The notes below the pieces were generated by a model, which saw only the letters and a program-made list of their open reading frames with translations, did not search any database and had not been told where the DNA came from. From positions 12,992,540 to 13,056,539 of the forward strand of contig CM055107.1 in NCBI GenBank assembly GCA_029204225.1: a stretch of 64,000 bases of DNA. Direction: 5' to 3'. Position numbers and translations under genes: made by a program. Source of the DNA: Diphasiastrum complanatum. Its lineage: Eukaryota; Streptophyta; Lycopodiopsida; Lycopodiales; Lycopodiaceae. Shown here piece after piece: positions 1-64,000 of the stretch (the stretch's first letter is position 1; each line of letters begins with the position of its first letter).

Positions 1-200
1 AAGTCGATATTCTAGTGTTGATATCTTCTGCCCCCTCTACATCTGTGTAGCCTTTGAGAGTATTGACTGATGTATCAAACTTCCGTTGACTTATAAAAAT
101 CAGTCTGCTAGGTCGTATTCGAAAAATATACTCTAGTGCTAACATGCATTTCAGATCTTCAACAAAATTAGATTGTTATTGAGAATTAATGTATCATCTA

Positions 201-377
201 CATAAAGAGTGGAACGATCTGATACAGACTTGAGGAGCTTTCCTTTATAAGATCCATTTGAAACATGTACCAACATCAAAATGCTTGGCTGATCTTCTTG
301 CTAAGCCACTTGCAAGAGAACCATTTTCTAAGTTAAGATTAGCTCTCAATATTATCAGCGAATCTATATTAGAATAA
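201..377 (+). pseudogene. 3' end of a Ty1-copia pol gene (RNase H C-terminus)
   Basis: In one frame this reads H-K-E-W-N-D-L-I-Q-T, a TGA at 231-233, then a tail with HVPTSKCLADLLAKPLAREP ending at TAA 375-377. The A-D-(L/I)-(L/F)-x-K-P-L motif is the conserved end of copia polyproteins, so this is the last part of RNase H. The TGA is a lesion. Upstream to base 1 the sequence is probably the same element, but it is too decayed to assign. A purine tract (about 388-398) and an LTR follow directly, as expected for a 3' end. The element extends beyond the left edge of the window. Confidence 0.75.
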
Positions 378-398
378 TAGCTTAGTTTTGAGGAGGAG

Positions 399-1070
399 TG
401 TTAGAAATTTGGCAAAACTAGCCATTGTAAAATGGTCATTTGACTTGTTTGACCATAAAAAAATTTATGTGTACATATTTAGGAGTATGTGACCTTCTCT
501 CTCATTGTATTTCTTAGTCTCAAATTCGAGTTAATCTACTTGTGAAAGAGAATACATCAATCACGGAAGTTGGTAGAGTAAATTATGTGATTATGCATAG
601 ATCATGTCATAACTGATGGAGCTTGATTCAAGACATGATCAGGGCTTGATTAGGGAGAGATTAAGGGTGATAGAACTCTATTAGAAGGGTCGGCCTGAGA
701 TGTATATATATGTGATCAATCCTTTGTAAATTTATGGTAAGTGATTTTCTCTTTCGTGAGAATCAAATTGTTGGCAATTTTGGCAATCTTCTTGTTTATG
801 GGGAATTGATATTGTCTAATATTTTGAGTTCATTCCTTTGGAGCTGACCTGAATCAAGTACTATACTTTTCACACGTGTGATAGGCTGTGGGGATCATTA
901 AATGCTAGTTTAAGTGAGATATTCAAGTGTTCTTGCCAATTTAGATGCAAATAAGCTAGAATTGAGTGCTAGTATTCTATCTTATAGATCTACATGCAAT
1001 CCTTGATGCTTGATTGATCTTTTGGGATCCAAATAAGATTGACTTGTCTGATTTTTCAGATTTTCCAACA
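399..1070 (+). repeat. 3' LTR of the copia element at the window start
   Basis: The segment begins TGTTAGAAAT and ends TTTTCCAACA, imperfect terminal inverted repeats of the TG...CA type. It is directly preceded by a purine tract (GAGGAGGAG) just after the pol stop codon. Length is 672 bp. The 5' LTR is outside the window, so the age cannot be estimated. The right boundary is set by the inverted repeat and could be off by a few bases. Confidence 0.7.
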
Positions 1071-4037
1071 TCATTCTCTACACTCAACAATTAGTCTATT
1101 TCTTTCATTATTGCTCACCTTCCTTAGTTGAAGCTCTCATACACTATATTGCTTATCAAATATTATTATTACATAGGGCTAACTATTATGTTTGGTCAAG
1201 TTTGAGCATTGTCTATAAATAAGCAAGAGACATCAATTTTTGAATCTTTTGGCTCATTTGCAAGTGAGAGCTCTAAGCTTTCTCTTGTTAATGTGAGCCT
1301 TGGGATTTCCTTTGCTAGGTCTCATGTGTGTTATCTACATGAATCCATGCTCTACTCCATGCTATGTACTCATTCTTCATTCTTAATGTTGTTTTATGGA
1401 AATCTTTGTGTTTCTAGCTTTCTATGGATACGATATCTTGAAATGCTTTGTATTTCTCTTGCTATTAGCTTTACTTTTATTGTAATTGATATTACTTTGG
1501 ATTTGGCACATGACACCAAGACAAACATCAATCACTTGGGATATATTGATCCATTTGGCTACCTTGAAGACTAATGGGGATGGAGTCTAAGTAAGGTCTA
1601 TGCCATGTAAATGAATAAAGTTATGGAGCATTTGAGCAACCAGGCTGCCGACTCTCTGTTAAAATTAAACCCACTTGACTGCGTGGTGGTGAGGTGTGTA
1701 GTTAAGGTGTCACTCCCGAGTTTGAGCATTAAGATTATTTCTTTTTTTCACTTCTACAATGCATTTTACATGCATGCATTCTCATTGAGGAAGTGCTCAA
1801 AACAGCAGAAACAAATAATTTTTGGTATTGTTGAAGCTGTAATGTATGGACATTGGGATGCAAGGCATAATTCGTGGAGGAGCTTACTCACCAAAATGCA
1901 TGCACTCCAACCCCATAATCGCTACACAATATTTGCAAACCAGATGTAGTAATGAGCAAAAATCTAGGTGCAGCAATGCATGAACCATCGGATCCAACAT
2001 ATAATAGGCAAGGAGGCACACAAATCATAGCAACCTTTGTTGGAACTTGTTTGATCTCTGAAGTAGTAGAGGTTATGAAGCTCTTATGTGGGCGGCTTGT
2101 CTGAGCCTGGTTATGACAGGAAGGATAAGGTCAACAAGACTGCCCAAAGTACATATGGGGATTTGACTCTATTTCCACACTTTGGATTGAACACAGCTCT
2201 TGAAAGAAGAAGAAGAAGAGATTGTGAGCCGAGATTGATTAAAGTGCTTCTTATTCAAACTAACAAAATCTGCATAAATGATATAGTTAAATGTGAATGC
2301 GAGTGTGAAGCTCGTCAGGTGTGGTAAATGGTTATTAGCAAGACGACGAAGGCTGCTATCTATCTGGCATTCTGCCCAGTAGTACTTTTTACTAAATCGT
2401 ATGAATATGTTGTCAGTAAAACTGTTCATGATTGCCTGGTGATGGATGGGAACCTGTTGGCTGGCTACATCATTGGATTGAGGATTGATACTTAAGAGAG
2501 CTCCAATGGTTGGTTTTTGGTGTTATTCACAGGTTATATGATTATTTGGTGCTGAAAATTGTCATCAGGGTCTTTTGGGTTATGCGAACTAGTGTAGTTG
2601 GCTGATTGGGAACCATTTCTGATAGATTAGTGTATAGTGGGGTTTTAGATCAGAGTTGTGCTACTGTATTGAATGTGTGTGCTGCTTCTGATGAGGAGTA
2701 GGGTACACCATTAGCGTTGCTGTAACGTTCTAATATACTTCCACGAATGCACCTTGGAATCAAATTGACTACTCTCGAGATTTACGTATCGTGGATTATC
2801 ATTAGTTTCATTCATCTGTTACAACACGCCATATTAACTCGGCTTATGCTATGAAGATTCTTGCTGTTGTATGTATGATCTGAGTCTATCTTGATATTCA
2901 ATGATTGGATTCTCTGTGCTATTATTTCCACATTCGCACGTGCTGAATGCATGTTAGATCGATCTCAGTGTATAAAAACTTCTGTGTCTGGTTCCATTGC
3001 CTAAAGCTTGCAGATCTAGAAGGATGAGTTGTTAGATCATGCTACTTAGTGATTGCATTTGCATACTTGGCAGTTCACCCTTCTCCAGGGACTACTGTCT
3101 AGCCGATTGGGATATCCTGCTAGGAGATATACTGTTTTTTGATATTTCTTTAGTTTATGGATGGAGTTGATAAGTGGTTAAAGTGGAGCTACGAGTGCAA
3201 ACGTAATAAAAAAGAGTTTGTTGTACAAGCTTCAGATTGGCCATCAAAAAAATGCTTGCAGCAGAGCCTTGTGCTCATGTGTGCACGGCTTTTATCTGAT
3301 ACCTGGCTTTCAAATCTGTATGATGGATTCTAGGATCATGCTTTTTGCTGACTCCCACATTCTGGAAACAGTCGTTTGATCAATCTTCAGCAGAAACTGA
3401 TTGATGCATTAGCACCCAAGGCTAGGACAAATTTTGATATAAACTCTTCTAAAAAAACTCTCAAGCTCATACACATCAGCATTAAAAGAGCATGTACCAT
3501 CAGCACTAGAGAGACATGAGTTCTTTCTCCCTTGATATTTGGAATTTGAATTGCAAAGATTAGCTAGTGATGGAGTTTTAAGTACCCTCTTTGGAGTCTT
3601 GCACCAACAGGCAGACCACTGCCGCAGCAAGCAGAGAGAGAATTTTGATCACACAAAAACTGTGACCCGAAAAACAACATAAAATAACAAAAAATCCACA
3701 AAGAGAGAATTTCAGGAACAATTGTATTAGACATCTCTAACTCTCCACAGGGGAGTACCCACTTTGCCTGAAACTTGTTAGCTTCAGTTTTAAGCTATAA
3801 AAACTAGAAAGATATTGAAAAGTTCAAAGGTCCATCACAAAGGCTACCTTGAACAAAGCTAAAAAACAGTGAGGACTTAAGATAGAAAGTGACACTCATT
3901 GAATGATCCTTTTACTAAAGGTGCTTTCTGTTTGATATACAGCTTTGCAGTACACATTCTGCAGTTTTTCAGACACCAACAAACTAGCCATTTTCAGGTT
4001 GCAGAATGCATAACTGCCTCTATAAAAAAACTTAAGG
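1071..4037. other. no recognisable gene; probably includes the TPK 3' UTR
   Basis: Only short open frames occur and none has recognisable domains. The right end (roughly 3.6-4.0 kb) lies just downstream of the TPK stop codon on the minus strand and should hold its 3' UTR. A 73-codon minus-strand frame at 3409-3630 looks fairly open, but I could not assign it. Confidence 0.4.
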
Positions 4038-4179
4038 TTAGCTATCTATGAGGCAGGATAAAGTAATCTTCCCCGAATTATCCATATCAAGTGTATTGAA
4101 CTGCTGGCAAATTTCGTAAATGTCTTTTTGCGAGATTTTGCCCATTTCCTTCAGCTTGTACACAACAAACTCAGATTTG
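4038..4179 (-). CDS. TPK: TPK exon 2 (end of EF-hand 1, EF-hand 2, stop)
   Basis: Acceptor TGCAG|C at 4180/4179, then a frame beginning K-S-E-F-V-V-Y-K-L-K-E-M-G-K-I-S-Q, which is the hallmark linker between the two EF-hands of TPK channels. It continues through D-M-D-N-S-G-K-I-T to TAA at 4040-4038. The exon supplies 46 codons plus the base that completes Thr444. It is too short to stand out as an isolated ORF; it was found by searching for the missing EF-hand. Confidence 0.9.
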
Positions 4180-7100
4180 CTGCATTCAAATCCAAACAAA
4201 CAAAGTCAACCAAGAGGCGAACAACAACTAGGAAATTGCTCAAGCATAATCTCACTCTTGCATTGTAGGGAAACTCGTTATCAAACAGATTGTGTTACTG
4301 ATACTAAATTGTCTGTGACTCATACGTGTATAAGATGAGCAGTCTTGACTCCATGACCAATGATGTGCAATTTTACTTATGCAAAATACCAGCAAGAACT
4401 GCATAATGCATATAGAAAAAGGACGAAAGCAGCATAATTGCATTGATGTTCAACGTAACACAAAAAAGTGTAGTGAATTTGTTTTAGAGGTAATCATGCA
4501 ACAATGGGAGACGGGAAAAAGTTGTGCCAAGTAGCATCAACTTTCAATCTCGTTACTTGAAGAAACAGACGTCAAAACAGACTTCAAAAAACTAAAAGGT
4601 CAACTAGCAAGCAACATTTTTTGTCTAAGCAAACTCGACATAAAAGTCTTGAACATATTCTTTAGACTAATGGCTACCATCGATATTTAAAAAAGCTACT
4701 ATTCACTGTATTATACAAGCATAAAATTCCTTTCAACTGTCAAAAGCACATAATTGAAGAACTGAGGATGCTATACTACACAACACCAGAGTCTCATGAC
4801 CGATGCTTTAGCCACTAATCAAGCGATTACTAGAATCATGGAAGCAAGCATTGCAAAGACAACAGGGCATTGCTCAATGTATTACTTCAGCCTGTTGCTT
4901 CCTCTTTCACTCTTGAATCCACATCTCACAGACATGCAGCTTTGATTCACACAACATACACAAACTGTTAAGCTCAGGTGTCTATATATTATCAATCGGC
5001 ACTTTTCCTTCACAACCAGTTATCTACAGAACTCATGTGTAGCTAGAACTGAGGCACTAGTACCCACAAATGGTGTACTGGTACCAATATCTAACAATGC
5101 AACATAGCCAAAAGTATCTACAGAAAAGTTAGGTTATTGATACATCATAAAAATCTGTGCCACGAGATACAGGTATGTACATATGAGACACAGGCAGAGG
5201 TTCAAACGTCATTTGAGATTAACTTTTGAGTTCCAGACTCAGATTTGGAGGAAATTTTTTTTATAGCTGGTCCTCCTTTGCTCCTTATACATGCTAGTGT
5301 TCCACGCATATTATAGCAGCTTCTGACTCAATACAACGTGGCTAGTCCTTTTACACATCTCTTCAATACTATGGTTTCTTATATGGCTCTATTGAAGGGG
5401 CTGTTTTGAATCCAACCATATATAATTAGAGTCAGCTCTTTTTGCTGATAAATCTTAGCATGGTCCATAAGGTCATCTTTCACATTATGGGAAATTCTTG
5501 AGAGGTTCTTGCTGATATTGTCACCTGACGTCCACGGTCCCTGTGAACAGCTTGGGATCTCTTTGCACCACTAGATCCATTTCTTCCTGCTGCAATGACA
5601 TTCCTATTATGTAATATGTACGACTAGCTTGAGGTGCATTTCTACATGTTGGACTCTCTATTGTTGGTATTTTACCATTCCCCTGACACATTACCCAACG
5701 GGGTTGGCTCAGTTGGTTGGCTTGGCATCCAAAGTTTCTTTGGTCCCAAGTTCGAGCCTCCCCTTGGAAACCAAGAAGCATTCCCCTGACACACTTGGGC
5801 TACGAGGTGGCTTGGTGTATATGTAAGCTATCTGCTGCTACCTTTCATGGTACTCTTGTCCATCTGACTAGCATGGTATTCATATGCAACAGAGTTCGAT
5901 TGGTGCTCTCTAACAGACTCCTTTTACTATATGGTAACAGCCTACAGGGTTCTTATAGCACATTGGCAGAGTTCTACTCTTAAGTATTTGGCAGCAACAT
6001 TCTTATTTCATGCTTTAGGCAATAGGTACATGATGTTGCTTCCCTTTGCTATTCCTGGTCCAAAGAAATACCACAGACAACAGCGGTGTGTCTAGTTAGA
6101 CGCTGCACAGTTTCTTTTCTCTTCCGTCGTTATCTCGTTATCTTCAGCTTTCTTTTTGTAGTAACATGTTTTGGACTTTCTATACCCATGACATTGATCT
6201 TGATGTTTTTATTTGGCATTTTCGGTCCAGCTGGTTGGCATCGTATGAAAGCATGTAACTAAAGGGTTCTAATTTGGTATAACCATATACAAAGTACGAA
6301 TAAGTTAAGCTTTTCTCTTGAAATTACTAGGTGTTAATACTTGCCTGCAGTTGAAGACTAGTCTATTCTATTATACAAGAATGGTAGAAAGAAACATGAG
6401 TTGTGAAGAGATCGGATAGCATAGTGCTCACGTGATGTAGCCATTGTTATCAATGTCTGCAGCAACAAGATCTCCAACAGTCATCTGACGATGCAGCACC
6501 CACTTGGCAATGAGTCGGTTTCGGCGATCAATGCGAGCTTCTGCAAAAAAAAGAAATGCACGAGCTACCGCAAGGGTGCTGACCAGTAGCCATATAGCAG
6601 CAAATAGCCGACCTTCCATACTCTGGAACGTGTGATCACCATACCCAACTGTGGTGACAGACATGCAAGCTAAATAGAAAGAATCCAACCAGCTCAGTTG
6701 CTCCAACCTGTGCATCACAGCAGTCCCAACCCCCAAACACCCAATTACCACAAGCATTGCCAAGGCTACCTTCATTCTGATCCGCATTCGTCCTTTCTTC
6801 GTATTCACAAGATAATTCATTGCTGTCTCATGGTGGCTACCCTCAACTGCACTCAACAATAGGGTTTCCTGCCTTTCCAGAACAAAAGCCACCATTCCAC
6901 TCAAAAGAATGTCTATGAATCCGAATCCTACTAACACAAATGCACAGGCGAATAGCTTGGCCGTTGCCGAAAGAGGAGCAATATCACCATAACCTATTGT
7001 ACAGAGGGTTACAACACAAAAGTAGAGGGCATCTACTATAGGATGAGTCGTAGATCCTGAAAAATCCTTTCTGTTCCATATGTAGATCAGAACCCCCACA

Positions 7101-7762
7101 AACATATAGATTACAAGCCCTATGCTTGCCTGAAACACAATAGATGAAACCTTCTTCAATTGTGGCTTCTGACATTTGTCCTTGGTTTCAAACGCCACCG
7201 ACAGTGCAGGCGCTGTCATCGATTTTCGCAAAAACTTCTTGACTGGGTGATGGGCTGCTTCAAACTTCTTGACTGGGCGATAGGCTGCTTCTTCATCATC
7301 TTGCGAGCAAACAAGAGGCAAAACCAAAGATTTTTGGCTATCACCCCTATTAGACTCACCTAATTTCTGATCAATATCTTCATTTTCTTCTTTTGATCGT
7401 GTTTCCGAGAAATCCTTGTCCCTGACCTCTTTGAAAGCGCTTTTGAATTCCCGCGGCGACCTGCCATTGCTGCTCGTCCTCTTAACGCTTCTTTGAGCTG
7501 CCGGCGAAAAGAAAGCGGCATCATAATTCCCATCGTCGTCGTCACCATCGGGGCTCCTTGGATCGAACAAGAAGTGGAGGCTGCTTGTTGGGCTCTCTAG
7601 CGATCCATACACAAGCCTTTCCTTCAGAGACCCGTCTTCAATGCGAATTGGAAGAGTCTTGCTCACCACAGGGGATCCTTCCGGGATGTTAAAGAGCCTG
7701 GGATCTAACGCAAGGGGGATCTTTGGCCTTGAACTGGGTCGCCCTAAAAGGGGCTCTTCCAT
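4038..7762 (-). CDS. TPK: two-pore potassium channel, TPK/KCO family, two exons
   Basis: Spliced model: exon 1 at 7762-6432, exon 2 at 4179-4038, 490 aa. Plant TPK channels are tonoplast K+ channels activated by cytosolic Ca2+ and 14-3-3 proteins; each subunit has two pore domains and dimerises. Visible here: a long acidic/basic N-terminus (1-200); a mode-I-like 14-3-3 site K-S-M-T-A-P at 180-185; TM1 about 207-229; pore 1 with TIGYGD at 255-260; TM2 about 268-292; TM3 about 330-350; pore 2 with TVGYGD at 371-376; TM4 about 386-407; EF-hand 1 loop 436-447 (D, D, N, Y, T, E all present); EF-hand 2 loop 475-486. The last loop position is Cys486 instead of Glu or Asp, so the second site is probably weak. 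The N-terminus is much longer than I recall for angiosperm TPK1. The two exons join within EF-hand 1 (ATC AC|C AAA) and give a continuous EF-hand pair. Tonoplast location is inferred from the family. Confidence 0.93.
4180..6431 (-). other. TPK intron (2252 bp)
   Basis: GT at 6431-6430 and AG at 4181-4180 on the minus strand. It splits EF-hand 1. The only recognisable content is a mini-SINE at 5691-5778 in the orientation opposite to the gene. Short open frames inside have no domain support. Confidence 0.85.
5691..5778 (+). mobile_element. tRNA-derived mini-SINE, copy 1 (in the TPK intron)
   Basis: This 88-bp body carries a pol III A-box-like TGGCTCAGTTGG and a B-box-like AGTTCGAGCC, and ends in a small stem-loop CTTGG-AAA-CCAAG followed by AAG. 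It is flanked by a perfect 15-bp target duplication, CATTCCCCTGACACA, at 5676-5690 and 5779-5793. Three relatives lie at 32317, 55205 (minus) and 55349. There is no poly(A) tail or LINE-like tail. Confidence 0.85.
6432..7762 (-). CDS. TPK: TPK exon 1 (N-terminus, both pores, first half of EF-hand 1)
   Basis: ATG at 7762-7760, open for 443 codons plus two bases. The unspliced frame would stop right after Thr444, in the middle of an EF-hand loop. The donor AC|GTGAGC at 6432/6431 removes that stop. The exon contains a 30-bp tandem duplication (about 7227-7287) that repeats the motif P-V-K-K-F at residues 163-167 and 173-177. Confidence 0.92.
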
Positions 7763-8300
7763 TTTACACTCACTCTCTCTATCTTCTGCACTACCTCATG
7801 AATCATCATCCCCTTCCATGAGACACACAATTCACATGTAAGCTCAAAAACAAGAGCAAGATCAAGATGTGGGTTAGAATAACAATAAGGTGCCGCTGCT
7901 GCACTACTGCAAGATCAGTGTAGCTTCATTGTTGCTGCTCTCTCTATATATTCTGCACTACCTCATGAATCATCATTCCCTTCTTCCATGGCATAGACAA
8001 TTCACAAGTGATTCAATAGCAAGAGCAAGATGTGGGTTAGGCTAATCTTCCATGCCATAGACAATCCACAAAGTGATTCAATAGCAAGAGCAAGATGTGG
8101 GTTAGACTAATGATAAGCTGCTGTTGCTGCAAGATCTGAGTTATCTCTTATGCTGTTGCCATCTCGCTATATTTTGCAAGGATTCATCACCCTCTTCCAT
8201 GGCACCGACAATTCACATATAATTGAATAGCAATAGCAAGAGCAATAGCAAGATTTGGGTTAGATTAATGCTTATGAGGTGCTGCTGTTGCTGCAGTGAT
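7763..8300 (-). repeat. degenerate tandem repeats in the TPK leader/promoter region
   Basis: Just upstream of the TPK start codon four diverged copies of one unit occur, near 7810-7880, 7980-8042, 8048-8112 and 8193-8268. Shared pieces on the plus strand are CTTCCATG, GACAATTCACA, AGCAAGAGCAAGAT and GTGGGTTAG. Three copies are also followed by GCTGCTGTTGCTGC-like runs. Copies 1, 2 and 4 are preceded by a pyrimidine/TATA-like stretch and CTCATGAATCATCA-type sequence. The block probably contains the 5' UTR and core promoter; I cannot place the transcription start. Confidence 0.7.
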
Positions 8301-9712
8301 TGAAGATATTTGTTGTGCTGCTGCTGATGATGTTGTTGCTTATGCTCGAGGACGATTTGAACGATAAGGGAGAAGCCAAATGGTGATGGGATTCGGACTC
8401 GCGATCCACGGTGGATGGACGGCAGCAGGAGAAGGCTCGGCGGACGCTTGCAATCGTCACAACAGCCCAAAGAGACAAGAACAAGTCAGAAGAAATCTTG
8501 TAAAGCCAAGTCAGCATAACACGTTTAGGGCAAGACCCCCTTTTCTAGGGTGTCTTTCCATGTTAGGGCCTATTCCCCTTGTCACCGGTTTACCGGTTCA
8601 AAATGACATCAAGAAATGGTGAACAGGTGAGCAAAAGACTTTCTTGGAGCGCAGGTCCCGGGCCCAACGAACAATTTTTGACGAGCACAGATTTTGTGTG
8701 AGCGTGGCACTCGTACCTATGCACGCCCACACGCACACGAGGGACAATGTGCCTTTGGAGTATATTTGCAAGCAAAATCAGTTCTCCTAAAATTTTATGG
8801 GCATGGATGTCACGTGGCAAGCCTGCAGGGCGGGCAGCGTCGGGGGGCCACCTGGGGACATGCGTCGGGCGTTCAACCTGGTCGCAGCCAAATGAGCCGG
8901 GCCAATAAGATACGAGGCCCATTGTTGCACCTAAATGGCAAGTCAAATCCAATGGCCAACCCTAGTACTTCATGTCAAAAGGTTTGGTAGATTGTTGTTG
9001 GTACTGTTGTGTGATGCTCCCATTGGTACTCTGACCTGATGCCCCCATTGTTGAACCTAAATGGCAAGTCAAATCCGATGGCCAACGGAACAAAGCAGCA
9101 CTCGAGAAAACTGGCCAACTATAGGAATGACATTGGCAAGTTTTCTCAAAAATCTGCACCATAAAATATATGACGATTTTTTATACAAGCATATACACCT
9201 TTTTATAAGTAAAAAGTCTTAAAAAACTGAGAAGTTTTATAAAATGCAGGTTTTTTGAGGATAACTGAAAAGAGGTTTCCGAGCATTGGATTGAAGCATT
9301 GCAAGACCCACTGGCACTGTAGTGAGCCTGGAAAGAGCCTTCTAGTTGAGGGCCCTAAAGTCACTCCCAAGGTAGGGCTGACTAGGGCTGCTATGCACGT
9401 GGACCATGACTTAGACCCATAAATAAATTTTTTTAATAATAGACCAATGATAATAATAATAATGTATATTGTATTATTAATGCAGAATCCAGATGTACAT
9501 ACAAAATATTTTAACTTTAAAAAAAATTCCAAACCTGGAAATGAGCCTAAGAATCAAATAGCCCTAAGTCTAACGGCAGTCAGAAAATTGAATCCAAGAA
9601 TGGGAATAACCCTAAATTTAATGAGCAAAAAACCCTAAAACTGAAATAGAGGGACGGAGACGAGGAGCGGACCCTAAATTTTCTTTTCCAAAATAGACCC
9701 TAAAATTGAGGG

Positions 9713-9714
<2 letters not shown>
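8301..9714. other. region upstream of TPK, no gene; contains a 44-bp direct repeat
   Basis: No supported gene. A GC-richer patch lies around 8640-8900. A direct repeat (ccattgttg[c/a]acctaaat followed by ggcaagtcaaatcc) is present at 8920-8964 and 9046-9089, about 126 bp apart. The open frames here are in low-complexity or repeat sequence and have no domain signature. Confidence 0.4.

Positions 9715-9784
<70 letters not shown>
9715..9784 (+). repeat. (GA)35 microsatellite
   Basis: Uninterrupted GA dinucleotide run of 70 bp. Confidence 0.98.

Positions 9785-14305
<4,521 letters not shown>

Positions 14306-14390
<85 letters not shown>
14306..14390 (+). repeat. (TG)n microsatellite
   Basis: Uninterrupted TG/GT run of 85 bp. 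Confidence 0.98.
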
Positions 14391-14393
<3 letters not shown>

Positions 14394-17300
14394 TGGCATG
14401 TGGTTACTATCTTGTATGAAATTGCAAATCAAATCTTTTGCTCTTGGGGTATAGTGATTAGATTCATTATTATCTATTTTTTGCAAATTTGTTGGAGCAT
14501 ATATCACAAAATTTGATATTCTAGTAGATTTGAGTTTACCCAAGAATTTTATTCAATGATCTTCATTGAAGTAACACCTGAGACAAATTGTGATGGAAAC
14601 ATACGATGAAGGCCAAGACCCCTCCCTATCTCCCTCCTAATAAGGTTAGAGAAATTTGTTATTCTTGATGTAGGTGCAAGTATGTTTGCATGCAAATTCA
14701 AGTTTCGATTGCGTGCCATTCTAGCTATCTTAATCTTATCATAATAAATGCTGATTTTGCGACTAATATGACACCTCCAAGATAAGTCATCTTTGCTTAA
14801 GCTCACATTTGGGTCTTTTTAACATAATCCTCAAATGAACTTGAGATACTTGGCAAGACACTATAATGTTTTACTATATAGTAGAACGAACTTATCTAAA
14901 AGCACTACCATAAACTTTCCCAAATACATATGAGATCAATCATTCATCATCTCTTGGATGGTTGTTGGGGCATGAATCTATGATACAAATGTAGTGGCCA
15001 TACCCACACTTCAAGCCGATCTTAGGGATATGTTTTGATGATAATCTTATTGAAGTTTTTAACTCCAGATATAAAGTCATTTATTCTCGGAACTTATATG
15101 TTTTTTCATAGTTTAACTTATTTAGTCTATCATAACCTAGGCCATATGCACAATATGTCTCCTTTCTACTTACGATATGAGAGAACAAGTATTAGCCTAA
15201 AAGTCCAATGGGCCCAGTATGTCACATTCTAATATATTCTTATAGTTGTTTAGCTATCGCGTAATTTTCTTTCTAGCTAAGCCCAAAAAACAAGATGATT
15301 GCCAAAATGAAGTCTACCTTATGGTCTATGATACTATCTTTCTAAGAAGAACTCTAGAATAGAATAGAAGTTTTCAATAAAAGATAAGCTTGAAGAATAG
15401 CCATCATAATCTACATAATTTTTTAAGCATTTGGCTTATAAAAGACTTCATACTCAAATACTTTTAAGTACATTTTTTTATCTACAAATGAGATGTAAAA
15501 GGCTAAGGTTGAATATCTTCATCCCATAGAATGAATGTTTTCTTTCTATTTAAGGTTTTTATGATCCACATGAGGAAATTTTTATTTATAATAAAAAGAC
15601 TTATAATGTTAAAATATATCAATCCTATTCAAATTCATGGCATATTAATTTGTAAGCTCAACTTCGTGCAGAACAATCTTATTCCAATCTAAAAACATCC
15701 TTGACCTTTGCAAGCCTAACTAAACATCTATGATCATAAACAAGTGCAATAATTATTTTTCCTAAGAGTTTTTCTTGAGTGTGTAAAGAATTGTTAAGAC
15801 CCAAAAAGAGCTATAATAAATGGCATGCACACTTCCTACCTGCTTCATTAAAAAAAATCCTTCTTAAGGCAAATTATTTGATTGCACATGGGAGGTTGTT
15901 CTTGACTTATTTCTCTTCGATGGACATTATTTTGGTGGTGGATCCTAGTTTTTGGCATTTGTGCTTTCCGAGCTCATGCACAAGACTCAATTTTGTTTGT
16001 TCAGTAGTAATCCACTAGAAGTGCTAGACCCAAAACTTCTGCCACTCTTTCCTCACTTTCTCTTGAATTTCTTCATTGTGAGGGCAATACTCTATTTCAC
16101 TTGCCTTGAGGCAACCATGGTTGAGTCTTACACGCAATGCCCTACAAGTTTGCTACAATTTGCAATCGCATTAAATCTCATAATCATCTAGTAATCCCAT
16201 AATGAAAACCTCACACTATAAATCCATGAATTCCTAAAAGTGATACTCTTGTCACTTTTGGCACCAATGACACTTGATTAAATATAAGGATAATCACCAA
16301 CCACAAAGACCTTATGGACTACATCTTTGAGAATCCTTTCAAGTGGTTGGCTTTAGATGAAGGTCTCTCCTCCAAGATGTAGCCTTTCCATCCAAGAAGA
16401 TGACTACAATGGAAGCTAAAGCAACAATTCCATCAATTTATCCCATCTTCAACCAAATTTGCGTGCATGTCGCTTTTTCCCTTTTAAAAAATATAGCTTG
16501 AGAATCAACATTGGTAGAGCCTCCTGAATGTATTTGTATCATACTAGTAGATATGAAGGGTTGTCACATTCTAAAATAATTGCTTGAAATCTGGGGACTC
16601 ATGGAAAATTTTGAACCAACAAATTGTGAAAACTTTGGCCAACAAGTTGTTCTAACCCTTCAAGTTTGAGCAATATACCCACCATTAGAGGTTTGTGTAT
16701 ATCATTAGAGCTCGCTAGCCTTAACTATAACTATTATTATATCTCACATTTGTATGGTAGGTTAATAATTTCTACTCTTATCCCATTCGAACCTGTTCCA
16801 TCTCAAAACTTAAAAGCATTCTTCAACTTTCTATCATTGTTTCTTGTTGTCAATAAGTTACAAGGCCTTATTAAAGTTGTCACAAGTTCAGCATCCAATT
16901 CTTTCTCCTTGTTTTCTACTTCAACTACATTTGAAGATGACGACCTTTCTTTTCACTGTTTTTCATATTATATTCAATTAATCACTAGTCCATCTCTACC
17001 TTAGCCTCTATATACCTATGACTATTGATTTCCATCTATTTTATGGTCAGTGATTTTATAAATCCTCCCAATAAGGCATTATTTGGCTCTTCTTCTCTTC
17101 ACCTAATTGGGCTTTATATGGTTTGACTAACACCATACATTCCTTTGACAATTTTATGGAAGGCATTGGTTAGCAATAACATTTTCATAAAGTTTTTATG
17201 TGCCATTCGTGAGAAATCATTTTGATTCACGTAGTGATTCAAAACCCAGATCCTACAACATATATATCATTGTAGCTTTTTTCTTAAGCATCTTTATTTG

Positions 17301-18880
17301 TGCCATCATTTTTGAGGCTAGATCAACTTTAGTTTGTAGAATCGATTTCAGCATCTTCATTTTTATATTAACAATGCAAACAAAGTCTATTGTGAACCCA
17401 GGAAAGATGTCCTCTAACGTTTTCTACAATGTTCTGCTCCAAGGTTTTTTGCAAGATTTTTCTCGAAACTATCGCTCTCCAAGGTCTTCCCTCTAGGTAC
17501 AATCCCTCTTTCTCATCCAAGTTTATCATGTCATATTCTCATATCGGTAAGTTATGAAATGCTTGCTACAAATACAACAGAGGAACTGCTTACCTAATGG
17601 CATATCATAGAAGCATCCCGTGGGTTGCATGTTATGGCTGTGGGCCAGGCTCGTCATGATACATTCCGTATCTGAGCTCCAGCTACAGAAAACATATACT
17701 TGGCAGGTACTATATGTCTTTTTATATGTGCATGCCCAAGTATGACATATTTGATGTGTTGGCATCGAGACACACTTTGAAGAAAACCTTTCCAATGACC
17801 TTGTGTAACAGACAGGCTATAGGACCACTAAACCACATGCCAGTCACAATTAACTAGTTAAAATTTGCATTGTTTTGCAACAACCTTTTTTTTTTGAAAT
17901 TATTATCTAATAGGTGTCGCATAGAATGATATGCGATCCAATGATGCTATAGTCAACAAACTATAAAACCTTCAGCTAAAGGACAGTCATATCAAGTTAA
18001 TATAAGGTCACAAATTTCAACAATTGCATCAAATTTTGAAGCAATGTGAAAGATTAGCAACTGAAATATGCAAACCTCCAGCAATATGAACTATCTGAAT
18101 TTGATGATTTGTCCAGTCCTGTTTAGATTTAAATTCTAGTCATAGGCAGGTACCAATGCACTGCGAAGACAAATACGATAGAATCACGGGTACGCTGGAA
18201 TGTGACATCAAGCTTCGATATGTTTGCTATCTCATATTGATATTTTCAAGCTGGAGTCTAAACTACAAGGACACTTTACGACTTTCATAATTTCAAAGGT
18301 AAAGAATGTTCATTTCCAGAGTGCATGCTCAACTTGAACCTGAGCTTATAATTGGCTGCAGTCGGAGTTGTTACTATATCATACATCAAAACTTACCCAC
18401 CAATTTTAAAAATATATCATTTCACTGTCCAAGCAAGATGAACTCTCAGCAGAGTATCAGCCATTGTGTTAAAGATGTAAGCAGAAATATTAACACAAAC
18501 TTTCCTGTATTGTTTCTAAAAGCAGAAAGCCATCAAGATTCAGACATAAAGAGCTTATTAGTGCTACTGTTGTTTTATAATCATTTGATTAGGACGGGAT
18601 CCACAGATCAGCACTACCAACTTATGCACTGGATTGACACATGCATTTTTCTTTTCACGGTCAAAAAACATAGATCAGCACTACTACAACTTACGCATTG
18701 CATTGACACATGTATTTTCCTTTTCACGGTGGAAACTTTTACAACCATGTCAAAAGGTAGATTTAAGTGTTTGCAAACCTTCAACATCAAGCATCATGAG
18801 TTTAAGAAATAAGAGGAAGTGCATTAAGGCAGTGTCTCTCGAATGAAAGCTTTTGATGATCATATTCTCAATCTGAAGTG
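14391..18880. other. intergenic region downstream of MMS21; one 67-bp tandem duplication
   Basis: No gene supported. A tandem duplication with 67-bp period (GATCAGCACTAC ... TTTTCACGGT) sits at 18605-18730, within a few hundred bases of the MMS21 stop codon and possibly in its 3' flank. The rest is AT-rich sequence that may be decayed transposon DNA, but no domain or terminus can be read. Confidence 0.4.
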
Positions 18881-19026
18881 TTAAGCTTCATCTTCATCAA
18901 GCTCTGTGCAATCAGCTACCATGTGAGCTTGGCTTGAAACTTGACCTCTGACACGGAGCTCTTGAATTTCCATCAGCAGAGAAGGATCACACAGCATACT
19001 TGATCCCACAAGAATTCTTGGGCAGC
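18881..19026 (-). CDS. MMS21: MMS21 exon 7 (last SP-RING Cys and C-terminus)
   Basis: Acceptor TGCAG|GC completes Gly202; then C-P-R-I-L-V-G ... T-E-L-D-E-D-E-A and TAA at 18883-18881. The acidic tail resembles that of other plant MMS21 proteins. Confidence 0.9.
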
Positions 19027-19210
19027 CTGCACAGAAGTCATAAAAGAAACTAGCTAGGTAAAAAGCAAACAAGTTCAGCAAGATTGAAAAAAAGTTGCAC
19101 GTCTCAGTTGTAACTGACAAGTAAAAATTATGTATCACTACAAAAGTATACACTCTATTCAAGCAATTGAATAACTGAGAGCCAGGGTGCTGGGAGCAGG
19201 ACAAGGAGCC

Positions 19211-19265
<55 letters not shown>

Positions 19266-22200
19266 GTACTAAGAAGATACATAAGCCTGCAGGGTACATT
19301 TCAAGTGTGATAAGCATCTTAGGAGCGCATATACATCTCCAATGAAACACGTAAATAGACAAAACAAGTTAAACTAGTACAACCAAAGAGATATAAATGT
19401 CTAGATAAAAAGGATGAGAAAGTCTCTCTGAAATATATAATCTGTCTGTATCAAAGTGTCTCCATATGGACTGAGGCAGCTCACTTCTCGATGTCACAAC
19501 GGGCTCTCCTCAGGACAAACATCTCTCGTGTCATAAGAGCTACACAGCTCTGGTCCACATATGATGTACGAGAGCATAGAAACAAAGGCTGCTCACAGTA
19601 TAGGCAATAATATCTACCTCGAATCTCATGTAGAATAGGACACTAAGATATAATATTCTCCTTTGTCTCTAGTAAGCCCATAGGGCACAACTGAGATATC
19701 CTGTCCTCACACAAAACCCCTTGAAAACGACCTATCTTGATGCATAGCTATGTCTCTATAAATCCTCTTTGGTAGGGAGAAAGCAATCCAACATCATCTG
19801 CATAGAAAAGGATTCATATCAAGAACTCATCCAACAAGCATCTCTGGTCACCTGATTGTCCAATGACTCTACAAAACACCACATGCCGCTGTGAGCCATT
19901 TCAATATTTATAATTTACAAGTCTAATGTGTTCACACTGAGGCAGGAATATAAGTACATGATAAGGATCGAGACGATTCACAAACAGCACTATTAGATGG
20001 CGAATAATAAATGAGGCACTTAAGGCCCCCAATCATATGGTCCAACTGACAAATACTGATTGTGCGGACCCATTGAAAACTTGTCTTAATGACATTCCAA
20101 GTTGCCTCTTTGTAGATTCGAAATTTAACTTGTACATCATGACTCGATGGCGTCGACCTTTGCAAGTCGTTACAAATTTGTTACAGCTTAGGTTGCCCTA
20201 AAAAGTTAAAGGGTAGCTATTGAAGATATGCAACTGCCTTCAAGTTAACGCTGGTACTTCTTGAATTCATCTACTAGGACTATAATATTCGCGCAGCGAA
20301 CTCATCTTAGGTCTGAACATTCAAGTTAAAATTCTCCTTTAAGTTATCAATAATTTCAATAAAGAGTATTCTGACTGACATGAGTAAGATCACTAGTACA
20401 AGCTTTGAAACAGATCTCTTGGATACAAAGTCATGGTGACCGATTCTTTTGTACCACTGAACCTTGTGACAATTCCTGACAATTAACATTTCTAGTTTGA
20501 AGATTTGATAAATTAGAAAAACTTAGTTTGTTATAAGTTAGCATTCTAATTTTGAATGAAGTCTTATCTTTTCTTCATGTTTGCATTAGAACGTCAATTT
20601 TGAGAACTATTTATACTCATGTAGCATAGTTTAGAAAGTATGTTGCCTCAAATGACTTGTTTTTTCACATCTTGGAGCTTTCTTACTAACTTCGTGTAAT
20701 GGTTATGCAGGTTGAAAGATAAACAATGCATATCCATTGGACAAATATGGCACCTACACCATCCAGTTTTATCATTACAGCCCCAAAAGAAGATTTCAAA
20801 CACACCTCCCACAAATCACACGTGCACCCTTTGAAGCTTGTGAAATATGAAATTGCAACAAAATGGGTGATTTTGTAGCAAATTTGCCATTTTTCTCCAG
20901 ATGTATTATCTCATTTTCGTTATTACTATTTGAGCAAGGGACGACGCCCACCATTATATTCTTAACAAACTCCAAGTTTTTATTGATTCTTACCTCCAAA
21001 GTGAATTTCAGAAAAAAATATGTGATGAAAATTGTCCCTACAAAGGTAGACATTGAGTGCTCTCAAACTTTATTGGAGTACCTGCAGCAGCGCACTTGCA
21101 AGGTTGCCTCCGTGAAAAGCGCTTGATATACGCCATCACAGCTTCGCGTTCATAGACATGGCGGCAATCGGCACTGTAGTTAAAAAACAAAAAACTGCTA
21201 TTTACGAATTGTAATTAATGAAACAAAATTCCCAGAAGGAAAAAAACTAGATACATCAGAAGAAGATTACCACAAAGAGAACTTTAATCAGTGGCTCTTT
21301 CTGACAACCGAAAGCATGACATGTATTTGACTCACATCAATGGGAAGAGTGAACATACCAAAATACTGGACTCTGCTCAAAGATTTGACTATGCTCACCA
21401 AAATGACATCAAGAAATAATTTTCTACATGTCCTAGTTGTGGTTGGATTATAAATTCAAGCATTTGTTTCCTAAAGGTAGGTTCATGAAAAAGTTTATCT
21501 TTCAGCATTTGCTTGCCTGATTCGTGCTATGAAATGAATCTCTAGTTTGTTTGTGCTCATTTGGACCACTCTAAGGCCTTTGGTATGCAACTAAATAAGC
21601 CATTATTTTCAGAATTTCAGCCCTGTTCATTGTTGTAGAGTTAGGGTGCACTCTATAGAAAGAAAGATAATTCAACAGTACAGTAACAAGCAACATAACA
21701 TCTTGTAACTCATGCCTTTTGGCCTTTGCGTTTCCATTTGGTGATTGAAGTTCCAATTTGGCACCAATTGTGCCTCTATCTATACTACTCCCCAAGAGGA
21801 AGAATGTAACTAGCATTCACTCAATCAAGCTCATCTTAGCTTCTTCACCTTTGCTGTCCCGTTGTCTTTGTGATTGTTATTTCTCTTTGCAATTAGATTG
21901 AAGCTGAGTAGTTCTTGTTTTCTAACAAGGTCGTGCAATATGCTTTCTTAGTTGCAATGAAATGATATTTTGGGCCTGATTATTCTGGACAGTGTTAAAA
22001 ATGCTCCAAAATTTTCCAAAGAAAGGAGTAACATATGCAGACTCGGTATGTTTGGAACTCTGCAGATTTCTTGCTACTGAGATCTATGACAATTTACATT
22101 AGGCAATCTAGATAGTTCTTCTGTCTCAATCTAGACATGGCCTCATAAATGGATCTGTTAGATCTTGTACACTGGGATGGGAGATCTAGAAACTGATGTT

Positions 22201-25200
22201 TGCCTATCAACATTACCTTTTCCAAAGAATTACAGGAGCATCAATCTCTAAGTTACCTTTCAATTTCACAGCCACATGATCATTTATATGCCAGCACCTA
22301 GGAGGCCAAAGGATATGGGCCAGTTCAAGGTGGCCATTTATTTATGAGAGAAATATAACCTACAAGAATTCATCTTGGCACAGCACAATGAGGAATGCAC
22401 TCATATCTCTATTTTTGGTAACTGTTCAATGCTCCAAAATTGCCGATTTCAATACATGGCTCCACACAAAGATGACTCAATTGCCAGCTTGCCACACACC
22501 TGCATATCAATGTTGATCCACCCCCAAGTCTAGAGCTCCTATCTTTGCTACTTTGAGTGGAGATTTTGGCTTCAAGACACCAGCATCCCACACCACCAGC
22601 ACCCCCCCAAACAGGGTTGACTAAGCTTCACCTTGTTTCTAGTGGAAAGGATGGAGCACATTTAACCCACTAGAAGGTTGGGCAACCCTAACCAATCTAT
22701 GGTGAGACGATGAGATAATGTACGAAGATCAACATCAGCGTTTTTTTATGGCAAGCATCAAAGACTTGTAGGTGGTCAACATTGATGAAATGTCCTCAAA
22801 GATTCGACACCAACCTGGAACAATTGTCACTTTGATGTGGACCAACAACAAGAATCTAAATCAGATGCTCTTCAATGATGTGAAAAGTACAGTACTAAGG
22901 ACCATAAATGGATCTTTGAATGATCCACAAGGTGATTGTATGCTTGTTAAACAATCTATCAGAAACTAGTCATCAGAAAACAAGATCTAGTTTAGCAGCT
23001 TGATAGGAAACAAGTAGAGACAATCAAAGCATTGATCACATAGTCTAATCCAACTCCACACGTGTGGAAATAAGGCTGTAGTACGGCCTGTAGACAGTGT
23101 TTACAAAGTGCCAAAGCTGGGTTTCATTGGAAAAATAGAGTAATCACCATACAATGAGAGGAAACTCGAGTTTCTCCTTGAGGCTCCAAAAAGTTTCTCA
23201 GAATCAATTTTAGAAATGGAATCCATTTCTCACTATGGAGAATGGAAATACATAGTAAAACACACTTCCTTTGCAAAGTTAGGTGAAAATCCAGCATGTA
23301 ATAAGGAAGTAGACTCCACTTTCTTGCCCTAATGTGAAAACCCTAGCCTAGATCCAAGAGTCATGCTTGGTCGGTGCATGGTAGGTACAAATCTCATCAT
23401 AAATCATGGTCTAGATCCTACAAAGTAGGAATCTCTACCAAATAGACACAACCACTCCTCTTGACTCGTGGTAACCTACTTTAGGTGTGTATGTACAAGT
23501 GGCACTTTGGCCATTCAAGTAACCAACAAACAATATTGACAAAATGTACAATATTCTACATGGCTAGATTTGCCAATGTAGGCAATTTTTCACAAATGAT
23601 CTATAAAAGCTATTGCCTAGTAGTAGCTTAAAGGAAAATGCACCACTGTTATGGCTACTTCCAATTGATATGTGAACCATCTTGAGCTGCACACTTGGGG
23701 TTTTGACTAACTGAGGATATGTTGCCACTATGTAGATATGTGGTTAAGAATGGCTTACCTTGCTCAGTTAAATGGCAGTAGACGATCAAATCAGTCTCAT
23801 AGTTATCCCCACCTAAAACATAGTGGCTATATCTTGAACCAATTTTGAGATGTTCATAATCTTGGGTTGCAACTTGCTGGTGCATGCATGTCCCATGAGA
23901 TACTAAGTGGCAGTCCTTTGCACTTTAGATCAATTAGCATGGCTAGAATGGGAGAACTAGTTTTTGCCAACATTTGTTGGTTATAAGGGCCTAAATACAG
24001 TATCTGGAATTTCAAAATGCAGAACATCCTAATGAGACATGGTTGTTGGTACTTGTTGGTACATAGTAACTGGGGACGATACTATGCTGAATAATGAAAA
24101 AGATGCTATAGATCTCAGATCATATATGGCATCCTAATGCATCAATATGTCAGTAAAATACGACATTATTCCCTGCATCATAGATGCAAAAAGACTTAGT
24201 GAGGCATGGGATATTTTTAAGTCTATGTATAAGACTATTTATTTTGCCAAAGTCCTCATCTTTTTTTCCTTGGAGTCAAACTCCCAACCTCAAGGAGAGA
24301 AAAGTAAGACCTTACCAAGTCACCACTTATTGCAGGACCAATGTTCTCCATTTGGAAAATTAGCTACAAACTCTAAGGATGCAAAAAAGAGAATATCACA
24401 GATTATCTTACAAGAATCAAGGATATAAGGGACCACTTAGTTGTTGTGAAGAGGCAGTCTAGGATAAAATTGAGCTTCTACTAATTAATGGCTTATGTTT
24501 TCATATATCAGAATACGCACCAGATCATGAAACGTGAAGGCCTGAACTAGTTATTACTTCTAGAAATACAAGTCCAAAATTGAAACTTCATCATTCTTTC
24601 ATTAAAGAATGAAGATAGAAACGTTTCAGCTAACTCTCAAACCATCTTGATAGACCACACTTCGACAAAGTTTTGGGGAGATATATTGGAAAGGAAACTT
24701 GCTATTGGCTCACACTTGTTATTGGCTGAACTGAATGGATGTGAGCCATCAAACGAGCTGCTTTCCCATAGATATGGTTGAAGATAACAAAGTGGTGGAG
24801 AGAAAGGGAGGCCAACATAGAATGGAAGATAATGAACAAAACATTGGGATTTCATATGAAAGATAAGCTGGCTTTGAAATCAAAACGACATTGAAGATAT
24901 TCCTTGAGTAATACTCAAAAGTGACAAAGATGTGAATGCGTTTGAAACATTAAAGGGTCCTTTGACAAAGAGTTTGACCATAAAATCCATCATGCATAGC
25001 ATTTTATGTAGGCTACAATTCTCTATTCTGTCATCAGCATCCAGGAGTATGAAGTCGCACTTTCTGCAACAGTAGATGGATCAAAGTGGTCGTACAGCTG
25101 CTAACTATTTGGGAAAAAATAATTTGTTAAACAAAGTGGCATATACAACCCTTCTTTGCAAGGAAATACAAAACTAATAAACTCAAATATAAAGTTATTG

Positions 25201-28200
25201 TTGCTATGAAGTAAGACAGGATTACTTTATACAAATCCCCAATTATGCACATATTAACACCTAAAACATCAAGCATGCCAAGAAATAGCATCTTGTTCAG
25301 CAAAAACAGCTTCAATCTTAACAATAGAATCTTTAGTTCAAACTTCAAATGAAAGAGTGGCCAAGAAGCAAATGACAAGAAGCTCCAATAAGTCAACAAG
25401 AAAAAAAAAGAGCGAAATCAAGCTATGAATATCAAATACTACACAACAAAGTTATGCAAAGATGAACGATCTTATTGATAGCACAACTCAAATCATCCTG
25501 GAAACTAGATCATCTATTCAATAAGAGTTATCTAAGAACATTGCAACCAGCTTTTGGAACTGAATAAACCTCCGAACTGGTTCTTTGAGCTCAGTGACAG
25601 GTTTTCCGGATAAAGGACACGTTGTGTTAACTATCCCAAATTGTGATGTTGTCATCACAATATCCTCACATTCTTGACCAGGCATTGGTTCACCAGCATG
25701 ATGTACATTCTGTACATCACATTGCACAAATGCACGAAACCTATCTTATAATTATGCCAGATTTCTGTGCATCAAGTATAAGGAAAAGTAAAGATAAGAG
25801 CTTGAGCATTTCAAAACCAGGACAATGATGTACTTGTATAAGGTTACACTACTCTAGAATATGAATCGATATGAATTGTAATTACTGCATTAGAGTTTCA
25901 ACACAAAAAGCACATACACAAAATTGCATGGGTGAGTGTGTTTAGGCTTTTTGACAAAAATGAAAAGCATTTATACAAATATAATCGTTAATTTCAGGAA
26001 AATCGCTTTAGTTATGAGTAGCTGAGTAGGACCAGTACAAACCCTTAATATTATTCGCACAGTCACTTGTCAAGTTGAGCATGGTCATGGTATAATGCTT
26101 GCTCGAATCGCAGTTCGAACCACGAATCTAGAGTGACAAGTTTGAAAGAAACCAGTGGATTTCATAATAGACATTTGAAGGATCTTATATAAACTGATAA
26201 AGATATCTGTGATACTGGAGAGTTTCTTCAATATATTATATATCTCTATTGATCTTTACGGCTACAACAAGTAAGTTGACTATGAGCGTCCAATTTATTT
26301 TGTGCATTTGTGATCTGCCATGCCGTGCAAGATGTGCTCTTTGTCCTATACATATAATTTCACTCGTTAAAAATAATGGAATGTACTAAGATCATTAGAA
26401 AATGATTAATTTATTTGAAATATCCTTTAAATTGTTGCTACTCGTCTTTGGCTGAAAGCCAACACTCGCTTATATCCATGATTCTCATGCTTGAACTTTG
26501 AACGCTGTTTATGCGCACTGATTAGTGAGAAATGCCTTTTGGATGTTCCCTTTGCAGCTAATTGAAGTAGACATTCAAATCTCAAGGGTGGATATAATTA
26601 AGAACTTCCATTGGAAACTATACACGAATCGTGGTCAATCCACCCTGGTTCGAACGGTTGTCTACTAAAAAATTGTCTGCCTCTTCTCATGAAAAGGGCC
26701 ATAAATCTACTAGAAGCTTTTAATACTACCATCATTGAGGAGGCAATGACATAGGGGGAGAGAGTATATTGTTGTTTTGTAATTTGTAAATTTTGACGAG
26801 CCCTCAGCCTTTGATTCTATTCCATAACATATGCTTATCCAAAGGTTGAGAGATCACCAGTTTTCACTAGACATGTCACACAAATTTGGGGAAATTATTG
26901 ATTTAAACATTTTAGATCTTGATTCTCTCTTGAGTTGAATAGCGCAACTGAGGTCCAGTAAGTTTCTTGCCCTCGAATGCTATCGGTCTATCGTTTTGTA
27001 AAAGAATTGCTCCTAGCGCAAAATTCAAATCAATTGCGTCAATTCTAACAACATTGAGCTCAAGCAACCATACGTTTGAGCTTCTCAAAACATTGGTTCA
27101 GTTCTTCGTTCCACTCAATAAATGGACTAGGTCAGCACTAATTACGATTTTTTTTCTCATGCTAATTTTGTGGTGCATAACCAACATCTTTTCTTAGTAT
27201 ATTTTGAGATATTAAAATCTTAATTTTGCCACCTAAAAATTTTGGTTTTCTTCTCTTGACTATTAAAAAAATAAAAACAATTTGAACGTACCTTCTTTTT
27301 TAACTCAAAAAAGCACAATGATATTATCTATCACACACACTATACATTTGACTCCATTAATGAGATCATCACATAAGAACTTGACTAGTCTACTTAATCT
27401 TCAACTCAACATAATTGAACTGTATTCATATGTAGAAATGCGGCATAGATCTCATAGGCTGTCCCATTCACATGGCCAAGTACAGCTTCACTGTCAGCTA
27501 TGCTGAAAATGGGGAGAAAAATAAGCTTTTACAAGGACACAAAAAAGTAGAACTGATCCACAAAAACATAGATCGGCTTTTCTTAGAGTTCATAAAAGAA
27601 CTTCAACATCCTGTTTGGTAACTGTTTCACAACAACATTCCATCAAGCAGAACCTGAAGATGGATTGTAAATCAAGAAACGTAAGTTTCCACTAAGTGTC
27701 ATATTCATATTAATAATAAAATGCATGTCAGCTACTGCTTCCAACAGCTTATTAATATAAGTAACTCCAGGTATTACTGACAACCAGACCTAGAAGATGA
27801 CTTGACATATTCCACCAATTAGTCATCTACATATTCCACCAATTAGTCATCTAGTTAATGGGCCCTCATCAAATTTACAAACAGGTTGCATTTTCATTCA
27901 CAACTAAAAAGCAAACATCTCCTTACTAGTTCTGAAAGAGATAAAATTAGGAACCCAGACTCTACAGACCAAAGTCAGTCTGAAGATGCTCCAGAGCACG
28001 GTGAAATACCATATAGTGGCCACTGGCTTACCCAAACTGCTTCCTTGAACTGCTTGTAATAAACGTGATTTTCAGGCTCTGAAGGTGCTTGTTTCTCGAA
28101 GTTTGCCGCTTGCTTCTTGAGGAGTTTCTTGAAATCTGTAGTCTGGGGCAATGAGATAAATCATAAATCTAAGATGCCAGTTGCTAGAGTAAAGCAAAAT

Positions 28201-31200
28201 AACTCATTTATATTTCAAGTTCCAGCATGCAGAAAGTAAACTTCTTAAAATCAGTGGCTGAGAAAGAAAAGCCACCCCTTCACTAATATTGTAGCTGCTG
28301 CTGATAGATTCAAGGGCCTTCGTATGATGTCCAAGATGGTCAGCAACAGAGATCAGTTCTAGGGTCGCAATACCAAGCTTTTCCACCTTTGCAAGAGATT
28401 CAGATATGTTATAAAAGGACTCTTCTAGGCAACACTTACACATACTTTGATGCCATTTTTTAAAACTACAAACTGCAGAAATTTTTAAGAAACAGAACCA
28501 GTAAAGATAGTAACAAGATGGTTGAAGCAATCTTTTTATCGCACTAGTACGCACAACAATGTGTATGCCATCAAGGTGGACAAGAAAAAGATACCTCTTC
28601 AGACCTGTTTTCCCTCTCAAGATCTTCAGCAACCAGCTTCATCATGACTACACAGTTGTGCAGATCCTGGTCAAAGGAGACATTAAAAAACTGGATCAAC
28701 ATAAACAAGACAACAAACACTTCTTAATGATGGTGAGTATTTCATGTGAAAAGTAATCACATGCATTTTATTGCTATAAGTTACAAATATATGTCACATA
28801 AAGCATCTCATAACAAAATAGACAGCAAATTGAAGATCACATGCCAATCTCCAACTAAGATCATTGTATAAACATCAAGATACTGCAGATTTTCCTCCAG
28901 AGGAGCCACAAATATGAATCTCGAATGAAGACCTCAAAAAACTCCAAACAATCAGCTATGGAATTAAAGCAAGTTTACCATTATACTATGCCAAATAAGG
29001 TTAGTAGGCATATATCAGCATGGCAAAAGTCCCAAGAGGCTCAAGCAACCTACTATAGTCCACTTTATTGAAAATGAGGCCCCATGACAGGCCCAACATG
29101 AAGATACATATATTTCATACTAATATGGACTCTTGAAGCCCATAATCTCAAGCGTAGATCCACAAGTGGAATTGCGCATATAAATGTTTGCCAATTGGGA
29201 AAACAATCGTGAATTTGTAGTGGGAAGCATCCATGGAAAGATGGGCAAAATGAAATGGTTCGTCGTTTTTAGAAGATATGTTTTGGTGATTAGAAATCTT
29301 GTTCTCCAATGAGAATCTGATAATCTTGGAAATCAAATAGGAGATAAGTGATCCACAAATCGCATGTTTCAAAGATACCTTACACCCATATAGGATTGCC
29401 TATGCCATCGAACGTGAGGAAGAGTCAACAAAGCTTAGAGATCATGTATCAAGTTTTTGTCATGGAGAAGCAATGACATTCCTGAAGGGGGAGGGAATGT
29501 TTGGGCTCTGTAATGGAAAACATAACCCCAGACATGGCTGATTGTGATTTGTCGGGATGGGTCAGGTTGAGGCATGGAGTACAGGTTAGTGGTCTGGCCA
29601 ATCGCTGACAAACTGTGTGAACTATGACAAGAAAGGCAAGCAGAGAACATAAAGAAACAGCCTATGGATGAGAGGAGCATCATACTACACATGAGCTACT
29701 TTGTGTTGACGAGCTTAAGAGCTAATGTAACAAACTCTAATCCTCCTGAAAGCCCTACCCTTTGGTGAATCCTCAACCAACAGATCGTTAAGAGGCATAT
29801 CATTAGACAAACGTGATAAATCAGCATGTTAATTTTAGACAGCAAATTTATCCATATATAATACATCTTCTACCCAAAAGAGAAAATTCAAAGACACAAT
29901 CAAGTCTAGTCAAAACTATGGTGGTGATGGTGATATCTCCCTCAACACTGGTGATGGTGATCTACTTTCCATATCTAGGTACATCTTTCTTAATAGTGGT
30001 GACACATACTTTTAATACAAAGAGCAAAAATGTTTGAGGAAGTATGTTACAGTTATGGACTCGGCTCATTACATTCGCCATGTCCATTTACATTTACTTT
30101 ACTTTATGCATAGGCAGGCTTTGGGCCCTTTTTTATTCATTATTTGACATTTAGACTATATGGTTGGCCTTGGGCCCTATTATTGACATTTAGACCATAT
30201 TATTGGCCTTGGGCCCTATGATTCACTATATTGGTTATTTGGTCAAATTACTGAGAGTGGGGGCCTTCTTGGAGGGCGCACTATTTTCCCTCTCAGATTG
30301 GCCCTAGCCACTGGAAGCTTCCTTTTAGGGCTTCCTCTTGGCAATAAGTAGGGATTCTGTGTCATTTGTTACTTGGTTGATGATATGATCTCCTTCTTTA
30401 GTCTCTTTAAGCTTTCTCTCTCCTGCTTTCTAGGGTTAAGTCGTGCTTATGTGATGCTTTCATAGACTAAATCTAGATCAGCCGTGGCTACATTCATAAC
30501 TATGTACTAATCAAAAAATAACAACAATTGAGAAACCGATGTTGTTTTTACCAAGACGATCAAAATGAGGCCATTCTGGCACAGATTTAAAGGACTTGAA
30601 AGAGGCTTTGTCAAGTACCATGAAAGTAATTATCACTAATCACCTATACCATAGAACCCACAGTTCCCAGAACCGTGGGTCCTGGGAAACGTAGTCATTG
30701 AACCGTGGTACGGTTCCTGCAATTATTTAATAAATTAATCTTTTTTTGCCAGTTGCCCCCCAAAATAGTTTTTGGCCCTCATTTTACAGTTTTTGGGCTG
30801 TTTATGATAATTCGAACTGTAAAAATCCACAGACTGTAAAACAGAATTGTAAAATCCACAGGCTGTTTTTGGGGGTAGGAACAAAAAAATAATAATTAAT
30901 TAATTAGTAAGGTTCCCCCTTGAATTTTCTGAGAACCGTACGGTTCACTGTACGGTTCTCAGAACCGTGGTGAACCGTACACGGTTCATTGATTCTACCT
31001 ATACATAAGTCTTGGAGCTCTACATGACAAAAATATCTCTTAGATTCAAGTTTTTTCTTGATCCCTAGCGATTTGCATATAAGGGTCAATCAATCAACGA
31101 AATACAACTTTCTTAATATTTTGCTTTAAGGACTCTCAAATGCACATTATAAGTGTAGAAAAAGACACAATAGGTAAGGGACAAAAAAAAATTCAAGCAC

Positions 31201-31777
31201 CAACAAAACGACAACACAACGTGGCACAGCTTGACAATGGCTGGCTTCACAAGAAAATTTTGAACCACCAACGTTCAATTGTTAATTGTTAGCAAGTCGT
31301 AAATTACATTTCAATCATGATCCCCGGGTGTTCAAATCGAGGAGGTTTGAATCTCAATTTGATTTATTTGAAACTTCTTAAAAATTTAAATTTAGCTCTT
31401 GCCAAACAATTTGAAAAACCCCTAGAAACTCCTCCAAATTCAAAAGAAACTGGAAAGAAACTTGACTAATTTCTATGAGATTAGAATCAAGAATCGTTCC
31501 CCAATCTATTTTGCACAAGGATTTTATTTTTCTCATGCCAGATTTGAGGCGTTAATTAAGAGAAACAATTCAGTCAGCGAAGCTATTGTTCAACAATGGC
31601 ATAGTGCAAACAGATTTTAGGCCCCTCTTCGTGATGCAAACCAGAATCACACACAAAAGGAATGGTATAAGACAAGTAAGTAAGTAGTTAAGTACTGACT
31701 GCCATGAGAGTTCGATCAGAGGACTCCAAGGCCTTGGCTGTGTTACGAATTCGCTCCAGTGGTGCAGCCCCCGCCAT
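18881..31777 (-). CDS. MMS21: E3 SUMO-protein ligase MMS21/HPY2 (NSE2), seven exons
   Basis: Spliced model on the minus strand: 31777-31700, 28666-28595, 28386-28276, 28142-28032, 25709-25570, 21173-21082, 19026-18881; 249 aa, the length I recall for the Arabidopsis protein. MMS21/NSE2 is the SP-RING SUMO ligase subunit of the nuclear SMC5/6 complex, needed for DNA repair, replication and, in plants, meristem maintenance. The N-terminal helical part (1-124) contains V-V-M-M-K-L-V-A-E-D-L-E-R-E-N and T-D-F-K-K-L-L, the SMC5-binding type region. The SP-RING has Cys155 (C-P-L-S-G-K-P-V), Cys174 and His176 (D-C-R-H-V-Y-E), and Cys198/Cys203 (C-A-A-A-G-C). The acidic end is T-E-L-D-E-D-E-A. All six introns are GT-AG, and phases match at every junction (for example R|S-A-D-C-R-H across introns of 4.4 kb). 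Introns are 3033, 208, 133, 2322, 4396 and 2055 bp. Intron 2 acceptor (AAAG|GTG) and intron 3 donor (GGG|GTGGCT) are the weakest calls. Confidence 0.93.
19027..21081 (-). other. MMS21 intron 6, with (GA)n array
   Basis: GT-AG intron of 2055 bp. A GA array lies near its 3' end; otherwise no recognisable element. Confidence 0.8.
19214..19262 (+). repeat. (AG)n microsatellite in MMS21 intron 6
   Basis: Uninterrupted 49-bp AG/GA run about 190 bp upstream of the exon 7 acceptor. On the gene strand it is a pure CT tract. Confidence 0.97.
21082..21173 (-). CDS. MMS21: MMS21 exon 6 (SP-RING core, C-x-H)
   Basis: A T that completes Ser171, then A-D-C-R-H-V-Y-E ... Q-P-C-K-C-A-A-A and a final G. Acceptor CTACAG|T, donor GCAG|GTACTC. 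It supplies the Cys174/His176 ligand pair. Confidence 0.92.
24090..24455 (+). pseudogene. Ty1-copia gag fossil in an MMS21 intron
   Basis: The frame at 24150-24240 (K-R-L-S-E-A-W-D-I-F-K-S-M-Y-K) is the a-x-x-A-W-D-x-L-x-x-x-Y motif of copia gag. At 24390-24455 another frame reads E-N-I-T-D-Y-L-T-R-I-K-D-I-R-D-H-L, the next conserved gag block. The two blocks are further apart than usual because about 80 bp of foreign sequence lies between them. It is opposite to the host gene and non-functional. Confidence 0.65.
24255..24345 (-). mobile_element. possible tRNA-like SINE fragment inside the gag fossil
   Basis: Read on the minus strand it carries GGTGACTTGGTAAGG (A-box-like) and GGGAGTTTGACTCC (B-box-like), with spacing close to that of tRNA-derived SINEs. 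It separates two gag blocks that should be closer. No clear target duplication was found, so this is tentative. It is not the same family as the mini-SINEs. Confidence 0.3.
25570..25709 (-). CDS. MMS21: MMS21 exon 5 (first zinc ligand of the SP-RING)
   Basis: 46 codons plus AG. It reads N-V-H-H-A-G-E-P-M-P-G ... C-P-L-S-G-K-P-V-T-E-L-K-E-P-V-R, almost identical to plant MMS21. Acceptor TACAG|AAT, donor GGAG|GTTTAT, phase 2. Confidence 0.95.
25710..28031 (-). other. MMS21 intron 4 (2322 bp)
   Basis: GT-AG intron without recognised elements except a 24-bp unit duplicated in tandem at 27805-27852 (ACATATTCCACCAATT plus AGTCATCT). Confidence 0.8.
28032..28142 (-). CDS. MMS21: MMS21 exon 4
   Basis: 37 codons, T-T-D-F-K-K-L-L ... 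Q-F-K-E-A-V-W. Acceptor CCAG|ACT, donor TGG|GTAAGC. It is conserved with plant MMS21, where the motif F-R-E-A-V-W directly precedes N-V-H-H-A-G-E-P. Confidence 0.92.
28276..28386 (-). CDS. MMS21: MMS21 exon 3
   Basis: 37 codons from V-E-K-L-G-I to N-I-S-E-G, phase 0 at both ends. The acceptor GCAAAG|GTG is chosen because the alternative CCTAG|AA upstream would put the exon out of frame with exon 2. The donor GTGGCT is non-optimal but gives the correct junction to T-T-D-F-K-K-L-L. Confidence 0.75.
28595..28666 (-). CDS. MMS21: MMS21 exon 2
   Basis: 24 codons (D-L-H-N-C-V-V-M-M-K ... E-N-R-S-E-E), phase 0 at both ends, acceptor CCAG|GAT and donor GAG|GTATC. It matches the helical V-x-M-M-K-x-x-x-x-x-L-E-x-E-N segment of plant MMS21. 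Confidence 0.88.
30117..30219 (+). repeat. three imperfect copies of a 39-49 bp unit
   Basis: Units begin GGC(C/T)TTGGGCCCT at 30117, 30166 and 30205 and share GACATTTAGAC(T/C)ATAT. It lies inside MMS21 intron 1. Confidence 0.7.
30650..30996. mobile_element. hAT-like MITE candidate in MMS21 intron 1
   Basis: About 347 bp without coding capacity, flanked by an 8-bp direct repeat ACCTATAC (30642-30649 and 30997-31004). Both ends are rich in inverted and direct copies of GAACCGT/ACGGTTC, for example GAACCGTACGGTTC near 30943-30957. An 8-bp target duplication and clustered subterminal motifs fit the hAT superfamily. The terminal inverted repeat is weak (CATAGAACC against CAATGAACC), so the exact ends are uncertain. 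Confidence 0.45.
31700..31777 (-). CDS. MMS21: MMS21 exon 1 (start codon, 26 codons)
   Basis: ATG at 31777-31775, first residues M-A-G-A-A-P-L-E-R-I, ending L-M-A. Donor GCA|GTCAGT at 31700/31699. Without splicing the frame stops three codons later. The start is chosen because it is the first ATG in frame and yields the expected family length. Confidence 0.8.
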
Positions 31778-32298
31778 GTTGTGAGACTCAAAGGACTCTC
31801 AAAACCCAAATGAGTGCGATCCAACAACCCAAAATATTACTTCTTTCCGATACCACTGTGTCGCGGAGTGAGCTCTAGAGCAGTGAATGGGTGCGATCCA
31901 ACAACCCAAAATGTTACACTTTTTTCCTCCCTGCCCATGTCCTTCCTTGCAGCTCTATCTTCAAGCTCTTTCCTCCTTGCCCATGTCCTTCCTTGCAGCT
32001 CTATCTCCAAGCAACCATCGTTCACACTCTTTATTTTCTTTGCACTCCTTCAAACCTGTAGGAGGGAAAGAGGGTATGTGGTTTTATACACACTAATTAG
32101 TTCATTGTTGAGGCCGTCATATGGCATAATTTTACTCCTTTGTTGAGGGTTAACCTATAAAAGTTGAGGTGGCACTCTTAAGGTAAGAGCTCAAAGATTA
32201 GATTGAAAATGATTTTGTTCTTATATGTTTTTTCAACGCAATCTCTATTTTGTTTTTTCTTTTCTCACAATTGAATGCCTTGCATAAGGCAAAGCTTT
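31778..32298 (-). other. upstream region of MMS21 with two tandem duplications
   Basis: Directly upstream of the MMS21 start codon. A 30-bp segment (GCGATCCAACAACCCAAAAT and neighbours) occurs at 31809-31840 and 31886-31917. A segment of about 45 bp (CCCATGTCCTTCCTTGCAGC and flanks) is repeated at 31924-31968 and 31969-32012. These are probably 5' UTR or promoter DNA; transcription start unknown. Confidence 0.6.
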
Positions 32299-32316
32299 CA
32301 TTATATACTAATCACC

Positions 32317-32399
32317 CAACAGGGTTGGCTCAACTGGTTAGCTTGGCATCCAAAATTTCTTTGGTCCCAGGTTCGAGCCTCCCCTTGGAAACCAAGAAG
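32317..32399 (+). mobile_element. tRNA-derived mini-SINE, copy 2
   Basis: 83-bp body with A-box-like TGGCTCAACTGG, B-box-like GGTTCGAGCC and the 3' stem-loop CTTGG-AAA-CCAAG. It is flanked by a perfect 18-bp target duplication, CATTATATACTAATCACC, at 32299-32316 and 32400-32417. It is the cleanest copy and lies about 0.5 kb upstream of MMS21. Confidence 0.92.
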
Positions 32400-32417
32400 C
32401 ATTATATACTAATCACC

Positions 32418-32772
32418 TTGTTAGTTTTCCCGCCATAGCATATTAGTCTATCACTACTATTTGTGAAAAGGTGACCTGTGTGTGCTATGTGAGTTTAAGA
32501 TTTAGAATTGTTGATTTTTAATGTTCTAAGTCTTTTCTTTAATCTCAACTTTTTTGATTTTTAACAAATCTAATGTTTCCATGAGTTTATTGTTTGGGTG
32601 CATGAATAGGGCTAAGCCTACCTTCTTGTGATCTTTTAATCTCCTTGTTTGTTTATGTAGAAAGCTTATGGGCTTTGGAGATTGGACATTACGTTTGGGC
32701 TTTAAATCATAAAAGGCATTTGGCCCATAAAGCCCATGGACTTTGAAGTATGTACCAATCTATAGATAACAA
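32418..32772. other. short intergenic stretch, nothing recognised
   Basis: AT-rich, no coding or repeat signature seen. It ends at the first block of copia element C. Confidence 0.4.
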
Positions 32773-32903
32773 GTGTCTGATCTAGGGCTCAATTTGAGTG
32801 CACATCTAGATTCATCATCAAGCTAGAAATCATGCATCTACCATGCTAGAACTTGGAAATACATGAAAAACTCATCAAAATCACTAAGATCCAATATACT
32901 ATT
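32773..32903 (-). repeat. element C: left part of its 3' LTR (minus orientation)
   Basis: Starts TGTCTGATCTAGGG. It is similar, as reverse complement, to the 3' ends of the LTRs of elements D and E (shared blocks GCACATCTAGATT and GAAATACATGAA). It breaks exactly at the element A insertion and resumes at 45261, where alignment to the element D LTR continues without a gap. The last five bases (CTATT, 32899-32903) are the target duplication of A. Confidence 0.7.
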
Positions 32904-33174
32904 AGTTAGAATTAAAGTAGAATCATTGTGCTACTGTACTGTGGGTCCTATCAGTTGATAAGGATCAGTTGGCCTCGCCACAAGGCAAGTCGACGGGACA
33001 CGCATCCCGCCAACGACAACCTTGGTCATGCATGGGTTGCCTGAATGAACAACTATATGTACAGTGTAATTTCATTTTGAGAAATACAGTTATGTGAGCT
33101 TGTTGTGGAGAGTGTTTTCTGTCTGTGTTACTGTGTAGCATGATTTGTGTTCTTGTTCGAAGCAAATTCTAAGT
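32904..33174 (+). repeat. element A 5' LTR
   Basis: 271 bp, ends ATTCTAAGT. The imperfect terminal inverted repeat is (A)GTTAGAATT / AAATTCTAA. It starts right after the CTATT target copy. Confidence 0.85.
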
Positions 33175-33187
33175 TGGTATCAGAGCC
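33175..33187 (+). other. element A primer-binding site (initiator tRNA-Met)
   Basis: TGGTATCAGAGCC, complementary to the 3' end of plant initiator tRNA-Met, immediately after the LTR. Confidence 0.9.
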
Positions 33188-34442
33188 GTACAGGGAGTGT
33201 ACACAGTACAGCATCGTCGTTGAAGAGAGCTTCGGGAGAACTGTCTTCTGAGAGTTCGGGGTTTACGGCGGGTTGAAGACGGAAGGAGAAGCACTGGTGC
33301 AGAGAGTTTGGCACATAGAAACTTGGTGAGCTTGAGACTGTGTGAGGATTCAGAGACAAGGGTTGTCGGCTAAATCAGAACCTCAGCAAACGGAATTTTG
33401 AAATTCCGAAGCAGGCTATATGGTGTTTGCAGTCAGTGTGCATTCAATCGGACACCGTTTGACAAACGGATTGAAGCATCAGAGTTCTAGCAGTAGGACG
33501 ACCTCAGAGCAAGAGGATAGGCCTGTCAGAACACTGTGAATTGGATGCCAAGAAGAGATTTGTGTGAAAAACCCTAGTTTGGGGTTTGGGAGCACAAAAT
33601 CAGAGATTTCTCTCTATTCTGAACCGTTTTGCAAGCTGTAAAAACCCAAAGGAGGGCGCCCTAGCAGTGCGAATCAGGTCTGAAGTGGTCATGGACAGTC
33701 GCGCTTTAGTTGTGAAGTAATCAGAATACCTTGAGGGCAGCCATAGCTGGTAAGCTAGAGGAGGAGGAAGCCGTGAGAGAGTAGGCAACTCACGCGCGCC
33801 CAACGCGGCGGATAGCGTAGTGTATTTGAGGGAATCCATGGCTGGAAGAGTCCATTTTAGAGCCCCAGATCGCTAACAGCCGTCTAATCGATAATGAGTT
33901 TATTCAACGATGAGGATTGAGCGTGGGGAGACAAATGTAAGCCGCAGGATTAAAAGCCACCATTGGATTCAATTGAAAAGGGCCCTGAAGAATTGAAGTG
34001 CATTCTGGCCTTCAACTTCATTAATAATTTTCATACTGAAATTGGAGTTGGGTCCCTTCACAAGTGAAGTGTGAACTTTCTTCAAGGTGAAGAAACAATT
34101 CAAAAACAAGGAAAATCCATATTTTTGGGTCCTTTGCCCGTTTTGACCCAAACGAAAGGCTATAACCTCCAAACGAAGGGCACCCAGACTATACCTGCAA
34201 GTATGGTACAGCAAAACAGAGTGATTGCAGCTGAGAAAGTGTTCGGAGTGCACCAAAAGTGATTTCACCATTCCATTGGGCACGTAGTTGGGAGTTGACG
34301 ACTGAGTGCATTTTGGAAGGCGACGCCGATTTGGCTTTCAAATTGGTGGAAAATCGACGAGTGGCCTGGTAAGGAAAAAAGCGCAGGTCATTATTTTCAA
34401 CTTCTGACATCGCAGTTGGCCTCGGCATACTGCTTTTAGCCT
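33188..34442 (+). other. element A untranslated leader
   Basis: About 1.25 kb between primer site and gag ATG. No coding motif; minus-strand frames here have no domain support. Confidence 0.6.
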
Positions 34443-35425
34443 ATGGCAGAAGTTTCAAGCAGTTTTGCTATGGCAAACATGGGAGAGTCCATTTTGAGTG
34501 AAAGTAGCAAATTGGACGGGATTTCCAACTATGCAGTGTGGAAATTCAAAATGAAAAATATACTAATGGAGAAAGACGTGTGGGAAGTCGATAGGTGATG
34601 AGAGAAGACCGCCAAATGAAGCGGATATCAAAGTATTTGACAAAAAGATGAGGAAAGCTTTGACCTTCATTAACTTGTCAGTGAAGGATCACATCATTAT
34701 CCACGTTTGTGATGCTGTTACACCCAGACAGACATGGGATGTGCTAAAGGAGCAGTTTGAGACGTCAAATCCATCAAGAATCATGTTTCTGAAGTCAAAG
34801 CTAAATAGTGTCCGAATGGAACAAGGAGAGCACATTCAGACGTATATGACCAGAATCAAAACAATGAGGGATGAATTGCATTCTATTGGTGAGCACATAT
34901 GTGATGTGGAGCTGATGCACAATGCATTGTGCGGCATTGCAAAACCCTATCAGATGTTTGTGAGCGGAATAGCATCAAGGGAAAGATTGTCAACCTTTGA
35001 CGAGCTCACAGGAATCTTGATGCAGGAAGAGCAACGGCGAGAAATGGTGAAAGCTAGACGTCAAAATACTGACGATCAGGCACTTGCGACACGCCAAAAA
35101 CAAGGAAAGGCCAAGGGCAAGAAGAAGTCTACAGCAATTTTCCAAGTCTCTGGAGGATGAGGGATCTTTCAGTAAGACCAAGAAGAAAGGCAAGTGCTTC
35201 CATTGTGGTAAAAAGGGCTATTGGAAGAGTGAATGTCGCAAATTCCTAGCGGAACAAGGCAAGGGGAAACCAAAGCAAGCAGGTAACCTTGTCAATGAGG
35301 GTGAGATTGAAGACTCAAGCATCTTCATATCTGCATTTTCATCTAATCAAGATGATCAAGTGTGGTATATTGACTCGGGAGCCACAAGACACATGACAAG
35401 TAACAAGAATTGGTTCAGAGCTTGA
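34443..35425 (+). pseudogene. gag: element A gag and start of protease
   Basis: ATG at 34443. The first frame (M-A-E-V-S-S-S-F-A) breaks near 34590 by a one-base shift, continues in the frame of 34648-35160 with the copia gag core, and shifts again near 35130. The nucleocapsid zinc knuckle at 35195-35236 is C-x2-C-x4-Y-x4-C: the conserved His is replaced by Tyr. A protease start W-Y-I-D-S-G-A-T-R-H-M-T with the catalytic D-S-G-A follows before the next frame break at about 35420. Confidence 0.85.
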
Positions 35426-37004
35426 AAGTGTTGGATAACGGAACGTCTGTTTCACAAGCAAATGGCGATGTGTGCAAGATCAAGGGGATAGGCACCGTTT
35501 CAATCCAACTACTTGATGGCAAAAGCAGGATGATCATGGAGGTACTTTACGTACCAGGTTTGAAGAAAAATTTACTTTCTGTTGGAGTCAAAACTGATCA
35601 AAAGTTGAAAGTAGAATTCGCCCATGATCGTTGCTTTGTGAAGGATGTGAACCAAAAGTTCAAAGTTATTGCGGATGGAGTAAGGGAGCCCAATACAAAA
35701 TTGTACATGTTGAATGCTACAATCAAGGGGCAATATGGACTTGTATCATCCATTCCAAAACTGAGCTGTGGCATAAGAGGCTTGGTCACTTGAACTTGGG
35801 AAGCCTCAATTTGATGAGAAAATTGGAGATGGTAACAGGATTGCCTACTATAGAAGACCACTTGAAATCGATGTGCGAATCATGTGTATATGGGAAGCAT
35901 CGTCGATAGAAGTTCAATAAAGGGGGTGTTGCAAGGGCAAAGAACATCCTGGATTTAATCCACACAGATTTACGCGAGCCTATGATGACCATGTCCTTAG
36001 GTAAAGCCTTCTATCTCATGACCTTTATTGATAATATGTCATGTAAGACGTGGATCTACTTCTTGAAGAAGGAGGTGAATACAAGTCTAATGACTTCAAT
36101 GATCTTTGTGATCAATGTGGGATTAAAAGACAATTTACGCAAGCTCATACTCCTGCTCTCAATGGTGTAGCTGAGCGCAAGAATCGTATGATTGTGAAAA
36201 GTGCCAGATCTATGCTAGCTGAGATGAAACTACCAAAAGATTTTTGGTCAGAAGCATGCAGTACGGCAGTCTATCTTCAACATAGAATTCCTACCATTGC
36301 CATACCAAAAATAACACCTGATGAAGCATTCACGAAGAAGAAGCCAAAGGTGAACCACTTGCGAATCTTTGGATGTAAGGCCTTTGTACACATTCCTAAG
36401 GAAGAGAGACATAAACTTGATGTGAAAGCTATCAAGTGTACATTCCTAGGATATGATGAACGTGTGAAGGGCTATAGATGTTTTGATCAAGTGGAAAACA
36501 AAATCCATGTAAGCTGTGATGTTATCTTTGATGAATCCAAGATGTATGAAGACGAGGATGCTGAGAAGATAGATACATCTAGTGGGAAAGATGGTATAGT
36601 GAGGATACCTCCTGATGATGATCCATTCATTGACCTTCCAAGTGATGAACACGAGGATACATCTCAAGATACTACTACTCAACCCCAAGAAACAGATTGG
36701 AGAGGTAGAGATAAACCTTTTGGTGCAAGAAGGATTGAAGTTGCAGGTGACAAACGCAAGGAGAAGGATGTACCATGGGATACATTTTCACCAGAAGCCG
36801 ATCACCTGACAGGAAGCTCCCTAAGTGGTTTGAGAGATTGTTGGAGAGCCGCGACATGGATGACTTTCCATGATCATCTAGCCAGGGAGAGCTACAAAGA
36901 TCAACAAGAGAGAAGACACAACCTGAAAGGTATGAAGCAAATTATGCTCTCTTATCTAGCATTATTCAAAGCAAATAACCTTCGACTTATGGTGAAGCGA
37001 AGGA
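35410..37004 (+). pseudogene. pol: element A protease end, GAG-pre-integrase and integrase
   Basis: Fragments in several frames: protease continuation to 35793, the GAG-pre-integrase motif E-L-W-H-K-R-L-G-H-L with C-x2-C to 35906, an amber stop after K-H-R-R (TAG 35907-35909), then integrase. The first catalytic Asp lies in H-T-D-L near 35968. The segment that should hold the second catalytic Asp has been deleted (T-W-I-Y-F-L-K-K runs almost directly into G-G-E-Y-K-S). The third motif, L-N-G-V-A-E-R-K-N, is at about 36157. The chromodomain-like and linker region is cut by element B at 37004. Confidence 0.85.
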
Positions 37005-37659
37005 TGTGAAAAATACAGATCCTAAGTGGATCTAAACTCCAAGATCATTGGCTTGAATGCTTGCACTCCAAACTACATAAGCTAGGAATTGGCAACACAT
37101 TCTATGCTACCTAGAATGCAAAGAACTTGATCAAAAAGCATTTATCACAAATGGAAACTTCCATAAACATCAAGTGCGGCCCAAAATAACATTATACAGT
37201 CCATAATACATCAACCTACCACTTTTGGAAAGCACCTAAGATCATACACAATAGCTTGAAGACAATACACACAACAATGCTCTCAATGGAGGAAGAAACA
37301 ATGACAATGATCTATTGATCTCAATGAAGCATACAAAAGGTTTCTCCAACCTGTTCTCCACGACTTCCCTACTATTTATGGATGAGGAAGATGACTCTCT
37401 CTCCTCTCTCTAGAAGGTACTTGACCCTAGATATTCCCTATATAGGAAAAATAGCTAAAAATGGCTTATATGACCAAAATACATCAAAATGGTCTCATTT
37501 TGAAGGGTATGAAGTTTGACACTTCATCATACTGAAAAAATACAGTAAATAAAAACATTGTGGCCTGGTTCACACGTGTGAAACTCCAGAACCAAAACTA
37601 TTTACAATTTTAGCCAATTTAGGCCTCAAACTAGCTAGGAAATGTTGACAATTTTCACA
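37005..37659 (-). repeat. element B 3' LTR (left copy)
   Basis: 655 bp. It carries a TATA-like CCTATATAGGG on the minus strand at 37437-37447. Its first bases (element orientation) supply the TGA stop codon of the polyprotein (37655-37657). Confidence 0.95.
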
Positions 37660-40600
37660 CTCTCTCTTCAACATTGGATGCTAGTTTCAACATAGTCTTT
37701 GAGCACATTCCAAGATTAGATCTATGCATTAAATATAGGTCCTTTCCCAATGGTTTGGTGAAGATATCAGCCACACACTCCTTTGAAGAGACATGTTGAA
37801 GCTCCACCTCTTTGGCAATGACTTGATCTCTCACAAAATGGTGAGCAATCTCAATGTGCTTGCTCCTTGCATGAAAAACAGGATTGCTTGCCAAGCTTTG
37901 GGCTGAAAGGTTATCACAAAGTATGATTGGAGTCTTCTCTGGTTCCAGCAAGTGAAGATCCAATAACATCCTCTTGATCCAAAGAATCTCCTTGGTGCAT
38001 GTTGTTAATGCCTTGTACTCGGCTTCGGTGGAAGATAGAGAGATAGTTGGTTGCTTCTTTTATAGCCATGAGACCACTCCATCTCCAAGATAGATTGCAA
38101 AGGCACTTGTTGACTTCCTATCCATTTGATCACCTACAAAATCTGAATCTGAAAATCCACAAAGGTTAGGTGTAGTACCTCCATACAAGATGCCAAAATC
38201 TCTAGATCCCGAGATGTATCTAAGTACTCTCTTTCCTAGCTTCCAATGAGCCTCACTAGGATCTTGCATAAATTGACTTAGTTTACCAACCACAAAGCTT
38301 AGATCAGGTCTTGTGATGGTTAACCATATAAGAGATCCTATTAGCTTTCTATAGAGAGTAATGTCCTTGAAGGATCTTTCATTACTTCTTGTAGTTAGCT
38401 TTACATTTGATTCCATAGGAGTAGAAACAACTTTACAATCTTCCATATGAAACCTTTTTAGAATAGAGTTAACATACTTTTCTTGACATATGAATGTAGA
38501 TTTAGAAGTTCTAATAATCTCTATTCCTAAGATATAATGAAGTTTACCAAGATCTTGAATTTCAAACTCTCTTTTGAGTGCCATCTTGATTTCATCTATA
38601 TCTAGATTGTTACCACCACTTAAGATAATGTCATCAACATAGATCAAAAGTAAAGTGATATCATTTTCATTCAATCTAAAGTAGAGAGAATGATCATACT
38701 CACTCATAACAAAGTTTTGAGAAAGTAAGAAGGAATTGAGCTTAGCATACCAACTCCTTGGTGCTTGCTTTAGCCCATACAAACTCTTTTGGAGATAGCA
38801 CACATGATTAGGCTCATCATGTGAAACATAGCCCTCGGGTTGCTCCATGTAAATATCTTCTTCAAGATCACCATTCAAGAAGGCATTAGTAACATCCATC
38901 TGCCACATATCCCAATCATAAAGAGTTGCAAGAGAGATTAGGATTCGAATAGTTACCATCTTTGCCACGGGTGCAAAGGTCTCATCATAGTCAATACCAT
39001 ATTCTTGAGCATACCCCTTTGCCACCAACCTTGCCTTGTACTTGTTGATTGATCCATCTTGATTTGTCTTGATCTTGAAGATCCACTTACAACCAATTGC
39101 CTTCTTGTCCTTTGGAAGCTTTACCAACCTCCATGTGTTGCTTTTGATGAGTGCTTGATGCTCATGATCCATGGCTTGGATCCATTCCTTCTTTTGAATT
39201 GCTTCACCTACACAAGTTGGTTCATCAAAAGAGGTAAGAAAAGCAAAGTTAGAGTTGTCCACCACTTGCTTTCCTTTTTCATCATAGGTTAGCCTTGATG
39301 GCTTAGCCCTTTGCCTTTGAGTCTTCCTTGAAGTTTGCTTTGGAGTGGCATCTCCATCTTCATCCAAGACATCTTGCACATCATGATGATTAGTAGGCAC
39401 ATCAACATCAACATCAACAACATTGGAAACATTCTCTTCATGAAAGATGACATCCCTACTTATGACAACTTTCTTTGTAGAAGGAATGTACACTTTGTAA
39501 GCCTTGCTTACTTCACTATAGCCAACAAACACACCCTTCTTTGATGAAGGATCTTCTTTAGTTCTATCATCAAGTGTGATATTGACAAAACATGTACATC
39601 CAAAGATCCTACAATGCTTGACACTCGGCCTTCTACCATAAAGAACCTCATGAGGAGTTTTACCATCCAAGGAAGCACTTGTCCATCTATTACATAGATA
39701 GTTAGCACATGCTAAAGCTTCCCCCCAAAAAGACTTAGCAAGATTAGCATGTAGTCTCATTGCCTTGGCACATTCACAAAGGGTTCTATTCTTCCTCTCG
39801 GCCACTCCATTCTGTTGTGGAGTCCTAGGACTAGACATCTCCCTCTTAATCCCATGTGCTATACAAAAGTCTTTGAACCTATTTGAGGTGTATTCCCCTC
39901 CATTATCAGATCTTAAGCATTTGATCTTTGTATTGAATTGGTTTTCCATTTCATTCTTGAACTTGACAAATGCAGCAAACACTTCATCCTTACTTTTAAG
40001 AAGATAGATCCAAGTATACCTACTAAAGTCATCAATGAAAGTTGCATACATCTTTGCCCCACCATTGCTAGTTGTACTAGAAGAATGAATATCAGAATGC
40101 ACAAGTTGAAAAGCTTCTTTAGATCTAGAAGTAGATCTAGAATAAGCAAGTCTATGAGATTTGGACAAGGCACAATGTTCACAAACACTATTGTTTGCAA
40201 CAAGACTTTTAGGGAGACCAAGAACAAGCTCTTTCTTTGCCATTACCTCCAAAGATTTGAAGTTGGGATGGCCCAACCTCTTGTGCCAAACTTCTTGGTT
40301 TGTCAATTGCTCCCTAGCCATACATCCTTCATGATTAGAGATCACACATGCATCAAGCTTGAAAAGTTTACCATGCCTCCTACCTTGAGCAATCAAGGAT
40401 CCACATTTACTTATCAAACATGCATCTCCAATGAACTCCACATCAAGTCCTTTGTCAATCATTTGACTTACACTAAGCAAATTCTTAGTGATTGAAGGAA
40501 TGTACAAAACATTTTCAAGATTTGCTTTCCTATTTGTTGAAAGGGAAATAGGAATAGTGCCTATGCCTTTGATGTCACATTGACCATCATTTGCAGTGTA

Positions 40601-41596
40601 GATGATGTTACCTTCTCCCTCATAAGACAATAAGGATGTAAAGTATTCCTTATGTCTTGTCATGTGAGATGAGGCTCCACTATCAATCCACCAAGGATCA
40701 TTATCATCTATGTTGGCTAACAAACTTGAAGTCATAACAAGTGATTCACATGTGTTATGTTCTTCCTCATCTATTGTAAGATTTCCTTGTCTCTCTCCTT
40801 GCTCTCTTTTCTTCTTATAACATTCATTTGCAAAATGACCTTTTATCCCACAATAAAAGCACTTGAACTTTGACTTATTGTTCTTAGTAGAAGAGGAAGA
40901 GGAAGAGTGATCATCATGATCAAAGTTACCACCTTTGGACCATTTCCCTTTGCCCTTGAATTTGCCTTTTGTGAAGAAAGCCTCTTCACCTCCACCTTGC
41001 AAGGATGCACCATCAAGCTTTGATTGCAACCTATGTTCTTCAGCCAATAAGATTTCTTGCAAGTCAACCACACTTGGCAAGACTCTTTGAATGGCAAAAC
41101 TTTGCACAAGGTTAGCATGTTCATTTAGCAAACCATTCAACATAACTTGGACTATTTCACCATCTTTTATGTTCTCATCAATGCATGCTAAATCATCACT
41201 TAGGGACTTAACTCTCAAGATAAATGCATGAGCACTTTCACCCTCTCTTTGCCTACTAGAAAATATTTGTCTCCTTAGGGTCAATACCCTAGATGTGGAC
41301 TTTGATTCAAAGAGCTTCTTTAAGGCATTCCATGCCTCACTTGCACTTTGACACTTTCCAACTTCCTTGAGAAGTTCATTTGTAACATTCATTTTAATGA
41401 TATGAAGAGCCCTTTTGGCCTTCTTATCAAACCTTTGTTGCTCTTGAAGTGTGAGAGGTCTCTCTTCAATTTCTGCAACTATGTCCATGAGTTCATTCAA
41501 CTCAAGTAAGGACTCCATCCTCACTTTCCAAGTAGAGTAGTTTGATGAACTCAACCTTTCACTAGACTCTAGCATGATCCCACCATTGGAAGCCAT
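37655..41596 (-). pseudogene. gag-pol: element B gag-pol polyprotein, one premature stop
   Basis: 1313 codons in one frame, interrupted by TAA at 38062-38060 (codon 1179, in RNase H, within V-S-W-L-x-K-K-Q where Ser is usual). Gag 1-290 with zinc knuckle C246-C249-H254-C259. Protease D-S-G-A at 305-308. GAG-pre-integrase His438, His443, Cys472, Cys475. Integrase D502, D564, E600. RT with Q-M-D-V near 899-902 and Y-V-D-D at 986-989. RNase H from about 1145. Downstream of the stop the frame continues through A-E-Y-K-A-L and A-D-I-F-T-K-P-L and ends at TGA inside the 3' LTR. The truncated product (1178 aa) keeps protease, integrase and RT but lacks most of RNase H. The stop could be a recent mutation or an assembly error. 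Confidence 0.95.
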
Positions 41597-42757
41597 GATT
41601 CTAATGTTTCTTCAACTTTTAGGTTCTGTCCTAAAGCACTTAGCACTCACTTTTCTCTCAACAAATGATAGATAAAGAGATCTATGAAGATTTAGGACCC
41701 TAAAACACTTCTATCTTGAACCTAGATGGTTTCCAAGCATAGAAAGGAAGATTGAAACACATGCAACACTTTGCACACACTAAGAATGGATTACAAAATC
41801 AAACCAACCTGAACACACTCTTGCTTAAGCTCTCAAACTTTCCAGCAAGTGACCAAATCAAGTTATGGTGTGAAGAGTTACTTGCATTCTTAGAAAATAC
41901 CCAAAACTAGGATGCCAAGATTACCTAGTAATGAACAAACTTGATCAACATATGATCAACACACTAAGATATTGATTCAACCTGTAAAACCACATGTAAA
42001 CCACACTTCTAAAAGTTTATAAACTCCAGCAAGTGATAAATACAAGATTTAGAGGTGAATGAATGAGCACACTTAGTGAATCACAAGACTAGCTTCACTA
42101 TCTTGTCAAATCTTGGTGTTTAGATGTAGATCTAAGATCACTTCGCATGAGAATGTTCCTCAACCTGTTAAGAACCTGAAAACACACTTGCATAATGGTT
42201 AACACCTTCCAGCAAATGCTCCAATCAAATTACATAAGGAGAGTTACTTACATGCTCAACAAAGTACACCAAAAATTATGTCAAAATTGATGACAATCTT
42301 TACAATATGCTCTTCACAATGGAGCTTACAATATGTTCACCCAAAAAAGGGGATCTTTCATCCAAATGGGAGCTTTGCTCAGCCTTTAGGAGAATTACAA
42401 CTCACTCAAAAAGAGCATTTGTCATCCACTTAAGGAGAAGTTTCATCCACTTAAGGAGAGTGTTCATCCAAGAATGGAGATTGTCAACAATAGGATTGAA
42501 AAGAACATTGTTAGTATTGAATATGCACAAGCCTCACAATCACAAATGATTAGGTGTTATGATCTGATCCAAAATAGTTTCTTTTCAGCCTCTGATCTTC
42601 AATAGACCTGAAATATGCTTTTGATCCACAAGTTCAACTCACAAAACAAAGGTTAGTAAGATTTGATCAACAAAGCAATGCAAAATCATGCTAGAACTTG
42701 ATCAAACATCCAAATATCACCAAAAATGGAATACTTACTGTAAATAGAAGCCAACCA
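41597..42757 (-). other. element B untranslated leader
   Basis: Between primer site and ATG. It contains diverged internal repeats around TTCCAGCAA(G/A)TG and GAGTTACTT(G/A)CAT. No coding motif. Confidence 0.7.
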
Positions 42758-42769
42758 GCTCTGATACCA
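42758..42769 (-). other. element B primer-binding site (initiator tRNA-Met)
   Basis: TGGTATCAGAGC on the minus strand, directly adjacent to the 5' LTR. Confidence 0.93.
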
Positions 42770-43424
42770 TGTGAAAAATACATATCATAAGTGGATCTAA
42801 ACTCCAAGATCATTGGCTTGAATGCTTGCACTCCAAACTACATAAGCTAGGAATTGGCAACACATTCTATGCTACCTAGAATGCAAAGAACTTGATCAAA
42901 AAGCATTTATCACAAATGGAAACTTCCATAAACATCAAGTGCGGCCCAAAATAGCATTATATAGTCCATAATACATCAGCCTACCACTTTTGGAAAGCAC
43001 CTAAGATCATACACAATAGCTTGAAGACAATACACACAACAATGCTCTCAATGGAGGAAGAAACAATGACAATGATCTATTGATCTCAATGAAGCATACA
43101 AAAGGTTTCTCCAACCTGTTCTCCACGACTTCCCTACTATTTATGGATGAGGAAGATGACTCTCTCTCCTCTCTCTAGAAGGTACTTGACCCTAGATATT
43201 CCCTATATAGGAAAAATAGCTAAAAATGGCTTATATGACCAAAATACATCAAAATGGTCTCATTTTGAAGGGTATGAAGTTTGACACTTCATCATACTGA
43301 AAAAATACAGTAAATAAAAACATTGTGGCCTGGTTCACACGTGTGAAACTCCAGAACCAAAACTATTTACAATTTTAGCCAATTTAGGCCTCAAACTAGC
43401 TAGGAAATGTTGACAATTTTCACA
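42770..43424 (-). repeat. element B 5' LTR (right copy)
   Basis: 655 bp, same termini and TATA-like motif (43201-43210) as the left copy. The five differences are near 42782, 42785, 42957, 42962 and 42979, all in the first third. Confidence 0.95.
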
Positions 43425-44987
43425 AAGGATGATGACATTTGGGTCAAGGCCATGGGAGAGGAGATGGAGTCAATTGCTATGCATAGCACATGGGACTTAG
43501 TAGAACCACTAGTTGTCAAGAAACCCATTGGTTGCAAATGGGTATATAGGACTAAGTACCATGCAGATGGAAGTATAGCAAAGCACAAGGCAAGATTGGT
43601 GATCAAAGGGTATGCACAAAGTAAAGGCATCGACTATGAGGAGACCTTTGTGCCAGTATGTAAGTGGAATACTCTAAATCTACTTGTTGCTTTAGCTCCA
43701 CATTTTGGTTGGCCTTTGCATCAGATGGATGTGAAATCTGCTTTTCTAAATGGTGAGTTTGAAGAAGAGGTGTTCATGGATCAACCTGAAGGTTTTGTAG
43801 TGAAGGGACATGAAAATAAAGTATGTCGCTTGAAGAAAGCGCTTTATGGTCTTAAACAGGCACCACGTGCATGGTATAGCAGAATTGATGCCTACTTCCG
43901 TTCAAAGGGGATGGTGAGAACACATTCTGATCCAAATCTATATGTCTTATGCTTTGATGGTATGGTTGTTTTGATTGCTCTTTATGTTGATGACTTGATT
44001 ATTACGAGAAATAATCAAGAGATGATAGACATGATCAAGAAAGACCTTGTGGAACAATTCGAGATGACAAATCTCAGCCTGATGCATTATTGCCTTGGAG
44101 TAGAAGTGTGGCAAAAAGGACACGAAGTGGGTTTAACATAGGTAAAGTATGTCAAAGAGCTGTTGCACAGGTTTAGGTTGCAGGATTGCAAACCAGTGAA
44201 TACTCCTATTGAACCAGGTGAAAAGCTTTCTAAGCTTGATGAGTCACAATCATTTAATGCTACGCTGTATAGGCAGTTAGTAGGGAGCTTGATTTACCTT
44301 ACCACGACTAGACCAAATATATGCTATGATGTTGGCATTGTAAGTCAGTTTATGGCAGCACCTACGGAAATGCATTGGAAGGCAGCTAAACGCATTTTGT
44401 GTTATGTGAAAGACACTTCAGATTATGGCTTGATTTACAGGAAGCATGATGGTTTACCTGAGTTGTGTGGCTATGTGGATGCGAATTGGGGAGGTGACTA
44501 TGATGATCGTAGATCCACCACAGGGTATGTATTTCAGTTTTGTGGTAGTTGCTTTTCCTGGTCTAGTAAGGAGCAAAGTGCAATTGCTCTATCCATCACA
44601 AAAGCAGAGCATAAGGCAATGTGTAGTGCAACACAGGAAGCTGTATGGTTGAGACAAATGTTGGAAGAAGTTGGCATGAAGCAAAAAAATCCCACGACAT
44701 TACATAGCGACAGTCAGAGTGGCATTTAGCTAGCAAAGAATCCAGTGTTCCATGCGAGAATCAAACACATTGAGATTCAATATCACTTTATACGTGAGAG
44801 GTTGCTGAGTCATGAAATTCATGTTGTTCATTGTAGTACGGGAAAACAACTAGCTGATATTTTCATTAAGCCACTTGTTGGAGAAAAGTTTGATAAGTTT
44901 ATATCAAAGCTTTCTGTACTTAAAGTTTGTTGACTTTAAAGCTATGTATATGACTGTATAAAAAGTAGACCCTACTTTAAGGGAGAG
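43425..44987 (+). pseudogene. pol: element A reverse transcriptase and RNase H
   Basis: Resumes after the second AAGGA copy (43425-43429) with K-D-D-D-I-W-V-K-A-M, then the RT motifs W-V-Y-R-T-K, Q-M-D-V-K-S-A-F-L-N-G, Y-G-L-K-Q-A-P-R-A-W and the active site Y-V-D-D (43983-43994). One frame runs from 43430 to 44933, broken by two TAG stops at 44139-44141 and 44727-44729. RNase H shows D-A-N-W-G-G-D and the closing L-A-D-I-F-I-K-P-L. Both amber codons sit where Gln would be expected (CAG to TAG). Confidence 0.9.
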
Positions 44988-45260
44988 AGTTAGATTTAAA
45001 GTAGAATCATTGTGCTACTGTACTGTGGGTCCTATTAGTTGATAAGGATCAGTTGGCCTCGCCACGAGGCAAGTCGATGGGACACGCATCCCGCCAACGG
45101 CAACCTGGGTCATGCATGGGTTGCCTGAATGAACAACTATATGTACAGTGTCATTTCATTTTGAGAAATACAGCTGCTATGTGAGCTTTTTGTGGAGAGT
45201 GTTGTAGTTTGTGTTATTGTGTAGCATGATCTGTGTTCATGTTCGAAGCAAATTCTAAGT
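44988..45260 (+). repeat. element A 3' LTR
   Basis: 273 bp, preceded by the purine tract AAGGGAGAGA, followed by target copy CTATT. It includes an extra CTG triplet relative to the 5' LTR (GAAATACAGCTGCTATG). Confidence 0.85.
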
Positions 45261-45731
45261 CTATTGTCCCTGTCTATACAACAACAGTAGTACGACAACA
45301 TTCACACATGTGATTCAAGCTACACAAAAAAATTACATTCTACACATCATAATTGAAGATATCAAGAGGAGAAGAGCTACAAGAAAACAACAACATTGAA
45401 GATGAATGTTCTCCAAAGATAGAGAGAACTCTTGAATACTTTCTCCATGCTAGTATATCTAGTCATAGTAGAAACAGTGTCACTTGGCCTCTTGCAAATA
45501 TAGTCCTAAATTGGTAGTTTCTAGGTGCTTACCAAAAAACTAGTTTTAATTGACTAGATGTAATGTATCTATATCAACCAATGAAAGTAGGTCCAAATTC
45601 AACCTTATAGCTTGTATACTTGTCAAAAATAGTAAGAAAATAGGCCTTAAAAGAATCCATCTCTAAATTGAAAATTCACTTGGCTCAAAATTATCAAATT
45701 AGATCCACTTAACTAGTTGAAACATTTCACA
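45261..45731 (-). repeat. element C: right part of its 3' LTR
   Basis: Continues the LTR interrupted at 32903 and ends ATTTCACA at 45731, followed by a polypyrimidine CTCCCTATTC (a purine tract on the minus strand). Together with 32773-32903 and counting the target copy once it is about 597 bp, close to the LTR sizes of B (655) and D (691). Confidence 0.7.
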
Positions 45732-47139
45732 CTCCCTATTCACTAGTTTTACCACACAAATTTGATGATCCCTCCATGCTTCCACCTTTGATATCTCTGA
45801 AAAATAACAGCAACAAAGCAATAAATGTGAGTGATAATCATTTTCTTGCATGCTTTCTCCATATTCCACTACATGTGAAGTGCATGTATCCAACATTTCC
45901 AAAAACTAGCCTCCATAGCTCCTTTGACATCACATAGCTCAAACATTAGATAAGTAAAGTGAGTTTGAACAACGCTTCCTTATTGCTCCTTTGACCTTAC
46001 TTGAGTCTTCAATAACATCAAAAAACACATCCAAAGTGCCTTGTCCATTTGATTCTCCTTCGATGCTCTTGACTAGCTCCAAATTGCCACTTTCTCTTTT
46101 GTGTTGATGAAGCTCATCAAGATAGACCTCTTAATCTTCCAGTTGAAGATTAAAACCATTGACCAAGATCTCATATCCAAATACATTAACAACATCCATT
46201 CCATGAAGACAACCATCCACTTGCATACCATTATCTACACAAGAAGATGTACTAAAATATGTGAGAAAAGAAAAGTTTTTACCATCAACTTGCCTATCGT
46301 TCTCATCAGCCTAGATGGCTTTTGCATTTACCTTGAAGATCTTCTTAGAACTTGACTTGAAGAGGCATCTCCACCATCACCATCCAATGACACATCTTCA
46401 TCACCACCAAACATGTTAGATTGATTTCCTTACTTCACTATAGCCAACACATATTCCCTTCAAGAATCCAAAAGAGGAGTTGACATAGCAAATACTACCA
46501 AATATATTAATATGCTCCAACCTTGCTTCTTACCAAAAAAAATCTCAAATGAACTTTTAACTTCCAAATCTTCATTTGACCACCTATTGCAAATAAAGTT
46601 AGCACACATCACAGCTTCACCGAGATTTTTTTAGGAAGATTTGCATTCACCCTCATGGCTATAGCACTTTCACAAAGATTTCTCTTTCTTTTTTCCACTC
46701 CGTTTGGTACCTTTGAGTTTGAAAGCTCCCTCTTGATCCCATGTGCCACACAAACTTCTTTGAAATTTGTTGATAGGTTTTCATTTGCCAACTTTAAGCT
46801 CTTGATCTTCATGTTGAATTGACTCTCCATAGCATTTTTTGAACTTGAGTAAAACATCAAGTATGAAGTCCTCACTCTTTAGAAGATAAATGAAAAGGCA
46901 TTTTGGATCTTGAGCCAGATCTAAAATAAAACAACCTACGTGACTTTGACATTAAACAAAGCTCACCAACTTGCTTATTTGCCTTCAAACCACCATGGTT
47001 AGAAACTCACCTTGTCTGTTGTCCTTGGTAGTCAATGTTCCATTCCTTTTGATCAAGCAAGAATCACCAACGAATTCCATCTTAAGACCCTTGTCAAGAA
47101 TTTGACTAACACTAATAAAGTTCTTAGTGATTGATGAAA
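45732..47139 (-). pseudogene. element C internal remnant (protease/integrase fragments)
   Basis: On the minus strand, 47139-47000 reads I-S-S-I-T-K-N-F-I-S-V-S-Q-I-L-D-K-G, the same block as element B residues 367-383. 46875-46609 reads an integrase core with A-H-G-I-K-R-E-L-S and E-K-R-K-R-N-L-C-E-S-A. 46400-46230 matches the integrase/RT linker of element B. The reverse transcriptase and RNase H region that should follow (45.7-46.1 kb) is not recognisable, so C is old and deleted. It is cut on the right by element D. Confidence 0.75.
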
Positions 47140-47830
47140 TGTGAAAAATTCAGCTAGTTTAGTTGAGATAATTTGGCAATTTTGAGGCCAATATGAAATT
47201 TGAATTTAGAGATAGATTTTTTTATGTCAATAAAGGCCTAAATAGTGTTTGTACTATTTTTGCAAGTATATATATGTGGATGAGGTCAGATTTGGACCCA
47301 TTCTAATTGGCTAATATAGATACATTTCATCTAGACTATAAATTCTAGGCTTTTGATGAAGTACCAAGAAGTTTTCATTTTAGGGCTAGTTTGGGGCAAG
47401 TGGCCAAATGACATTTTGGCAAATATATATAGTAGTACCATTGTAGACAATTACTCATTGTATTCTCTTTCTATGTGGATAATTCATCTCTTTTGATTCT
47501 ATGTCCATCTCATGTGTATTTCTCAAGATATTTTGATTTTTGAGGTGTGTAGAATGTGATTTCTCTTGTTGATCTTGAATCCACAAGTGTGAAATGAAGT
47601 ATGCTACTGATGTTGTGCAGAAAGGGATAGTACCATAATGGATATAAGTGTTTATGATCAAAGCTTCATGTATTTCTTAGTTCTAGCATGTGTAATGTGA
47701 TGATTTCTAGCATGTGTAAAGTGAGGATTTATAGCATGTGTAAAGTGATGATTTCTATCTTGTAGCTAAATCTAGATGTGCAACCAAAACTGGTCAAGAT
47801 TTTGTGTGTTCAATCTCTGATGTTTTCACA
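47140..47830 (+). repeat. element D 5' LTR
   Basis: 691 bp bounded by TGTGAAAA and TTTTCACA, immediately followed by TGGTATCAGA. Its left end abuts the integrase/protease remnant of element C. It contains three tandem short units around 47680-47760 (TAGCATGTGTAA(A/T)GTGA). Confidence 0.85.
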
Positions 47831-48426
47831 TGGTATCAGACCAAGTTGCAAGCCAAATTTGGTGGATTTTCCAGATCTAGAGGTGGATTTGAGGGCGCCA
47901 TTTATTCTATGTGGATTTAGAGGTGTTTCTAGCTCAAATCATGCATTTTCAAGTATAAGTGGATCTTTGTGATCCAAACATCATTTTAGGTCAAATCTCT
48001 TGGAGTAGGCTTATTTTATACATCACTTACTAGAATGCGGAGACAAAAATTTCTCATGATTGTGGATGTTACATTCTATTTAGATGATATATCAAGATTC
48101 TAGCTTTTGCATATAGTTTTTACTTCATTCAATATTTTGCATTTTTGAAAAAACCCTAAATTTGATAGAATCTCTTGTTTTTAAGTTGCTGGACTTTTTC
48201 AAGAGTGGGGTTCAATCTTAGTTGTTGTCAAAAGTTCATTATATTAAGGTTTGATCAAGAGTGATCAAGAAATCATCATTTTATGTGCTAGGATTTGCTA
48301 GCAGAGAGAAAGGGAGAGGCTAGATTGTTTCCAAATCTTGTGACTTTTTTTTAAGTTCATTTTTTGATTTTCAAGAGTTTTAAGTGCATTGAAATAGATT
48401 TAAAGAGAAGATAAAATCATTGCAAC
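47831..48426 (+). other. element D primer site and leader
   Basis: TGGTATCAGACC at 47831-47842 is a variant of the initiator tRNA-Met site. The leader is homologous to that of element E at 52895-53146. Confidence 0.75.
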
Positions 48427-48995
48427 ATGGCAACCTCAAGTGTCTTCATGTTGAAAGGCAATGATAGGCTTACCTCAAGCAACTATTCTTTTTGGAAGGT
48501 GAGAATGGAGTCCTTGCTAGAGATGAATGAGTTAATGGATATTATTTTAGGTGTGGAGGAGAGACCTTTGGAACCTCAAGAACAATTGAGGTATGACAAG
48601 AGATCAAAGAAAGCTCTACACATTATCAAGATGAATGTGACCAATGAATTTCTCAAGGAAGTTGGTAAGTGCACAACATCTAGTGAAGATTGGAAAACCT
48701 TGAAGAAGGTTTATGAGTCCAAGTCTACATCTAGGGTCCTAACACTAAGGGGGCAAAATTTTCAAAGTCTTCAAAAGAAGGATGAAAGTGATCATGCTTT
48801 TTTCTTTTAGAGTTAAAGCTTTGAGTGATGAACTAGCATGTATTAGTGAAAGCATTAAGGATGTGGAGCTTGTTCAAGTTGTTCTTGTTAGATTTCTTAT
48901 GCTCAGTCTTAAACAAATCGTTCAAGTAATGAGCATCCGGAAAAACCGAAGGCCGACAACATATTTTTGGGCCTTCACATTTTTTTCCTTGAAGA

Positions 48996-49215
48996 TTTCT
49001 TGTGCCTTAGAAATCATTTTAAAGCACCTTCTCCTTCTTCGTCTTTTTCGCTCCTTAGCGAAAAATGCTACACACTGGCCAGGTGGCCAGAATGCCTAAG
49101 AAACCATTCTTAAGGCACCTTTTGCTTTTCCACCTTCTTCGTCTTTTTCTCTTCACGAAAAATGCGACACACTGGCCAAGTGGCCAAAGTGCCTTAAAAA
49201 TCATTTTAAGGCGCC
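48996..49215 (+). repeat. about 110-bp tandem repeats in the leader of element G
   Basis: Two full units and part of a third share TTCTTCGTCTTTTTC, GAAAAATGC and ACACACTGGCCA(G/A)GTGGCCA. A perfect 9-bp stem GCCTTAAAA/TTTTAAGGC with 4-base loop lies at 49192-49213. Confidence 0.65.
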
Positions 49216-49561
49216 TTCTATTTTTTTTTGTCTTTTTCGATGTCTTTAAATCTAAAGCACCTTCGTCTTCTTAATTGTCTTTAGTTTAAAGCACTTTCCC
49301 CTTTTCCTCTAACTTCAGTCTAAGGCATTTTTCGGCTTTTTCGTCTTCTTCGTTGCCTTGAAACTAAGGGCGTCTTACGAATCTACATACCTTTAGTGTA
49401 AGGGCCCCTTCAGGAGTTACAAACCTTCACAGGCATTTCAGTAATCTGCATTTCTATTGCGGATTATCAGTCTTGTTTCTATCAAGACGTCTTTCTAGTA
49501 AACGCGCAGCCAACAGTATTCCGACAGCCATTGTTTCTACAAAAGAACTCGTTCAACCAGA

Positions 49562-50346
49562 ATGGATCCATCATCTCGTTCATCTCTCATTGAAAACCTT
49601 GATGGAGATAACTACCATCTCTGGAAATTCAAGATGAAGGTTATACTTCTAGCCAAAGAACTGTGGGACATCATTGATGGCACAGAGCTCAAACCAGAAG
49701 GTGATGCAGCCATCATCACCAAGTGGAGACTGAGAGATGGCAAAGCATTCCTCAACATCAAGGACATTCAGATCAGTCACATACGTGCTACTCAGACAAC
49801 TAAGGATGCATGGGACATCCTAGCAACTCTCTATGATATTAGAGTCGTTACTTCCAAGCTTCATTTGAGGAATAAATTCTTCACTCTCAGAATGTCTGAT
49901 GTAGATAGTGTTTCGAACCACCTCAACACTTCAAAATTCTTATGGAGCAGATGAATGCAATAGGCTCAGTCATAGAAGATTATGATGCACTCATGACTCT
50001 ATTATCGAGTCTACCTGAAGCCTATGAAAATTGGGTAATGGCAATTTCTTCTCAGGAACACCTCACTCTATCTAGAGTAATTTCGCTGCTCCTACAAGAG
50101 GAGATCAGAAGATCAACATCCTCCTCGGGCTCAAGATCGGATCCTCAAGCTCTGTATTCAAAAAATCAGAAGTTTAGATCCAAGAGATCTACAAAGTCAG
50201 GCTCTATTGACAAGAAGAGCAACATGCAGTCTGGACCAAATTATGGTTCAGGTTTGAATTCAAGCTCTTCATCATTCCAACCAGCATAGAAATTTTTCTG
50301 CAGATACTGTAAGAGGACTGGCCACAAAATCAAGGACTGTCGAATA
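49562..50346 (+). pseudogene. gag: element G gag (copia UBN2 type)
   Basis: ATG at 49562. The frame reads L-I-E-N-L-D-G-D-N-Y-H-L-W-K-F-K-M-K, the typical copia gag start. A one-base deletion near 49930 moves it to the frame of 49942-50289 (M-E-Q-M-N-A-I-G-S). An amber codon at 50287-50289 is followed in frame by an intact zinc knuckle C-R-Y-C-K-R-T-G-H-K-I-K-D-C. About 260 codons. The sequence is distinct from the gag of elements A, B and D. Confidence 0.85.
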
Positions 50347-50921
50347 GTTGTATGAATTCTTTTGTATGAATAATTCTGCTGCTAACTGTTGCGTTTCCGT
50401 TCCTACACGCCGCTCAATCCTTGAGCTTCCGCTTCCGCTGCCGCTCATGCCCACATGCGATTTTACGACAGTTCTTAATGGCTTGTTGGATGATCATGCT
50501 AACTTTGTGCAAAGCTTTGACATTTCCAAGTATGGAGGACTTGCAGGAAGTCTTGGTGTCTGAAGAGTTTATATTCCAAGCAATAGAGGGAGCATTTTCT
50601 ACATCTCAAGTTGGAAAGGAGGAAGCTATGTCAAAAAAGGCAAGTTCAAGGGCAAGGGCAAAGGCAAATGGTCAAAAGGATAAGATCAAGGTGAGTCTTT
50701 TGCTTTTTTTGGCAAGGAGAAAGATAGATCCAAGTTAAAATGTTTATATTGTGGAGTCAAAGGACATTTTGCTAGTGATTGCTTCGAGAAGAAGAGAGAT
50801 CAAGGTGAGAAGCAAACCAATTTAACTATTGATGAAGATGGTGTTGATGAACAGTTTTCAACTGATACTTTTGTTATGTCATCTTGCTTGTTGGCTAATG
50901 ATGGAGATATTGATCCTTGAA

Positions 50922-51336
50922 TGTTTTCCAGGGCTGGCGAAGGATGAACCTTCGCCCAAGAGGATCCTTCCCCCAAGTACTGTCATAAATGCAACTTTCA
51001 AGATCTGAACCTATAGCCAACCTAATTTTGACATTTTAAGTCCATCTAGCATCTCGGCGAAGGTTTCTGAGGAGAGTAAGGTGCTTGGCGAAGGTTCCCA
51101 AAATGGCATATTGTTGATCATTTGCCTAACTCAAAAACATGTACTTTTTTTGGAAAAGAACCTTTGCCCAACTCAGTATAGATATATCCGAAGTGGATGT
51201 ATAATCTGAAAGTTCAGCGAAGGTTTCCAATACTGTATGGGCAACATATGACTGAAACAGTGATTTTATAAGTCATTTTCCATCAAAAATTATCTTTTGA
51301 AAATACTTTCCTTCCTCTTTTTCCACTCTGATTGCA
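50922..51336 (+). other. unassigned 0.4 kb insert between gag and RT pieces of element D
   Basis: No coding. It contains at least four copies of a GGCGAAGG(T/A)T-like motif (near 50937, 51056, 51088 and 51220) and two complementary CCTTTGCCC/CCTTCGCCC stretches. Origin unknown. Confidence 0.45.
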
Positions 51337-51411
51337 AGGCAAGGTTGGTGGCAAAAGGATATGCTCAAGAGTATGGTATTGACTATGTTGAGTCCTTTTC
51401 ACCCGTGGCAC

Positions 51412-52659
51412 AAGGGGTTCTAAGCCTTATATAAGGAGGCCAAACTCACCCTCTCACCCTATTACTCTATCTTATGGTTGATTCATTGTCAGGCTCTCAC
51501 TCTACTTTCATGCTTCCTATTCCTTGGCTTGGGGGTGAAGCTTCTAGAGTTGATTGGTTACTTCTACTTGGTTGGGTGGTTTTTCCATTGTGTTTGTCGT
51601 GTAAGTAGGGTCTTGAGGAGCTTTCCCTTATAGTGGTATCATAGCAAGGCTTACGAAGATCGGGCGGGAAACTTGGAGTGGTGTTGTTTTTCGTTGGAAT
51701 TTTGGTGGAGAACAACTAGTATTCTCATCCAGGTGGTGAAACAAGTGTGCAAGTTGGTGGATTCTCCCGGTTTCAATTTGCATGTTGCTAAGATCCATGT
51801 CTCTCTTATTTTTTTGTAATTTATGGTGAATTGTCCTAGAAAGCCAATTTGTGTTGCTTTTTTGGAGCTTTTTCTTGTGTGGCTCAAATCTTATGTATCT
51901 CTGAATTTTCCAGCAAGTGTACTTTCATTTTAGGGATCATTAATGATGAAATTAATGATGCATGCTGGTTCTTTCAATGATTTTTTATTCTATATGTTTT
52001 GATCAAAATTGCTTGGTTTTTCATGCTTTTTGACACAAAATAGATAGGAAGAATCAAAATCAAGCAAGATCAGATCAATTAGATGGAAATTTTGTAAATT
52101 GGTTTGCATGTGCTAGAGAAAGAGTTGCATATCATGAATTTCCACTTTATAGTGAAGAAAAAATCAGGAAAGAGCTAAAAAACATCATTTTTGCTTGTTT
52201 TTTTTTCATAAAGTTGGGTAGTAGTGGCTGTAAAACACCATTTAGAGCTTGTAAAGAGGTGAATCAAAGTCTTTTGAAGCTTTCCCTGAAGTTAGAGCCA
52301 AGAAATCCAAGAATTGAGCTTGTAGGAAGTCAAACAAGTGTAGAACATGACCATTTTTGCCCTACTACAGATTTTTGGCTGCTCTATTATCACACATGTG
52401 AAGCCTAGGTGGCAAACTTATGTGGCAAGTGTCTGGATCACTAAGTCTGCCTCTATTTTGAGCTTTACAGCACCTATTTTGATGTCCTGTAGCCAAAGTT
52501 ATGGTCGTCTAAAATTTTGCAATTTTGTGTTGGCAAAATTTGAAATTGTTCTGATTGCATGCTTGTCAATTCCCTAATTTGTGGTGTTCCGGACAAGTAG
52601 GAAGTGCAATTGCATTGTGATCTGATTGTTGTTATTACAACATGAAATATACATATTTG
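51412..52659 (+). mobile_element. fragment F: partial LTR with TATA-like motif, primer-like site and leader
   Basis: CTTATATAAGG at 51424-51434 and TGGTATCATAGC at 51634-51645, about 210 bp apart, look like an LTR promoter and primer-binding site of another retroelement. The remaining kilobase has no coding motif. The left LTR border is lost at the junction with element D. Confidence 0.4.
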
Positions 52660-54606
52660 CTATTTGTTCTATTCTATTGCATTCTTGTTGAATGTTCCTT
52701 AACTCTCACTCTTCTTCCACAAGTATCATAAACGAAGAAATGTATGGCTATTTTTGATGCCTGATTGTTTAGCATTTCTTTATAACAGAATATCAACAAA
52801 GGAGTATGGCATGTTAGTGAATCTAGATGTGCACTCAAATTTAGCCCTAGATCTAATTGATCCATTAAGCATGTTTTGGATCTGATTTTTTCACATGGTA
52901 CCAGAGTTGGTTGTAGGCTAAAGTTGGTAGTTTTTTCCAAATCTAGTGGAGTATTTGGGGGCACCATATATTCTATGAAGGGTTGGAGTGGTTATTATCT
53001 CAAATCAAGCATTTTCAAGTATAGAAAGTGGATTATTGTGATCAAAATCTCATTTTAGGTCAAACCACTTGCAGTAGGCCGATTTTTTAATCTACTTACT
53101 GGAATTTGGAGAAAAAACTTGCACATGGTAGTGGAAGGTGTGAAAAATTCAACTTGTATAGTTGATCTATTTTTGGCAATTTTGAGGCCAACATGAAATC
53201 TAGGGTCCTAACCCTAAGGAGGAAAACTTTTCAAAGTCTTCAAAAGAAGGATGATGGTGCTCATGCTTTTGTTTTGAGAGTTAAAGGTTTGATTGATGAA
53301 CTAGCATGCATTGGTGAAAGCATTAAGGATGTGGAGAGTTGTTCTTAACGACTTATTGGATGATCGTGCTAATTTGGTGCAAAGTTTTGCTATTCAAAAG
53401 ACATTTCCAAGTTTGGAGGACTTGCAAGAGGTCTTGGTGGCTGAAGCGTAGACTCCAACCAAGAGCAGGATCATCTTCTACATCTCAAGTTGGAGAGGAG
53501 CAAGGTCAAAGTAAAGGCAAAAGCAAATGGCCAAAAGGGCAAGATCAAGGTGAGCCTTCTACTTTTGTTGGCAAGAAGAAAGATAGATCCAAGATAAAAT
53601 GTTTCTATTGTGGATTCAAAGGGAATTTTGCTAGTGATTGCTTCGAGAAGAAGAGAGATCAAGGTGAGAAGCAAACCAATCTAACTTTTGATGAAGATGG
53701 TGTTGACAAACAAAATCCAAATGATGCTTTTGTTATGTCATCTTGCTTGTTGTCTAATCATGGAGATATTGATAGTGAAGCATTATCATGAGGAATATTA
53801 TCCATCATTGATGGCATTTGAAGGTGACAAGAAGGTGATCTACACGGCCAATGATGGTGAGTGTGCAATCAAAGGAATTGGCGCAATCCTATTTCCCTCT
53901 CTACTAATACGAATGTGAATTTGAAGGATGTTTTGTTCATTCCATCTATCACTAAGAATCTCCTTGGTTTGAGTCAAACGCTTGACAAGGGGTTCAAGGT
54001 GGAGTTTGATGATGATGCTTGTTTGATCAAGAAAGAGGATGAATTGATTGCAAAAGAGAAGAGGCAAGGTAAGGTGTTCAAACTTGATGCTTTTGTTGTG
54101 GCTAATCAAGTTGGATGTATGGAAAAGGATCAATTGTATATACAAGAGGTATGGCAAAAGAGATTGGGGCATCTCAACTACAAGTCATTGGAGGTGATGG
54201 TTAGTAGATTTTGTTGGGTTTATCTACTAAAGATCAAGGATGAGGTATTTGATGTCTTTGGCAAGTTCAAGATGGCAAGGGAAGTCCAATTTTCTACAAA
54301 GATCAAGTGCTTGATGAGTGACTATGGTGGTCAGTACATTTCTACCAAGTTCAAAGCATTTTGGATGCAAATGGGATCAAGAGGGAGTACACAAGCCCAA
54401 GGAGACCACATCAAAATGGAGAGGTCAATAGGAAGAATAGAACCTTATGTGAAAGATCCAAGGCCATGAGGTTAGGTGCAAATCTTCCTAAATCCTTTTG
54501 GGATCAAGCCTTGTTTTGTGCTAATTTTCTATGGTGGCAGGAAAATAGTGAGCTATGTGAAGCGGGCTTTTTGTACCCAAGTCAACTTGGCAAGCTTTCC
54601 TCATGA
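52660..54606 (+). mobile_element. Ty1-copia element E (rearranged fragments)
   Basis: Truncated 5' LTR ending TTTTTTCACA at 52894, primer-like TGGTACCAGAG at 52895-52905, leader, then at 53147 a second LTR start TGTGAAAAATTCAAC that after about 62 bp runs straight into gag at CTAGGGTCC (about 53208). It belongs to the same family as D and C. Ends within integrase at about 54606. Confidence 0.75.
53208..54606 (+). pseudogene. element E gag, protease remnant and integrase remnant
   Basis: Gag in two or three frames (T-L-R-R-K-T-F-Q-S-L-Q-K-K, later L-V-Q-S-F-A-I-Q-K). The zinc knuckle near 53602-53641 is C-x2-C-x4-N-x4-C, so the His is Asn. The W-I-D-S-G-A protease core is deleted at about 53780; the downstream V-I-Y-T-A-N-D-G-E-C and I-T-K-N-L-L-G-L-S-Q blocks remain. 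The GAG-pre-integrase motif W-Q-K-R-L-G-H-L-N is joined to the middle of integrase (W-V-Y-L-L-K-I-K-D) by another deletion. It ends after S-F-W-D-Q-A-L-F-C-A-N-F-L. Confidence 0.8.
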
Positions 54607-55204
54607 GCATCCCTCTCAATTATGTGTGTGCATGTGTCTTTTCATTCACATGGGGGTTACTCCAATTACCATGGACAAAGGCTGATCTCCTCTGACGTGA
54701 CTCCAATACCTACCCAAATGGGACTGCACAACGTCTGAGCACTGGCAGGGTCCACCATCCATCCCAAAGCGGTGGACGAAAACAACTCGTAAAACCTTGT
54801 CTTTCATAAGGGTCTACAACCACGTGGCAATGCATGCAAATCAAAATAAAACATTGAAAGAATAAATGAATGATGGAACATGGTTTTCATATTACACTCA
54901 TAGTACTTGAAAACCAAACATCTAGTTGTGGACGAGAACTCTGGTTGCTTTTTTGGTGGATTGGAGAACTTTAATGCAATCCCTTGCTATCCAAATTAAA
55001 TGTCTATTCCAGATTGCTAAAGGATTCCTTGCTATCCAAATGTCCATTCTAGATTGCAAATATCACACTGGAATGTTATACATCATGTGATATTTGGTCT
55101 AGAATTGCAAATAGGCCTATTTTGGAAACTTTGATTGGGATGTTAGCCAAGATATTGTGATTACACATTGCTTATTATCTCAAAAGATATGGTCATGTAG
55201 AATG
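54607..55204. other. intergenic; short tandem duplication at about 54975-55070
   Basis: No gene. CCTTGCTATCCAAAT followed by GTC(T/C)ATTC(C/T)AGATTGC occurs twice (about 54981 and 55027). Confidence 0.45.
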
Positions 55205-55287
55205 CTTCTTGGTTTCCAAGGGGAGGCTCGAACTTGAGACCAAAGAGACTTTGGATGCCAAGATAACCAATTGAGCCAACACCCTTT
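55205..55287 (-). mobile_element. tRNA-derived mini-SINE, copy 3
   Basis: 83 bp on the minus strand with A-box-like TGGCTCAATTGG, B-box-like AGTTCGAGCC and the 3' stem-loop. Flanking direct repeats GGTCAT(G/A)TAGAATG (55191-55204 and 55288-55301) form a 14-bp target duplication with one mismatch; in element orientation it begins CATTCTA. Confidence 0.85.
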
Positions 55288-55348
55288 GGTCATATAGAAT
55301 GGAACTATAGGACCATCAAACATCTACTTTGCCATTTTCTATAATTGA

Positions 55349-55433
55349 GTCAAGGGCGTTGGCTCAATTGGTTATCTTGACATCCAAAGTTTCTTTGGTC
55401 TCAAGTTCGAGTCTCTCCTTGGAAACCAAGAGG
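55349..55433 (+). mobile_element. tRNA-derived mini-SINE, copy 4
   Basis: 85 bp, same family, closest to copy 3 (shared GGTTATCTTG). Perfect 16-bp target duplication CATTTTCTATAATTGA at 55333-55348 and 55434-55449. It lies 61 bp from copy 3 in opposite orientation, so the pair can form a long imperfect hairpin. Confidence 0.92.
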
Positions 55434-55449
55434 CATTTTCTATAATTGA

Positions 55450-56622
55450 ACTAGCCACTTACGACAATTTGTTCCCACAAGTTGATTTTCCACAAGTTGA
55501 TATTCCACACATAGGCCCTCTACACATCCACATGCCATATACTCCATCCTTTTAAGTCTTTGAAAAACATGCTTGGAAGTCTAGTTTGGCAATCCCACCT
55601 TGCAAATGCATCAAAATAGTAGTCCACAATTTTTTCTAACACATTAAGCATGCAATCAATAAGACTCAAACTTATTCAATATAATAAATCAATGTGGACA
55701 AACATCGCAACAAGTGAAATTTTAAGAAAAGTATGGCTTTGCATTGCACACTTACCTTGGCATATGCTTAGTCCATATAGCATTCTATAAATGCTCAAAA
55801 CAAAAGTTTTCAATCCATATACAATAAATCATGTATGATTGCTTATAGTAATTCATCGTCTCCCAATTGCTCCACAGTTTTATCGGCAATGTTGCTAATT
55901 TGTCTTAAATATCTAATAGAAACTCATATGCAAAAATGTTGACAAAAGTAAGAATGTGAGTGTAGGCTTTGTGAAAAAATTAGATCCAAAAGATGGTTAA
56001 TGAATCACTTTAGAAATGACAAAGACATTAATAGTAGCAATACAATATGTCAAATTGATTCGACAAGACGGAACTCCAATGCTCAATCAGATAACTTGGA
56101 TGAAATCATTGCTTAAATCAATGCTTTGGAGTCACAAAAAGATATTGTGATCCTACATCAAGGAGCAATGCACAAGGCAACAAAACCGGATGCAAGGACA
56201 AGAAAAGATGCATCTGGAATTGAATAGCCTATCCAATCGAGGAAGATACTGAGGAAGAAGACTATTGAATGTCCTGTTGCTTGAATCTTGTCAACCCATA
56301 TAGAATTAATGCAACTTGAGGGTTTCCTGTGTTTCATCAATCTCTTCTTCAGTGATCTTATTAATTTTATGGGATCAGTTGTGGATCAAAGGTTCTCTAT
56401 GAAGAAAACTCGTTGCAACCTTGTTCTACAACAATAGGCTAGAAGTTGAACTTGAGGCAACAAAATTTAAATGGTAGATGGCCACTGACAAGAATAATAC
56501 AAAAAAAGATGTTTCTTATTCAAGGTGGCCAAATACTTCTCAACTTCCGCCAAAGAATTTACGAAACATGGCACTCAACAAAGGACTACACGACCTTCAT
56601 TTTTGAGGGCAAAAATGCTTAA
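55450..56622. other. no recognisable gene
   Basis: AT-rich; short frames only. The last part may be the end of a Ty3-type polyprotein, because a purine tract follows, but no domain can be read. Confidence 0.35.
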
Positions 56623-57254
56623 AGTAGGGGGAGAGTCATGTGCTGCATGTAATTAGCCCATGAGCTTACTAATGAACTGCCAAATATAGCCATGGAGCTA
56701 AATTAGATTAGAAGTAGTCCATAGGATAGTTAATAAAGTGGTTCAAACAACCTCGCTATAATTGAGAATAGCGAAATTGTAATAATGGTTGTAAGGCCCA
56801 ATTTAGTTAAATAAGGCCCCAAACTTATAGTAGAGACACAAATGACCACTACAAATAGCTGAGGTTGTGCTAAATTTGGAGGCTATTGTTCATTTTGTAA
56901 TTTTGAGTTTTTAAGAGATCTTGAACCTTCTCTTGGAGAGCTTTCTTGATGGAGAAAGTGGTTCATGTGCCTAAAATCACATGAGAGCTATGATCATGCT
57001 CTAGAATCAGGCCCCTATCTTGTGAATGATCAATAATCATGAATAAAAATACCCTACCTTGCCTATTTTGGTGAAGTTTTGCTACTTTTAGCTATCTTCT
57101 TGATTCTTTGACTAGTTTCTTGATCTCTTGCATTTCCATTGTGATTTGATGTTTAATGAATAGATTAGATGTTTGAATGCTAAGGTTGGCACATGACACT
57201 CAAGATCCACAAACCCTCCAACAATATTCCCCACCAAAATTGGTGGCGATCCCA
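56623..57254 (+). repeat. possible Ty3-type LTR with purine tract and primer-like site
   Basis: A purine tract AGTAGGGGGAGAG (56623-56635) precedes TGTGCTGCATG. About 0.6 kb later ...CCCCACCA is followed by TTGGTGGCGATCCCA (57240-57254), which resembles the primer region of some plant Ty3 elements. The TG...CA unit would be about 56639-57236. There is no second LTR for comparison. Confidence 0.35.
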
Positions 57255-57300
57255 CAACACCTCATGAGATTTATTACTTTGGGCTCTGATTAGCCTCGCA

Positions 57301-58833
57301 TCATACCTTGATCAAATGGTACTGCACCTTCTCCATGAATTCCAAGCACGCCATGTTGAAATCTTTCTTGTGCGGTAAGGAGTACTTATTTGCCCCGACA
57401 ATCCATTTCGAAGTGGTCCATGCCGTAAATTTGGATTCCCACATTCCGCCCAGCATTGCGGCACGGTAGTATAATCTGGCAAGTGACAATTGATCTTGCA
57501 CATTGCCGGACGCCATTGGTTCATTAGGATCGAATGCCAATTGAGATAAGCAATCATCCCACCGTGTGACTACAGACGCCAACATGGTCAAATCGTTTGC
57601 AAAAAGAGTAGATTGTCCAACAGTCGGATCCAGCAAATGTCTATACTCGGCCGCATAAAATTGTGAGGCTTGGTTGAAATCCACTAATATTTGCCAATTA
57701 TATAGTTGGTGGATTATGGGCCAATTCGGGGTATGGATTGTGACTTGGTCCAATGGAATCCTTAAATCTTTCCATTTATTTTGACGTGGCATTGGCAAAT
57801 AATAGAGATCTACCCGCAATTGACGAGGGCTGACAACATAACTCCTCATAGAATCCGGAGTCTTCTCAAAAACTATTGTTCTCCATGTCGACTGTTCTCC
57901 CAATGCTGGTAGCTCGTCCATTTGACGAGGGCTGACAACATAACTCCTCATAGAATCCGGAGTCTTCTAAAAAACTATTGTTCTCCATGTCGGCTGCTCT
58001 CCCAATGCTGGTAGCTCATCCAATTCCTTGCCCTCCTCTATCTCAGAGGTCTTGAATTTAATCATCCATCCACCCCTGGAGGACTCATGCAGATGTTGTT
58101 GCAGAAACGCTTCTGAAACAATGGCTTGGGCCTTGAAGTTGACAGACCTTTTTTTGTGGCTTGGTCATCTGGTATGTCTTGTATTTCTAGCCCGTCCAAA
58201 CCTATATCTAAGCCTCCCTGATCTTGGTAGTGAGGCAAGAACTGCGACATCACAGAAAATGGAATTTGGGGCCCGGCTTCCAAAACTTGAGCGATTGCCT
58301 TTTCATAATCTTTAATTATTGCCTTTGCCTTTGCCAACTCAGTTGTTGCCGTACATTTGAGTTTATTAAAAAAAAAATTGAAACCCTACCAAGGAAGTTT
58401 GGTAGGTTTCAACCTTCCTGAACATGTATTTGATCTCTTCCGGTGAGACTAGACGATCAAGCACTTGGGTCTGGAGGTAAGGGTCGTGTTCAAGGGTGGT
58501 CGCATCCAATTCACCTTGTAGGCGCTCTCATTCAAGCTCAGCCATATCCAACTGACTAGTCTGCAACAATACTCGTTGTTTGGTGTCTTGGACGACTTTG
58601 TCCACTTGGTCTTGGGCTGTTGTCAAGGAATTATGAAGAGTCGCCACATATCCTTCAAGGTGCTCAGCAGTTTGTTGTGCGTTTTTCAGGGCGGCTTCAG
58701 ACTTTGCCTCATGTTGCTTGGCAATTTTGAGCTCTCGGTTAAATTGTATTGATTTTTGGCTGATCAAGGTATTCTCTGATCCCAGTTTGGATATGCATTT
58801 TTCCATGTCTTTTTTTTCGTCTAACATGGGCAA
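57301..58833 (-). pseudogene. unrecognised coding region with coiled coil and a 34-codon tandem duplication
   Basis: Three long minus-strand frames line up as one decayed gene. 58833-58528 is a heptad-rich, Lys/Glu/Gln-rich segment (coiled coil likely). After a TGA (58530-58528) the same frame stays open through V-L-D-R-L-V-S-P-E-E-I-K-Y-M-F, until a run of ten T (58367-58376) shifts it by one. 58337-58062 continues with A-I-I-K-D-Y-E-K-A-I-A-Q. 57951-57301 is a Trp- and Tyr-rich segment (L-Y-Y-L-P-M-P, Y-N-W-Q-I-L-V-D-F, L-A-R-L-Y-Y-R-A-A-M-L-G-G-M-W). A 102-bp (34-codon) unit is duplicated in tandem at 57820-58022; one copy has a TAG. I do not recognise the family. It could be an accessory ORF of a retroelement or a captured host gene. 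Confidence 0.5.
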
Positions 58834-59155
58834 GATTGATGAAGATGAGAAGATAGTTCTACTTCTTAATAGTTTGCCAGAATCCTATGCATCCCTGGCC
58901 TCTGTTCTTGCATGCACACCAGGAATGACAAGCATTCAAGTTGTCAAATCACTCCTCTTGCAAGAAGAACTGCGCAAGAAAGATGCAAACATGGGAACCA
59001 GTGGGAGTAGTGAACTTGCACTTTTCTCAAAGGCAAGCAGAAGCATGGCAAATAAGGAGAAATGCACATATTGTGGCAAACCTGGCCACAATCCAAAGAA
59101 ATGCTGGAAAAAGGCCTATGATGATGCCCAGTCATATGAAGCTCATTTGGTTTAA
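58827..59155 (+). pseudogene. gag: Ty1-copia gag fragment with intact zinc knuckle
   Basis: M-G-K-I-D-E-D-E-K-I-V-L-L-L-N-S-L-P-E-S-Y is the conserved D-x-x-x-x-L-L-x-S-L-P-x-S-Y block of copia gag. It is followed by L-L-L-Q-E-E-L-R and, at 59070-59111, C-T-Y-C-G-K-P-G-H-N-P-K-K-C (C-x2-C-x4-H-x4-C). The N-terminal half of gag is missing; the fragment starts exactly where the antisense unknown frame ends. It stops at TAA 59153-59155. Confidence 0.8.
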
Positions 59156-59495
59156 AAAGAAGAAGAAACAATTGCATTATGATCTAGATTATCAATGTAA
59201 AACAAAGGCATGTGAATTTATAAGGAGTGCATTAAAAAGGATGACTTGAAGTTTCAATTGTACTTGCAAAGCATTTATGTGTGGGAGGTTCTAAGAGTGA
59301 TAAAGCTAGAAAATATGTTAGTGTTCCAGTGTTTTGATCGAGTGAGGGATTATTAGCATGTGTGACCAAAACAGAGCAAACACAATGTGTGTTAGTCCAG
59401 CGTGGCAATCCATGCAATCATTTTCTTAGCATGTGCTCCCTTTCTATGTTATATAAGCACTCTACGTTGGCTGTCAATGCAACAACATTTCACGA

Positions 59496-59497
<2 letters not shown>

Positions 59498-59532
<35 letters not shown>
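59498..59532 (+). repeat. (TC)n microsatellite
   Basis: 35-bp TC run, followed by an imperfect pyrimidine-rich stretch. Confidence 0.95.
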
Positions 59533-59538
<6 letters not shown>

Positions 59539-59686
59539 GCCTGCCTGCTCTCTCTTTGTTTTCCAGTAGGTGCTGTGAGATAACCCAACACTATACAGAG
59601 GTAATCTTGCTGCATATACCTTTAATTAGATTTTCCGTTTATTTTGTTAAAAAAATTTGGCCGGTTCAGATGGAAAATATTTGGAA

Positions 59687-60022
59687 TTTTTTGAAAAATA
59701 TGATGGCCGGCTCAGGCACAGAGCTATCTAAAGCGGCGCAGATAGCCCTGCGCCTGAGGTGGCCATCAGATTTTCCAAAAATATTTGCAAATCTGATGAC
59801 GGCTCAGGCGCAGCCGCGCAGAACCGTCATCAGATATTGAGATCCTATTTTCAGGAATCATACTAGAGCATTGGTTTCAATTCATGGCTATTCATGGATT
59901 CAATGCACCCCGGCGCAGATAGCTCTGCGCCTGAGCCGTCATCAGATATTAAGATCCTATTTTTAGGAATCATACTAGAGCGTTGGTTTCAATTCATGGC
60001 TATTCGTGGATTCAATGCACAT
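59687..60022. repeat. cluster of hairpin repeats and a 112-bp direct duplication
   Basis: Hairpin at 59701-59768: 29-bp arms (TGATGGCCGGCTCAGG ... against ... CCTGAGGTGGCCATCA) with four mismatches and a 10-base loop, extendable on both sides. A second inverted pair ATCTGATGACGG/CCGTCATCAGAT lies at 59791-59835. A unit (CGTCATCAGATATT, TTCAATTCATGGCTATTC, TGGATTCAATGCAC) is repeated at 59825-59907 and 59937-60020 with a 112-bp period. The motif GGCGCAGATAGC(C/T)CTGCGCCTGAG recurs in both. No coding. Confidence 0.7.
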
Positions 60023-60493
60023 TGATGAACAATAGAGCTATTTTTTGCATTTCTATGGATTTTTTTAGATGCGTGGATTTTCTCGAAATGTTTCTGGTGC
60101 CGCAAGTTAATGTACCTCTGTTGTAACTTGAGTGGTTCGAAAATAGGATCGTCCCTCTTATGGTACTCAGCCCAGATACCGCTTAGTTGGTCCGGGGTGA
60201 GTTTAGTGTCAACTGACCCGGCATGGTGTTTCACAACACCAGCAATACGATGCAAAGGGGCACACCGCTGGCAAATTCAACCAGTTCCCCAGCTTGAATC
60301 TAATAGTTTGATCCAGAAACACGTGCCATTCCATCTCCCACCGAGACCACTGGACCGATCTTATCCACTGGCAACTTGGTTGGTGTGCAAGCAACCTGTT
60401 GTCCAACATGTTAACCCCCAGCAGAAGTTTTGTTTCTCGGTGGGAGATGGAATGGCACGTGTTTCTGGATCGAACTACTAAATTCAATAGCAA
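59989..60493 (-). pseudogene. unrecognised coding remnant, perhaps the 5' part of the 57-59 kb gene
   Basis: Two minus-strand frames, 60493-60209 (S-V-Q-W-S-R-W-E-M-E-W-H-V-F-L-D-Q) and 60255-59989 (G-V-V-K-H-H-A-G-S-V-D-T-K-L ... I-W-A-E-Y-H-K-R-D-D-P-I), look like protein-coding sequence joined by a frameshift. The composition resembles the unknown minus-strand frames at 57301-58833, which lie downstream in the same orientation. Family unknown. The sequence around W-E-M-E-W-H-V-F-L-D-Q is present twice as an inverted repeat. Confidence 0.4.
60294..60487. repeat. 53-bp inverted repeat with 37-bp perfect core
   Basis: Left arm 60294-60346 and right arm 60435-60487. The inner 37 bp (60310-60346 and 60435-60471) are perfect complements (GATCCAGAAACACGTGCC ... 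/ ... GGCACGTGTTTCTGGATC); the outer part has about three mismatches. The spacer is 88 bp. Confidence 0.9.
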
Positions 60494-61627
60494 TGACAGA
60501 CTACAATCTAAGATTCTTATGCCAGTAATAATCTAGCAGATCGATTACTGGAGGACCGTCTATCAAAAAGCCATGGTAATGACTAGTAACCACGACTGTC
60601 CATGCTCAATCAGGTATATCACAAGCTGCGACTTTTTGAGTCCATTTCTCAAGTTGTGGGTTGAAGATGACCTGAGCTGTTGGTGCTGAAAGTTTGGCTT
60701 ATTTCGTTCAGCAGATCAACCAATTACAAGTGACTGTCTCCTAAATCTCAATTAAGTAACTAAAAATTGATAAGGTTTTAAATTTATCATACACACTGAG
60801 AAAAGTATATTGTACATTTTTCAGGTGTAAGTATATGCTTAACATTCATCTATGATAGTCAAGACAGTATCATTGCTTTTATATACCTTTCATAATCTGT
60901 TTCAATATCGCCAATGCTGTTTAGGACAATATATGAAAAGGCGAACAATTATAGGAGTTGAGCCTCTTGTTGAATAAGTTGTTGTTTTTACAACAAGATG
61001 CAAATACTCAACATAAAGAATAAATTCTTATTGAATGACCTCCAATGTGGCCTCGAAAAAATTGTATATATTGTTGACAGAAAGTGCATGTTATATGCCT
61101 TCAAGACATGCAAATCTTGTCACAGTATGAGTGGAACTTGTCGTCAAACATGCACGTGTATTGCCTCTAAATCAACCACCAGCTCGTGAGCTGCCAGGGT
61201 TGTCAAATGGACTTCTGTGTCATGTTGAGGCACATGGATGATAACTGAAAGTCACGACACCATCCTAGATGGGTCAAATGCATCAAGGTTCATCAAAGGC
61301 ATCAGACCCAGAAATTGCCATGTGACCCTAAGGACCAAAATGGTGACTAGAGGACATAAATAGTAGTCTGCAACAATGAGAAGCTTAATTTTCACCATTA
61401 GCAGTGATCGGAAGCTTTATTTCACCATCGGAAAAAAGAAACATGTTTGAATTCTCAAAGCCCCATTTTGACATGGGCATTTTAAGGGTCAAGTAAATGT
61501 TATATTTGATTATGTGAAAGGTGCAAAATATGGCTGATATTTGAACAAGACTGCACGTTATCTCTTTGACACGCTAATTATTGAAGAACAATGCACAAAA
61601 CTACTCTACATTATATAATAATCAAAT
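60494..61627. other. no recognisable gene
   Basis: AT-rich with short frames only; no repeat terminus or RNA gene seen. Confidence 0.4.
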
Positions 61628-61676
61628 TTAATTTAACATGTCATTTGTGTGCTCTTGCAATCTTGGTAGCGTTATC

Positions 61677-62183
61677 TCACTGGAGATGGATGGCCATGGA
61701 TCTATTAATATCCTCTGTGAGTGAAGCAATGGGTATAGCTCCTGATAGATCAAAATAGTAATGCTCCAAATCAAATGATTCATTGTCCAAATTTGGCCAC
61801 ATTCCAGTTGTTTCCAACTCATCATTCTGTTCCAAGAGAGCATCGTTATGTTGGAATATGAACAACTCATATTCGTTCTGTTGTAAGCAATGATGATCCT
61901 CAGTTTGATTTCCAAAGATAAATTTGTCATGTATACAATGTTGTAAGCAGTGATTATCTTCAGTTCGATCTCCAAAGACAAATTCGTCATATATACAATG
62001 ATAGGCAGTACTATTATTAATCTCAAAAGCTCTCAAGTCAACAATATTGGAAGATAAGTCAAAATCCATATGTTGTTGATGTTGAGACATGATTGGATGT
62101 TCAAGAGACATATTCTGCAATTCCTTGATTCCTTTCAATCCTTCATCCGTTGAAGAATTTTTCCCTGAAATACTTTCGTTCAA
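61677..62183 (-). pseudogene. unrecognised ORF with two 20-residue repeats, downstream of a Ty3 gag fragment
   Basis: 168 codons on the minus strand. A 60-bp unit is duplicated exactly in tandem (61881-61940 and 61941-62000), giving H-C-I-(Y/H)-D-(E/K)-F-(V/I)-F-G ... T-E-D-(N/H)-H-C-L-Q twice. It follows the gag frame after a frame change. The function is unknown; it may be the C-terminal part of the gag or an added ORF. Confidence 0.4.
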
Positions 62184-62830
62184 ACCAGTACCTTGATGAG
62201 CTTAAAATTGACATATTGATAGTTCTAGAGAGTTTTGCTAATGGAGAGTTGAACACACTAGTGTAGGAATTTCTTCTTGCTGAGACTCCAATTTGATCCG
62301 TAGTTGCATCTTTTGTTGTCTTATCCTTAGATCTCAAATTAACGCCTTTTGCGTTACATCTGCCAAAGTTGGATTTACTTGAAGTACTTTTATCCAAATG
62401 TTGACGGATGTGATTTTGAAGTAGATAGTGTTGGATAGATAACTCTTCATCAAGACACCTCTGTTTAGATGCTACCAGACAAAATCTTGTATTATATGCC
62501 TTTACTGAACCAGTTTGTTCTAGCATATACCAAGAGTCCATATAATAATCTATAGATATTTATGTACAAAACTCTTTGAAATCGTCCCACGACTTCGGTT
62601 CATACTCTGGATGACGTGATACTTCTGCCACCAATCATAGGCTTTTTCTCGAAAATAGGATACTGCTATGGGAATCTTACCCTGATCAGAGATAGGATGT
62701 AATCGAAGATTCTCATCGACAATAGATGTTGGCTGATTCTGATGAATCCCCAAGATACTCGGATAGAGCAACTCAAGAGCACCTCTCACCTTAGACCGAG
62801 GAGGTCTCTGAGAAGACGAGACAAACGAAG
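62143..62830 (-). pseudogene. gag: Ty3/gypsy-type gag fragment
   Basis: 62789-62550 contains K-I-P-I-A-V-S-Y-F-R-E-K-A-Y-D-W-W, and 62541-62143 contains L-E-Q-T-G-S-V-K-A-Y-N-T-R-F; together these are the two core blocks of the retrotransposon gag family (PF03732 type: A-x-x-W-W ... Q-x-x-S-V-x-x-Y-x-x-x-F). A stop and frame change separate them. The upstream frame extends to about 62830 (S-Q-R-P-P-R-S-K). No zinc knuckle or protease follows. Confidence 0.7.
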
Positions 62831-63384
62831 ACTGAGAGCCGAGAAATGCTAGTTAGGAATGGCAAGCAAGAATTGTGTAAGTCTCGTGGTGAATCCCGAA
62901 AGATGGAATGACCATGTAGGAACTAGTATTTCTAGGTAAATGTAATAATTGCAAGTAGACCCCTCTTGAAGAAAGTAGAGTGAGCCACCTTTTGATGGTG
63001 ACTACTAGTGGAGAGCATTATTCCACTTGTAATTTGTGAAATGTGGAAATTCCACTAGGATGCCACCTAAGAAGCTCTCTTGCTTATTTAAGAGACTCCC
63101 TCTTTGTGTAGAGGAACTTTTTGCATTGTATCTACTCCATGCTTAATAAGAAGATTTCCCATGAATTTGATGCTACACTAAGCTCCTTGATCATGATGGT
63201 TTTCTTGAGTGATGCCCCTATGATCATGCCCTTCCATTCATATTGTGTGTGGTTGTGGATTTAGAGTGGATTAGTTTTCTTGCTTTCCTACAGTGTGGAT
63301 TAGATTTCATGTTTTCTTGTGGATTAATGTAGGAGCCAGCATTCAAGTAAACTAAATAGGCTAGGTGGCATAAATCTTGCATAT
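62831..63384. other. non-coding stretch beside the minisatellite
   Basis: No gene or terminus could be recognised. It may be leader or LTR sequence of the gag-bearing element on its left. Confidence 0.35.
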
Positions 63385-64000
63385 TCTTGCTCCGGTCGAG
63401 CTTTGACCTGATTGCTTCGATTGAGATCTGATCGAATCCCTCCAGTTGAGATTTGATCATTGCCTTTAGTTCCGGTCAAGATTTGAGCGAGCACTTCGGC
63501 TCCGGTCGAGATTTCAGCGTGCACTTCGGCTCCGGTCGAGATCTGAGTGGGCACTTCAACTCCGGTCGAGATCTCAACGAGCACTTTGGTCGAGATTCCA
63601 GCGAGCGCTCCGGTCGAGATTCCAAAGAAGCGCTTCGATCGAGATTCCATAAAAATGCTTCGGTCGAGATTCCAGAAAAACACTTCAGTCAAGATTCCAG
63701 AAAAATGCTTTGGTTGAGATTTAAGATGGGCCTCCGATTGAGAGTTTATTGAGGTCTCCGGTTGAGAGTGAGGTGAGGCCTTCGGTTGACATGGAAGTTG
63801 TGCCTCCGGTTGAGATTTCAGCTGGGCCGCCGGTTGAGAGTGAGGTGAGGCCTTTGGTTGAGATGTAACACAGGGGCTCCAGTTGAGATGTAACACAGGG
63901 CTCCGGTTGAGAGTTGGTGAGGCCTTCGGTTGAGATTTCAGCTGGGCTTCCGGTTGAGAGTGAGGTGAGGACTTCGGTTGAGATTTCAGTTGGGCCTCCA
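63385..64000 (+). repeat. minisatellite, about 24 copies of a 25-33 bp unit, running off the window
   Basis: Units of the form (G/C)(C/T)TCCGGT(C/T)GAGAT(T/C)T(C/G)A... run to the right edge. The left half (about 63390-63680) mostly has GGTCGAGAT; the right half (about 63700-64000) mostly has GGTTGAGAT or GGTTGAGAGTGAGGTGAGG. Open frames on both strands are by-products of units close to 30 bp. Confidence 0.9.

Follow-up and report, generated by a model that had tools for sequence, protein, structure and literature searches.

A short, tail-less SINE-like element with CATT at each of its four insertion sites in a 64-kb window of Diphasiastrum complanatum

The stretch of D. complanatum DNA analysed here (64,000 nucleotides, henceforth referred to as 'the window') has a GC content of 33-42% in 4-kb steps. 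An ORF at 6428-7795 on the minus strand contains two ion-channel stretches (Ion_trans_2) and is presumably of the plant two-pore potassium channel sort, perhaps its first exon. Several copia-type retrotransposon ORFs are also present, including a stop-free one of 1183 aa at 38060-41611 (minus strand) with gag, integrase and RVT_2 domains, which may be young. Judging by the ion-channel ORF and the copia-type ORFs, the window is presumably nuclear plant DNA. Simple and tandem repeats comprise a perfect TC microsatellite of 87 units (11624-11797), a 102-bp unit occurring twice with 96% matches (57820-58022) and an array of 24-30 bp units around TCCGGTCGAGAT / GGTTGAGAT (63471-63999), which reaches the window end and in which one frame is open for 224 aa. 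The subject of this report is an element of 83-88 bp, four copies of which lie in the window, copy 1 about 650 bases downstream of the ion-channel ORF. The copies and their target site duplications, named in element orientation, are:

5676-5690, plus strand: 5' target site duplication of copy 1, CATTCCCCTGACACA (direct reading and repeat list)
5691-5778, plus strand: copy 1, 88 bp, with an extra 5' TT preceding ACCCAACGGGG (direct reading, alignment and nhmmer)
5779-5793, plus strand: 3' target site duplication of copy 1, 15/15 identical to the 5' one
32299-32316, plus strand: 5' target site duplication of copy 2, CATTATATACTAATCACC (direct reading and repeat list)
32317-32399, plus strand: copy 2 (direct reading, alignment and nhmmer)
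32400-32417, plus strand: 3' target site duplication of copy 2, 18/18 identical to the 5' one
55190-55204, minus strand: 3' target site duplication of copy 3, CATTCTACATGACCA
55205-55287, minus strand: copy 3 (direct reading, alignment and nhmmer)
55287-55301, minus strand: 5' target site duplication of copy 3, CATTCTATATGACCA, 14/15, with one mismatch against the 3' one
55333-55348, plus strand: 5' target site duplication of copy 4, CATTTTCTATAATTGA (direct reading and repeat list)
55349-55433, plus strand: copy 4 (direct reading, alignment and nhmmer)
55434-55449, plus strand: 3' target site duplication of copy 4, 16/16, its CATTTT forming a possible Pol III stop directly behind the element

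An nhmmer profile built from the four copies recovered these four and no more in the 64-kb window (E of 4e-26 or better for each, against 0.54 for the next-best match), further diverged copies were not found there by nhmmer, and the 3' end CCAAGARGCATT had no additional occurrences elsewhere in the window. An earlier reading of the sequence alone (henceforth the sequence-only reading) had placed each copy inside its own direct repeat, with the four repeats differing from one another and each beginning with CATT in element orientation. We were able to confirm this arrangement in full: the repeats match at 15/15, 18/18, 14/15 and 16/16 positions, all four are different in sequence, and CATT comes first in every one. 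The duplication of copy 3 can be counted as 14 or 15 bp, since its last A is assignable either to the repeat or to the element. The cores of the four copies are 88-93% identical to each other (76 bases), whereas the duplications contain a single mismatch in 64 bases and are thus less changed than the copies are with respect to each other, which suggests that the insertions are fairly recent and came from several source copies. The two subfamilies proposed by the sequence-only reading are visible as differences (GGTTGG/GGTTAG in copies 1 and 2 and GGTTAT in copies 3 and 4, together with a shared C-to-T change, CCCA/CTCA), but they cannot be proved from four copies. Copies 3 and 4 (55190-55449) are arranged head to head, 61 bp apart, and form an inverted pair from which a long hairpin RNA might arise; matches of this pair to Rfam microRNA precursors were far below the cut-offs (MIR169_8, 29.4 bits against 107).

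To CATT, which has a frequency of 0.0070 over both strands of the window, we attach weight on the following grounds. By chance, any one 4-mer would be common to four sites with a probability of 2.6e-7. A scan blind to the element, in which exact direct repeats on both strands were collected if they started with CATT, measured 13 bp or more and were spaced 50-8000 bp apart, returned three pairs, all of them target duplications of these copies, and no other such CATT-starting duplication in the window; the pair of copy 3 is absent from it because of its one mismatch. Under the same criteria, the average over 20 second-order Markov sequences was 0.25 pairs, with 0 or 1 in each. When exact repeat pairs were listed irrespective of their first bases (at least 13 bp, 60-500 bp apart), 46 were obtained, which include the duplications of copies 1, 2 and 4, the other 43 having different starts and many of them lying within tandem arrays. 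The base preceding CATT is C, T, C and C in the 5' flanks of copies 1-4 and G at all four element ends, and the overlap between flank and element end is exactly CATT each time; the base after it is C, A and C in copies 1-3. A T is found at position -3 of all four sites, which is uninformative with n=4. The CATT target mark is real in these four copies from one window.

The position of CATT also bears on where the transcripts would end. The run TTTT is absent inside all four copies and first appears downstream at 144, 26, 20 and 3 bases for copies 1-4, respectively, so that in copy 4 it begins at the third flank base. If RNA polymerase III stops at TTTT, transcripts of copies 1-3 would thus read through CATT into the flank. 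In the alignment of the four copies, however, flank beyond CATT has never been carried over from one copy to another. Taken together, the expected read-through and the lack of foreign flank beyond CATT make the start of reverse transcription look fixed at CATT.

In the letters of copy 1, the element opens with ACCCAACGGGG. It then presents an A box (TGGCTCA(G/A)(T/C)TGG across the four copies), a middle hairpin (CCAAAG-TTT-CTTTGG in copy 1), a B box (GTTCGAG(C/T)C across the four copies), an acceptor-like half (CCCCTTGG in copy 1, CTCCTTGG in copy 4) and an 11-base 3' extension, AAACCAAGA(A/G)G, immediately followed by CATT. The boxes were identified with the motifs TRGYNNARNNGG (A box) and GWTCRANNC (B box) and are located, with the extension of copy 1, at:

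5705-5716, plus strand: A box of copy 1, TGGCTCAGTTGG, fitting TRGYNNARNNGG
5750-5758, plus strand: B box of copy 1, GTTCGAGCC, fitting GWTCRANNC
5768-5778, plus strand: 3' extension of copy 1, AAACCAAGAAG, behind the acceptor-like CCCCTTGG (extension from the sequence, acceptor-like stem from the fold)
55267-55278, minus strand: A box of copy 3
55225-55233, minus strand: B box of copy 3
55360-55371, plus strand: A box of copy 4
55405-55413, plus strand: B box of copy 4

Combinations of an A box and a B box separated by 25-60 bases number four in the window, and all of them lie inside the copies, one in each; 30 Markov sequences, by comparison, had a mean of 0.17 and never more than one per sequence. 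The element ends with CCAAGAAG in three copies and with CCAAGAGG in copy 4. As the sequence-only reading had it, CCAAGA(A/G)G abuts CATT in all four. An A-rich, T-rich or LINE-repeat tail, which is common in tRNA-type SINEs and counted by some authors among their defining features, is absent; in copy 1, exactly 20 bases, none of them tail, stand behind the B box. At the other end, copies 2 and 3 share ACC between flank and element start (the start being assumed from copy 1), and this ACC at the 5' side could reflect microhomology at the second join or the loss of three bases. The earlier proposal of a SINE-like retroposon that lacks an A-rich or repeat tail and has target duplications differing from copy to copy is supported, and the element is very likely a SINE.

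The description of the element as tRNA-like holds for the promoter boxes and their spacing, which resembles that of tRNAs, but not for the cloverleaf: when copies 1, 3 and 4 were searched with the tRNA covariance model, no match was obtained up to an E of 10. A tRNA gene was considered and rejected, as ARAGORN reported none and there was no Rfam tRNA match; at the gathering threshold, no Rfam family of any kind was found in the whole window. The claim that the element consists only of a tRNA-like unit needs amending, since about 11 bases (AAACCAAGAAG in copy 1) follow the acceptor-like half. The predicted fold of copy 1 pairs CCAA-GGGG with CCCCUUGG, which indicates that an acceptor-like stem persists even though no cloverleaf is predicted. 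Shuffle z-scores for the folds of the four copies were modest (-2.3, -1.7, -1.0 and -1.0), and a folded structure is therefore not strongly supported.

The sequence-only reading further assigned a role to a constant 3' stem-loop, CTTGG-AAA-CCAAG, and this part of it fared poorly. The hairpin sequence is invariant in all four copies, for which reason no covariation is visible, and its predicted pair probability is high only in copy 2 (0.81-0.92), intermediate in copies 3 (0.33-0.60) and 4 (0.12-0.47) and near zero in copy 1 (about 0.00-0.01). The hairpin also competes with the acceptor-like stem for the same CCCCTTGG. Because of the inconsistent pair probability, the rival stem and the lack of covariation, the predicted 3' hairpin as a recognition mark is an idea that these results do not support. 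CATT itself is mostly unpaired in the predicted folds of copies 1-3; in that of copy 4 its C is mostly paired (unpaired probability 0.12) and the other three bases are open.

A partner LINE was sought among the 84 window ORFs of at least 85 aa, 70 of which were subjected to domain scans (in part at E 0.1 and in part at E 0.01). None of the 70 contained a LINE-type reverse transcriptase; a decayed LINE may lie in the other fourteen or in smaller ORFs. The reverse transcriptase and gag matches in the scanned ORFs were all copia-type, and the remaining matches were to the ion channel or were weak ones under the curated cut-offs. Exact patterns of the element had 0 matches in viral contigs, blastn against plasmids returned no match, and a degenerate A-box pattern run against genome contigs hit nine prokaryote contigs, which we took to be chance. 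The excerpts of open-access literature searched contain no description of a CATT-targeted SINE; the family may be catalogued in repeat databases.

We consider that these observations are probably best accounted for by a short Pol III-type SINE that is inserted at CATT by LINE-type target-primed reverse transcription, with AATG/CAUU pairing and with the target supplying the tail. The A and B boxes would serve as internal promoter for transcription of the element by RNA polymerase III. An endonuclease/reverse transcriptase of LINE type, none of which was seen in the ORFs scanned, would nick the lower strand where the upper strand reads CATT, leaving a primer that ends in AATG-3', and this primer could then pair with the CAUU that immediately follows the element in its transcript. 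Reverse transcription would begin at the adjoining G of ...CCAAGA(A/G)G, and a staggered second cut would give the 14-18 bp duplication. As the target must offer CATT, every new copy would have CATT behind it, and its read-through transcript would again hold CAUU at the right place, the site thereby acting as supplier of the tail; the RNA of copy 4 could end in CAUU plus some further U residues. We regard priming of this kind, in which AATG at the nick anneals to CAUU of the transcript, as plausible. We advance with more reserve, as a tentative idea, the fuller reading in which the element does not encode its priming tail but borrows it from the target afresh with every insertion, so that CATT serves as cut site, primer partner and tail of the next transcript, and in which the partner is a plant LINE with a target preference not described in the excerpts consulted. 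Against the proposal count the restriction to four sites in one window, the mostly paired C of CATT in copy 4 and the hairpin that is not consistently predicted; the tails of plant LINEs reported in the excerpted text of PMC3747384 and PMC9033089 are, moreover, A (L1) or GTT/TTG (RTE) and not CATT.

CATT-guided priming had been put forward by the sequence-only reading, and AATG/CAUU pairing fits all four sites; however, an endonuclease that cuts at CATT leaves the same scar, and pairing and endonuclease preference, which may also act together, are not separable with four copies. Accordingly, we considered whether the same SINE might owe CATT solely to the cutting preference of the partner's endonuclease, with an RNA that ends in ...AAGAAG or is held by protein and does not pair with the DNA. 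The CATT target in all four copies is as expected from such an enzyme, and the final sequence is identical under both readings. On the other hand, the CAUU in read-through transcripts then becomes a mere by-product of the site, and the 3' repeat of plant L1 and RTE elements is tied to the start of reverse transcription in the part of PMC9033089 consulted, no other such repeat being present here; we judge endonuclease preference as the sole cause to be somewhat unlikely. A different origin of the RNA end is conceivable if the element were a T-ended SINE of the Au or p-SINE sort, in which a source flanked by CATTTT, like copy 4 with its TTTT from the third flank base, gives an RNA ending in CAUU(U) at the Pol III stop that is used by a partner recognising U ends. 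According to excerpts of PMC3747384, p-SINEs and Au-like SINEs do end in poly(T) or a short T stretch and are perhaps moved by unidentified partners. But copies 1-3 show C, A and C and not T after CATT, and a U end alone does not explain why CA precedes TT in each of the four targets, which makes a T-ended origin unlikely.

A precedent for insertion without a tail, at targets complementary to the RNA's 3' end, exists in the tailless retropseudogenes of therian mammals, 3'-truncated Pol III RNAs that are internally primed by L1 and that likewise have preferred end points (excerpts of PMC5322556). The same excerpts give their consensus target as TT/WAAAAWW, against CATT at all four sites here, and describe truncated, promoter-poor forms, whereas the copies in the window share one and the same final base and retain the A box as well as the B box; insertions of this kind are a very improbable source of the element. 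Finally, segmental duplication or chance, in which the copies share CATT through co-copied flanks, might be suggested by the closeness and head-to-head arrangement of copies 3 and 4. The flanks past CATT differ in all four copies and each copy has its own duplication, so that segmental duplication is refuted by the alignment, and we give this explanation virtually no credence.

The preferred reading, a Pol III-type SINE inserted at CATT by target priming, can be compared with known systems as far as excerpts of the cited papers describe them. With plant tRNA-derived SINEs (TS, Au, p-SINE, SolS, SB and others; PMC3747384, PMC9033089, PMC8825457) the element has in common the A and B boxes, shortness, repetition and duplications of variable length, and it differs from them in its 83-88 bp, in having almost nothing behind the promoter unit, in the lack of an A, T or GTT tail and in the CATT at every target. 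Since SINE family members of 80-500 bp are named in PMC5787218, its length is at the low end of the known range and not outside it. Plant RTE-type LINEs and SINEs form a non-A-tailed plant retroposon class that also has an insertion-site mark, the Tn-TA signature, in which the duplications start with T and are preceded, some ten bases upstream, by a stretch of T (PMC13295347). In contrast, all four duplications here begin with C, and a run of four T within 12 bases upstream is seen at one of the four sites (copy 1, -6 to -3). The CATT start is equally at variance with the L1-type signature (TT/AAAA; A-rich duplication start after TT). Stringent LINE/SINE pairs, such as maize ZmSINE2/3 with L1 (PMC3747384) and zebrafish L2 (PMC4176376), share with the element a possible short 3' hairpin followed by a short sequence, but here the hairpin is not consistently predicted and shows no covariation, and no partner LINE emerged from the ORFs scanned; for p-SINE and Au-like families, the partners are possibly unidentified (PMC3747384).

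The closest parallel in principle is provided by the therian tailless retropseudogenes, which also lack a tail and have a target complementary to that part of the RNA from which the 3' end of the insertion is made. These show, in the part of PMC5322556 cited above, that the principle of tail-less insertion is not new. They are, however, truncated from many kinds of RNA, use TT/WAAAAWW and occur in mammals, whereas here a plant element has one fixed 3' end, CATT and promoter boxes, and such a plant family, fixed in its end and targeting CATT, seems to be a variant of this principle. In a minimal family with so sharp a mark of four bases, counting would provide a direct test of what sets the insertion site, the pairing of the RNA end with the nick or the endonuclease by itself. 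It also follows from its anatomy that SINE tools which expect a tail behind the B box may miss this class of element, as exemplified by the 20 tail-free bases of copy 1.
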